From assembly GCA_946699065.1 (NCBI GenBank), contig CAMPDV010000867.1, positions 108,750 to 172,749 of the forward strand: a stretch of 64,000 bases of DNA. Direction: 5' to 3'. Source of the DNA: Loxodes magnus. Its lineage: Eukaryota; Ciliophora; Karyorelictea; Loxodida; Loxodidae. Position numbers and translations under genes: made by a program. Positions 1 to 64,000 of the stretch are shown piece by piece. Each line of letters begins with the position of its first letter. The first letter of the stretch is position 1. The notes under the pieces were generated by a model. That model searched no databases. It was not told the DNA's origin and was given only the letters and a program-made list of their open reading frames with translations.

Positions 1-1050
1 TAATATAATTAATATTTTTTAATTCTAATAATTAATTTAAAATATTAAAAGTAATTATAGTTTTCTATTTTTCCTTGTTTATTATATAATAGCTACTATA
101 TTTATTTATTTTCATTAGTTTATTTCAACTTTTTTATTTATTTATTTAATATGCTAGCAAGTTTAATTTTTTAAAACCAAACATAATTTAAAGCAGATTA
201 GTTTCTTAGATAAATATAATTAAAAATAATATTAAAATAATAATTAAAAAATGGAGAGTTGGAACAAAGGTTTTCTTATCGAAAAGATTACTCGTAATAC
301 TACTGATCAATCTTTCTAAAATTAACAACTAAGATTTAAAAGAAAAAATATTGTTAATTATCAGTAGAAAAATAACTACCTGCAAAAATTACTAAAAAGA
401 GGCATACATTTAATCAACTAATTAATTTAGACAAGGAATAACTCATGGAGAATATTTTCGACTACATTGATAAAGTCGAGAATCTCGAGCATTATGTTAT
501 CAGTTTATAACAAGATTTATAAGATCATGTGGACGATGAGAAGTCACACACTGAATTTGTTACAAAATAGGATATTAATAACAGATATCAAGAAATAGAA
601 TGCGATATTGTTAGACTAGATGAATAAATGGGAATAGACTTTTAAAAATATGAAAATGCCTTTTAGCAAGTTAAAGAAATTAAGCAAAGGGTAGAGAAAT
701 TAGAGAGCTAATAGCCATAAAAAAATCAAGATTCAATGATAATAGAAGAACAACCCATGACTTAAGAAAAATACTTTAAAAAAAGTGCTACATTGGCAGT
801 CAATATCATCTTTGAAGAAAATGCTAGGGAAATAAGGAAATTAGAAAAAAGATTTGAAATGAATTGACCATGTTTTATCCTTCCTCGGATGGTTAATTAT
901 GACGTAAGAAGATAACTCCAAGACCATTCGGAAAGATCGGAAGTGAACTTGGGTGGAGACACCGGGGAATCCGAGACCCTGTAAAAGGTAATACAGGGGG
1001 TTATAGATCTTTTAAGGGAACAATCCATTAACCTAAAATTTTTAATTTAA
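1..1050 (+). repeat. left arm of a long inverted repeat
   Basis: This stretch is repeated almost base for base, reversed, at 6408-7458. The few differences include single substitutions around 930-950 versus 6515-6535. Position 1 pairs with 7458, so the arm may continue to the left outside the window. The arm contains about 250 bp of AT-rich leader followed by a decayed ORF1-like frame and ends in a (TTTAA)n run near 1040-1062. The similarity stops just after that run. The two arms share the same decayed state, so they look like one duplicated and inverted unit, or two insertions of one master copy, rather than two independently decayed copies. Confidence 0.85.
251..1050 (+). pseudogene. decayed ORF1-like coiled-coil protein of a retroposon
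   Basis: Read with TAA/TAG as Gln, the frame from 251 gives a Glu/Lys/Gln-rich coiled coil of about 200 residues. Its remaining part, in a different frame, matches the zinc-knuckle region and tail of the intact copy at 9782-10677: an HLWRKC-type half knuckle, then FYPSSDGQ-like and basic residues. It is therefore a member of the same family, broken in about two places. The (TTTAA)n tail suits a non-LTR retroposon. No reverse transcriptase lies nearby. The frame is transcribed toward the centre of the 1-7458 unit. Confidence 0.6.
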
Positions 1051-1082
1051 TTTAATTTAATTTATAATGAAGATAATGATTA

Positions 1083-1312
1083 ACGTTGAGTATTTAAAGT
1101 AGCATAACTTCGTTTTCTGTTTATTCTTAAGTGTCTTTTAATGTACATAACGGGGATATTCTGTTGATTATTTCTACAATCAGAAACTACATACTCCATA
1201 TCTATAGATTTAAGCTTACCAGGGCCAGATAGGCTCTCAGATACTTTCTCTTCAAGATCTCGAATTCAACTAGCAATCTCCCAAAGTTTTGTGATATATT
1301 AAGACAGATCTA
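1083..1312 (+). repeat. interspersed repeat family C, copy 1
   Basis: This stretch resembles 13993-14215. The shared core reads ACGGGGATATTCTGTTGATT here and a close variant there, followed by a matching segment with CTCTTCAAGAT. It has more G and C than its surroundings. No open frame, tRNA promoter or other origin was recognised. Confidence 0.55.
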
Positions 1313-1346
1313 AATGTTACTCACGCCTTTTTTTTATTAAAAGAAG

Positions 1347-1668
1347 TAATTTAATTAATTTCAACTAAAAAAGTTTTTGGACCGGAAACTCCTTTCCGAT
1401 TGCACGACCCGATGCTCTCTTTTTATGGAATAACAGTTATATCCTGTTGTACTCCAGGCACAGCTGCTAGGGAGCTCCATCGCTATGAGCAGCCAGACTT
1501 CAAGCCTCTACCAAGAGCGGATAATCTCAAAAACAGTTTTCCCTTCAGAGAATGACTCTGACCAGGGACTTTCTCAGCGACAGGAAAGGAACTTGTTCCT
1601 AGCCATAAAACCAGAAAGTTTAGTCACGAAGGTCCTTCTTAGCTCCCACCATCTTTTTAATTATTCCT
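1347..1668 (+). repeat. interspersed repeat family F, copy 1
   Basis: A 320-bp unit with moderate GC, standing out from about 80% AT flanks. It starts near TTTCAACTAAAAAAGTTTTT and contains GACCCGATGCTCTCTTTTTA. Copies lie at 4768-4987 (truncated) and 28876-29185, all in the same orientation. The 70-codon frame inside it (from 1485) is not preserved as a protein between copies, so I treat the unit as a non-coding interspersed repeat, probably SINE-like. Confidence 0.75.
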
Positions 1669-1689
1669 CTAAGGATAATAATTTAAGTA

Positions 1690-3600
1690 AACCTTAACTA
1701 CATAAAATTACTCCTAAGTAGATAAAGAGCTAGTAGATGGTCTGTGATGAAAAAAATCAAAAGAGTTGAATGGATAGAAATAATTATATAAAAAAGTAGA
1801 AAAAAGTAGAAAAAAGAAATTAAAGAATAAAGTAAAGAAATGAAAAATCTTACCTGAAAATATGACGAAGGTAATGATCATTTATGTTACTTCATATCAT
1901 AGCCTCTTTGATAATATTTTACCTTATTTTTTTTATTTTTTAATAATTATTGTATAAATAGTACTAAATTATCCATTATTAATTTTAATGCTATTTATTC
2001 TTTAATCTAATAAATTAGAAAAAATTTATAATTTTATTTTCCTCATAAATTACAAAAAGAAAGTTATCTAAAATGTTTTTAAGTATTTTGATTCATTTAT
2101 AATGAATTTATTTAATTTTATGTTTATATTGCTTTCTCTTTAAATTTTATAAAATTTAACTTTATTTATACATTTTTTATTATTTATTTTATATGAAATT
2201 TTACTACTTTGAGGTTTTTTTATATTATTTTAATCTAATTAAATTTAAAATTTTTGCATATTTTAAAGGATTTCATATTTTTTTAAATCTTTTTTTTTGA
2301 TTTTTTTAGTGCTTAATGTATTTTTTCTAATAATTAAACTCAAAAGCATCATTTTTTAAATTTATAAAAGAAAAATAAATAAAAAAATAAATTTTTATAA
2401 GTTTTAAATTTTTTGCTTTTCCTTTAATATTCTTTATATAAAAATCTAATTTAAATATTAAAACTTTAATTTTTATTTTCCTTTAGTATTCTTTTTAATA
2501 TTTTATTTAAATACAGTTAAACGCATTCTTTTTCATAATTTTTTAAAACTTGATTTGTATTTATTTGTTAAGATAAAATCCTAAATAAAAAGATGGAAGA
2601 TTTAAATTTTTTATTTTTAATAATAAATTCTCTTAACCGAAACGAAACAAAAATAAAAAGTTTAACAAAAAACTTTAAAAAATATTTAAGAAAATTAGTT
2701 ATAAAAAAATTATAAAAAAGCTATTAAATTAATTTTAAAAATAATAATGAGGATAAATTTTTTAAATTAATTAATTAAGAATTTTTAAATCATTGCATAC
2801 AGTTTTCTATATTGAAAATTTTTATCATCTTTATAAAAATATCTAAAAGCTATTAAATTAAAAAATTTATTCTTTAAAAATAAAAAAATACTAATTTTAG
2901 TAAAATAATCAATTAATTTTTTATTTTAAAAAGTTTTAAGTAAAAAATAATTGATTAAATTAATCTTTGATTTTATTGTTTTTAAAGAATAAATTTTAAA
3001 TCCACTTATTTAAATAAAAAATAAAATTTTTTTATTTTATTATTTGAAAAAAATTACTAGTTCTAAATAAAAAATTTGTTTTAAGTAGTGTAAAATATTT
3101 ATATATTGCATTTAAATTAAAAAATAATAAAGTTTGGCTTAAAAAGTTTAAAATTATTTTTATTTTTGTTTCTGTTTTTGGAAAAATATATTAACTTATT
3201 ATTTTTTTTTAATTAACTTTGTAATTTAATCATCTAGATATGAGATAATTTAGTTCTTTATCCCGTTTAAAAATGAGCAAACGTTCTTCTTTCAAATTTT
3301 CCTTAGTTTTAAAAATTTTAATTAAATATATTTTATACAAATTTCCTAATTTTTAATTCATCTATTATAAAAAAATTTGATATTTTCGATATTTTTTTAA
3401 TTATTGATTATTATTTATAATTAGCTAATTAGTTAATATTTACAATATATCTTTGATACTTATGAGAAAATCCTTCTTTGTTATTAGAAAAAATGTATTT
3501 AAGTGTTAGTTAGATTATGTTTATTTTATACATATATTATACTGTAATTTGTTTCATTTTATTTCTCTTATTAAAAATAAATTCTAAAATTTATTTTTCT
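1690..3600. other. AT-rich spacer
   Basis: Long A and T runs with only a few percent G+C. I see no conserved frame, RNA gene or repeat that recurs elsewhere in the window. Confidence 0.6.
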
Positions 3601-3609
3601 GAAATAGAT

Positions 3610-4330
3610 AAAAACCATAAAAATATCTAATTTTTAAATCCCTAAACCTCTAAAGGAACTTCAGAAATTTATAAACAAAAGATTATGAAAAAGCAGAAAA
3701 AATAACTAAAACAATTTGTTAAGCTGTGCTTAACTTAAAGGTTGATATTAAAAACAATAAACTAAAACCTATTATTTTAGGAGGATATTTAGAACGCTTA
3801 AGACAGTTTAAGCAATCAGGTTAAGTAAAATTAAGTTTTCTTTAAATTTTTAAATGACTATTCTGCTAGATTTAGCAAATAAAAATTATCATAAGAATGT
3901 AATTATGTAGAATATTCATAAAAAAATCTAAGTAACATACTGAAGCTAATGAAGTGTTTAATAAAATCTAAATAATTAAAAGGGAGCTTTAGAAGAAAAG
4001 GAAAAAAGTTGTACCTGATCATAATGTTAAGGAAAGTTTTAAAAAAATTAAAAATAATTAAACTTTTCTAGTAATTATTCGGGAAGGTCATGTATTTTAT
4101 ATTAAGAAAGGAAAAAGCCTGAATCATTGTGAACCAAAAGGACAAGAATATACAAAAAAATCAAGAAGAAACCTATAGAGAAAAGTTCTAAGAAATTTTA
4201 GATTTTTGAGATTCAGAACTTATTAAAAACCCCTTTTGAACATTTCTATTAATCTATTTAGTTTCATACTTTTAGGTAGTTCGGAGAGCGATAAAAGTAT
4301 CTGAAAAGAGCAAATAATTTTTTCTATAAT
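3610..4330 (+). other. weak coding-like tract, probably a gene fossil
   Basis: Slightly higher G+C and short coding-like stretches in changing frames, for example one around 3720-3840 rich in Lys, Leu and Gly. No frame stays convincing for more than about 50 codons and no motif is firm. From 4335 to 4767 the sequence returns to featureless AT-rich spacer. Confidence 0.2.
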
Positions 4331-4767
4331 AGAATTTCTCTTATTTTTTAATTTAATTTTAAAATTTAAAATTATTAAAATAAAATCAAATATTTTATTA
4401 AAATCAAACTCAAGATATTTAAAATATTATTTTATCATAATTATTATTATTTAAAAGATTATAACTTTTAGTTCTAAAGAAAAAATGAAATTAGATTATT
4501 ATATTATTTATTCTTATCTTATAGTTTAAGTTAATAAATTAAATTAAATTATAATTTTATTCTTACAATATGATTAACTAATGACTAAATTAAATTCATA
4601 AACGTTTAAATTTTTTTAATTTATATCATAAAAGTTTATTAAATTTAAATTTTTAGAAATTTCTATATTTAAGTTTATTATTTATGTTTTTTAACTTTTT
4701 CTTTTCTTATTTAAAAAGATTGTTGCATACTCTTTTTTTATTTTTTTATTATACTATCAATTCGCAA

Positions 4768-4987
4768 AATTTAATTAATTTCAACTAAAAAAGTTTTTGG
4801 ACGGGAAACTCCTTTCCGATTGCACGACCCGATGCTCTCTTTTTATGGAATAACAGGGATATCCTGTTGTACTCCAGGCACAGCTGCTAGGGAGCTCCAT
4901 CGCTATGAGCAGCCAGGCTTCAAGTCTCTACCAAGAGCGGATAATCTCAAAAACAGTGTTCCCTTCAGAGAATGACTATGACCAGGG
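4768..4987 (+). repeat. interspersed repeat family F, copy 2 (3' part missing)
   Basis: Nearly identical to 1347-1560, but it stops abruptly at about 4987, where minus-strand ORF1-like sequence begins. Either the repeat was truncated at insertion or the two elements abut by a later rearrangement. Confidence 0.75.
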
Positions 4988-4989
4988 TC

Positions 4990-5782
4990 TACAACTCTTC
5001 TTCTTGTCATGCATGTTGTCCTTTAATTCTTCTTTCACCTAGATGCTAGATGTCTTTTTTCTTGTAAATTTCCCAAAATTTGTTACAGTATAATCATTCT
5101 CTTTCTCTTGATAGCTTTATTTATTATTATTTCTTCCTTTTGTTCTCCAACTACTTCTAATAGTTTCAATATTCTTACTTGAAATTGAGAAATTTCTAGC
5201 ATCTTTTCCACAGATGTTTTTGAGAATTACAGTAATAACATCTTTTTACTTGTAGTTTATGTTTAAATCTTGAGTTACTTTAAAATTCAATTATCATTGG
5301 ATCATTCCTTTATTCTTTCAATTCCATTTAAAGCTGCAATTTGATTTTCTTCTATTTTTTCTAATTTGCTGATCAGTTCTTTCTGCTTCTATTGTTAGTT
5401 TTTATATTAACTGCTCAAGTCTTGTGATATATTTCAAAATGCGTTAAGGTCTCTTTCTTAGGTCATGAGTCTCGGTTCTATTTCCTCTGCAAGTTCAAGT
5501 TTTTCCATTAACTTCTTATTTTCTTTCTTCAACTTTTTGACCTCTTCCTAGAGTTCTAGAACCATTTAATCAGCTAATCATAACTTATTTACTGTTATGT
5601 GGTGAGACTCGAGACTTCCGAGCGCATAATATTCTTAGCCTATTTCCTAGGTCTTCAGTAGTTGGAGTTTCATCCTGATGGATGACCTTTTTGTTTTCCT
5701 TTTCCTGGTCCTAGCCCTTCTAGGATTTTGTTAACTCCTACTTTTTAGGAGCCGCGAAGAATCCTGGTTCGAATCCTAACAT
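4990..5782 (-). pseudogene. ORF1-like zinc-knuckle protein, decayed copy
   Basis: The minus-strand start (ATG at 5782) gives MLGFEPGFFAAPKKQE, closely matching the copy at 38766. It is followed by a coiled coil whose core, QERDLNAFWNISQ, is shared with the copy at 14455-15402. The Trp there is TGA in this copy and TGG in the other. Nearer 5150 there is a perfect CX2CX4HX4C knuckle (RCYYCNSQKHLWKRC). The conserved parts lie in different frames, so the copy is broken in about two or three places. It abuts repeat F at its 3' end. Confidence 0.65.
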
Positions 5783-5789
5783 CTTTTTT

Positions 5790-6207
5790 CTAATATTTTT
5801 CTTAATTTTTAAATTTTTATCAGTCTTTTCATCTGCTTAATTTTTGATCATTTGATTTTACTTAGTCATTTTCTATAAGCATATTTTATTCTTAGACAAG
5901 ATATTGACTGTGATTACTAATAAAATCACCATAATGCTAGTAATAATTTTTTATATAGCTTTGACTTTTATCAATTTCTCTTATTTTTTATCAATATTTT
6001 TCATTAATTCACTGATCTATTTCCTTAATTGGAAATGTTTTCTTCATACCTTTAGATTATTTATTATATTTAGTCTATTTTGCCTTAAAGTTTTAAATTA
6101 GATTCCTTCTTAGGTCTTTAATCAACATATCTGATCGTAACTTTACCTTGTGATGAAAAATTTTATTCTTCTTGTTGTTCTCGAATCCTCTCCCTTTCTC
6201 CCGCCAT
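5790..6207 (-). CDS. small charged hypothetical protein
   Basis: From the minus-strand ATG at 6207 the frame begins MAGERERIREQQEEQNFSSQ and stays Glu/Lys/Gln-rich for about 70 codons. After that, alternative frames look equally good. It lies directly upstream of the ORF1-like copy at 5782 and reads the same way. It could be a separate small gene or the leader of that element. The plus-strand hydrophobic frame over 5904-6101 is its shadow. Confidence 0.3.
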
Positions 6208-6407
6208 TTCTCGCTAAATTTCTAAGTTAATTTAGGATTGGCGAAATTATTTCTCCATTTTTAATAGAAAATTAATTTTTATTAGAGCCAAATAAATAAC
6301 GTAAATATCTGATATTTTAAAAGAATTATTACTAAAATTAGTAATTATCTATAGTAGTATCTTTAATTAAAATCATATATTTCAACTATTATTATTTTAA
6401 TTACAAA

Positions 6408-7208
6408 TTAAATTAAAAATGTTAAAGTTAATGGAGTGTTCCCTTAAAAGATTCATAAACCCCTGTATTACCTTTTAAAGGATCTCGGACTCCCCGGTGT
6501 CTCCACCCAAGTTCACTTCCGAGCTTTCCGAACGGTCTTGGAGTTATCTTCTTACGTCATAATTAACCATCCGAGGAAGGATAAAACATGGTCAATTCAT
6601 TTCAAATCTTTTTTCTAATTTCCTTATTTCCCTAGCATTTTCTTCAAAGATGATATTGACTGCCAATGTAGCACTTTTTTTAAAGTATTTTTCTTAAGTC
6701 ATGGGTTGTTCTTCTATTATCATTGAATCTTGATTTTTTTATGGCTATTAGCTCTCTAATTTCTCTACCCTTTGCTTAATTTCTTTAACTTGCTAAAAGG
6801 CATTTTCATATTTTTAAAAGTCTATTCCCATTTATTCATCTAGTCTAACAATATCGCATTCTATTTCTTGATATCTGTTATTAATATCCTATTTTGTAAC
6901 AAATTCAGTGTTTGGCTTCTCATCGTCCACATGATTTTATAAATCTTGTTATAAACTGATAACATAATGCTCGAGATTCTCGACTTTATCAATGTAGTCG
7001 AAAATATTCTCCATGAGTTATTCCTTGTCTAAATTAATTAGTTGATTAAATGTATGCCTCTTTTTAGTAATTTTTGCAGGTAGTTATTTTTCTACTGATA
7101 ATTAACAATATTTTTTCTTTTAAATCTTAGTTGTTAATTTTAGAAAGATTGATCAGTAGTATTACGAGTAATCTTTTCGATAAGAAAACCTTTGTTCCAA
7201 CTCTCCAT
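6408..7208 (-). pseudogene. decayed ORF1-like protein, second copy in inverted repeat
   Basis: This is the mirror image of the frame at 251-1050 and shares its overall state of decay, with only scattered base differences. It belongs to the zinc-knuckle ORF1-like family. Confidence 0.55.
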
Positions 7209-7458
7209 TTTTTAATTATTATTTTAATATTATTTTTAATTATATTTATCTAAGAAACTAATCTGCTTTAAATTATGTTTGGTTTTAAAAAATTAAACTT
7301 GCTAGCATATTAAATAAATAAATAAAAAAGTTGAAATAAACTAATGAAAATAAATAAATATAGTAGCTATTATATAATAAACAAGGAAAAATAGAAAACT
7401 ATAATTACTTTTAATATTTTAAATTAATTATTAGAATTAAAAAATATTAATTATATTA
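6408..7458 (-). repeat. right arm of a long inverted repeat
   Basis: Reverse complement of 1-1050. It carries the same ORF1-like frame, starting at about 7208 on the minus strand and pointing inward, and the same AT-rich leader. Its inner end has a shorter TTTAA run than the left arm. The RING-Kelch gene starts 82 bp beyond the last position that can be compared. Because the left arm is cut by the window edge, the true outer end of the repeat is unknown. Confidence 0.85.
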
Positions 7459-7539
7459 ATAAAACTAAAAACTATTTAAATTTATTTAAATTATAAAAAA
7501 ACTAATTATATTTCAACTTACTACAATAAAATAATAATC

Positions 7540-9084
7540 ATGTAGAACTAAGATATTTGTAAATCTTGTTCTGAAAAATTCGACTTATAGGTTGGAATTC
7601 CTAAAATTCTACCTTGCAATCACTCTGTCTGCATTATTTGCTTGTCAGCAGAATTTAGAAAAAGCAAATAAAATAAATGTCCTATTTGCTAGGCAGTTTC
7701 TTTATAAAACCCTAATGATTTAAAAAACAACGAGCAACTTTTAAATAAATATAAATAGATGATAATGTAGAAATAATAAGTAGAGTAAAACTTAGAAATG
7801 TTAAAGTCTTAAAGAATAAACTTGAAATAGTAACTATAAAAGATTAATTAATAACATTCTTTTATTGCTTAATAAGCTTTAATTCTCTTAAATCGCCATA
7901 TCTTTAATCAAGGCAATATAGTTCAAACTGAATTGAAATAAAGTATAAAAAATATAAATGAAAAAATATTAAAACTTGAATATTTTCTAAAATAGTAAGA
8001 TAAAATTAATATAAATGATCTAAGAAATAGTAGCTAAGTAATAACTTAAGAAGATTATTAAACTGTATAAAATAAAGGAAATTAATAAATATAACAATTA
8101 GAATAATATAAAAGTTAATTGATAAATCTAATGGAACAGATTTTTGACTCCGTATCTAGGAACTAAAAAGAGAAAGCATAAGAAATAATTGAAAAAAGTT
8201 AAAAATAATAAGAAGAGAGTATATAAAATATAGGAATTCTAAATTAAAATTTAGATTAAAAGAATAAAAAGATTTGTAATTTTATTCATTACTTCACTAG
8301 TGATTCTTATAATTTACATTTATTCGATATAGAAAAAGAAGATTATAAGTTAGTTTAGACATAATAAAAGGTTCCACTTTTTTAAAGAAGTGTAGAGTAT
8401 GAAAATAAACTTTACTTAGTAGGAGGATAAATAAATAATTAGAGTATTAAGACAACTTGATAAGTGGAATATGATGGTAAATGTAAGTAATTAAAGAATA
8501 TGAATGAAGCTAGATGTGGTATTGGAATAGCAGCAGCTTAAGGAATGATTTTTGCAGTTGGTGGAGTTGATAATAATAAAAATGCATTAAATACAGTAGA
8601 AAGATTAACATTAAAAAGTGGAAATAAGTGAGAATGATGTTCCTAATTACCATATGGAATTAATGATTAAAAACTTGTAACTGATAAATAAGAAGAAAAT
8701 ATTTATTCTTTTGGAGGATTAAAGTAAGGAAATTAGATTATAAAAGAAATATTTAAATATAATATTAAATAAGACGAATGAACATAGCTTGAATTTTAAT
8801 TACCATAACCTATTGGCAATGTAGCTATAAATTTAGAGCCTTTAATAATATTTGGAGGCAATTGTGAAAATAATAATCAATCCAGATAAATTTATAAAAG
8901 AAATAGTTTAAATTGATAGGAAGGTTTTCTTCCTATAGAATGTAATTGCTTTTTTTAAGTAAAGTAAAAAGATAATTACGTTTTTGCCTTTATGTATTCT
9001 TATAGTCAAAAAGATTATATATAAGTTATGAAAGTTGAAATAAACAGTCTGCAAGCAGAAATAATTAGAAGAGAAAGAAGATGA
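7540..9084 (+). CDS. RING finger / coiled-coil / Kelch-repeat protein
   Basis: 514 codons in one frame with TAA/TAG as Gln and TGA as Trp. Residues 7-50 form a C3HC4 RING finger: C7, C10, C26, H28, C31, C34, C47 and C50. Residues about 60-230 are Gln/Lys-rich coiled coil. From about 275 there are Kelch blades with Gly-Gly at roughly 296, 341, 391 and 438 and the expected downstream Trp residues, all of them TGA (307, 364, 366, 414, 459). RING-Kelch architecture suggests a substrate-binding E3 ubiquitin ligase; this is inferred from domains. The stop is probably TGA at 9082-9084, because similarity to the paralogue at 41407-42952 ends exactly there. No intron is needed. The start ATG matches the paralogue's start. 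Confidence 0.9.
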
Positions 9085-9215
9085 AAAAAATTAAAATAAA
9101 AATATTTTTATTTAATTTAAAATAATACAATAAATATAATTTAATTTTTACTAAATAAAGTTTAAAAATAATAATACATTTTTAATATATTATTGATGAT
9201 TAATAAAAAAATGTT

Positions 9216-9494
9216 ATTATAGAGTGCGTAGCCCTTATAAGGGCGTATCTCTTTAAAAAAGTCAATTCATAAATCTCTTTAATCTCCAATATTCCTAAAG
9301 CATTATCTTTTCTATTTGTGGGCAAGATTGCGGATCAAAATCTCCAAAGCACAGGACACCAACAGGCGATTACAGGTAGACTTCCAATCCATGATGGAGA
9401 GATTAGTCAGATCCAACAATTAGAAAAGGTTGCTACTCAGTCAGTTCATCTCTAGGGAATTCTTCTCTCGACCTTAAAAGGTAAGATCCCCCTA
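9216..9494 (-). mobile_element. SINE-like element with shared 3' hairpin (copy 1)
   Basis: Read on the minus strand, it starts near 9494 with GGGGATCTTACC and ends at 9255-9216 in a hairpin built on GCCCTTATAAGGGC between AAAGAG and CTCTATAA. The same terminal hairpin ends six other elements in the window, whose 5' bodies differ. No frame is preserved. The body has balanced base composition, unlike its flanks. Confidence 0.65.
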
Positions 9495-9781
9495 TTTAAA
9501 TTAAATTATTAAAACTAATATAAAAATTTCGCCAGATTTCATATTAAAAAAATACATATATAAAAATTCGCTACCTTCTTGCTAATACTTTTTTATATAG
9601 ATAAGAAAATAAAATTTAGATGAATTGAAAAGAAAATAAATACAAGGTAAATAATCAATTATATAAATTTAGATAAGTAAATCCTTTAGAAACAAATCAA
9701 AGTTTATATGAATCAAAAGAAGAAATTTATTTTAAAAATAGATAAAAATATTTTAATTAAATTAAATTAAAGTGCTGAAGA

Positions 9782-10677
9782 AATATCGTCTACTTTTGAG
9801 CTTCCTACTTCCCTATCCAACCAATAGGAACTTGATTTCTAGGCGGTCTTCTCCTCCCTTCACTGTCAAATTTTCGGAATGGTCGTCTCTTCATATAACT
9901 TGCTTTCTTCTTATAAATTTCTCCATTCCTGGTTGGGTAAAATTAGGTTAGGTCTTTCCATATTTTCTATTAAATCTTCTCTCTCTTCCAGCATCCTCTC
10001 CATAAGTGGTCTGTTCTCCTGCAGATGTAACATTTTTTCCTAAAATATTTCTCTTTAGTTTTTTCAATTGGCTTATTATTCTCTTATTCGATCTTCATTG
10101 GGATAGATTGCATAGCCTATTATTTTACATTTGTCTCTAATTTTTCCAATTTGATATGAATATTTTCATTCGATTCGTATAATTGTTCCAGCTGCCTATC
10201 AAATTCGTCAATTCTGATATTCATTGCAGCCTGGTTTAAGTTTCTAGGAGCATGGGTTTCCTCATCTTCTAAATGCTCTTGCTGTTCTTAAGCTAGTTCT
10301 TCAATCTGTTTTTCCAGATCTTTATTTTTTCCTATTAATGTTAAGATAAGCTTAGCCATTTCCTCCTTCGTCATTCCTAAGATTTGTTCTTTATCGAGAT
10401 CTCCGAGGTCCATGTAGGGGTTGAATATCCTAATCTAGGTCTGAAAGTTACTAATCTTTTGCTTCTTGGGAAAGTCCTCAATCGATATTGTTGCATGTTA
10501 GTATTTCTAGGGTTGTCTGGGGGGTGTTGTTTAGAGTTGCTCCTATATGGTTTAAGAAGAAGGTTAGGTTTTGGAAGATGAAGTGTGGTGTTTAGAAATT
10601 TAGGTTTCCTGCTTCCTCTCTTCCTTTTTAGCTTAGAAAGAGGTGGTATAAAAGCCCTTTTTGAAACCTTCTACCAT
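9782..10677 (-). CDS. ORF1-like protein with CCHC zinc knuckle, intact copy
   Basis: About 298 codons in one frame without any TGA. The N-terminus begins MVEGFKKGFYTTSFQAKKEE and matches the copy at 15402. The middle is a coiled coil (residues about 100-205). Residues about 213-228 hold a perfect CX2CX4HX4C knuckle (KCYICRRTDHLWRGC), followed by a basic Arg/Lys tail. This layout (coiled coil, knuckle, basic tail) is that of nucleic-acid-binding ORF1 proteins of non-LTR retrotransposons. The frame runs into a TTTAA run at 9752-9769, which looks like the retroposon's 3' tail. The stop is not certain; TAG or TAA near 9785 is likely. No linked reverse transcriptase is present, so this copy would depend on another element. 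Confidence 0.7.
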
Positions 10678-10769
10678 ATTTTTTTATAGATAAAAATATT
10701 TAATATAATTTTTTGTTGCTAAAAAGTTAGGATTCTAGAATAAGAACTAACCTTATGTAATGAGAAACA

Positions 10770-11530
10770 AATATTATGATATTAAAATAGCATCTAAGAA
10801 ATAATAGAATTCTTCAAAAAACCTAATAATTAACCAGACTTTGCTAACGATTTCTATTGCTACGATTGGATAATTAAAAGCTAGCAAAAGAAATTAAAGA
10901 ACTTAAATAGATAATAAATTTATCCCTCATGCTAACCATTAGAAAATTGATAAATGAATAAAACCCTAAGAAAGAAATTAAATAATAGACTATTTCCTAA
11001 GAGATGGAAAGGTAGATTGGTAAATTCGAATGGAATTTAAGATAAAATTTTAACCAGAGAATCAGTTAACTGGAATATACCGAGCTCAATTAACTATCAA
11101 ATCCAGAATAAAAAGGAGAAGAAAATACGAACCCAAGCTTATCCTATTAGAAAAGAAAAATTAGATGATTATATTACTATAAATATGGACACAAGGTTAA
11201 TTAGTGCTATATATTTAAGAAGAAATAATCTCAAATAACAGAAAGAAGAATCTAAAATCTATTCAAGATCTATGCTCGCCAAGTAAAATAATTTACAAGA
11301 AAATAATATTTTAACCCTTCTTAAAGCTCCAAAAATCTAAAATGCATTGAGACGACACTTTGGATTTGACTTACAAGCATTAATAAGAGAAGAAAATAAG
11401 CAAGTTACAAGGATTTATGATCCAAAAAATCCAGAAGAATAAGAATTCGAGGCATATTGATTAATACAAATCTCTATAAACTCTAATTCGTGGTAAATCA
11501 AACAAAGGTGAAGCCACGTTAATATATTGT
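10770..11530 (+). pseudogene. decayed coiled-coil protein, inverted partner of 13040-13772
   Basis: Nucleotide similarity to the reverse complement of 13040-13772 runs through the whole segment. It includes the ends, where both copies read TRIYDPKNP / IRIYDPEKP followed by an acidic stretch and then an aromatic residue and TGA. Intermediate parts fall in several frames, so this copy is broken in a few places. It forms the left arm of a roughly 0.75-kb inverted repeat around 11.5-13.0 kb. Confidence 0.6.
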
Positions 11531-11580
11531 TCTTATTATAAAAATTTTTTAATTTAAAGCAAGAAAATAAAATAGATAAG

Positions 11581-12425
11581 ATGAATGAGATATGATTACT
11601 AAATACTCAAAAACTTATAACTGCAGAAATTGAACTTTAAATATATGGATAGCAAAAAATTTAGAAATACGTTAAAAGCTATGATTTAAAGAAAGCTATC
11701 AAAAAGTTAGAAAAGTAATATTATATAAAAAAATTGAAAATTACTTGCAGATAAAAAATGGAAATTTCTTGTAAAATGTCTCTTTTAATAAGGATTAATT
11801 ACTTCCAGACTAAAATTAGCAAATTAAACTTAAAAACTCAAAAATATAAAAGAGAAATCAAAAAATTTTAAGATATTTATAAGAGTTGAAGAAAATTAAA
11901 AATCTTATTTCTAATACCTAAAAATAAAATTGACAATAGATATTCAGCAAATGTGAAAGTCGAAAAATTAGAAACGGAGTTCAATTAATTTGCAGAGTTG
12001 ACAGGAAGTTTAATTCTTTAAAATATGTCAATGAAATCCCCTATGGATGTAGTACCTAAAGATTAATCGAATAAAAATTAATTTTATAAGAGAATGCTTT
12101 AAAGCTGTAATGCTGATATTGCAGGAGAATTGGCCATACGGTAAAAATAATGCTGATATTTTAACGAAAATAATAATGAGAAAATTTAAAATAAAGACAA
12201 TCGTTCAGTAATTTATATTACACTCCAAAGGGATATTATACAGGAAGAAAATTTATAGAGAGAGTGAAATTTTAAGAGACATAACATTAGCATAAGAAAG
12301 AAGAAAAGCAAATGTTGGATAGTGAACTTGATTGAACCAAGATTCAAAATATAAAAAAAGATTAAATCAGCGCAAATAGATATGTCTTTTGGAAAACGAT
12401 CCAAACGAAGAATGGAAATTTAAAA
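11581..12425 (+). pseudogene. ORF1-like remnant with degenerate zinc knuckle
   Basis: A Lys/Ile-rich coiled-coil frame from 11581 holds for about 280 codons. Near 12110-12160 another frame reads CWYCRRIGHT, the first part of a CCHC knuckle like that of the intact copy at 9782-10677. I therefore place it in the same broad ORF1 family, broken in about two places. It sits between the arms of the 10.77-13.77 kb inverted repeat. The minus-strand hydrophobic frame at 12213-12404 is a shadow. Confidence 0.4.
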
Positions 12426-12429
12426 TTTA

Positions 12430-13035
12430 ACAAGAAAATTAAATTTAATATAATGATGAGCTTATTGAAAGTGGAATCATTTTATTTTATTATTATTATT
12501 AAACATAACTAAGAGCATCTGAATCTAAATTTATATAGAAAAGAAAAAAAGCATGAAATTGAATTACAACAAAGTTAAGTTAAAATAAAGATTTTATAGA
12601 AAACAAGAAATATGTGGAGAGCTTAAAAACAAGAAATAGAAAGATAAATAGGAAAATTTTACTTTTTTTCTTTAGAAAAAAATAGAAAAAGCTAAATTAA
12701 AATACCCTAGGAGGGCGATAATTTCAAAATCCTTTATTAATGGCAACCATTACAGATATAAATATAATTTCAGTAAGCTGATTGAATTTAAAGAGTTAAT
12801 TGATCTAAATAATTTAACATAAGAATAATCTTTTTATTTAAAAAATGTTTGCCTTAGAAATGTAAATAATTTTTTATGTTAATAAAATTAAATAAACCTA
12901 AATAAATTTAGTATTAACTTTATGATTAATAAAAAATTTTGAAATATTTAAAATATAGTATATTTATAAATAAAATAATAATAAAATATTATAATAATAA
13001 AATATTTATAACATAACATAACATAATTTATTAAA
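12430..13035. other. AT-rich spacer with a short coding-like patch
   Basis: A patch at about 12700-12870 reads as basic protein (YPRRAIISKSF and following) on the plus strand and may be the end of the preceding remnant. The rest is AT-rich and includes an ACATA-type microsatellite near 13010. Confidence 0.25.
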
Positions 13036-13039
13036 GTGA

Positions 13040-13772
13040 CTTCACCTTTATTTGGTTAGTCACGAAATTAGAGTTTGTAAAAGTTTATCCAAATCAAAAA
13101 TCTTCAACGTCATATTCATCTGGTTTTTCTGGATCATAAATTCTTATAAATTGTTTATTTTATCCTTTCGTTAGTGCTTGAAAATAAAATCCTACTTGTC
13201 ATCTCTCATATCGTATTAGTGTATCTGTAATCTTTGAAGCTTCTTAGTAAGGTTAAAATATTTTTTTCTAGTATAAAATTCCGTTTAGTGTGCAATAAAT
13301 CTTAAATAAATTTTAAATTCCTCTACTTGTTTCTTGATATTATTTACTCTTGAATCTATAGCATTTATTTACCTTGTGATCATATTTTTTACAATATCAA
13401 AGTCTTTTTCTATTTTCTGATAGGAAAGTGACGGGTTCTGTACTCCTCTTGATTCTGGATTAGAACATTAGTTAAGGTTGATTTGCTCTAATTAACTAAT
13501 TCTTTGGTCGAAGTTTTGTCTTAGATTCCATTCAATTTAGGTAATTTATCTTTACATCTCTTAAGAAGATGTCTATTAGTTAAATTTTTCTTTAGGATTT
13601 TATTCATTTAACAATCTGTTGATTATTAGCATTAGAGATTAAGTTATTTATTTAAAATCTTACACTTCTTTTGCTAGCTTCTAATTATCCAATTGCAGCA
13701 AATAGAAGTCGTTAGAAAGGTCAGATTAATTGGTAAGTTTTGTTGGAGAGGTCTTTGCTTTCTTAGATGCCA
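13040..13772 (-). CDS. coiled-coil protein, retroposon-associated
   Basis: From the minus-strand ATG at 13772 (MASKKAKTSPTKLTNQSDLS) the frame gives a Gln/Asn/Glu-rich coiled coil for over 200 codons. The last 40 residues conserved with the copy at 10770-11530 lie in a different frame and end IYDPEKPDEYDVEDF before TGA in both copies. Nucleotide similarity between the copies continues beyond that TGA but protein similarity does not, so TGA probably stops translation here. No enzyme motif is visible. A more distant relative may lie at 32400-33110. It could be an ORF1 of a second retroposon family. Confidence 0.5.
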
Positions 13773-13992
13773 TTTTATATATATAATTATGTTTAGATTT
13801 TAAGATAATTAAAGTTTAAAAGTTTTTGTGCTTATTCAAAGTAACTATAAATAATATTGAAAATTTAAGTTTAAATTATATGTATTTTTATCTTTTATTA
13901 ATCAAAGGTATATTGCATTAATAAAAATTTATGTATTTTTTTCATTGGTTGCTTAAAAATTTATCTGTACTAAATAAATTATTAACTTTTAG

Positions 13993-14215
13993 AGTTTGAG
14001 GATAGTTAAGCTCTCACCATACTGTATTCTTTTAACAGCTTCTTGACATATATACGGGAATGTTCTGCTGATTATTTTCTGCAATCAAAGACTACCATGT
14101 TTATTGAAGGCATACTCAAGGATCATAGAATTCAAATTCAAATTAAAGCCGATAATCTCCAGATACGTTCTCTTCAAGATATTGGATAAAGCAAAGATTT
14201 GTCTAAAGATTTTAA
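13993..14215 (+). repeat. interspersed repeat family C, copy 2
   Basis: Diverged copy of 1083-1312 in the same orientation. The best-preserved part is around 14050-14190. No coding frame is shared between the copies. Confidence 0.55.
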
Positions 14216-14454
14216 GTATTATCAACCAAATAAAAATATATTTGCTGCTATTCTTTTAATTATTATATAAAGTAAATATTTTCATAATAATAAAATTATA
14301 ATATATAGCATTAAGAACATATTTTGATCCAATAATAAATTTTATGAATATCTAGTTCATTACATTTAATATTTAACAAATTTTAAAACTAAAATCATTA
14401 AATTTATAGATGACTTAGAAATAAATTTACATTGAGAAGCGGTATAATAATATT

Positions 14455-15402
14455 AATTTTAAGTTTTCCGTTTTAGGGATTTCCAATCCCGTCTGGAATA
14501 CAGTAGTTCATGCTCCCTGCTGCTAAATATAAATGTTTGGAACGTCCAATTTTAGCGAGATTGGGAACTCGGGTTTCTCCAGATTTTCCTTCCTTTAACT
14601 TGCCTTAGTTCCATCTTGATCTTGTATATTGAACCATCCGGGTTGCAATACATTCTTTTCATTCTTGTTTCTTCTTTTTTCTTCTTTTTTTATTCTTTTA
14701 TCCAATAGTTTCATATTTCTATTAGAATTTCTAACACTTCCGATAAAAATGCCATACGCTTCCACAGCAGAAACATTTCTTTTTTATTTTGAATTATTTT
14801 CCTTGATTTTTTTGCTCTTTCTAGGCTTCGATTTCCATTTGTATAGCTCCAGTTTCGCTTTACTCTTTCTTAAAAGTTTACACTTTCTTTTCTACTTTTC
14901 CAAGTCTGCTATGCAGTTCAGTCTGTTTTTAAAGCTAATTTTAGGATTCGTTAGTCTGACTTTGTGAGATATTCCAAAAGGCGTTAAAATCTCTTTCTTA
15001 GGACATTAGTCTTGACTCAATTCCTTCTGCCAGGTCTAGCTTTGCCATCATCATATCATTGTCCTTCTTCAATCTCTTGACCTCTTCCTGGAGGTTCAGT
15101 ACCACTTTGATGAGCTACTCCATGCTCATCTGGCCAGAAGGGTTGAACTTTGATACCTCCTGGTGGAGAACAGACTTCATCTGTTTCCTCGGTTTCTCGC
15201 TTGAGATTGGAGTTTCTGTGTGTATATTCTTCAAGGTTGGCTTTCGTTCGTTTTGTTAGATTCCAAGTTGTTAGTTCAGTGTTGGTTAAGGTTGTGATAG
15301 AGAAGATTGTTAAGATTATTAAGACTTGGTTTCTTGCTTCCTCCCTTCCTTTTTGGCTCAGGAAGAGGTGGTATAGAAGCCTGACTTGAAACCTTCAACC
15401 AT
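14455..15402 (-). CDS. ORF1-like protein with CCHC zinc knuckle
   Basis: About 315 codons from the minus-strand ATG at 15402. It opens MVEGFKSGFYTTSSWAKKEG, where the Trp is TGA and the copy at 9782-10677 has TAA (Gln). A Ser/Gln-rich linker follows, then a coiled coil with SMEQLIKVVLNLQEEVKRLK and QERDFNAFWNISQ. A knuckle CFCCGSVWHFYRKC (CX2CX4HX4C) lies around 14730-14770, followed by a Lys/Arg block. The frame is continuous, so the protein may be functional. The end is not certain because no TGA follows soon; 14455 is where the coding character stops. Plus-strand frames at 14629-15389 are shadows. Confidence 0.65.
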
Positions 15403-15724
15403 TTTTTTCTGATAAATTTATATTGTAAAATTAGAATCGAGTTTTAATTTATATGTGAAAAGAGACAATTCTAAGTAATAATAGCTTTACTTTGAATATT
15501 TAAATGAAAACAAATAAAAAATTATAATAATTTATCAAAATATTAAAATCAATAATAAATTAAAAATTATATTTTTTTGAGTCAATTTCACTTTATAATT
15601 TGAATAAACCAAAAGTCCAAAAGTTGACTCCGATTTATTCAAATAAAACAAACAGCATAGAATTAAAATAAAATAAAATTAGATTAATAATAAATAAATA
15701 ATATTATATAAAAAATTTTAAAAC

Positions 15725-16225
15725 CGCCATAGTTGTTCGAAGGTAAACATCAAAGTCATCTTCATCAGAGGTTGGGGAAGTTAATTACCCATAATCGACT
15801 TTATGTCTTCCTCTGCTTTGGTTTGACCTCGAGACATAAGATTCTTAGACCTTCGACACTGGCTTGGCTTCGTTTATTTTTAATTCTGGAACTAAAAAGA
15901 AATAATATTGCTAGCTTCATCAGAGGTGGGGAATTTAAGTACCCATAATTGACACATGTCGTCCTCTGCTTTGGTGATGCAATGAGACACAATCCTGCCA
16001 TGTCCTTGGACCTCCAGCAAGTATTAAAAATTACGAGTATTCTAAAATTATATCAGTATTGAACATTTTTATCAGTACTGAATAAGTATACCAGTATTGA
16101 ACAAGGTTTATCAGTATCTGATAATTTTATCAGTAACAAACATTCTTGTCAGTATGAAACATTTTTTTTAAAGAGCTGCGCACCAACGAGAGTGCTACAC
16201 GCTCTATAATCAAATTTATTTATTT
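15725..16225 (+). mobile_element. composite SINE-like element with internal duplication and shared 3' hairpin (copy 2)
   Basis: The 5' part contains two copies, about 157 bp apart (15760-15840 and 15917-15990), of a unit with CATCAGAGGT, an ACCCATAAT core and a CCTCTGCTTTGG end. The same unit occurs reversed at about 39960-40030. A degenerate minisatellite follows (16031-16167). The element ends in the terminal hairpin AAAGAGCTGCGCAC...GTGCTACACGCTCT (16170-16210) and a TTTA-rich tail. Short frames in both directions are not shared with the 39.9-kb copy. Confidence 0.55.
16031..16167 (+). repeat. degenerate minisatellite, unit about 20 bp
   Basis: Six imperfect units of the form TTATCAGTATTGAACATTT follow each other directly, each with a few differences. 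The array fills the space between the body and the 3' hairpin of the SINE-like element. Confidence 0.8.
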
Positions 16226-16229
16226 ATTT

Positions 16230-16895
16230 AAATTTATACTCCCCTAAATATATCAAAATTATTTATTTAAAAATTATATTATTTACTTTTGATAGATTTA
16301 AAGTTTCTTTTTCTTTAATTTAAGAAGTAATTCACTTTTTTATGAATAAATATTCTGAATTATTTTATTCTTAAATACTATATCATCATTCTTTTAACTT
16401 AAACTTTTATTTTAATTTGCAACATTTTTTAAATCCTATTCCATCTAAAAGTCTTACAAATTTAATTTTTAAAATAGAGTTCAAGCCTTGATCATATAAA
16501 TTCTGATATATAATATTTATATATAAGATTGAATAGTTTTCTAAATATGCTACAATTATTTTTAATATAATATTATAATAAATTTTAGAATGGAAAAGAA
16601 AAATAATTTATAAAAATATTATCGAAATACATTATAATTTTGAATAATATTTTTTCTTAATATTAAATATAATTTACATTAGAGTTTGAAATAAAAAATT
16701 TTTAAAATTTATTATTTTTGCCTCTTATTTATCATTTTTATATATTTATTATATAATTTAAAGATACATAAAGTATTCATTTAAAAAAATTAAAAACTCA
16801 CGAATAAGACTTTTATAAATAAAATAAATATTTTATATTATTAATTAATATGTTTTACCAAATTTTAATTAGTGATTATTGGAATACTTTTATAA
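16230..16895. other. AT-rich spacer
   Basis: No gene, repeat or RNA recognised. The first bases are the TTTATTTA-type tail of the preceding element. Confidence 0.5.
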
Positions 16896-16899
16896 TGAT

Positions 16900-17850
16900 T
16901 ACGAAAATTTAAATAAAGCAAATATGAAAAGAGAAATATCATGATAAATTAAAATTTTACAATAATCAAGATATCTCAACAGCTTTTCCATCAACATCAG
17001 AAATATCAAGATATTTAAATAAAATTTATAAAGATTTTTTAAATACGATCCCTTTATTTTTGATGATGTCTTGAAGATATTATTCATTCTGTCAGTAGCG
17101 CTAGGCAATCATCTTATAGATTTTTCGTACTTTATTATAGGATAGATTTTCTAATTTTTTCTTTCTTTCATTAAATATTTTCTTCTTTGTTACTGCTACA
17201 TCTTTCTATTTTATTTTTAGTAAATTTAATTATATTTAAGAAACTTGTGAAAGTGCTTGTAGAAATGTCTTTTTAATTTGAAAATAGCTACTCTTCTTTC
17301 TTAATTTTGTTTCTTTATTGTAGTTTTTTATCTTTATAATATCCTCATTTGGATCCTATAATCAAGTTTAATTTTATAGTTATTGTTGTTTTTCAACTAG
17401 TTGCTCATTTCAGTTATCTATTTGAAGTTTTTTTTCATAATTATGGAATTTGCAGCTCTGATTTTGCTACTTATTTCAGAAGACCTTGAATTCCCGTTCT
17501 TATGATATAAGTATTTAATCTAACTCACCTTGCTTTTTAAAGTTATCCTTACTTTCTTATTATTATTTTCAGTTTTTTTTATCTTCCTGGAGATTTAGCA
17601 TTACTGGAATCTATTATTAATAGTTTATTTTTTCTCATTGGTGGAAATTAATATTTATTATAGCAAATTATTCTTATGTATATTTCCTATACTTTTTTTC
17701 GATATCGGGCTAGTAGCCTAAGATGAAACCTTCTTATCTATTTTTCACTAGTCGAAGGAATTCAAGTATGCTGCTTATTCCTATTTTATTTGTATTTGAA
17801 AGAAAACTTTGCATATACCTTAAGCCATAATTTTTTAATTTAAAATAATA
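16900..17850 (-). pseudogene. diverged ORF1-like coiled-coil protein
   Basis: The minus-strand frame read from about 17850 toward 16900 gives a continuous Lys/Gln-rich coiled coil. It holds the family signature in altered form: PVMLNLQED, then SQEREFKVFWNKQQNQ, where the other copies have LNLQEEV and SQERDFNAFWNISQ. No CCHC knuckle is recognisable. The family position is clear but the copy is old. Its start lies upstream of the recognisable part. Confidence 0.5.
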
Positions 17851-18501
17851 AGGATAATATTTTTTTAATTTAAAATTTAAATTTGCTTTAGATAAAAAAA
17901 CAATCACTTTCTATTAAAATATTTATAATTTATAAAAGTACAACTATATAATTGTTGATTTAAAAATTTCTTATTTAGAAGTTTGTTATTTTTTAATTCT
18001 GAAAAAGCGTATTTCTTTTTTCATGTTGTAAATAGAATTTTTGCTACTAAATTATCACCCTTTTTATTATGATGCGAATTATCATCAAAATTGTTTTAAA
18101 TAACTATAAATATATCTCATATAATATTTATTTCAAGGATAAACTTAGAATAGAGGTTTTAGGATTATTTTAAGATCCTTAGGAATATTATATTATAGAA
18201 ATTTATAATTTTTTTTATTCATATGGATTTTAAGTTTAATCTCTAAACTTAAAATATTTTATTTATGCTTTATTTTAGATTATAAATTTCTTATAATGCT
18301 TTCTAAATATGCAAGAGTAATATTGATTTTATTTGATTTCCTGTCTTTTTATTTATTTTATATTATAATTTTACGTATTTAGTTGAATAAAAACTAATAT
18401 TTTAAGTGAAAATTGTTTCAAAGCTTTTTATCAATATTATTTAATATATAATATTTAATGAGAACATAATTTACAGAATTAGATTTTCTAATTAATAAAA
18501 A

Positions 18502-19300
18502 ATGGTATCTAAATATTTTATTGCTAACAAAAAAATGGAGTTTAATATCGGACAGCATCTTAGCAAGGCCGAAGTTAAGAAGGCTATAAGAAAAGCCAAT
18601 CTAATTTAAAAGTAAAAAAATAGGCCTTAGAATAATCAAGCTCTTCATCTCCTACCTAGGAAAAGCTCATGGTTGACCCAGAAACTTCTTGAATAGAAAA
18701 AGAATAAGTTGAAAAATTAAATAAAGTTATAGTCAAACAAGAAGAAACTATCTGTAATCTGACAAGTTAAATTCTGGAAATTCTTACTAACTACGAACAA
18801 CTCAACCTTGAAATAGATTAACTCAAGACAATATTAATAAATAATAAATAAATCACAAGATAATAAATTTGATCCTAATCTTAATTTCCTCCATCATCAG
18901 TTGTATCAATGTAGATTGAAGATCCTCAAAATAAATTAATAATCTCTCAATCCTAAGAAAAAATAACAGAATAAGAAAATAGTAAAGAAAAACCTAAATG
19001 AACACAAGAATTAAAAACATTGAAAAGATTTTGAATATAAGAACTCAAAATAAAATAGAAAGAAAAAAATGCTGATTCTGTAGATCATAATGACACATAT
19101 AAATTTTCATCAGTAAATTTTTCAGATTCAGTGAAAGCTATTCCACAATTTTAATCTTCCACTATAAATGAAAGTTCACCTTTACATGTATTTACTATCA
19201 TCTCTAATTTGAAAAAGAAATTATATTTTTTATTTATTTAATCTAATACTCGTATTTAGAACCCTCCCTTTGAGTTATGTTTTGTTTTTATTTTTTCTAT
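18502..19300 (+). pseudogene. ORF1-like remnant
   Basis: An ATG at 18502 opens a Lys-rich frame (MVSKYFIANKKMEFN). From about 18650 a different frame gives the better coiled coil, with EEKLMVDPETSW- and LEILTNYEQLNLEIDQLK-like stretches, so the copy is probably broken. No knuckle is visible. This is one of the few family members on the plus strand. Confidence 0.35.
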
Positions 19301-19304
19301 ATAT

Positions 19305-20335
19305 CAACTTCATCCTGTTTAAAAATCTGAAAAAAATTAGGAAAATTTTTATTTAAATTCTTAGAAACCCCTATTTTGCAATCATTTACATAAGGAATAT
19401 AAATTTTGAATTAACTAATATACAATATAATTTTTCTTAAAAGTTAATCTAACATGTCAGTGTTAAATCCACTATTTTTCAACTTTCTAATAGTTCTTTA
19501 ATCTTACGAATCGATAGTGTAAGATGAGCATTTATTTTTATCTCAGATGAATTTAATTTATAAGCTTAAATTAGGGAATATTTCATATTTTGCCATTAAA
19601 AGTGAAACTTTAGCAAATAAACTTGCATCTTGATTACTTTGAATTTTCTATTTCAAAAGTTTCCTAAGATATAGAATTTTACGGAAATTATATTATTTCA
19701 TATCTTCCATTTTTCTACTTTTTATTTATATTTGATATTTGATATGAAAATACTTGAGAAATTTTTCACCTAAATAAATTGAAAAATTATTTCAAAAAAA
19801 AGTAAAAAAAATAATTATCAATTTAATTAAATTAAATTAGACTAAGTTAATTTAACATGCATATATAAAATCAAAATTACAAATAGTTTGCTTGCTAACT
19901 ATTTTACTTTAAAAATAATATATTAATGTATATTAGAATAAAATTTATGTATATTTTTTGGGCATTTCAACCTAAATTAATTTAAGTTTATTTTTTTCAT
20001 AAATGGAAGAGTTAATATTTCGACCAGAAGGTTTAAGTCTGATGAGTCAGGATCATAAAAAAATATGTTGTTAAGATAAGCTAACGATAATAATAATGAA
20101 TGAAATAAAAAAATGTATATAAAATTAATCTTTATAAATAAATTTTAATATTAAATTTAGTAATTTTCATTTTGAGCTTATTATCTATTTTGTCGAATAA
20201 TATAGCTTATAGTTTAATAAAATAAAAATTATCCTATTTTCTTGACTTTAATTAACATTAAAAAGAAGAATATTCTTACTTATACTGAATAAATATATAA
20301 AATTAATTAAAAATAATGTAAAATTAAATTTATAT
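19305..20335. other. AT-rich spacer
   Basis: Contains a TTAAA run near 19820-19838 like those that end several retroposon copies. Nothing else is supported. Confidence 0.5.
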
Positions 20336-20339
20336 TTTA

Positions 20340-21050
20340 AGAAGAGGGCCTTGAAAATCTCTAAATACTAAATATGTTCTCTCCTGAACTAAAGTATTAC
20401 TTAGGACTTCGTTTTTTCTCTATTTTTTAAAAATCCTAGCTTACTAAGTTTAATCCAGTATCTTGAAAAAACTATTTTTAGATAAGTTGCAACTCGAATC
20501 ATAGAATTTCTTACTATAGGTTTAGTGATGGTCAGTTTTAAATAAATCTTTCAAAATGACTTATTTATTTTTGCTATAATTCTCTAAGTTTTTTCAGCAT
20601 TTTTTGTAATTATATTGCTTTTAACATATGTAGCAACGAATTTTTCTTCCTATATAATATTACATATCGTTTTTTCTAATTCCATAGGCGCACATCCTTA
20701 TTTCCCGTAGTTCTTTTAATAATTTCTGATTATAATGTCTGTTTTTCCTACAGTTCTTTTATTTAACATTAGAATATCGAAAATTAAAATTAAAATTAAA
20801 AATTTGAGGAATTTGATTAAATTATTAATCAATCTCGTTTATTTTTTGAATTATTTGAGCTTAGATCTTATTTATAGCCTCATCTATAGATGAAAATTAA
20901 AGGTTTAGTTCTTTCTATTTTATCTAGTATTTATTCTAAATTATTTCAATTTTAATTAAAGATTTGCTATTCTTTGATGCACTGATTGTGCAAACTACTC
21001 TTGAGATTAATTTTATTCTTATTGCTAAGGTTTTTGTTCGGTCTGAATAT
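20340..21050 (-). pseudogene. ORF1-like remnant with degenerate knuckle
   Basis: On the minus strand a Gln-rich coiled coil (SQEQFAQSVHQRIANLQLK) is followed, in another frame near 20610-20650, by CYICQKQYNYKKCWKN. This corresponds to the CYICRRTDHLWRGCWKR segment of the intact copy, with an imperfect ligand pattern. The copy is clearly decayed. Confidence 0.45.
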
Positions 21051-21070
21051 GTTATTATAGATTTTAAATA

Positions 21071-21390
21071 GGGAGGAGCAATCCTCCAATTGATATTAAT
21101 TTAACACATAGCATCAGGAAGTACTTCAGGGGTGATAACTGAGCAAGAATCTTGTATGGAGCCTTGAGGAAAGAACTGGTGATATTGAGTAATGGATGTT
21201 GAAAGATGCTAGAAGATTAGGTCTTTTGGAGCATTACTTCGACCATACCCTATTAGAAGACAGAATTTCCAAAGGAGTGAAACACTGGAGAAAACTTCCA
21301 AGGAGAAATTTTATTAACATTAAATAAAATTAATTTAAAGAGCTGCATACCATCGAGATTTCTACGCGCTCTATAATATAGTCTATTTAT
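21071..21390 (+). mobile_element. SINE-like element with shared 3' hairpin (copy 3)
   Basis: Starts with the palindromic GGAGGAGCAATCCTCC, runs for about 260 bp of moderate GC, and ends in AAAGAGCTGCATACC...CTACGCGCTCT (21337-21373) followed by TTTATTTATTTG. The minus-strand copies at 27690-27997 and 33579-33883 begin with the same GGAGCAAT motif and form one subfamily with it. Confidence 0.7.
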
Positions 21391-21394
21391 TTAT

Positions 21395-23660
21395 TTGTTC
21401 TTATTTTAAGATATATGTTAAGAGAGATTTGTTGTTTATTAAAAGCCACTTTTTTATTATATAATAATTTTTATTAAATTTAATTAATTTTGCTAAAACA
21501 TAAAAGTGTATTTTATTATGTCTCTAAAAATATTCTAAATTAGTATATTTAAAGATTAAATTAATATTTATTAAAACTAAATAAACTAAATTTACTTAGA
21601 AATATCTAAAAATGATAAAAATAAAATAAAAATAAAAAGTTCTACTTTGGAGAATAATAAGTAATTCATAAAAAGTATTTATAAGAAATAATCTTATAAA
21701 TTTATAATTGTTTTGGAATACTATAATTAATTTTCTAAACATTTTTATTTTAATGCATCAGTTGTAAACATTTTCATGATGAAATTTCTATTTTTATTTT
21801 TCTCTGATTTTTTAAATAATATCTAAATGGATTTGTAATTTTAATTACTTTATTGTGAACTTAAGATCCTTTCATTATATATTTGAAATAAATTTTTGGA
21901 TTTTATATAAACATTTTATTTAATCATTTATTTTGCTTTTAATTTTTTATTGTACTAAACAATATTTAAACAATACAAATGAATGTCTTTTTAAATAAAA
22001 AGTAAAATATTTTATATTTGAAGCTTTAATTTATCAAAATGTAATTTCAAAATAAAAAGAAGAATTTACTTAAAATAAATATAATTAATATCTTGCGAGG
22101 AATTTTATTCTATTTTTTATCTTTGCTTCAATATTCTAAAATACAAATAAAAAAATTATTATATAATCCTAAAAATAAAATTTAATTAAAATATTTTTTT
22201 ATTTCTAAATTTAAAAGTTTTCAAATAGTTAAATTTTATAAAAATTCTATGCTATTATTTTTTAAATGATCTATAATATTTAATTTTTTTCTTTATATAA
22301 TAAGTTAAATTTATATTTTAAATATTAATTATTACTTATGCTTTGCTTTTGTAATTAAATAAGATTATAAACCTTATAATATCAAAATTTTTATTATTAA
22401 AATTAATTAGACTATACCTTATAACATTTTAATAATATAATTAAGTATTTAGATAAAGCTATTTTTCCAGAGCAAGCAACTTTGCTTTACCCTTTCACTT
22501 TTTTACTTTCGTAATTTAATTAATAGATTTTCTAATTAAAATTGTAATTTATTTGATTATATGTTAAATTTAATTATTTTATTCTTTATCTATTTCACTG
22601 GACTAGATATTTACAGAAGATTAAATTATGATTCAAAAATTAGGCTTATTCCATTGCATTTTTATGGTAACTTTAAATATCTTTATTATTTTTTATTTAA
22701 AATCTTTTTTTTTGCTTTCTAAAGAAACTTAAAAACTTTTTGTTTTAATTTTAAATTTTCTCACTAAATATGAATTTTAAATACAAATATTTAGTACAAT
22801 AAAGTTTAAAAATATAAGCAAAAATTTATCTGATATAAGAAGCAACTTTTATTTAAGAAATTTTAATTTATTTTATTTACAAAAGAGTACTAAACATTAA
22901 TAAAATTTAGGGTTTCTATAGATCTTCAAAGCATATCTTTCCTATTATTATCTTCATAGTTTTTAACTTTACTTTTTTATATGGATTTATGATACTAAAT
23001 TTATATGAAATTATCTATTTTTAAGCTTATATATATTTCTTAGTTAGCTTATAAGTAAGATAAATAAAACTTTCACATATATTTAATAAAATAATTAAAA
23101 TAATTAACTTTAAAGATTATTTTTATTTAACTTGTATTGTATCTTTAAAGAATTATTATAAGCATTTGTTTTATATACTTATATTAATTCAATAGGGAAA
23201 TATTACCTATCATTCCATGTAAACTTATCTAGATATCAAAATTAATTAAATAATATGTTATTATCTTAAGCAGAACATATTTATCTATTAACTTAAAATT
23301 ACTATATATTTCATAATTTTTAAATAAAAATAAAAACTGATTCACTTACTAACTACTTAAACAATAAAACTTTAAAAGCTAAAATCTTTTAAATGTAACT
23401 TTTTAATAAAATAATCACTAAAGAAATGTTTAAAATTATAAAAAATAAACTTAAAATATAAGAGAAAAGCAAGTAATATTATTTTAAATAGACTAAACAT
23501 TATAATAACCTAATTATTTCTCTTTAAAATATTTCAATGTAAATTAAAATTTACTCTCTATTTCTTGTTTAATTACTAGAATCTTACTATAAAAGTATAA
23601 ATAAAAAGGGCTATTTACAAAATTATTTCCATTTCTTGTAGAAATATAGTATATCAAGAA
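21395..23660. other. AT-rich spacer
   Basis: Over 2 kb of very AT-rich sequence without a convincing frame, repeat copy or RNA gene. The hydrophobic minus-strand frame at 23544-23729 overlaps the start of the next gene and lacks support. Confidence 0.5.
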
Positions 23661-23682
23661 GAAGCATAGTAAAAGATATAAT

Positions 23683-26504
23683 ATGAAGCAGAGAGAAGAT
23701 AATACTTCAAACATACAGTAAGTTAGCACTTTAAACCAAAGAACAGACTCATCTAGTATAAATCATTTAGTTCAATAAATATAAAACAGTCATTAGTCAC
23801 TTAAAAAGCTATAGAGCCTGTTTGATAAAGCAAGTTAAAATTATCTAGCTAACTTTCCTTTCAAATCTTTATGGCTTAGCAACTGTTATATTAATAGAAC
23901 TTTGGTAATTGGGGAATAAAGAATAGAGTTTTATTTGCATGCTTAGAAATAAAATAAATAAGCTTTATTAAAACTTGAAGTATATAAAGACTTAGAGTAA
24001 TTAAAAGTGTAAATAAAGAATGATAAATCATGCAAAGCTTAATAAATGAGACATCATCTTATATCACAACTATCTAATAACAATTTCATTTTTAACCTAT
24101 ACGAAATGGTTTCATGATAGAATATGCATCCCTTAAAAACCCTATTATAAAACAGAAAGTAGAAAAGTAATAATTTTACTTGTTAGTAGATGGAAGTATT
24201 TATATATAATATTCTAAAGTTAATTCTGAGGACACTAAAGTAAAATAAGTTTATAGTCTTAACATGTGACTCTCTATATGTGAATGAAGATATAAGTGAA
24301 ATATAACACTATATGCAACCTATTGAAGCTATTAAATAACAAGTAGTTTATATACTAGAAAGTGAGTATAAGAACTACTAATATTTACCCTATGAAGTAA
24401 TGGAATAAATAAGTTAAGGTAAAGAAGTTAGAGACTATGAGTAAATAATGATTCATCAAGTGAAGATGATAATTAGAAATATGATTTGCTTATAAGAAAT
24501 AGAAGAACATAGTGAATAGTAAGATACTTAAGCATACTAAATTACTAATCTTCTATCTAAGTCAAACTTAGAAGATATTATTAATAGTTTAAGTGAAGAG
24601 TTCTAGTATCTATCAAATTAAGATAAATTATACCTTGCATCATTACTATCAGAGTATACCAGTACAAAGATTAAATAAGAACTAAACTAAAATGAAACTC
24701 TTAACTAAACTAATAATCATGCAGATATACACTAAAATAGTAAGCCAAACATTCAAACTAGATAGAACTAACTTACGATAGAATAACCTATTAACTCTAC
24801 TTATTCACTATTTTATGGTCAATAAAAGGATATAGTTCATAAAGAGTATAAAGAACTAGTTTATGAAAGTGAGTTGAAGCCTTATTTACTCTAAGAAGAC
24901 ATTTTCAGTGAATAAATAGAGTTAATTTAAAGCAAAATACAGGAAAAGAGTAAATCTAACGTTTAGTAACAACTAACTCAAATGAAGATACTTAAAGAAC
25001 TATATGATAAAAAATAAAAGAAAAACAATAAAAAGATAATAAAAGGCTTAATATTTCATATCTTTAACACCAAATCATTTTAAGACTTCTTGCATGAATA
25101 ATTTAAAATATTAAAGAACTAGTCTAACTTTAGTATAGAAGAAGGATAAGAAGCAGAGTTTATATAATGCTAAATGGTTTTACTTTATAACTACTTAAAG
25201 TAATAAGCTAGAATTTCTAACTTAATAGTTTCCAATTAACCTCACTTGGTCTATATTTGGAAAGAAAAGGTCTTAAAGAGTTTATATAACAGTACACTTT
25301 GGTTATTCCCTTTAGTTCTTTCATAGTTTTTTAACTTTTTAGTAATAAGAGTTTGGACAATAATCAGATATACTAAGAAATGACAAACTATGGAGGATTT
25401 ACAGTTCTATATAACTGATATGTATATAGCATGCTAAATGATAAAGAGTCTATTAATTTTAAGACATATTAGATTAACAATAAGTACAACTATCTTATTA
25501 AAGCAAGTTAACTATTTTAAATCTAGAAACACTCAAAATAGAGTCATCTTATATGGATATAGACAAGTCATATAATTGATTAGTAAGAAAATGATAGCTT
25601 CATTATAAAGTTTTAGAAAGAGAAAGTATAAAATGATGTAGTATGGAAGATACTAAGTAATAAAGATGTGTAGGAAATAGTATAAGCAGTCTAGAAAAAT
25701 AATAAGATAGCGTTTGTAAATATCAGAAGTATATAAAATTGTAAATGATATGATTTGTAATCGTTCGATCGTAAATAACTTGTGAGAAAAAGTGATGAGT
25801 AACAATGTAGAAAAGTGATATAGTAACTGATGAATATAATTAATAATGGATTTATTCCTAACAGCTTATTAAAAGAATTTAGAATGTATTATCCAGAAGA
25901 AAATAGTTCTTCGTAGGAAGAGAAAAGTAAATGTTTAGTTCGATTACTGAAAGAATGATCATATGACATATGTACTAGCCATAGAGTTGAGACTTATTTA
26001 GGAGTTAAACAAACAGTTTGGAGAACTGTAAAAGACTTATTAGAGGAGAAGCTAAGCTATTTAAACGTTATCTTATAGAGATGTATAAATTTTATCATAA
26101 GAGCTTTTGATATAGGAGAATGGATATGTAAGTATTTTAATATTTAGAAATCTAGCTGTGAAAGTGAGTAAAGCTAAGAAGAGGATTTGAAAGATGTAAC
26201 TAAAGAAGTGAAAAGGTAGAACAATGAAATATCAAAGGCGATTATAGAGTAGGTAGTTGTAGATGTTCCATCAGAATAATAATAATATGCAACTGAAAGA
26301 TGTGCTAGGAAATAAATAGTTTAAAACGAGAAAGGAAATTCTGAAAAAGTCTAGACAAATTTATAAAGGGAAAAGGTAAATTCAAGGATTGACGAGATGT
26401 TAAGAAAAAGACTAGATAATTCTACTAAAGTGTATATCAAATACTTGAAAAATATGAAAAGTTACTACTCTCTATAGAAGTATGCCATAGCATTCGAAAG
26501 ATGA
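23683..26504 (+). CDS. large hypothetical protein with one 17-nt intron
   Basis: Two exons, 23683-25325 and 25343-26504, give 934 codons when the 17-nt GT...AG segment between them is removed; without removal the frame is lost. The protein is mostly hydrophilic, rich in Gln, Asn, Lys and Ser. It begins MKQREDNTSNIQQVSTLNQR and ends in Lys-rich helices. Several Trp codons are TGA, for example in YNWYVYSM, NCKWYDLQ and LKEWSYDIC. A possible stop is TGA at 26502-26504, after which A/T-rich sequence follows. I recognise no domain and no paralogue in the window. The coding strand is purine-rich, as in the recognised genes. It is probably a host gene, since it has an intron and no repeat relatives here. 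Confidence 0.7.
25326..25342 (+). other. 17-nt spliceosomal intron
   Basis: The segment GTTTTTTAACTTTTTAG begins with GT and ends with AG. Its removal joins TCA TA to T AAT AAG and connects two long frames that otherwise differ. It has the same length as the intron at 55983-55999. Confidence 0.75.
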
Positions 26505-26509
26505 AATTG

Positions 26510-27250
26510 CTTATAATTTTATAATTATTTATATATTTTTAAAGACTAATTAAATTTACTGTATATCATTTCAAAATTTATACAACATCAAATAGAATTA
26601 TTAAAAAAATTATGCTATATGATGTTTAATTAAAGAAGTTATATAGATTTTAGTTTTAAATTTTTCCTATTTTCTTAATTTTTATATTTATTTATAAATT
26701 TCATTTTCTAAATAAAGAAAATTACATTAGATTAAAATTTTTATTTATATAATTCTTAGATAAGCATTAACTAACTTAATATTTCAAATTATATCGAAAA
26801 AATCTGTAGATGCTATAGGTCATTGAGAGAGTAAGATTAAATGTAACTGCGATAATAAGAAACTCTAATAAGACATATTAATGACATTGTTAAAGAAATA
26901 TAAAATATATTATATTCATTTCTTTATTTTATAAGGTAGTGTTTAAATAAGAAAATAAAGGAAGAAGCAAACATTTGCTTTATATGGTTTTATATCAATC
27001 TCAGGAAAATTCAAATTGTATCCTAGACCTAGGAGTAAATATGATTTAGGGAATTTTTATTCTTTGAGCTTTGAAATCAATTTTTACAGAGAATATTCTT
27101 ATTACTCATGGGTTGCATCTGTTTGAAGAAACTGTTAAGCAGAGTATTCCTGTTATGTTCATAAAGAGGCTGTTCAAAAACAGTATGACGAAACTTAGCT
27201 ATCATTACATTTATTTCAAAATAGATAATAAATATATATTCTCTTTTTTT
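26510..27250. other. AT-rich spacer
   Basis: A slightly less AT-rich patch at about 26990-27130 gives short frames on both strands that overlap each other. I see no evidence that either is real. Confidence 0.4.
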
Positions 27251-27252
27251 TA

Positions 27253-27672
27253 ATGGCAACTAAGAAATAGCCTCTCCAAAATATATTATAACTCTTAACA
27301 GGAAATTTCCAACGATCTCTACCTTTTTTAGATGGAGAATCATAGTTTAATAAAGGTTATTAATAAGCTCTATCAATGACTTAAGATTAAACCAGCACTA
27401 TGGAATTTTTAAAATCTGAAAAATCTATACTATGGTAGGATTTAGCTCAAACCGTCTCTGTAGCAAATTTAAAGAGAAGTTTTATAAATGGAATAGACTT
27501 TAAAAGAAATTTAAAATTCTAGAAAACCTAAGCCAGAATAGCCCTTAAATACTAAACGACTCAATAGAATAAGAGTAATGACCTCGTATATAAGAGATTC
27601 TCTATCTGAAAATAACGATATACTGGTATTTCAAACGGCCAGTACATAAAATATGAATTTTTAAAGTTTTAA
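27253..27672 (+). CDS. small hypothetical protein
   Basis: An ATG at 27253 opens about 135 codons (MATKKQPLQNILQLLTGNFQ and following) with normal-looking composition and only one in-frame TGA. No domain is recognised, and no second copy exists in the window. The frame fades into the TTTA-type tail of the minus-strand SINE-like element that starts at 27665, so its end is unclear. It may be a fragment of a retroposon ORF1. Confidence 0.35.
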
Positions 27673-27997
27673 TAAATAAATAATAAAGTTTAGTGAGTGC
27701 ATAGCAAATTAATGTCGCGCCTCTCTTTAATAAAAAATTTTTAAGTCAAATTTTTTTCCTGAAATCTTCCACAGCCCTAGCATTCGATTGCAAGTCTTGT
27801 TTTTTATAGGGCCGTTATCGGAATACTCTCTAAGAGGCCTTGGTATCTGATATCTTTCATCAATACGTTATTTGATGCCTCTTCAATCTTTTTCTTCTTT
27901 CTTGGTTCTTACCATGGTATTTTTCGGTTCTTCGCTCATGGATACTTTCTGACACCAGATTTTTAGTCAATCTCAGTTGAAAGATTGCTCCTCCTTA
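27665..27997 (-). mobile_element. SINE-like element with shared 3' hairpin (copy 4)
   Basis: On the minus strand it begins at 27997 with GGAGGAGCAATC and ends in a hairpin at 27730-27693 (AAAGAGAGGCGCGAC...) and an AATAAATAAATA-type tail on the plus strand. Its body is related to 33579-33883; both contain matching AAGAACC / TGGTACC and CATGGTA-like blocks. Confidence 0.65.
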
Positions 27998-28029
27998 TTT
28001 ATTTTTTTAATAATTCTTAATGTTCTAAT

Positions 28030-28845
28030 TACACTGTTTAGATGACTCTTTTTATAAATGAGAAGCAAAGATATTTATTTTTCTTTATTAAGTAATAGAA
28101 TTTGCCACAACAGTCAAAATACTTTTCTCTTAACGAGTTATCAATGTTAAGCTCAGTTATTTGGATGAATTAGTAAAAGATATTGCAACGATATGATAGA
28201 GCGGAACTCAATTTAATAATACAAAATTTTATGAGAAATGGTAAAGTTGATCACTTGAGACTAAGCCAGAGTATTAAACCTTGAATAAGAGATGTTCTCA
28301 TGCGAGTGGAGCTCTAAATAGCTCATTGAATAATTCAAAAATAGAGAAGCAAGATCGGATAGCTGGGCAAAAAAGAAGCTCTCTAAGAAGTAGCAAACGA
28401 TTTATCAGCCAATTTACGACATTCAAATCCTTTGGAACTGAAGTAAGAAAACCATCTGTTATCCCTACCTTCCCTACAGTCAACCAAAGTCATAATATTT
28501 GAATTATCTCTATAGAAATTGCTGGAATTCATGCAAAAAAAGAAAGAGTAATGCAGATTTTAAGAGGTAAAGTGGAGCAAAAAAGCTCAGTAAACGATAA
28601 GTAAAAAAACAGTTTTAACAACCAGTAAAGGCTATTCTACAATTCGAGTGGGAAGATTTTTACAAAGAGCACTGATTTAGAGATGGATAAAAAGATCCGA
28701 GAATACACATTAATCTATAAGATTTATTTTAAGACTGATCTTTAAGCGATATACAACATTCAAAAATATCGCACCGAAGGGAAAAAATACATTGAAAAGT
28801 AGTTTGAACGTAAAATGTTTTTAAGCAAAATCTAATTTCTTTTTA
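28030..28845 (+). CDS. hypothetical protein, possibly a broken or partial gene
   Basis: One plus-strand frame is coding-like over about 270 codons. It includes KILFSQRVINVKLSYLDELV, a Ser/Lys/Arg-rich middle (AGQKRSSLRSSKRFISQFTT) and a Lys/Tyr-rich end. TGA as Trp occurs three or four times. No clear ATG starts the frame and no family is recognised. Repeat F follows at 28876. It may be retroposon-derived, like the frame at 36370-37234, although the two do not resemble each other. Confidence 0.4.
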
Positions 28846-28875
28846 AATAAATTTTTTGTTATTTTAAAAGAATAT

Positions 28876-29185
28876 TTAGTTAACTTCTACTAAAAGAGTT
28901 TTTGGATCAAAAACCCCTTTCCGATTGACGACCCGACGCTCTCTTTTTATGAAATAACGGAGATATCCTGTTGTGCTCCAGGCACAGCTTTTAGGGAGCT
29001 CCATCGCTATGAGCAACCAGGCTTCAAGCCTCTACCAAGAGCGGATAATCTCAAAGACAGTGTTCTCTTCAGAAAATGACTCTGCACAAGGACTTTCTCA
29101 GCGAAAAAAAGTTGTTCCTAGCCATAAAGCCAGAAAGTTTAGTCACGAAGGTCATTCTCAGCTTCCACCATCTTTTCAATTATTA
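28876..29185 (+). repeat. interspersed repeat family F, copy 3
   Basis: Near full-length copy of 1347-1668 with more differences than copy 2, including small gaps. It starts after a short A/T-rich run and ends near CCACCATCTTTTCAATTATT. The 72-codon frame inside it is not conserved in the other copies. Confidence 0.75.
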
Positions 29186-29189
29186 TTTT

Positions 29190-31590
29190 AAAAGAATATC
29201 AAAACGGATAATTAGATTTAAAATTTTATAGTTTAAATATTATTTTAAAAGTTTTTCTCTATTAAATAAAATTTAAACTAATAATTAATAAGACTTTCTT
29301 TTTTTAGTTCTCCTTTATCACGTAAAGAAAAATTAATTATTTATTTTGCAATGAAAATGAAATTAAAAATTATAAAATATCTATTAATAAAAAAGTCATG
29401 AAAATGATAGAAAAATATAAACAAATGATTTAATGTATTTTATTTCATTTTTTACTGTTTTGATTATTAAATAAATTATAATTTAATAATTTTTTGATTA
29501 TTTATTTTTAAAAGATTCTAAAAGCATTTTTATTTACTTAAAATTATTATGATATGATTTTAATTTTTCTCTTACGAAAGTAAAGAAGATAATGTAGAAA
29601 AATTTAAAGATCTGCATATTCTATATAATTAATTTCTCTAATATAAATATTTTTTAAGCATTATAATGATTTAGTTTTAATATATTTTATAAAATAATAT
29701 TAAAAAAACTAGCATTCAATTTTTCTAACTTAGCTTCTAATTACTGAATATGGTATTAAATAAATTTAATTTATCAAATCTCCTAAAATAATTTTAAACT
29801 CTTAACCTCTGATTTTTAAATTTTATTGCTTTCTCTATTCTTAAATAGTTTTAGAAATCTTTATTTATATTTTTTAATAGTACTAAATTTACACTTTATC
29901 CAAGTGTTTTTTTATTTTTAGTAATTGGTATATTCTTATTTTTCCATACATTACATATCTATTTGAGTAATTAGCATTATTTTACTACATTTACAGCATT
30001 AATATTATACTCTTCATTTTTTAAACATTCATTTGTAAATAATTTATTTATTATATATTTAATTTGGAGTATACTGTTGATAATAAATTATAGATTGTAA
30101 ATAATATTTCAATTTATTTTTAGTTGAAGACAGAATAAATTATAAAAAATAGATTTATTGAATTTAATTATTGTTTAGTAGCTTTAATTTATAATTATTT
30201 AATATAAAAGTAATTAAAAGTATTAAATATATTTTATAAATTTAGTTTTAAACTTTATCATAAAACTTGGTATCATGTATTAAAATCAATATTTTACAAA
30301 GTGTATTTAATATTGAGTGAAAGTCTAAAATTAAATATATTTGTTTATATTTAATATTTGCTTTAGAATAAATATTTTAATACCATAAAGCTTTATTATT
30401 AATTTTATAATTATTTTTAAAATAAAAATAATAATTATATTTAAAAGTAATTAGTCTAGCAAATAGAAAATATCTTATAAATAAAAACTATATTAATATA
30501 ATTCAGCTGTCTTATTTTATAAGAGTTAATTCCATTTCACTAAAAAGTTTAATTTATGTTTCTAAAATTTTTATAATTTAAATAATTAACTTTTTTACTT
30601 AAATCATTTTATAAAACGATTAATCAATAAAAACTTATTTTTAAGATAAAATTTTAAAGAAATGAAAAGTATAATTAAACTATTTAAAAATAAATTAATC
30701 TTTTAAATATTTTGGATAAATATTTTTATTAAGCAAAAATAAATAATTAAAATAAAAATATACGCACATTATTTAAAAATTTATTTTTATATATCTGATT
30801 CTCTATCAATAATCTAGACAAAATTAAAATAAGCATTTAAATAAAAGAAATATATAAAATTTATAAAAAATCTATAGTTAATTTTACTATTAAATTAACT
30901 TTGCAATATTTTTTTATTTTAAGTATATTTTAGTTTATATATTCAAAGTAATTTCAATACCAAAATTAAGTATAATTTTTTAAAGAAAAAATCAAAGTAT
31001 TCTAAATTTTTCTTAATTTTTTAAAAAGAATATTGGAAGAGAAAGATTTAAAAAAATTTTTTAATGTAATTTAAAATAGGGGGATATAGGTATTCGATAT
31101 TTTAAAGAATAATAAAAAATTGGATCTTTTAATAATAATAAGATTTATTGAATCATATGAATATTATAATAAATTAATTAAAAAATTATTTAAATTTTTA
31201 TTATAAATTAATATAAAAAGTTTTTAAAATTAAGCAATGCGTTCAATCTTTCAAAAAGAATAAGAAATTAATGGCACATATTGTAATCCTAGAATTATAA
31301 AATTCTTATTTGAAAAAAAAATAGTAAAAATAAAGTAGCAGGAGAAGAGCAACTGTGACGATAATCATTATCTAACTTAATTTAGGAAGCATCAATGAAA
31401 TTGATCAATCTTAGAAAAATAAAGTGTCAATAGCAGAAACGAAAAAAAAAGTTAAAGTATAAATAAAATGGTAAAAAATTGTTATTATTGTAAATTGTCA
31501 AAGCACTTACTCAAATACTTCTATAATAAAAAAATATGAAGATACCTAAAAATTTATATATATTCAAATATAAATTTTATAATAGAAATC
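29190..31590. other. AT-rich spacer
   Basis: The longest featureless stretch, 2.4 kb. I find no supported gene, RNA or repeat in it. Confidence 0.55.
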
Positions 31591-31599
31591 GGAGGATAG

Positions 31600-31725
31600 A
31601 TGAAACCTTTGTATGGAGGAAGAGAAATTGTTTTCCCCCCCGTTAAAAATGTGGTTGTGGAATCCAACAAAGTTAAAAAACCGGCCGATAAACTGGTTAA
31701 AATCCCAAAAAAAGGCAAATTTTAA
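31600..31725 (+). CDS. 41-codon ORF of unusual codon use
   Basis: ATG at 31600 to TAA at 31723-31725 gives a complete small basic protein that needs no reassigned codon: it starts MKPLYGGREIVFPPVKNVVV and ends KIPKKGKF. It uses CCC, CCG, GCC, CTG and ATC, which are rare in the surrounding DNA, and includes a C-run at 31635-31641. If TAA is read as Gln the frame continues for about 200 codons of poorer quality. Function and origin are unknown. Confidence 0.3.
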   Translation: MKPLYGGREIVFPPVKNVVVESNKVKKPADKLVKIPKKGKF

Positions 31726-31729
31726 GTGA

Positions 31730-32395
31730 AATTTTAATTGATATTAATTGATATTAATATTAATTAAGAAATTAAATATAAACTACAATATAGAGAAAAT
31801 ATGGAAACTAAAATTCAAACGATAGTAAAATAATATTTCCATAAGAATCATAAAGCAAGATGTAAATAGGATAATAATATAAAAAATAAAGAACATTATA
31901 TTTATTAAAATAAAAATTATTAAATATAAGATATGTTGAAAGTAAAAATGTATTGGTGGATTAATTATTTATAACAAGAAGTGATATAAAAATCTGAAAG
32001 ATATCAACACATATTAAATAACAAATGAATTAAAAAATTTCAATGAAAAATTTATTTAATCATTCGAAAATAATTTATAAATAACTTTGTAGGCAAAAAA
32101 ATTTAATAGTTTTTTAATTCCAAAAAAAGGACTAAAAAACGTTTAAAAAATTTCATAAAAATAAACTGGGTAGCAACACATTAAGTTTAAACTAACTTTA
32201 TAAAACCGAAAAAATAGACTTAGTAGTATAATTTTTAAATTATCACTAAATTTTTCACGCTTAACGAAAAATGTTTAAGAAATATATTTAAATAGTAATC
32301 TTACAAAAATTTGTCTAGAAACAGAAAAAGAGCAAAAAAATAATGGAAAAAATTTAAGAATCATGAAGAAATTTATTTAAGAATTGGGTTACGAA
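31730..32395. other. AT-rich sequence with a weak plus-strand frame
   Basis: A Lys/Asn/Gln-rich frame continues in phase from the preceding 41-codon ORF, but its composition is what AT-rich DNA would give by chance. Confidence 0.25.
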
Positions 32396-32399
32396 AATA

Positions 32400-33110
32400 A
32401 ATTTCTTTTGAACTATATTATAATAATAAAATAGTAAATTCCTTCGTTACTAGAATCGTTACGATTTTAGTTAATTCTAATTGAATTATCTTTGTTACTT
32501 CTGAAAATGTTGATAGTTTTATTCCTGGTATTTTTCTTCAGCTCAGTTCTCTTCTTGTTCTTTTAGGATTATAAATCCAAAGGCTCTTTAAGCATTTTCA
32601 TCATTATTTTAATATTTTATTCTATTATTGCTTCACGTAATTCCATTTCTTAGTTAATTTTCCTATAAATCTTACCTTCTCACTAGCGACATAATTATCT
32701 CATTTTTTTCAAAATTATTTAACATTGTCTTAACAGATATCCTATCTTTTTTCAGTATCAACTCTTAAGAATTTCTCTAATTATGGTATAAAGCCTTTAC
32801 TCTTTTTAAATATCTATAGTGCCTCCATTTATTTATTTTTATTTAATTATTGAAATGAAAATAAAGTAAACTGACTAATATTCTCTTTTATTTGATCTTC
32901 ATATTATCTCTTAAATTTCAAGTTGCTAATAATTTCCATTTTTAATTAATAATTTCCTTTTAGAATCTTCCCCTCGTTTAATAATTAGATAACAATATTT
33001 TCATTTAATTTCATGATTTAAAATTTTAGGATCTGATTCTCCAAAAAGACCATGTTTAGGTTGCTTATTTTTCTTTTAGAAGAGTTATAATAATTTTTTT
33101 ATATGATAAG
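32400..33110 (-). pseudogene. coiled-coil protein remnant, retroposon-like
   Basis: The minus-strand frame from about 33110 gives Lys/Gln/Ile-rich coiled coil (MKLNENIVIQLLNEGKILKG) and near its end reads LWIYNPKRTRRELSW. This resembles, in position and pattern, the IYDPEKPDE segment of the protein at 13040-13772. It is probably an old copy of that family. Confidence 0.35.
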
Positions 33111-33573
33111 ATTTTCAATTCCAATTTTATTATTTTCACTTTCTATTACTTAATAAATGTTTTGAATATATATCATTTAAATTTTTTAGGTAATTAAAGA
33201 TTTAAATCTTTGAGACAAAATTTTTACAGAATATTATTAAAATAAAGAAACATTACAAAGTATATTTTTATTAGTTAATCTAAAATAAAATAGCAAGTAT
33301 CTTCATTTAAATTAAAAAATAGTAATTATTTTTAAAATGGTAATAATAAAATTATTAAATGTAGTAATATACCTATTATCTTATTTAGAACTATTTTAAA
33401 TATTTAATTTAAGAAAACAACCATAAAATTAAATATTATATTTGATTGTATTTACTTATAATCAGTTTTATTACAAATATTAATAAAAATAAGATTTTTT
33501 TATTTATAGCATAAAAATAAATAAAAGATATATTAAGTATATAAATATTTATTAAAAAGTTATAAAAAAAACT

Positions 33574-33883
33574 GAGATTATAGAGAGCGTTGCACCTCAA
33601 TGCTTTAGCTATTTAATAAAGATTTTCAAAGCTAAAAACATTCTTTGTTGAAGTCTTACACAGTGCTATCATTCCATCGTGAGTTTTGACTTTTATAGAG
33701 CCATAATTGGAATACTACCCTAAGGATCCCAAAGTCTATGCACCTTTCAACCTATTTTTACTAGATGTCTAGAGTCCTGCTTCTCTCTTGGTTCCTACCA
33801 AGACTCTCGCTCTGATTTTCACAATGGAATACCTTCTGGTACCAGAATTTAAGTAAATCTCAGATGGAGGATTGCTCCTTTCT
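33574..33883 (-). mobile_element. SINE-like element with diverged 3' hairpin (copy 5)
   Basis: On the minus strand it starts at 33883 with GGAGCAATCCTCC and resembles 27690-27997 along its body. The terminal region at 33620-33579 keeps the CTCTATAATC end, but the hairpin is weaker than in the other copies. Confidence 0.55.
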
Positions 33884-33889
33884 ATTAAA

Positions 33890-34370
33890 TTAAATTGTTT
33901 ATAATAGGGTTTAAAATAAAAAAAATGAGATAGAAGCAAATATTTACAATTATTTAAAACTGTAATAACATTTTAGATTATTTTTAGAAATTTTAATAAT
34001 TAATTACTTTTCATTCTTAAATTATTTACAATATGAGTGTGAAATATACTAAATTTTGTTTAATTTTAATTTATGCTTATTGGCTAATAATTTTACATTT
34101 TATAATAAAAAATTGGAATAAAATATAACTTTTATAATTTTTAATTATAATAGTTACCATATTAACAATAATCTAAAAAATATAAAAACTTTTCATAAAT
34201 ACTAAATTAAAATAAAACTAAATTTATATGAAAGGAGTCTCTTAACATAAATAGACATTATTTTTATAGATTTTAACGTTAAACATTTAAAATAAATATA
34301 AAAATCAAATGAATGATATACTCCTAAATACATTATATAATAAATAAATTTTTATTTATAATTATATACA
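33890..34370. other. AT-rich spacer
   Basis: Nothing supported. Confidence 0.5.
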
Positions 34371-34374
34371 AAAT

Positions 34375-34795
34375 GGGGATAGGCTGCAGTCGGGAGAACT
34401 AGTAGGTAATCTGATGCAGTGTAAGCTGCATTGTGAGTAATCTTACACTATGACACCACAGGGAAGGGTTGATAAGTTCAGTTGAGACAAGTCTAACATA
34501 CCCCGAGGATTTTCACAAGCAATATGAAAGTTTGATGATATACCTTCTAATTAAGGACTTAATAACTAATTCTTATTTGGACCTTATTCAAGAAGACTGG
34601 AATATTTGATTCAAGTCTTGTGAATAATGTTTAATAAGTAGATTCCCCATTTGGAGAAGCTGTCTTGACTCATTTGACTAGAATAATTTTAACAAGAAGC
34701 ATGAAAGCACTTTTTTTCTTAATTCTAAATATTAATATTGAAAGAGCTGGGCGCCTACGAGGTACTACGTGCTTATTAATCTTTTTTATTTATTT
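34375..34795 (+). mobile_element. SINE-like element with shared 3' hairpin (copy 6)
   Basis: The body starts GGGGATAGGCTGCAGTCGGG and is unrelated to the 21.07-kb type. It contains its own perfect 8-bp stem, AGTGTAAG / CTTACACT, at about 34417-34449. It ends AAAGAGCTGGGCGCC...GTACTACGTGCTT (34741-34773) and a TTTATTTA tail. Sharing only the 3' end with the other copies is typical of SINEs that rely on one LINE for priming; that is an inference. Confidence 0.65.
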
Positions 34796-34799
34796 AATA

Positions 34800-35885
34800 A
34801 GAATAATTTATTATTTTTATCAAAAAACTTAAATATCAGTACTCTAATTTTCAAAGCATAGCGCCAAATAAATTAAAAATTGTAATTAAACTTCAAAAAA
34901 AATGTTTGTATTATATAATCTATTTTTACGTTAGTATTTTTTTATTTAAACTAGATTTTCATCGATTCGGTTATTTTTGAATTTAAATTTAATGATTTTT
35001 CATAATTTTATTGTAAAATTTAAAATTACATTGAAAAAATGTATTTAATAAAAAATGTAAATTTGAAAATATATTGTAATTAATATTTTCTTGTATAAAA
35101 AATAAATTAAATATGCTAGTAAATTTTATTATATTTATTAAAAATACTAAATTACTATTTATTTCAAATTTTATTATCTTATTTTATATATTTAAATTAA
35201 GTAATACTAAGTCTATTTTTAAACCATTAGCAATTTACTTTTTATTCATTTATAAATATATTGCTTTTATTAAATTAAAAATAAAATAAAAGTTATAGTT
35301 TAGCAAATTAAACAGATAAATAAGATTTTAATTATATTTATTAGCTTTAATTTTAAACCTAAATTTCTCTTTATTTTAAGTAATTATACAATTTGGATTT
35401 TAAATTAACTTTTAAAGTAAAAAAATTATATAAATAAAAATATAGAATTGTTACCATTTTTAAATTAAGCAATTATTGAAATAAAAAAGTTATCTATCTT
35501 TTGCTTTTTAAAATACTTAAATTCTTCGAAATACTTTAAATTGATTATTGATAAATCTTTTAGAAAATTACATGATATAATTAAAAAAATTTAAAACTGT
35601 AATAAGAATTAAATTATAAATTAATTATTAATTATTTGATGTTAAAATAATTAAAAAGTTAATATTAAATTTTAATTAAGCATTTCTAAATGTCGTTCTA
35701 GATTATTAACATTTATAAATCAAAGTAACTAAATAAATGAGATCTTAAGGAAAAATAATATTTAATAATTTAATCAAATATAGTAAATAAATTATTTTTT
35801 TATTTTTTGACTAAAGAAAGTAATAATAATAATAAAATATAATGATTATCTCCTAATTAAATTAATAACTGGCTTGTTTAAAGTT
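34800..35885. other. AT-rich spacer
   Basis: Nothing supported. Confidence 0.5.
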
Positions 35886-35889
35886 CCTG

Positions 35890-36330
35890 AAAACAATTTT
35901 CCTAAAAGATAATTTCACAGTCTTTCTCTACTTTTTTACTACATGATAAAGAATCTAGTTTGCTCTTCCAAACTGTCATGATTTTGATATTGAATCGAAA
36001 TTTAAATAATTGTCGAATATTTTTTGATGTTAGGATTTTTAGATTGCTTCAAATTTTGTAATAAAATATTTTCTATTAATTATTTTAAAAATATAAATGC
36101 TACCCTAAGAATTAACGATCATCTTATCAATTTTACTAAAGATTTTATAATTTTAAGCCTTATACTTGATATGAAAATTTTAACAGAATCTTATGAAATG
36201 TCCAGGCTTTATACAATACAAGCATTTAGGTCATTTTTACTTCTTTATTGTCTTTGATAGCTGTAAATCTCGTTCAAATTCCATAAAATCATTATTGGAC
36301 AAGCTTTAAAAAAGCTTTCTTTGATTTCGG
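35890..36330 (-). pseudogene. zinc-knuckle protein remnant
   Basis: Around 36225-36180 on the minus strand the sequence reads KCLYCIKPGHFIRFC, a perfect CX2CX4HX4C knuckle, preceded by a short charged stretch and followed by Lys/Ile-rich sequence to about 35890. It is probably a nucleic-acid-binding protein of a retroelement. It directly follows the frame at 36370-37234 but in another phase. The plus-strand frame at 36024-36257 is its shadow. Confidence 0.5.
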
Positions 36331-36369
36331 CAAATCGGCTTATCTTTTTTCTGTTTGTTCAATTTGAAT

Positions 36370-37234
36370 AAAAATAATAATACAAAGAATTTTAATTATT
36401 TAGATAATTTAGCCTCTTCAGAGACCCCTTTTTACGTCCGATTCTACATTTGATGGCTTTTTTCTCCGGAAAAGCTCGGCGAGCAGACTTGTCGTTGGTA
36501 TGCTCGTAATGTAGAAGTTCTTGATTTTTAATTTTGTTGGGCCCAATTCGTTCTGAAAAAAATTACTTTAATTCAAGGTGATCCTCTTTCTCTGTTGATT
36601 CTTATCATTCTCTGGAATATTTTCTCAATGTGGGAGGGTTGTGGAAAGGGATAAAGTGGCACAAAAAGACTTTTCATAACTTATGCACTTGGCTGATCTG
36701 AATTTACAGTTTGTGAGTATCATGAGAGTAAATCGCTATGTACCAACAGGAATTCTATTTCCTCCATTGTCCTATTGCTACCATAGTTCCTTTTCTCTTG
36801 ATCGAATTCATATTATCTCTGTGAGAACTTTTTTCCACTTCTGACTAATTCGAAGCTTTTTTCACCTTTTCGGGCTTCCTAATTATAGAAGCTCCGACCT
36901 AGAATACAAAAGGAATATGCCCTTCTTCAGATTCATGGCCAATCCAAAGAGGCTTTCCACGTCCATTTTGTAGTTTGGCCTCTTAAGCAATGGTATGGCT
37001 TGACAAAGCCCGAATCTGCGTGAAAAAATTATTGTAGGAAGAAGTCATAACAACTACATACTTTCCCCTAGATCCTTCAGCTACTCTCTAAATGTTGATC
37101 AAAGAAATCTACACCCCAAGAGGCTTAAAAACCATTTTTCTGAGATATGATTTGATCTCAAATTCCTTCGAATTTCAGTTATGGATGCCTTGCAGGTCTC
37201 ACACAAAATCGAACATTTTTAGCAGACCTTTTTT
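36370..37234 (-). CDS. hypothetical protein, element-associated
   Basis: One minus-strand frame of about 285 codons is convincing by composition, with segments GKYVVVMTSSYNNFFTQIRA, GKPLWIGHESEEGHIPFVFQ and a basic C-terminal end. G+C is higher than in the flanks. A plausible start is the ATG at 37219, though the frame is open further upstream. No family is recognised. The zinc knuckle at 36.2 kb lies downstream on the same strand, and a SINE-type terminal hairpin at 37383 lies upstream, pointing away. It looks like an old retroelement protein, but I cannot name the class. Confidence 0.45.
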
Positions 37235-37382
37235 TATTGATCAAATTGTATATTAATCACTTTCATATAAATATAATTACTAAATTAAGTTTTTATATTA
37301 GTTTTGCTATTTATTAAAGTCATACTTGATATTAAGCTCGAAATGTGCTCTCTAAGCATTTTTAATGACAATGCTATTTTTT

Positions 37383-37440
37383 AAGAGATGCGCGCCAGTA
37401 AAGTGCTACGCGCTCTTTAATCCAAGTTTTTTTTATTAAT
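37383..37440 (+). repeat. SINE-type terminal hairpin (copy 7)
   Basis: AAGAGATGCGCGCC...GTGCTACGCGCTCT at 37383-37416 with a TTTAATCC and T-rich tail. It is the same terminus as in the six SINE-like elements. The body upstream (37240-37380) is AT-rich and short or unrecognisable. Confidence 0.6.
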
Positions 37441-37444
37441 TTCT

Positions 37445-38375
37445 TACTTGCTTAAGATTTTTAGGAAACATTTTAATATGACTATCCTAACTATATTTGT
37501 CTTTTGTGTTTGAGATTTTTTAAGATAAAATTCCATTTTTATATAATAAAAATTTTGAAAGTTTAGAAAAAATATATTTATTCTTTAGATGAATTAAGTA
37601 ATTTAAGTATTAAATAAAATCTTAAAATCTAAAGTTATTAGTTATTAAATTAAAATTATTAATAAATAATTTGAAAATAGTAATATATTTTTACTAAACT
37701 TCAAATGCTTTGACTATTATTTTGTTTTAATTAAATAAATATTATAATTATTAAATGTTTTAAATTATCTAAAAGTAAGTATTAAAAAATTGTTAAACTA
37801 TATTTAAAATCTTATGAATGTATAAAAATTAAAATTCTAAAAATAAGATTTAAAACAATTTTTTATTAAAATTAAATAAATTTAGTTTAAAAGTATCATT
37901 TATAATTTTATAAATATTTGAGATTAAATTGATTGAAATTATATAAAGTTTTAAAGAACAAATTTAAAGATTTTAAAGCAATATGTTTTCTATGTAGGTA
38001 AGTAAACATAAAATCCAAAGATTTAAATAAGAAATTAAAAAATTGATTAAATCAGTATTATGCCATCCGATGAAGAATGCTTTTAGAAATAAAAATGTAT
38101 TTAATCAAAATAAGAAATTGAAGTTAAGTTCAACAAAATTTACATATTTTTATAAAATGAGAATTTAAAAGAAAAATTTATCTAATAAAAGGGAGAAACA
38201 GACATTATAAATCTTTAACTTATTTCAAACGAAAAATTAAATATATATGATGAATGATAATTAAATATCAAATGTTTAATAATTAAACAATTAATACATT
38301 GATATATGCAAGAAAATCTAAAAAAATACAATAAAGACTAAAAGACATAAGAAAAACAAAAAATTTCTTCTATTG
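37445..38375. other. AT-rich spacer
   Basis: Nothing supported. Confidence 0.5.
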
Positions 38376-38379
38376 CTAG

Positions 38380-38766
38380 TTTTGAGATTAATTATTCTAG
38401 TCTTGTGAAATATTCAAAATGCGTTAAGGTCTCATTCTTTGGTCAAAACTCTCGATTTTATTTGCTCCGCAAGTTCAATTTTCACCATTAGCTTCTAATT
38501 GTTTTTCTTCAACTTTTGACCTCTTCTTGGAAATCCAGCACCACTTTAATCAGTTAATCAGTGTTTATTTACTTTTTTGTGATGAGATTCGAGATTTCCA
38601 AACGCATTATACTTTTAGCTTATTTTCTAGGCTTTTCTTCAGAGGTGGAAGACTTATCCTGATGGGTAAATTTTTTTGACACCCTTTTTTGGTCCTAACC
38701 TTACTTGGATGCTTTTAACTCCTGTTTTTTTGGAGCCATGAAGAATCCTGGTTTGAATCCTAACAT
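38380..38766 (-). pseudogene. ORF1-like protein, 5' fragment
   Basis: The minus-strand ATG at 38766 gives MLGFKPGFFMAPKKQELKAS, then EEKPRKQAKSIMRLEISNL and a coiled-coil start (QLIKVVLDFQEEVK), matching the copies at 5782 and 15402. It ends within the LNAFW region. The knuckle and the tail are absent, so this is a truncated copy. Confidence 0.65.
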
Positions 38767-38769
38767 ACT

Positions 38770-39830
38770 TTTTTAATATTTACATAAAAGCTACCAAACT
38801 ATCAAATATTACTCCTTAAATTTCAACAAATTCTCAAGTCTTTTTACTTCATAAAACAGAGTACAGCTCAGAAATTATTTAGTAGCAATTTTGCAAGTTA
38901 TAAAAAATAAATAAAAGTAGCAAGATGTTCTTTCTAAATAAAACTAAACATTTAACAAATATTATTTCATAGATTTCACTTTATTACCTTTTGAGACTAC
39001 ATAAAGATGAAACATTTAAATCTTTATTTTAAATTATTTTTAGAAAGCTAACAAATTCTGATTTTAATATTTATTTTTTATTTAATAATATAAATAGTGA
39101 TAACTTTTGATATTTAAAATCTTGAAGAAGTTTACCTAACATTTCTAAATAGATATATAGAACGTTGAAGACTGTAAAAGATTCTTGAATTCATTTAAAA
39201 ATAATAGAAAAGGAAAGTTCTTTTAAGATATTATAGATAGAATAAGTTAAATGACAATTGCATACTTTTATTTTGAAGATATTGATAATGAAGCAAGTTG
39301 CAATTATACTTATAAAATATTGTATAAACTTACGATAAAGGAATAGCTTCTTTATACAAATTTGAACCTTTTGCTATAATATTAATATTACTTATAATAT
39401 TATTACTATTACTATTATCTCTCAGAGAATTGATATAACAACATTGATTTTTGAGATTTGGTAAATATATATAATGGAAGCGTTTTAAATTAAAGCATTC
39501 ATATTTTTGCATACATGAAGATTTGAATGCCATTAATTATTTTTAATTATGTGAAACTCTGCAAGATCTTATTTAGGATTCCAGATCTAAAAATCTATGT
39601 TCTAGTAAAGAAGTTAACATATAAAAAAATCTATCTTAGCTTTAATCTCTAAATTATAAAACAGTTAAAAGAAATCGATTTTAGTAATAATAGCATTTCA
39701 AAAAATTATCTAGAAGATAAATTTAGTTTCACAAGTGAAATAATGAACGGCAAAAAGGAATAAATAAATAAATTAGATTAACATGGCTTTACCATTATGT
39801 GGTTAACCGCAAGTAAATAAGATATATCTT
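38770..39830. other. AT-rich sequence with weak frames
   Basis: A plus-strand patch near 39655-39720 reads LKEIDFSNNSIS, reminiscent of one leucine-rich repeat, but a single unit is not enough to call a gene. Frames on the opposite strand at 39330-39533 are no better. Confidence 0.25.
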
Positions 39831-39834
39831 GAAA

Positions 39835-40125
39835 AATGGAGCCATGGCAGGTTTTGCTTCTTACGAATACCAAAGCAGCGCTCAACTATCATCTCACTTC
39901 AGATTCAAAGTTAAATAGCCATCATAATCAAAGTTCGTTCCGTTCAAGATTTCAGAATAAGCAAAAGCAGTGGAAGATATAGTCGATTATGGGTACTTAA
40001 TTCTCCAACCTCTGATTAAGCTATTATTACCTTCATCTCTAGATTGATGGCTTAAGTACCTTTGGAGATCCACCCCACTAAAGCAAGCTGAAATTTGGGA
40101 GCCACTATCTTAATATTTATTTAAT
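39835..40125 (-). repeat. interspersed repeat, reversed relative of the 15.7-kb element
   Basis: GC-richer segment. The part at about 39960-40030 is the reverse complement of the duplicated unit at 15760-15840, with the shared words CAAAAGCAGTGGAAGA, CGATTATGGGTACTTAATT and CCAACCTCTGAT. The terminal hairpin seen at 16.17 kb is not present on this copy. Confidence 0.5.
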
Positions 40126-40129
40126 ATAA

Positions 40130-41400
40130 CGAAGTTGAAGTGGAAGAAGAAAAAAAATACAAGCAATTTATGAAATAAGAATAATGTTTGTAATTTATAT
40201 AAAACTGTTTTATAATTTATATGAAAATATAATATAGATATATTCATTTATATTAATTAATTAATTATATTAAAACTATTATTTTTTTTAATTTAAATGC
40301 ACAAATTATTTACAGCTTCTTCAAGCTTTATATAAACTTTTGATTTTTAAATAAATTTGCAACATTTTAATATTTCAACATATTTTTATTAAATATAAAT
40401 TTGATATTAAACTAATTAGGTTTATTAAACTTTATAATACAAAATTTTACTAATTTAAATTTCTAAAGAAATTTATATATTTAAAATAAAAAATTGTTTT
40501 GCTTATATAAATTTATATAAATTTAACTATCTAAACTAAATTAGCTTACACTATTTCTTTATCTTGCTTTATAGAAAATTCAGAAAAAAATTTAAAACTT
40601 TTATTGTCTATAAATAATTTCTTTAAAGCTTTTCTATTTTTTTATTGTAGAAAAGTTTTTTTACTGTTTTTTATTTTATAAAAGCATTTTCGGTTTTCAT
40701 CTTATTTTCACATAAAGCCAAATTTTAGCTTAATTTTCATTGTAAGATAAAATTTATATTTTTTCTTTTTTCTTTATTACTTTTAAACAATTAAAATTTC
40801 TTCTTTTCCAATTTTAATAATATTTTTATCATAGTCTTTATAATATTTCTTTAATTTTTTCTTATTACTATTTATTCATTTCCAACTGTTCTAAGCTTTT
40901 AAGCGTTTAACATTCCCTTAATTTTCCATAAAATGATTTAATTCAAATTTCGTCCTAATCGAGGCGAAATTTAATAATTTTTGTTTTTCCTTGCTAAAAA
41001 ATTAGTTTTTATTCTAGAATTCTCACTTTTATCAACTGATAATTTAATCTATTGTTTTTTCTAAATTAATATAGCTTTTTAGAATTTTTATGAATGACTA
41101 ATTTCTAAAAATTTACTTTGTCGGATTTAGTATTACTAATTTTAGCTATACTTTTAACTCTTCGTATAGTTAACCTTTCGATCCTTATTATTCGCTTATC
41201 TATAAAAAAAACTTAAAAAAGAAGGTAGTGATTCAATATATTCTGATTTTTTTTTTTTTTTAAGGCATAAAATTTTGGGAAGTTAATAGATATTCATACT
41301 TTTTTTTGATGTAATAAATCATAGGTGATTATATAAGAAAAATAATTTTTTAAGTAAAATAGATAATTTTTAATATTTTTTAAGATTAAAAAAGTTTATT
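40130..41400. other. AT-rich spacer
   Basis: Contains a T-run of 14 near 41250. It probably includes the 3' flank of the minus-strand RING-Kelch copy. No other feature is supported. Confidence 0.45.
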
Positions 41401-41406
41401 ACTATT

Positions 41407-42952
41407 TTATCTACTTTCTCTTCTAATTATTTCTGCATGCAAATTATTAGTTTCAACTTTCATAATTTATATATAATCTTCTTAACTATATGAATACATA
41501 ATGGCAAAAACATAATTTTCTTTTTATTTTACTTAAAATAGACAATTACCTTCTATAGGAAGAAGTGCTTCTTACCAATTAAAAGCATTTTTTTTATAAA
41601 TTATTTTTGATTGCTTATTATTTTTATGATTACCTCCTAATATTATTAAAGGATCTAAACATATAGCTGAAACACTAATAGGACTTGGTAGCTAAAATTC
41701 AATCTATGTTCACTCATCTTTTTAAATATTGTATCTAAGTATATCTTTTGACAATTAATTTTCTGAATTTTTTCCTCCAAAAGAATATATATTTTCTTCT
41801 TACTTATCCGTTGCAAGTGTTTAACTATGAATTCCATAGGGCATTTAAGAACTTCATTTTCAATTATTTTCACTTTCTAATCTTAAACATTCTACTGTAT
41901 TTAATGTATTTTTATCTGCCCCTCCTGCAGCAAAAATAATACCTTAAGCTGTAGCTAAACCCTAGCAAAATCTTGCTACATTCATATCATTTAATTACTT
42001 AAAATTTCCTTCGAAATCCACTTATCAGGTAGTTTTTATTACTTAATTATTTGTTTTTCCACCTACTAGATATAGTTTATTTTTATAATCTATACTTCTT
42101 TAATACGTAGGAACTTTTTATTGTATCTTAATTAATTTATATTCTTCCCTTATTATATCAAATAAATGTAAGTTGCAGGTATCTCTACTAAATTAATGAA
42201 GATAATTTTAAAAGTCTTGATTTTAATAATTTTATTCTTAACTTTAATTTAAAATTCTTATATTTTATTTGCTCTCTTCTTATTACTGTTAGCTTTTCTC
42301 TATTACTTCTTATGTTTTTTCTTTTCAATTCTTATAAACAAACTCAAAAGCTTAACCCAATTACTTAAGCAATTATTCTTTATAGTCTTCTAATTTTTAT
42401 ATTCGCTTCTTTCCTTATTTCTATACTTTCTGAAAATCCTCTTGAGTTAGTACTTCATTTTTTTCTTCTTTTGTCATATATATTAATTTGGCCTTACTAT
42501 TTTATAATATATTCAAGTTTCAAGACTTTTTAATTTATGCTTCTAATGCTTTATTATATTTAATTTTTTACTTGATTAGTTTTGTTCAATATATGGCTAT
42601 TCAATAGAACTAAAGTCTATTTACAAATAATAGAATGCTACTAGTTTATCTTTAATAGTTATAATTTCAAGTTTATTCTTTAAGATTTTAACGTTTCTAA
42701 GGTTTATTTTATTTTTTATTATAACTAAGTTGTTAGTTTTTAGTCATTTAAAAGTTGTTCGTTGCTTTTTAAATCATTAGGGTTTTATAAAGAAACTAAT
42801 TAGCAAATAGGACATTTATTCTGTTTATTTTTTCTGAAATCTGCTGCCAAACAGATAATGCAAACTGAATGACTGCAAGGCAAAATTTTAGGAATACCTA
42901 GTTATGAATCAAATTTTTCACTACAAGATATACAAATATCTTGATTCTACAT
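41407..42952 (-). pseudogene. RING/coiled-coil/Kelch protein, paralogue of 7540-9084
   Basis: The whole gene aligns with 7540-9084. It shows MQNQDICISCSEKF, the same C3HC4 spacing, coiled coil and Kelch blades (YLVGGK, FAAGGAD, YSFGGK, ILGGN). One frame shift lies in an A-run near 42460, between the coiled coil and the Kelch part; otherwise it is intact, so it is either a young pseudogene or a sequence error. The Trp of NWQE is TGG here and TGA in the other copy. The last conserved residues, IIRRESR, are followed by TAA at 41409-41407 where the other copy has TGA. Plus and minus frames at 41655-41939 are shadows. Confidence 0.8.
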
Positions 42953-43179
42953 TTTAACTATTTTAGCTAATAAAAATAAATTTTATTTTATTTTAATTTC
43001 ATCATAATTTTTTATTGCTTATATATAATTTCTTTATTTTATCTTCATTTGAATAATCTTAGATAATTTTATTAATTAAAATAAAAATTCTAGAAATAAA
43101 AAAATTTTTATTTTTTTATTGTTGATATGAAATTTAACGTATTTTTGATCTTTTTAAAATGAATTACAACTATTTTTAG

Positions 43180-43800
43180 GAAAATAATTTTTTTTTAAAT
43201 TTCTCTTCCTAAATAGCTTTTTAGATTCCATTGATTTAAACTAGTTTGCTTGCAGAACAATTTACTTCTATAAATTGAGTTTCTTCCTTCATAGCTTTCC
43301 ATCAAATTTTGAGTTAGCGTATTAATATCTTTTCAAATCTACTTACGGATTATCTTTTTTATCTGAAGTTTTTCCAGAGGTACATTTTCTACTAAAGATT
43401 TTGCATTTTTTCTTGAATGCTTTTACTTTGGTCTATATTTTTTCTATTTTCATTAAAATCGTTTAGTTGAGCAATTAGGCTTGTTGTTACGCCATATATT
43501 ATAAACTAACTCTATTTTCTTTACCCTAGCTTCTTGATATTTTTTATTTTTGTTTTTTATTATATTTAGCTTTGTTGTGACAATAACCACAAATTTTAGT
43601 CTAATTCTTCCATCTTTATTTAGAGCTATTTCTTGGAGTTAAAGCAGGGTAAATATATTTTTTCCTAGAGTGAAATTTGATGTGGTCTTAGGGCTATTCA
43701 AACTTTTTTGTCAGTTCCTTGACATTTCTTATTTAAGAAAATTTTTTAGAGGTTTATTTCTCTTGCATTTTTTAAATTTTGCTCTTTTAAAAATATATTA
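43180..43800 (-). pseudogene. ORF1-like remnant
   Basis: The minus strand reads MQEKQTSKKFSQIRNVKELT, then KICGYCHNKAKYNKK, a CCHC knuckle that has lost its later ligands. In another frame it reads IRKQIWKDINTLTQNLMES, which corresponds to IQQKIWKDLTQFYPTRNGE after the knuckle of the intact copy at 9782-10677. It is broken and old. From 43800 to 44260 I see only AT-rich sequence. Confidence 0.45.
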
Positions 43801-44284
43801 AGGATTTTTATTTAGATTATTATGTTTTTGCTTTGCTTTCTATTTTTTCCGATTTCAAAATTTGTGAAGATAATGTTTATATATTTTTTCTATCATAATT
43901 GGAGTTTTCCTAATTATGACCTCCATGCTAAGAAAAATCTCTCTAGTATGTAACATTATCTTACTTTGATTAAGCAAATAATTTGTCTAAAAAACTTGGT
44001 AATTTTTAATATTGTTTTGATTAATTCTATTTACCAAGCGCAGTTTCCTCAATTTAATTAAAAAGATTTTAAATAAATTGGTATTAAAGTTCAGCAATGC
44101 TTCAGTCAAGCTATTAAAATTATTAATATTATCCAAGAAAAAAATGTTAATAAAAGCTTCTTATTTATGGATCCTGTAATTTTGATATTTTAAAGAGTAA
44201 GTATCATTATTATTCAAATTTCAATTTTTTAGAATCATTCTTCAGGGTAATAATTAATGGAAAATAAAAAAAAAAAAAAAAAAA

Positions 44285-47200
44285 ATGGACATGTACAAAA
44301 ATTCGCAAAATTTCTTTCTTAGCGACTCTTCTTTATCTAAAAATAAAGAAGCTGCTTTCTAAAACGATGAGCATAGGCAGATGCTCAACTACTTTTATGA
44401 AATAGACATGGAATCGCTGCAACTTAAATCCGTTGATAATATCATGAAATTATTAAGAAATTTGCTAAAGAGCTGCAGTTAATGCCAAATTAATAGATAT
44501 CTTCGAATTCCACTAAGACAGCTCGGCAATTCTTTAAAACGTGGACATTAATTGAAGACTAATCTCAAATATAGGAAATATACTTATAGGTAAAAAGACT
44601 AGCTTGTTACTTCAACCTCTACGATGGTATCTAAAATATCCAATATACAGTAAGATACTTTAGATACTTAGGATATTTAAGATATTTCTTTAATTAAAAA
44701 CTAAAATTAAATTTAAATACAAAATTAATAAGAGACTATAAAAATTCAACAATTCAATACGCAAAATAACATAAAAAGTCAATAGCAGATTTCAATAGAC
44801 ATTTAAACTGATTACTAAGAGAAGTTTGATGCTACATACTTAACTGATCTTGAAATTTAAAATGCGTAACTTTAAGAAAAAATTGCTAAATTAAAATATA
44901 AAATTTAAAGCAAGATAGAAGAGGCAAATACTTTTGAAAATTAAAGGCTAAGTGAAAGCAAAAATCTTAAATTTCGAATTTAAAAACTCATAACTAAAAA
45001 TAATTCTCTGTAAGAAAAGCTAATATATATATATGAGTAAAACAATAAAGAAACTTTAAACATTAAATCACAATATAAAATACACTTAGAATAATACCAA
45101 AATTATTTATTTAAAGCTCAAAAGTAAATTAAGAAAATCTAGAATAAAAATTAAATCTTAAGGTTTGATAATTAGTAGAAATAATTAATGCTTTAGTCCA
45201 AATAATTTGTAAATAATGCTACAAATAAATAATAATCAATATAAACGAATACTGATCTTTCCTTAACTTAAATATAAGAATTGGAAACTTAGAGTTAACT
45301 TCTCCCTTAGACTTAATAGCAAAGTATAGTAAAACAAGCTATGCTTAGTGAGGAGCTAATGAACATGAAACAATCATTTAAACTACAAGATGAGGCAATA
45401 CTTACTTCCAAGTAAGAAGCCCAAAATATTATAAACAACTTGGTTACTCAAATTTAATTCATTCAAGCTGAATTGAGTAAATGTAATTTAAGACATAATG
45501 AAGTATAATAACATCTTAGGGAGGCAGAAACTCTTAACTAAAATCTCAAAGGTGAAAATTTTCATTTATTAAGCAAAATAGATCAGATCGACTAAAAGGT
45601 ACATTCACTCACAGTCAATTGCCAGTAACAACAGGCTTAGTGTTAATTATTACAAAATGAGAATTATTAAATATCATAGGAACTGAGCTTTCAAAAAAAT
45701 AAATATGCCAAATCAGTCAACAACATTTTTACATAAACAATCACTCCTCAGGCATAGAATGAATAAACATATATTGAAATTCAATTCAGCAACTAAATTT
45801 CTCAAGCAACTATATCGACTTTAGATTCAACTACTGGTACAGACTTATTATTCTTAGATCAATCTACCTAGTGCGACTTCGTTGAATTGAAGTATACAAA
45901 GTTGTAGAATTTATATGATAAATTAAACAAATAATTTATCAATTAAGATATATAGAGTGTCTACTAAAGGCTTGTCTCGTGTTAATAAAAATAGTTTTGA
46001 GAAAAGGAAACACAAACCTGTTTAAAAATTAATAGCAAAGATGCTTGAACATGAACAGAAAAAGGGAAATTAATAAGCAATTATAGTTAGACAAGAACCA
46101 TGGAGTTAAAGAATTAGGTTATTTAGACTTAAAATTCTATCAATGCTAAGGATGAAGGAACAATAACAGTAGTTACCAATCATTAGCTAGTTGCTTCTTA
46201 ACAAGAACTATAAATCACAAAATAGAATAATGGAAAATTGTAAGAGTAATATAATGAATTAAACGGATTATATGTTTAACTCATGCAGGATTATGAGCAT
46301 CAAGTAGAATTGAAGCTAAATGTCTATGCATAAATTTCAGAAATATAGAGAAAATAATAAGATGTTAAAACTCAATCTTACTTGAAAGAAATAAAATGAA
46401 ATGCTTCAACATAAACATTTTTAAGTGATTAAATTTAAGAAGATTAGCAGATTGAAATTTTAGAAAATTCAAATATCTAGACATCATATGTGATGAATTG
46501 GGATAGCCAAACAAAATTTGGAAAGAGAAGTTGAAGAGATGCCAAATTTAACCAAGACACTTTAAACTTAAAATAGTCAAAATTTGGGTTTAATGAAATA
46601 AATATTGAAGAGATTTTAAATAAATACGAATTTAAAGACGCCTAACTAATTCAATTTATAAGGTCCAATAAATGATGAAATTAGAATCTTTTCACTTTAG
46701 TAGGCAATAGATTTATAACTTTATCTTGCAAACTAAACCATGCTACGTGTGATGGAAATGAAATAGATATAAAAATCGATAATAAATTGAGTGAAAAGTA
46801 CGATTCATTGACATTATTCATTATAATAAGTTACAGGTAATATATCAAAAATTGCCCCAAATTGCTTAACATATAAATTCATCAAAATGAGAAGATTCTC
46901 TGTATTTATGAGCCAGGAATAAAAGGAGGAGTTTTGACTTCATCATAAGAAATTCATCGATTTATAAAAAACGGAAATTATATAGTTAAAACGCTGCTAT
47001 AAACTGATTTTAGAATTAACTATATTGTCCTTTAAAAATAACTAAGACTCAAAGGAGGTGTAGAGAACAATGTAGAATAACCGTATTAATGCAAACAAGA
47101 ATTTGAGAATTAAGAAATAAAGATGCCTATCGATAAGCAAAGAGAGATAGGCATAATAAAGCTTGGACATATTAACATAAATGGAATTGGAAGCAAGCAA

Positions 47201-50200
47201 TTAAACGTGGAAGAATTTATACGAAATAATGACTTAGACATTTTCTCAATTAATGAAACGTGATAAAAATAAGACTATCCTCCAATACTTATTAATGGAT
47301 ATAGGACCTATTTCAAGAACTCAGGAAAAGGAGGAGGAGTTTGCTTAATTGTTAGAGATTAACTTAATAGCACGGAATAGAATAGCATATAACAATTAGC
47401 TCAAGAGAGGTTCGTTACAATCAAACTAGATAATATATTCATAACATCTTGTTACATGCCAGATAACAGCAAGAGTGAAAATATAAAAGACGAAGCATAT
47501 GAATATATAAATGTATTCCTTAATTCTTTTCCTGACAACTCACATATATTATTAGGAGATTTTAACGCACTACTATAAGGCTTTGGGGATAACCCTATTA
47601 ACAACTATGACAATACAAATAGATTCTAAGAATTCATTCTCTAAAACGATTTAGAAATAATAAACGATGCAAATATGAACACATGTTTACATAAAGGGAA
47701 TAAAAATATGTATTGCAACGATTATATTGTCATCAGTAATCACTTGAATATGAATTAATTTAGAAATTTTCAGGTTCATAATTATAGCTTATTTTCAGAT
47801 CATATTCCATTCACAGTTGAATTTGTATACCATACTCATCTTCAAACTGAAAAAATAAAAGTGAGAAAGTACAAAATAAGTAGACCGTAGGATCCTATTG
47901 ATAGATTTATCTATTAGAATTCATTCAAAGATTAAGCAGAAGTATTCTTCCTAATTGATAGAGATAACTTAGAAGATTAATACACTTATATTAGAGACTG
48001 CATTTAGAACAATGCAGATTAAGTTTTAGGCTCATTTATCCCAGACCCGAAGTATAATAGACTTCCTAAGGACCTCACATAAAAATATATCGAAGCAAAG
48101 AGAGCAAATTAATTGTACAAAGAAACTTTAGCATATATAGGGAGGAATAACTAAGAAATCATTGATCTTCACTAAAGAGCGAACACATTATGAAAAAGCT
48201 TTTAGCATCATTTATGAAAATTTAAAAAACAAAAGGCCAAAAACAGATTCCTACTCCTCAATGAAACCACAAAAGATATGTTTTCTTAAGCAAAGAAAAT
48301 ACTTAACCCTAGACAAAGAAATTTGATGAACTTTAATAAGGAATTGAAGGACTAATTTGTAGAAGCATGGGAAAATTAGGTATTTAGCAAGCATTCGAAT
48401 TTAACTAACCAATAGATTGAACTAAGTAACTAGAAAATAGATGCAATTTATGAAAATAACGTAGAAATTCAAAATTAACCCTTTTCTTACTTATAAAATT
48501 TCGATCCTTTTACAATAGAAGAGATTATCTAACTTATAAGTCTAATTCCTAATGGTAAAGCAGCAGGGCCAGATGGAATAAAAGGAGAACTGCTAAAATA
48601 TGCAGGATATTATCTAGCGTTGATGCTTCATTCTTTTATAAATAACATGCTTAGAATTGGAAGGATTCCTGAAGAGCTTAATACTTCTATCATAATCCCC
48701 ATTTTCAAAAAAGGAAGTAAAGACGATTGAAAAAACTGACGCCCTATTTCCCTTATCAATACTATTTTGAAATTATATGATAAGGCCCTTACGAAGAGAC
48801 TCTACTCAATAATTTATGAAAGACAGTTAATCCACTCAAGCTAAATGGGGTTTATGAAGAACAAATAAACCACCTAATAAATATGAGTGATCCAATAAAT
48901 CATAGATCTTTATCGAAAACAAGCGAAAGGAAAAACTAAACTGATTGCAACTTTAATTGACGTAGAGAAAATGTTTGATTCTATTGAAAGAAGAATTCTT
49001 TTTAAATAACTAAGAAGAGTCAAATTACCACTAGGTCTCATCTTGGCTTTAGAATCATTTTATAATAACTTAACTACTTCCTTTATTATAGACGGAACAA
49101 ATTCAAAGAAATTGAAATTTAGCAATGGAGTGATGTAAGGAAGTTCGCATGGACCTGTGCTTGCATTATTATACTATGACATTGTCATTAGACATATAGA
49201 AAACAAAGGAGAAATATTAGGATTCAGATGTGCTAATTTTAAGAATAGGTTCACTTGTAGAGGTTGAGCTGACGATTTAATACTATTATCGAACTCATAA
49301 AAAAATATGTAGTCACTTATTAATGAAGCAAACTCCATTTTCAATTAGACATTTCTTAAAATAAATGTCTCCAAATGCGAAACGTTATAGTTTTTAAAAA
49401 AGAAAAGCAAAGAAACAAAACTAGACTTAAAAATAGGAGACCAAGCAATAATTTAGAAACAGCAAGTCACATATTTAGGGGTGATCCTTCACCAAAAGAA
49501 GAATCTAATTAACCATTGCAAATACGTTGCTGCAAACTATCTTTCAGCAATTAAAAAGGCAGTATTTGCATTATCAAGATATAGAAACGTAACACCTTGA
49601 AATTTCAAAATGCTTTGTAGACTGTTCACGCTTCCTAAAGCAGAATACGGTGGGGACTTAATACCTTGGACTGTGCAGTATGGAATAAATGGAATCTTGA
49701 ACAGAATTGAAAAGAGCATGAGATTAATAGCCAGAAAAGCCTTCTAATCAGCAGGAAATACGTTTAATGAATCATGCTTTGTAGACCTCAATTGGATGCC
49801 ATTCAAACACATGATGGCTCTTAAGTATTTCAGGTTTTTCTTTAAGATTAGAAATGAAAGCTAAAATCAACCTTAATCATCTATTGGAATATTGTTTGAG
49901 AATAATTATAAAGAGGGATATCAATATTATGATGAAGTTTAGAAACTGGCCTCATTTTATAAAATAGAAATTGATAATAAAGAGCACAATAACAACTTAA
50001 TTTAATTCAGTAAATATGTGTAGACATAAATATAAAAGACATATTTTGAATTAGCTCTTTCAAGATTCAGCAGAATGCCTACTGCATAAATATATACAGA
50101 ACAATTTTAAAACCTAAGATAATTCCCCAAAATAACATACACGAAATTAAACAAAAAATATTTGAAAGAAATAATTTGTATCTATAAGATTAGAAGCCAG

Positions 50201-50803
50201 TCTTACGCATTTCGAAAGACTCTGAAAGATCGAAATTATATTATTGAAAACCCTTTTTGTATATGCGGAGAATATGACACTCTCCAACATGTAATGGAAT
50301 GTATATATTACATTGATATAAGAGAATGATTGGTCTCCAAAATTGGTTAATGTGATATTTTGAAACTAATAAGTTACGATTAACTATATATAAACTCTTT
50401 TCCTAAGAAAAAAATAGAAATGGTGGATGAATAAATAAAAATATTCATTTAAATGTTTATTAAAAGGAGGCGAGAAATTCTATAACAAGAGAAAGAAGAA
50501 GAGAAATACGAGAAATAATAAAAAGAAGCAAATCTAAGAATAGAAAATTTTAATGAAGAGAATGAAGAATAATAAAAACAAGAAAACAAAGAATAAGATG
50601 TCCAACAAAATTAGATGTAAAATGATGAGGAAGAAGAAGATTGGAACGAAGAGGAAAACGATAGCGAAGATGAAGAAGAAGAAGATTGACAACAGAAAAT
50701 AGAAAAAAATGAAAGTTAGCTTGAAAATGAACAAGAAAGGAAATACTTAGAAGAAAAAAAAAACCTAAACTAGAAAATTAGTTCTGAAGAGCAATAAACT
50801 TGA
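44285..50803 (+). CDS. LINE polyprotein: coiled coil, AP endonuclease, reverse transcriptase, CCHC end
   Basis: About 2,170 codons in one frame, with TAA/TAG as Gln and TGA as Trp. Residues 1 to about 935 are very Gln-rich coiled coil, taking the place of a separate ORF1. The endonuclease starts near 960 (LGHININGIGS) and includes FSINETW with Trp993 as TGA; a catalytic Glu sits in this NETW motif. A later endonuclease motif is LLGDFNAL. The reverse transcriptase has GKAAGPDGI from 1424, RPISLINT, LIDVEKMFDSI, GVMQGSSHGPVL and an active-site box WADDLILLS at 1661, where the Trp is TGA. The C-terminal knuckle is CICGEYDTLQHVMEC (1992-2006). A Glu-rich tail follows. The stop is TAA at 50795 or TGA at 50801, just before the hairpin. 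Confidence 0.9.
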
Positions 50804-50832
50804 TATACAATAACATTTAAAAACAATATAAT

Positions 50833-50870
50833 ACCTTCAATTGGAAGAACATATTCTGAAAATTGAAGGT
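50833..50870 (+). terminator. 3' hairpin of the LINE
   Basis: A perfect 10-bp stem, ACCTTCAATT / AATTGAAGGT, encloses an 18-nt loop, just after the likely stop codon and before the TTTAAA tail. LINE reverse transcriptases often recognise such 3' stem-loops to prime on their own RNA. It does not resemble the SINE-type hairpin elsewhere in the window. The feature type is nominal; it is a candidate recognition stem, not a proven terminator. Confidence 0.6.
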
Positions 50871-51009
50871 ACCACAAATTTTTTTGTTAAATTTAAATTT
50901 AAATTATTTCTACTCTCTGATTGCATCTTTCAGTCAATCTGAAAAAATGAAGATAATAGATTTCAATATCAAGCTAAAATTAAAAAACCTTAATTATTTG
51001 TACCCTAAA

Positions 51010-53979
51010 TTTTTTATTTAAATACCTATATCAATACAGTCTTAAAAATTATAAAATATACTGATTGATACTTTTGTCTTTAAGTCATATTTTCAAAGTA
51101 TGATCTTATTAAAAACAGATTAGCAACTAAATATTAGCAGGAAGGGCAATGTTTCTTTCTTTCATATTTCATCAAACAAGAAATATATATTATTCCTTAA
51201 GTTCTTTAATACCAATCTCGGTGCTAGCTTATTCATTTTAATTTGAACATTCTTTTTGGAGTATTATGAATCAGATAGCTAAGAGTCAAATTTCTATTCT
51301 ATTATTTAATATTTGGTAAAACGAGCTGAAATGCATTTAGTTCCTCAATAATATTTTGAAAGGATCAAATCAGCTGTACCATAGCACTAAATTTTAGGAC
51401 TTTTTTATTTAATCTTACATTATCATCTCATGAATGCTATTCAACTCGTTAATTCCATATATTATTGTCAAGTTTTTGATTTCTTTAATATGCTTTAATA
51501 TAAAATCAACGGACATGAAAACTCATATAAAGTAAATGATCGTATTTATTGTAATGCGCTTGTATAAAATCAAGTTACACATTGAATCTGATTAATAGGT
51601 AAGTTTTTAACTTAGCTAACTGGGAAGAAATTGTTTTTAGGGTATAGAGCTTAACTATCTTCTTAATATATGTTGATCTAATTTTCCATTTCCTTGTAGT
51701 GGCTCTTGTCTCTCATTAAACCTACAATTTACAATTTATTAGATCAGACTTGATTATAACTTTAGAAATTTATGTTAAAGTCACTAGAAGCAAGATTTCG
51801 ACATATTTAGCTAAATTTTTTCCTAAAAAGGGATATTTTTATCGCCCTCAAATTGAAACGCTTCCAGGTTTCAAATTTACAAAAGAAATACCTTCATATT
51901 CTTACTCATTTAGATCCCTTTTATCCCTAATTCCAATTTTTAAACTATAAGTTTAGTTCTTCATCAAGCATTCATTTAGAGGAATCCTTTCATGTATAAG
52001 TGTATTAATATAAAATCTAACTTTGGTAATCAAATATTTAGCTTCTTAAATCAAAAAGCTTACGCTATTTATTTAGTATTGGTACTGGAGTAAGATATAA
52101 GATCTAAACTTAGCTAGAAATCTAAGTGCTTTAATTAATATAAATACTGTCACCTTTTTCTTGAGTTTGTCAGAAGAATCAATATCTACTATCATTGATT
52201 TCGTATATTTGCTTCGCTATTTCCACATATCCAACTCATGAAAAGTACTATAGTAATTACTCACTCGTTATAACATTTTGCTTGTTTTTTTCACTTTATT
52301 AAATAGAAAACTTTAGTAACTATCTAGTCTTTAACAAGCTACAATACTATGCCAATGCTCAGTATAGAAGTATTAACTGTTTGAAAGATTGAGTTACCTT
52401 ACTAAAGTTCATAATTAGATAGATAAATGGAGACCATCATACTTAGCATTCCATTTTTGAAATGAGTAAAATACTATTATACTATGCCTTACGCTTTGTA
52501 TATTCATTATCTTAAATTAAAGTTTAATTAGTGTACTAATTCTTATCTATTCCTCCACTAATTGCTTGTTTCAAATATTTTTACAAGCTATGAAGGTTTT
52601 ATAAAGGTATCATATAAGTTCCAGTGCTACTGCAGGAGTTATATTTTCAGCTTGGTTTCTCTTAAATTGTATATTAGGGTTTAAAAGTCTTATTTCTACT
52701 ATTCGATTGCTAGAAAATTTTGTACTTTAATATTGTGGATTTTAATAGAAAAGTTAGACTCATTTTCTTCATGACCTAAAGAACATGTTATACAATAGAA
52801 AGAAATGAGATAGATTTAGTAAGATCGAGTGAATTTACACTAGCAAACTATAGAAATTTCAGTTTTTTGTACTTTTTGGAAATAATCAGCCAGAGTACGT
52901 TTCTATAGGTTTATGAAAGATTATTTATATACATAGCTCTATCTCAATACCTATAATGGTTAGTCTGAGTATTAATAGACTCATTATTTCAAAGTATACA
53001 AAAGTTAATTACTTCTCTATTGCTGGTCTAAATGAAGACTATCCTTCAAGATTATCTTACTTATGTTCTTTCAACTTCGCACGAATGTATGATTACTCTG
53101 TAAGACTAAAAACTTAAGATTATATTTACTAATTGTGGTCAAAAAAATTATAAGGATCACTTCGAAAATTGATATACCTCTTGTTACGTTTTCTAACATA
53201 CTAATTCAGCTAACATAAACCGAGATAATTTTATATATCCTCTGTCCTCTATAATAAAACCTAGCCTTTTATATCCTAATAAGCCTCTATCTAAAACAAG
53301 TGAAAAAAGGATTTTTAGTATTTTCTTTATTTCTATTATGAATAAGATTCGTTGAATACCCTTTTCTCCAGATGCTAGTTAAAAAATCGCAGTGCTTTGT
53401 TATAATATATATCTACCTTAGTTATTTCTAAAGCTTTAATTTCTCTTTTTAGATACCAAAATTTAGTAAAATGCCAGAAGGAGAACTAAAGCTTATATCT
53501 AATTTTCATTTGTCTTGATAGGATTATTTTAGATAACCAATTATTTCTAGAGTTTTACTGACAGAATGTTGAAACACAATCCCTAATACTAATTTAAAAA
53601 AGAAATCCTTCTAACTATAGAAATGACTAAAGAGTGTTAGATTGAATTATAGACTGGTCGTACTTATAAAGCTATCCTTAAAATATAAGATAAGCATTCT
53701 TATGGATACTATTGAATATCTATCTAACTGAAGATCAGACTTCCCTTCATATAATAATAAGATAAGAGAGTTCAATACTTTGAGTATTGGTACATAATTA
53801 CTCTACTTATAGATATATTCCATACTAATTTATGCTAAGTATAAGAGTTCATGCAAATTCATAATCAACCTCTAGTTAATTCTTCCTGCTACTTTTCTTT
53901 TTTTTCTTCTATATTAGTTCAAAGTTGTGCTCTCATATTCCCTCTCTCTCTTTTTGTTTTCATTTTTACTTCCCTTCAT
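51010..53979 (-). CDS. large hypothetical protein
   Basis: From the minus-strand ATG at 53979 (MKGSKNENKKREREYESTTL) a coding-quality frame runs to about 53000. A second frame then continues (MSLLILRLTIIGIEIELC) to about 51010, roughly 980 codons in all. The change of frame could be an intron; a 20-nt GT...AG segment at about 52986-53005 (GTATACTTTGAAATAATGAG) would join the frames. Composition is Lys/Ile/Leu-rich with several hydrophobic stretches. I recognise no family. The minus strand is the purine-rich one, as in the recognised genes, which is why I prefer it to the plus-strand frames. The stop is not defined. It diverges from the gene at 54219. Confidence 0.5.
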
Positions 53980-54218
53980 ATTAAAACCATTAAGAAAGAG
54001 ATAAGATATGCATAATATAGGCAGTTTGTAGTTAATTTGTGATGTTTATAAAATATTGTGGAAGTTGGGTATCTTCTTCCTTTTCTTTGACATACTAAGA
54101 ATGAACAAAATTTTGGTAGAAAATTGCTATTTGATTATTAGTATAGATCCAATCTACTTTTTTGCTTGGATAACCTTTTTGATTCGTTTTTTATCAACTA
54201 GACACTTAATTTTTTAAG
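53980..54218. promoter_or_regulatory. divergent intergenic region
   Basis: 239 bp between the start codons of the minus-strand gene (53979) and the plus-strand gene (54219). It presumably holds both promoters. No specific motif is recognised. Confidence 0.4.
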
Positions 54219-55283
54219 ATGAAACACTTTAAGGAGGATCTAATAAAACATCGAAATTCTAAATTAGATTAGCATTTTCAACTGATAGTTCTCAATGGAG
54301 GATGTATTTCCATCATACCAACTAGTAAGAAATGCAATATCCAGAGACCTAAGAGCTGTGATATTACGAATGATAGGCAAAAACCAATTCATCTACATAT
54401 GTAAATTATCGATGATAAGTCTATCTGAAATTGGTAAATAACTAGTTACAAGTTAGTCGAAATATTTGATATGTAGTATATAAAAAGAAGTATATAAATA
54501 CCTTTGAAATACAAGTAACATTCATAAACTTATGTGATATAAAAAGAAAACACTTAATATCTAAACAACCATATTAAGTTGAAATTTTCTCTTAGAATAT
54601 AATTAAAACATAATAAATTAAATATTTTCCAAAAAAGACTATATGAATCAAATTGATAGAATAATAAAATCTACATGAAGCAGAATAAAATAAACATGAA
54701 AACAAATATATTCTTTCTAAAACTTAATGAAAATAAGACAAGTAAATCTAATCTTAATGAGACAAGAAGAAATACTACAACATTTTCAAGAGTACTTAAA
54801 AGTAGAAGTGTATTGAGTTTAGACTTAAAACTTCAAAGCTATTAAGCAAACTATATTATTTTTAATTTAATTTAATTTAAGTTGAAATTTTAGATATTAG
54901 TTATATATGTAAAGCAATCATATGATGGAGATATAACTTATAATGATAAGTAAGACAAAGGGATAAGATATAATATGCTTTAGAGTACTGAACATTTTGA
55001 TATTGATGAACATTATGATAAGTAAAAATCTAAAGAGAGTTGGGTAATAGTAAATGAAAGTATAACTTGATTAATATTAATAACCTTACACTTCACCTTT
55101 GTTTATAATATATGAAGTAGTAAATCTCAATTTATTAAGCTTAGTATGGATTTTACTAGGTATAATTTCTAAAGCTTAAAAGGCTTTTATTATTGAGGAG
55201 TTAATATTTTCTTTAAAGAATCTCAACTCCATATATTAAAAATAGAGTTATATCTAAATAATATTTAACTGTTTCATGACTGA
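54219..55283 (+). CDS. hypothetical single-span membrane protein
   Basis: ATG at 54219 opens 354 codons to a TGA at 55281-55283 (MKHFKEDLIKHRNSKLDQHF). The region 54690-55080 is especially coding-like, with KLNENKTSKSNLNETRRN, KQSYDGDITYNDKQDKG and FDIDEHYDKQKSKESW. A hydrophobic segment around residues 283-300 (TWLILITLHFTFVYN) could span a membrane. Five or so TGA codons inside would be Trp. A TTTAA run at 54856-54880 lies within the frame and might instead be intronic. The function is unknown. The end faces the 3' end of the minus-strand channel gene, 122 bp away. Confidence 0.5.
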
Positions 55284-55404
55284 AATGGTATAAACATATG
55301 GCTTTTAATTTTAAGAATAGATTAAAATATATTTGAGATATTATTTATTTATTTTATATTGTAATTACTTTCTAAAGAGTTTAAAAGAGTTATATAGTTA
55401 CATC

Positions 55405-58400
55405 TCACAAATCCTAATCTTTCTCTTTCATTTTTAGATCATTGCTTGACTCACTTTCTTCATAAAGCTTTATCACCTTATAAGGTCTTTTTTTTATAGC
55501 TGCGCTTTCTTTAAAATGCTAGTCTTTCTTCTTATTGCTTTTTTTCAATAATTTTTAAGAAAATGCTTACTTTTATATAAAATTTTTATCCAGTTCTTGG
55601 TTTTCTCTGCCCGTTGTTTTGATATTTTAGTTTAGATTCAATTCAATATTTTATAACTCTAAATTTTAATCTTTTTGTTCTTCTTCTTATTTAGAATTAT
55701 TTTATTTTGACGTATTTTCTTCCTTAACTGTAATATTCATAAAATTGTCTTCTTAATTCTATTCTTCTTCACTTTTTGACTCTTCATTCTTTTATTCTTC
55801 TTTTAAGTTTTTTTTTATTTACAAGATAAACTAATTATTTTAGTTTTCAAAGGTCTTCTATAAGTTTTCTTTAAATTAACTTAAGTAACTAAGATCTTGT
55901 ATTATTTGATTCAATCAATCGGTTCTCTTCTTATACTCTGGATTATTTTCTTGCTTATAGCTTGCTCTTAGATTTTTTGTCACTAAAATAAAAAATTACT
56001 ATTTTCAGTTATTTTCTCTTCTTTTTTCATTTTCTCACTTTCTTACTAATCCTAATTTTTTTTACCACAACTTGTTTTTTTCATTATAAATATATATTTT
56101 AACGAATAAACTATAAATATTAATATAATTATGGTGATCATCAGTATTCCTGATTTAAATAATGCCTTATCTGCTACTGAGTTATTTTAAGCGCATCTTT
56201 AAAAATTAGAAAAATAGCATTTTTTATCTTTCAAAGTCATTGCAAATTTGCAGTCTTGATACTCTTAAAGGCAATCATTATTGTTAAAGTTTGAATCGCA
56301 ATAATTATCTCCAATATTTTATATATTAAAATCTTTATTTAATTTTGAACAATTGCTTATTCTTTCTACTGAGGATGTAACACAATCATCTCCATCGTAA
56401 TCACATTCAGATATATTACATTGTTCATCACACACTCAGTCTCCAATTTAATGCCAATAGCATTCTTTTATTTCACAAAGCTTAATTTTTTCTATCTCTT
56501 TTTCGCAATCTTTCATATCATTTTTCGAATCGTATTTACAAAAATGATTAGCACAAATCTTATCACAAACTCCATCACCTATCCATTCTAATTAACATCC
56601 AATTTTGGAACAATATGAACAATCTCCCATATCATATAAGCATTCAGGAATATTACATTGTTCGTCACATTATCCATCTTTTAATCAGTAAACTTTGCAA
56701 CCATTTGATACACACAAATCTTTATTAAAATCTAATTATTTAGCTCTTTATGGACAATCACCTCCATCATACTCGCACTCAGGAACATTACAGGAGTCAT
56801 CACAATAGCCATCTTACACATATTAAATATAGCAATCTTTGCTGCATATATAATTATCACAGTCAGGTCAATCATATAGACAGTCAATATTCAAACATTC
56901 GACATTACAAATTCCATTATTCCTCAGATTTTTACTGCAAGTGCATTTATCTTCTTTACTTGGGGAACAATCATACCCGTCATAATTACAATCTTTATTA
57001 TAGCAATCATAATCACATATACCATCCATATTCCATTTTTTACAGGGATCTTTACATGATTAATTTTGATGTTGAATTACTTAATTTTAGCAGTCATTTT
57101 AATCATATTCACAATCTTTAACATAGCAAAAATAATCACATTAATCATTACCTATCTTGATTATATTACATCCAACTGAACATTCACAATCTCCTGAATC
57201 TCAGTTGCATTGTTCTTAGTTGCATTCTTAATTGCAAATCCCATTTCCAATTTCTGTGTAAATACAACCTTGTGAGCATAAGCATTTTTAATTATCATAT
57301 AAACAATTATAATTATCACATTCTTAATTGCATATATCATTTTTAAGCATTTATTAATTACATTTAGGTGCGCAGTTACACTGATAGTTATCATATTAGC
57401 AACTTATCGAATTACATTCTTAATCACATTTCTTATTATTAAGTTTTTCTTCGCTACATGGACATACGCAATCATTCTAATCGAATTAACATTCAGTTAC
57501 ATTACAGCTATAATCACATACTTAATCTCCTATTCAAGTTAAAGGACATCCTTCATTACACTCGCAATCTCCACCATCATAAGCACATATATCTATATTG
57601 CATTAAGTATCGCAAAATCCATCACCATTTCATTATTGATTACAATAATTAGAGCATTCACAGGCAAATCCATCAAGCAAACATTCATTAGAATAGCATT
57701 CACTGTCACATTCTTAATTGTATATTAATTATAAACTACAATCTTTAGGACAGATACAATCATTATAATCATATTTGCATTGTTCATTAAAGCATTCTAA
57801 ATTGCATTCTCCATTTTTTAAAAATCCTTTATAACAACCCTGTGCACATTCACAATCTTTCCAATCCTATTTACATCTTTAGTTATAACAATCTTAGTCG
57901 CAATTTCCATCGTCTTCTTTTGAATTGCACTCTTTTGGGCATTAGCAGTCGTTTTAATCGTAATTACATTATTTTATATTGCAGGCTATGTCACATTTTC
58001 CATCCTCTAATCATTTTATAGGGCATTCAGAAGAGCAAAAGCAGTCTCCTTAATCTCAGTTGTAATTCTCAAAGTTACATTCTAAATCGCAAGATTAATC
58101 TCCAATTTTAGTTAAGTCGCAGGCTTAAATATTGATGCATTCATAAGCATCATAAAAGCATTATGTAACATTGCAATCAAGATCACATTTTCCATTTTTA
58201 AGTTTATTTAGCTAGCATCCTTCTATATAACAGTCAAAAGCTGCAAATGAACAATCCAATTAATCAAAATAGCATGCTTCTACATAGCAATTAAAATCAC
58301 AAAAGCCGTCACCAATTCATGAATTTAGACAACCTTAATTGCATTTATCTTATAAGTTCCTCACAAGCAACAACTCTTTTTCTAAACCTTTACTTTATTA

Positions 58401-60648
58401 GTAATTGTATGAAAAGCAATCATCTTCAAATTAATTTCAGCAAGTATAATACTCTCTTGGAAAAATGTCTTTAGCTCCTAGCATAAATATTGAAAAAATA
58501 GCATGAGCTAGCAGAGCAAAAGGTATAACCTTTTGAAAAAGCAGATGTATTTAATTCGTAATCTTTAGAGGCTTCTTGTAGAAGTTAAAGAATAAGTATC
58601 TATCTAATAAATACTATACTAAAAGAGAAAAAAAACCGAAAATAATTAGTATTGGTATTCCAGCTGAGTATATCATAATTGTAAATATGATAGCCATCAT
58701 GAACGAGCTTTGCTCAACTACATTAAATTCAGGTCTTGTTATGACATAGTAATGAAGTTAATTTTTTTATTGCCTTTTATCATATCAATCAAAAAATTTC
58801 TTAAAAATTATCTTTTCAAAGGTAGGCCAAAAAATAGCTATGAATATACTTGTAGTAATCCCTCTTCCAATTTCTACATACCAGTCTCTTGTAAAGTCTC
58901 CGTGTGATTTCGTACTTGAAACAAAAATAGTAAAAGTTTAATTGAAAAACTGGAATAAAAACATCTTAAATCCGATACTAAGATCCGCTTCAACTTTATC
59001 TTGCTTTCTTTATCAATTGTTTAGTCTTTTTAAAGTTCGTACTATGAATCTATTGAAAAAAGTAACAACAACTCCTACTCCTATTAAAATGGCTCAATAT
59101 TTAATCAGTTCATTTTTATAATCTTAACAAATTTCTGCTTTTGTACTAACTTCATAAAATAAATCTACATTATTCATTTAGCCACACCAGCAATAATATC
59201 CCAAAGTATTTTATCTGCCTTAGTAAATCTAAGGTCCTTTTTCCTTTTCGAGATCCTGAAGCTTTTAATTTGTATTATAGAATAATTTTTCATTTACTCT
59301 TTTATAATACTATTCACATTAAAAGTCCGTAGGAAAATCATTGCTTTTGGCTTAATCTATTCCTCAAACGATAATTATTGTTATAGCAATTATAGCAGAT
59401 GAAATTAAAGTAACAGCTCAAGAGTACAGTTTTCCTTTTCAATATGATACTTCGAGATTTTCCCAAATGATAACTGAAGGATCTTTTGCTTCTTCAATGC
59501 ATAGAGGATATTTTTCATCTCATTTAAGCTTTCAGGACTAAAACCAAGTGAAAAATTTTGTTTTTCTATAATCTTTTACACATTTTATTTTATCCTATTT
59601 ATTTTTAAAAACGACGAATACTTTGACGATATCTTCAATTTTCTCCTTATTTTTCTTTTTAATCGCTAGATTTTCAATTTTATTTTTAATTTCCATTTTG
59701 AGTTCATTTAGTAACTTTTCATCTCTCTTTTTAAAATTAAGTTTAAGGATGTCCAAAAATCTTTTTAAGAAAGCATTTAATTTACTTCTTTTTAGATCAT
59801 CAAGCTGTTTTATTTCATCTTCGATATCTGCCAACTTATCAGAATATTATAAAAGATTGTGTTTAGCGTTTCCTATTACTACTTCATGCACTTCTCCATA
59901 TCTACTTTAGAAAAAATCTTTTATTTATTATTCATCTATTCCTTACTTTGGTAGCCCTCTTATCTAAATCGCGTAGTCACAGATGCTTTCTTCATCCTTA
60001 CTTATGATTTAATTAGTTCTTTTTCTATAAGCAATTAGAAAAATTAGAAAAACTAAGCTTTGGAAAAAATCTATAAGACCAATTTAAAGATTTCGTTTTC
60101 TAGTTCTGTCCAAAATATCATCTTCATAAGATTTCTATTGCTGATCTCTATCAAGAGATTTAAGTACGTTTTCGATATCTATATCATGATTTTTGTACCA
60201 TTAGTATTAATACTTGTCTTTATCAGCATTGTTCTTTATTTCTTTCGTTTAATTAAAAACCCAAAAATATTCAATACTATTCCCAGTATCTAAGTTCCCT
60301 ATATTATAGCTTTCGAGGATTCCACTTGTTGTTTTGCTAAAGAAACTTCCTTTATAATTGATTCAAATCTTTGGTATACTTAAAAGACTTATAACGAAAA
60401 AGGTTTAAAACAAGAAAGCGAGCTCAATCGAAATAAAGCTAAATTCCTACACCATGTTCTTTAAATTCGCTTCCTTTTGCTCTTTGTCAAAAGCAGAATC
60501 TCTTTTCTTTCTCTTGATTTTACTTATTTTAAACTTCCTAGTTCTTATTTTCTTCAGCTATAGTTTTTTTGGTTTGATTTTCCTTATCTAGTTACTAAAG
60601 TTTCATCTCTTCTTGAATTGGTGCCTCCTCTACCTCAGAGCTTTCCAT
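55405..60648 (-). CDS. OSCA/CSC1/TMEM63-like channel fused to about 20 Notch-type (LNR) repeats
   Basis: About 1,740 codons, start ATG 60648, stop TGA 55407-55405. The N-terminal half has the OSCA/CSC1 plan. It shows HGVGIQLYF with a first membrane region, a cytosolic RRM-like part (DYAIQIRGLP near residue 224, VFVVFKNK later), DPSVIIWENLEVS (near 394) before the pore-side spans, and a long polytopic region (RPEFNVVEQSSFMMAIIFTI, YSAGIPILIIFGF, VIPFALLAHAIFSIFML). From about residue 773 come 20 cysteine modules of the type GDGFCDxxCNxxxCxYDGGDC, as in Lin12/Notch repeats, which bind calcium in known proteins. One more span (GILMITIILIFIVYSL, about 1499) and a Glu/Lys/Ser-rich tail follow. A 17-nt intron lies at 55983-55999. 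A one-base frame change near 60.43 kb, between LYFDW and TFFVISLLSIPKI, is not explained by an evident intron. Confidence 0.85.
55983..55999 (-). other. 17-nt spliceosomal intron
   Basis: Minus strand GTAATTTTTTATTTTAG. Removing it joins ITENM to TKNLRASYKQENNPEYKKRT and keeps the tail in frame down to the TGA stop. Without removal the tail shifts out of its coding frame. Confidence 0.8.
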
Positions 60649-60681
60649 ATTATTTAATTAAGAAAAAAAATTTGAATTTAA
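60649..60681. promoter_or_regulatory. 33-bp bidirectional intergenic region
   Basis: Only 33 bp of A/T-rich sequence, including TTAATTAAG and an A-run, separate the minus-strand channel gene start (60648) from the plus-strand start (60682). Promoters and 5' ends of both transcripts must overlap or lie within the genes. Confidence 0.5.
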
Positions 60682-61486
60682 ATGAAAAAATGGAGGATTC
60701 TAAAGTTATTCAAAGGCTTATCTTTTGATCAGTTACTACTAATAGCATCTAATTTTCTTCTTCATCCTCACTAGTCCATTTAAACAACGATGAGTGGTTC
60801 AATATGCATAAAAATAAACTATCATTGTCCATATTTCGTGAGTGGAAATTGCTAACTGTCAAGTTTTATAAACGCATATTGTTAAAGGGTTAGATAGCGG
60901 CAAATTGATTAGATGGCGGCAAACTAAATTTAAAGTATAAGGGAGAAAGATTAACTAAAAGAAGAATATAAAAAGGTAATTGAAACACTTTTTCTTAGTT
61001 AGAAGTTGGGAAATTTAAGATCTTTTCTTTGCTAGTGTATAAACTGAGAATCAATATTTAGACATAATCTTTAAATTAGTAAGCAGAAGCTTAGTGAATT
61101 ACTTCATTTCTACCAAAAATACGGAATAGGAAAATATTCTAGCACAACAAAACTTCTTTTCTTCATCTTCTAAGGTTCATACGATAAAAAATTGACTGAT
61201 GGAAAGATTTAATTTAAGTATAGTACAAAAATTAAGGTTTTGATAAGAAGCAAGATTTATCAAAAGCTGGAGTGAAATAAGAGATCGAGTATAGCTTGAA
61301 AGAATTATTTACAATCCATTTGTGTCAGAACTAGCAAGCGTTAGCAAAAGTACTTTAGTTAATAATCAAGAAAATATTTTCAAGAACAGCGAAAAAAATA
61401 GTATGATAACCTCAGTTCTTTAGTTTAACGACGAGAGAATATTTCTTCATATTAATTATCTCTTTCAAAATAAAACTTTAATCTAA
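60682..61486 (+). CDS. hypothetical basic protein
   Basis: ATG at 60682 gives MKKWRILKLFKGLSFDQ and about 265 codons. The best part is 60935-61440: REKDQLKEEYKKVIETLF, SELLHFYQKYGIGKYSSTTK, FQGSYDKKLTDGKIQFKYS and a Lys/Arg/Gln-rich end. The strand is purine-rich. A second ATG at 60691 lies in a poorer frame. No family is recognised. The 3' end is uncertain because no TGA closes the frame near the drop in coding character. Confidence 0.5.
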
Positions 61487-61599
61487 ATCATAAACTTTAA
61501 AGTATATACATCAATATTATCTATGGGCTCATATATATTTCATATGATATAAAAGTAGGTTTAATTGATTAGTTAATTAAATTAAATTAAATAAAATAT

Positions 61600-64000
61600 G
61601 AAGACTAAGAAAAAGAGATTGTTATAGCCTTTTCTCTCTAAATGAGAAAAATGGTTATGAGAGTATTAGAACTTGATAGCTAAAAGACTTAAAAAAGATC
61701 TTCTTTTATTTCTCCTAAAATAAGAAAAGTTACTTACGTTTTTTGTGCAAGCTTGTCTTTCCTAATCAATTTAGCGATCTCTTGCTATTAAGTTTCAAAA
61801 GTACCTTATTGGAACTTTAAATACTGATATTTATTCATTAAAAAGGTAGTTTTCCATCACTGCTTAACTAAATGAAAAACTTTCACGCGTAAAATTATCC
61901 ATAATTTTACTTATTGGTTAGGAAATATACGCTTCCACTCATAAAGCTCGGTTTTAGAATATAGTGCTTTCATAACAAAAGCAAGTGTAAAAAATTACCG
62001 GGTAAATTCTTATAGAGCTCATGTTTACTTTTCAATTTAGCTTTAAAAAGAATCGTAGCTTTCTTCAATCAATCTCTTGATCGGCCTCTTGCTTGCTGTT
62101 CCTAGCAATTTAAATTTCAAGCATTTTTAAATATATATCTATGTTGCAAACTTGTAATATTGGACCTAACACCTAATATTTACTTCCTATAGAAACTGAA
62201 TCTCCTCGCTTGCTTTGTTTACCCAGCTTTCTTCGACTCTATTTTAATTCTTATTATATCGCATTCCTTGATTTTCTAAACTAAAAATGGTCTAATCTTA
62301 GATATTCCAAAGAAACAGTTTGATTATCCAATAGCACTTTATTCTAATTTTGATCCAAATCAGAAAAGCTTTAAATTTCCTCAATCTATATGCAAAGATT
62401 TACCTCATCAATTTCCTAACTATCAATACTTTCTTGTCCAAACAATTTCCATCATGATCAAAATTTAATTTATAAGCTACTAATAAGAAATAACCATAAT
62501 TAAGAAAATAATTATAAGCCTCGAAGTCTTATACAGTTATAATGCTTAATTCAAAAATAGTTATTATTAAGCTATTTCCTTTTTAGTTATATTTGATATA
62601 ATTATTTTCATCATTAGATCTATATAAGTTTTGTGATAATTATTAGAGACTTTTTTAACCCATTTTTAGATGGTATATTTCTTAAGCTTATGTAGCGCTT
62701 TGGTTGTTTATACGAAAGCATGTGATAAATATACTGTCTAGTATGATTGAAAAAGAAGCTTAATTTTTGAGTTATCGTTTTGATATTCTTCAAGCTAAAT
62801 TTTAGAGTGCTATCTATAATCATTTTATCTTTGTATTCCTATATCTTAATTTTAGTCCTATATCTATTTTTCTTTCTTTAGTCTTCTAAAAGTTTCCTTA
62901 ATATCTAGTATAAGATAAACCTATAAATGAAAGAAAAGCCCTTAAGTCCTTTTATTGTCTTCGCCTATAAATAATTCTACTCTGAAGTATTTTCAGTCTG
63001 TATCTTAGTTTCCCTCTAGTAGCTTTTCCAGTCAATTTATATGATATAAGCTGCTTTATCTTCTTCAAGATAGATCAAGATATAGTTATTTATGAAAATC
63101 TGAAGATCAGACAAAGAGAATTAATTTCCATTCTAATCGATAAAATTGCAAAGCTTGGCTTAGTCTGAGTATTATCGTACTAGAGGCTTAGAATAAGAGA
63201 GAGATAAATCGAGATATGATAGAATAGTAAATCCTTTGAAAGATATTTGATTTAGTATTAGAATCTTCTAACACCAAATTTAAATCAGCTATACCTTTCA
63301 TAGCTAATTCAGCATCTATAAGATACTTAGAATATAACCACCTTTTTAAGAGTATCAGTAGAAGATTGAACCTTGATAAACTAAAACTTTTTGGTAGTTA
63401 TGTAATATTAACCGTTCTAGTAAGAAAAGAGAACAAAAAACACTGAAGATATCGCCTGTCAAGTAAATAAGATATATATCAAGGTGAGAAGAGTATAACT
63501 CAGATGCTTGTTTAACTTAATGGTAATAATTAAGATAAAAGAACTCAAGGGTAAAAGGAAAACAACGATATACAAGAGTGCTAAATATATAAGCTTAAGA
63601 GATATTTGATCATGACTTTATTATCAGTTTTTGTCATCGTTTTGTTTTTAAAAGTCTCTCTTTCCAAAAAATAAATCTCCCAAAAAAATCCTTAAATATA
63701 GTTAAAAAGGAAATTTTCATTAAAATAGGTTAAGTTTATACATCAGGAAAATCAGTCTAAGCTATACATTCATCATAAGTATAAATTCTGATTTTCGAGT
63801 TATAAAGTTAATTATTCGCCAACTTTCTATCGTTAAATTTTTCTTAGGTATGTTTCAATCTGTCATGGTTTTATAGCAAACCTGAATAAAATTAAGGGTA
63901 AAAGCTTGCTGGTGTTTATTTTGACTAAGGTAAAGATATAAAAGGAATATAATATTAAAGCAAATGCTGATTGATCTTGTAGTATATTACTTAAAAATTA
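61600..64000 (-). CDS. minus-strand coding region, incomplete at window edge
   Basis: Coding-quality segments on the minus strand include LKMLEIQIARNSKQEADQE and FTRESFSFSQAVMENYLFNE (about 61850-62130). Others are SQEIDEVNLCIQIEEIQSFS (about 62400) and LKFSLKNIKTITQKLSFFF with following Lys-rich helices (62620-62830). Several frames compete between 62900 and 63400, so introns or frame breaks are likely and I cannot give a single reading. A short stretch near 63150 resembles one at 52960 in the gene at 51010-53979, which hints at kinship. The function is unknown. Confidence 0.4.

What the first reader, a model, noticed from the sequence alone, without database searches (positions are those of the whole stretch)
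55405..60648. Mechanosensitive-channel-like protein fused to a tandem array of about 20 Notch-type repeats
Seen: an OSCA/CSC1-like N-terminal half (RIRGLP-type RRM-like segment, IIWENL box, multi-span region) is followed in the same frame by about 20 Lin12/Notch-type modules, one more membrane span and an acidic/basic tail. Established: OSCA/CSC1/TMEM63 proteins are osmotically or mechanically gated cation channels, and LNR modules are small calcium-binding folds that in Notch act as a force-released clamp. Inference: a long tethered array on a stretch-gated channel could serve as an external spring, anchor or calcium sensor. I do not know of this domain pairing.
Basis: partly seen in the sequence, partly recalled or inferred. 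Interest (0 to 1): 0.8.

Follow-up and report, generated by a model that had tools for sequence, protein, structure and literature searches.

The report
Ciliate stretch-channel carrying Notch-repeat loop
A ciliate, most likely the gravity-sensing Loxodes magnus, has a large gene family in which a relative of stretch-gated ion channels carries a string of 3 to about 48 small Notch-type domains in a loop predicted to face outside the cell, a pairing we did not find in the papers we could search.

Summary
On the minus strand of 55405-60648, read with TAA/TAG=Q and TGA=W, one open stretch (60398-55962) encodes a divergent TMEM63/OSCA-type channel, 19 LNR modules (plus one degenerate), a membrane span and the start of a charged tail. 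One main correction: this is not a channel with a tail fused to its end. LNR-free paralogues show that the array sits inside the loop between TM9 and TM10; the "one more span" is the channel's own TM10. By parity that loop faces outside or a lumen. Two searches of the same 706-Mb assembly list 124 places of the channel family, 16 of which seem to lack the array. The assembly size matches the published Loxodes magnus MAC assembly. In 14 translations searched with one LNR model, counts were 0 (3 proteins), 3, 6, 7 (4), 13, 19, 23, 32 and 48. Most paralogue pairs show purifying selection on channel and array. TM0 is missing. No transcript, structure or function was tested; the single-sequence fold was useless. 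Likeliest role: a calcium-stabilised outside domain that binds or is pulled and acts on the channel. A link to the statolith organelles of Loxodes is speculation. New variant of a known kind.

The parts
55405..60648 (-). whole gene, code TAA/TAG=Q, TGA=W, terminal TGA at 55405
   Evidence: translation
60400..60648 (-). N-terminal segment, predicted cytosolic, no TM0 (first frame); one-base frame change at its end
   Evidence: highest 19-residue hydropathy before TM1 is -0.39
60363..60425 (-). TM1 (spans the frame change; open straight through in copy L011)
   Evidence: LYFxxxKxL motif shared with family, read by eye
60027..60083 (-). TM2
   Evidence: hydropathy
59457..59978 (-). cytosolic IL2 domain, PHM7_cyt / RRM-like
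   Evidence: PHM7_cyt 19 bits (cut-off 27), E 0.0017, residues 141-314; 16 of 18 family members match at E<=0.01, best 3.4e-10
58458..59432 (-). TM3-TM9, RSN1_7TM-like region
   Evidence: RSN1_7TM 25.5 bits, E 1e-5, residues 521-641; TMEM63 matches; hydropathy, TM5 under threshold and TM7/TM8 not separated
58341..58442 (-). juxtamembrane linker after TM9 with conserved cysteine (YxTC...C)
   Evidence: C653 invariant in 18 of 18 rows
56382..58340 (-). array of 19 LNR modules, net charge -80, 17% Cys
   Evidence: own LNR HMM; Pfam; charge
56250..56351 (-). degenerate 20th LNR-like module
   Evidence: read by eye; not found by the HMM
56073..56180 (-). pre-TM10 motif (DK....SG) and TM10
   Evidence: post-array HMM finds the same place in LNR-free L046 E 1.4e-9 and L055 0.0022, weakly L045 0.12; hydropathy
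55976..56000 (-). second frame change (T-run, or 17-nt GT..AG intron candidate)
   Evidence: read; undecided
55405..55990 (-). hydrophilic tail, predicted cytosolic, mixed charge (net +1 over 191 residues)

Best explanation
A member of a branch of the OSCA/TMEM63 channel family, seen so far only in this assembly (no other ciliate could be searched). It lacks TM0, keeps TM1-TM10 and the cytosolic RRM-like IL2 domain, and carries an LNR array inserted in the TM9-TM10 loop, outside the cell or in an organelle lumen. Shown: the architecture, its presence in many paralogues, varying array length, purifying selection on both halves in most pairs tested. Inferred: LNR modules are disulfide-bonded, Ca2+-stabilised beads on a string, anchored at both ends to the channel; they bind a partner (matrix, prey, another cell, a cilium or an organelle content) and pass contact or pull to TM9/TM10, so changing the opening of a cation channel. 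Length would set reach or slack.
For: Profile match of the channel part to solved TMEM63 chains (CSC1-like 2 E 1.7e-8, TMEM63A 5.8e-7, 8k0b 1.8e-6) and plant ERD4 (0.013); PHM7_cyt in 16 of 18 and RSN1_7TM in 13 of 18 members at E<=0.01. LNR E 2.8e-84. LNR cores follow the channel in the same frame in 28 of 30 fetched paralogues; in the other 2 (L011, L014) the frame shifts inside the channel. LNR-free L045, L046, L055 have short TM9-TM10 loops, and the post-array segment is homologous to TM10 of L046 and L055. With L045 as query, 43 of 59 main matches stop at residues 705-709, at the conserved Cys 706 after TM9, and 16 of 59 run on through TM10 (3 of these 16 were read: L045, L046, L055, no LNR). 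Of the 43, 4 were read (C198, C451, C89, C47) and all 4 hold LNR modules there; 8 more (the 7 other C198 places and C7791) have a Pfam LNR match about 1.2 kb downstream on the same strand (lists compared). Ten spans with the N-terminus inside put that loop outside. dN/dS L051-L053: channel 0.20, array 0.24, TM10 region 0.15. No in-frame TGA between TM9 motif and the end of the first strict LNR core in 8 of 32 rows.
Against: The window gene alone stays under both Pfam cut-offs for the channel. A designed membrane protein (6m6z) also scores E 7.9e-5 with the family profile and 0.017 with the single protein, so weak matches of this kind occur by membrane composition; the TMEM63 values are stronger. 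No RNA, no structure: the only fold had mean pLDDT 40.5. In 24 of 32 rows 1 to 4 TGA codons lie between TM9 motif and first strict core. The window's own close copies give weaker selection: dN/dS 0.47 and 0.51 in the channel against L012 and L013, on 22 and 23 changes. The linker of L051-L053 gives 1.05 on 6 changes, the TM10 region of L016-L018 0.87 on 4 changes. As recalled, the OSCA pore is built from TM3-TM7, so a pull on TM9-TM10 need not open it. Force gating, Ca2+ binding and ligand were not tested.
Confidence: 0.5

Rival explanations
1. The array is a recognition or adhesion repertoire (prey, self/non-self, surface) carried by a channel-derived membrane anchor; gating by the array plays no part.
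For: 124 listed places (65 + 59 main; capped lists, duplicate contigs included, 16 of them probably without array), clusters (8 matches on C198; 7 on C43 and 13 on C76), array length 3-48 in the LNR genes counted, near-identical module copies in L023 and L029 (by eye). Other multi-LNR genes show no such channel in the 3-kb stretches read (L001, L003, L005, L008).
Against: In the paralogue pairs L051-L052, L051-L053, L016-L018, L016-L023, L023-L029 and L036-L037 the channel is under purifying selection (0.20-0.27), so it is still used. The membrane-proximal modules keep their order rather than diversify in 6 of 8 genes tested.
Confidence: 0.25
2. The array is a calcium (or barium/strontium) reservoir or sensor at the pore mouth: a strongly acidic string that concentrates divalent cations or reports their level.
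For: Net charge -12.3 per 100 residues in the window array; -8.9 to -17.3 in the 10 arrays measured, -197 in all in L049.
Against: Such charge may be usual for LNR arrays (not tested); LNR sites bind one ion each in known structures (recalled); ligand residues were partly imposed by the search pattern.
Confidence: 0.12
3. The protein is mainly a lipid scramblase or organelle channel, with the array in an organelle lumen.
For: TMEM16 and OSCA/TMEM63 belong to one superfamily and single TM4 changes turn OSCA1.2 or TMEM63A into scramblases (PMC11534332, passages); weak anoctamin-6 matches E 0.0047, Pfam Anoctamin in 2 of 18 members, best 7.4e-5.
Against: Best matches are TMEM63, not anoctamin; nothing in the sequence decides.
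Confidence: 0.08
4. Two neighbouring genes, or a pseudogene, misread as one protein because the code has no dedicated stop.
For: Frame changes at both ends of the window gene; 1 to 4 TGA codons before the end of the first strict core in 24 of 32 rows; dN/dS 0.47-0.51 in the channel among the window's own copies.
Against: Same order and frame in 28 of 30 paralogues; 8 rows without any TGA there; TM10 completes the channel after the array; TM10 lies 2193-2197 bases after the channel match in all 6 close copies, by arithmetic; dN/dS 0.20-0.27 in other pairs.
Confidence: 0.05

Closest known systems
TMEM63/OSCA/CSC1 channels (TMEM63A, CSC1-like protein 2 = TMEM63B as recalled, 8k0b = TMEM63C as recalled, plant ERD4)
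   Same: IL2 RRM-like cytosolic domain, 7TM region, WENL box, order of spans; profile E 1.7e-8 to CSC1-like protein 2
   Different: TM0 missing; LNR array (3-48 modules in those counted) in the TM9-TM10 loop; window gene under Pfam cut-offs
Notch negative regulatory region (three LNRs, recalled)
   Same: LNR module and cysteine spacing; E 1.4e-5 to Notch1, 2.0e-5 to Notch2, 1.8e-5 to Notch3
   Different: 19 modules; no Notch heterodimerisation, EGF or ankyrin match in the Pfam scan; two membrane anchors, not one
GlcNAc-1-phosphotransferase alpha/beta LNR pair
   Same: best LNR match among solved structures, E 1.2e-8
   Different: enzyme, not a channel
LNR-free paralogues in the same genome (L045 on C108, L046 on C39, L055 on C10)
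   Same: same channel subfamily; TM10 homologous to the post-array span for L046 and L055, weakly for L045
   Different: short TM9-TM10 loop, 0 LNR modules
canonical OSCA-type genes in the same genome (L039-L043)
   Same: RSN1_7TM above cut-off
   Different: TM0 read by eye in L041; 0 strict LNR cores in the match frame of 5 of 5; separate clade 100/100

Membership tests
OSCA/TMEM63 | sequence profile of the family | tested here: met
   18-member profile vs PDB: 8ehx E 1.7e-8; single protein best 7.4e-5; an unrelated designed membrane protein reaches 7.9e-5 with the profile
OSCA/TMEM63 | Pfam RSN1_7TM and PHM7_cyt above gathering cut-off, window gene | tested here: inconclusive
   25.5 of 28.7 bits and 19 of 27 bits; members matching at E<=0.01: 13 and 16 of 18
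OSCA/TMEM63 | eleven spans TM0-TM10 (recalled) | tested here: not met
   TM0 absent; TM1-TM10 assigned by homology and hydropathy; hydropathy alone does not show TM5 and does not separate TM7 from TM8
OSCA/TMEM63 | stretch- or osmo-gated cation conduction | not testable with these tools
   needs electrophysiology
LNR (Notch repeat) modules | Pfam PF00066 above cut-off | tested here: met
   277.7 bits, cut-off 21.2, 18 stretches
LNR (Notch repeat) modules | Ca2+ ligand residues and disulfides | tested here: inconclusive
   136 of 139 modules (8 proteins) with one spacing C-x3-C-x4-C-x6-C; last residue before the final Cys is D in 104 of 136; the search pattern itself asked for D or S at one site; binding not tested
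Notch receptor | EGF repeats, heterodimerisation domain, ankyrin repeats (recalled) | tested here: not met
   on 60398-55962 only Notch(LNR) passes its cut-off; RSN1_7TM, DUF4064 and RRM_1 are listed under theirs at E<=1

The most novel reading that the evidence does not exclude
These are the missing force-gated channels of the Loxodes Mueller organelle, or of its mechanosensory cilia: LNR strings of graded length, fixed at both ends in TM9 and TM10 and able to hold divalent cations, link channel and statolith stalk or vesicle content, and length tunes the response.
Probability: 0.05. Interest if true: 0.95.

Novelty: new variant of a known kind. Interest (0 to 1): 0.62.

Why it matters
TMEM63/OSCA channels are thought (recalled) to feel membrane tension directly. 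Here a whole family has taken up a long ectodomain in one loop, of a module type known from a force-opened switch, with array lengths from none to about 48 modules in one genome. That is a natural series for asking whether an ectodomain can tune such a channel. The host, if Loxodes magnus, belongs to a genus that is a classic single-cell gravity sensor; the passages I read (PMC5460273, PMC10954788) name no channel for its statolith organelle.

Tried and rejected
Rejected: fusion at the channel's end with an extra span. Not upheld: a single clean origin of the array. A first tree of 24 rows put the 16 LNR rows in one clade, 93/92; after adding 4 more LNR genes (28 rows, 20 LNR) the LNR label needs 3 changes and LNR and LNR-free rows mix, so one gain with losses or several gains both stand. 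For one gain: the window's second- and third-last of 19 modules match best, in 6 of 8 genes tested, a block 44-88 residues before the array end, in both LNR clades; L058 and L032 did not place clearly.

Led nowhere: single-sequence AlphaFold model, mean pLDDT 40.5, not used for fold search; viral contigs and genome-contig scans with the family profile, 47 and 31 pattern stretches, none confirmed; Rfam (gathering threshold) and bacterial-code tRNA scan of the window, nothing; tandem repeats at score 150, none; Pfam scan of 8 other long frames of the window at E<=0.001, nothing; papers holding both TMEM63 and LNR as whole words: 0; wider paper searches listed nothing on this pairing by title or abstract start; only listings were seen except for the four papers named in the report, of which I saw passages.

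dN/dS rows told but not relied on: window against L012/L013, channel 0.47/0.51 on 22/23 changes, array 0.43/0.44 and 'TM10' 0.56, the last two unsafe because those loci end before TM10 and the ends are misaligned; L016-L023 array 0.41 with dS 1.33 (different module numbers) and its 'TM10' 0.93; L016-L018 'TM10' 0.87, which does reach the start of TM10 but rests on 4 changes. Linker rows: 1.05 (L051-L053), 0.37 (L016-L023), 0.11 (L016-L018), 0.13 (L036-L037), the rest without synonymous change.

The 32 rows count the window place twice (WIN and L009).
Full report
What the sequence shows. The gene lies on the minus strand. With TAA and TAG read as Q and TGA as W, one frame is open from 60398 to 55962, 1479 residues. 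It holds, in order, the rest of TM1, a cytosolic domain of about 175 residues with an IRGLP start, the WENL box, spans up to TM9, a cysteine array, one more span and the start of a hydrophilic tail. The ATG at 60648 and the last part of the tail to the TGA at 55405 are in other frames. The N-terminal change is a one-base difference in a short A-run: the C776 copy (L010, 5040 bases without mismatch and with 2 short gaps against the window copy) and L011 differ from the window there, and L011 is open straight through. The tail change lies in a T-run; L032 and L051 carry a similar FILV/FYLV stretch there (by eye), which speaks for coding sequence, but a 17-nt GT..AG stretch could also be an intron.

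The organism. The window is part of contig C867 of an assembly of 705.7 Mb in 7843 contigs. The published L. magnus MAC assembly is 706 Mbp; the passages seen give introns of modal length 17 bp and context-dependent sense/stop codons with stop-UGA (PMC11441545, passages). I take the window to be L. magnus; this is an inference from size and code.

The channel part. Alone it matches CSC1-like protein 2 (TMEM63B, as recalled) at E 7.4e-5, RSN1_7TM at 25.5 bits and PHM7_cyt at 19 bits, both under their cut-offs. An alignment of 18 family members (16 with LNR, 2 without; mean column identity 46%) matches CSC1-like protein 2 at 1.7e-8, CSC1-like protein 1 / TMEM63A at 5.7e-7 to 5.9e-7, 8k0b at 1.8e-6, ERD4 at 0.013 and anoctamin-6 at 0.0047. 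A designed membrane protein at 7.9e-5 and RRM-type proteins from 0.0016 are in the same list; the first shows the level of noise, the second fits an RRM-like IL2. Pfam counts at E<=0.01: PHM7_cyt 16 of 18, RSN1_7TM 13, RRM_1 10, Anoctamin 2, and two stray families 1 each. TM0 is absent: before TM1 the highest 19-residue hydropathy is -0.39, while the canonical gene L041 has a clear TM0 (by eye).

The array. Pfam gives 18 LNR stretches, an own model 19 modules, with one more degenerate one read by eye. The own model was built from 139 strict cores of eight of these proteins (made the alignment, another the model), so it is not independent of them. Net charge is -80. Solved LNRs match: GlcNAc-1-phosphotransferase at E 1.2e-8, Notch chains from 1.4e-5.

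Where the array sits. Two LNR-free relatives were found among RSN1_7TM matches (L045, L046) and a third by searching with L045 (L055). In them TM9 is followed by a loop of about 30-40 residues and TM10 (by eye). A model of the segment after the array, from 10 LNR genes, finds exactly that place in L046 (E 1.4e-9), L055 (0.0022) and, no better than noise, L045 (0.12), for a set of 8 proteins; in the five canonical genes the best score was 0.087 in L039. So the array is an insertion in the TM9-TM10 loop. Counting TM1 to TM10 with the N-terminus inside, that loop is outside or in a lumen, where disulfides can form.

The family. The window channel finds 65 places (the window included) and L045 finds 59 further main ones; the two lists share no contig. 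Both are lower bounds because only the best candidates are scored, and duplicate contigs or alleles are included. The 35 fetched channel segments (of 65) fall into 19 clusters at 97% and 13 at 90% DNA identity. Of the first 30, 28 carry LNR cores in the same frame directly after the channel and 2 are shifted inside the channel. Module counts in the 14 translations searched: window 19, L049 48, L050 32, L057 23, L056 13, L051, L052, L053 and L048 7 each, L058 6, L032 3, and 0 in L045, L046, L055. In the L045 search 16 of 59 main matches run through TM10 and 43 stop at residues 705-709, where Cys 706 follows TM9; 4 of the 43 were read and have LNRs, 8 more have a Pfam LNR match about 1.2 kb downstream, the other 31 were not looked at. 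The six close copies of the window gene all keep TM10 2193-2197 bases after the channel match.

Selection and one protein. L051 against L053: dN/dS 0.20 in the channel (663 codons), 0.24 in the array (274), 0.15 in the TM10 region (55), but 1.05 in the 45-codon linker on 6 changes. L051-L052, L016-L018, L023-L029 and L036-L037 give 0.21-0.27 for the channel and 0.18-0.29 for the array. Against this, the window's own copies L012 and L013 give 0.47 and 0.51 in the channel on 22 and 23 changes, and the TM10 start of L016-L018 gives 0.87 on 4 changes. Between the TM9 motif and the end of the first strict LNR core 8 of 32 rows hold no TGA, 24 hold 1 to 4. This is good but not RNA evidence for one protein.

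Origin. Canonical genes form one clade (100/100). LNR and LNR-free genes of this branch are mixed once four further genes are added. The membrane-proximal modules are shared between the two LNR clades. One insertion, with growth at the TM9 side and later losses, is my preferred reading, not shown.

How it may work. Shown: architecture. As recalled: OSCA/TMEM63 proteins are tension- or osmo-gated cation channels; LNRs in Notch hold Ca2+ and mask a cleavage site until pulled. Inferred: the array binds something outside, is stabilised by Ca2+ and acts on TM9/TM10. A repertoire of binding domains, or a cation reservoir, are the main rivals. Loxodes has Mueller organelles with a barium sulfate body on a ciliary stick, and breaking that link with a laser led to loss of gravitaxis (PMC5460273, passages); such vesicles are called unique to Loxodidae (PMC10954788, passages). 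The passages read name no channel for them. A link to this family is speculation, at 0.05.

Limits. No eukaryote protein collection could be searched, so 'new' rests on paper searches in an open-licence library only.

Noticed in passing
L003 and L005 (G000 contig C143), also L001, L008 (C1023): Other genes with long LNR arrays and no channel in the 3-kb stretches read; L003/L005 run into a stretch that resembles a PA14-type domain (recalled resemblance, not scanned).
   Followed up: no
G000 contig C198, 208447-326602: Eight matches of the second LNR-channel clade, six of them at about 11-kb steps: a tandem array of whole genes.
   Followed up: partly
L023 and L029 (contig C43): Runs of nearly identical LNR modules, a sign of recent module duplication within the array.
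   Followed up: no
window about 60400 and copies L010-L014: Close copies differ by short frame-shifting gaps at different places (window N-term; L011 and L014 in the channel; the L012/L013 matches begin only at residue 202); assembly error or decay not decided.
   Followed up: partly
window 56001-60000: Strongest GC skew among the 2-kb steps of the window (-0.385 and -0.214 on the + strand), over the array and channel.
   Followed up: no
L039-L043: Canonical OSCA-type genes in the same genome, RSN1_7TM up to E 4.9e-29.
   Followed up: partly
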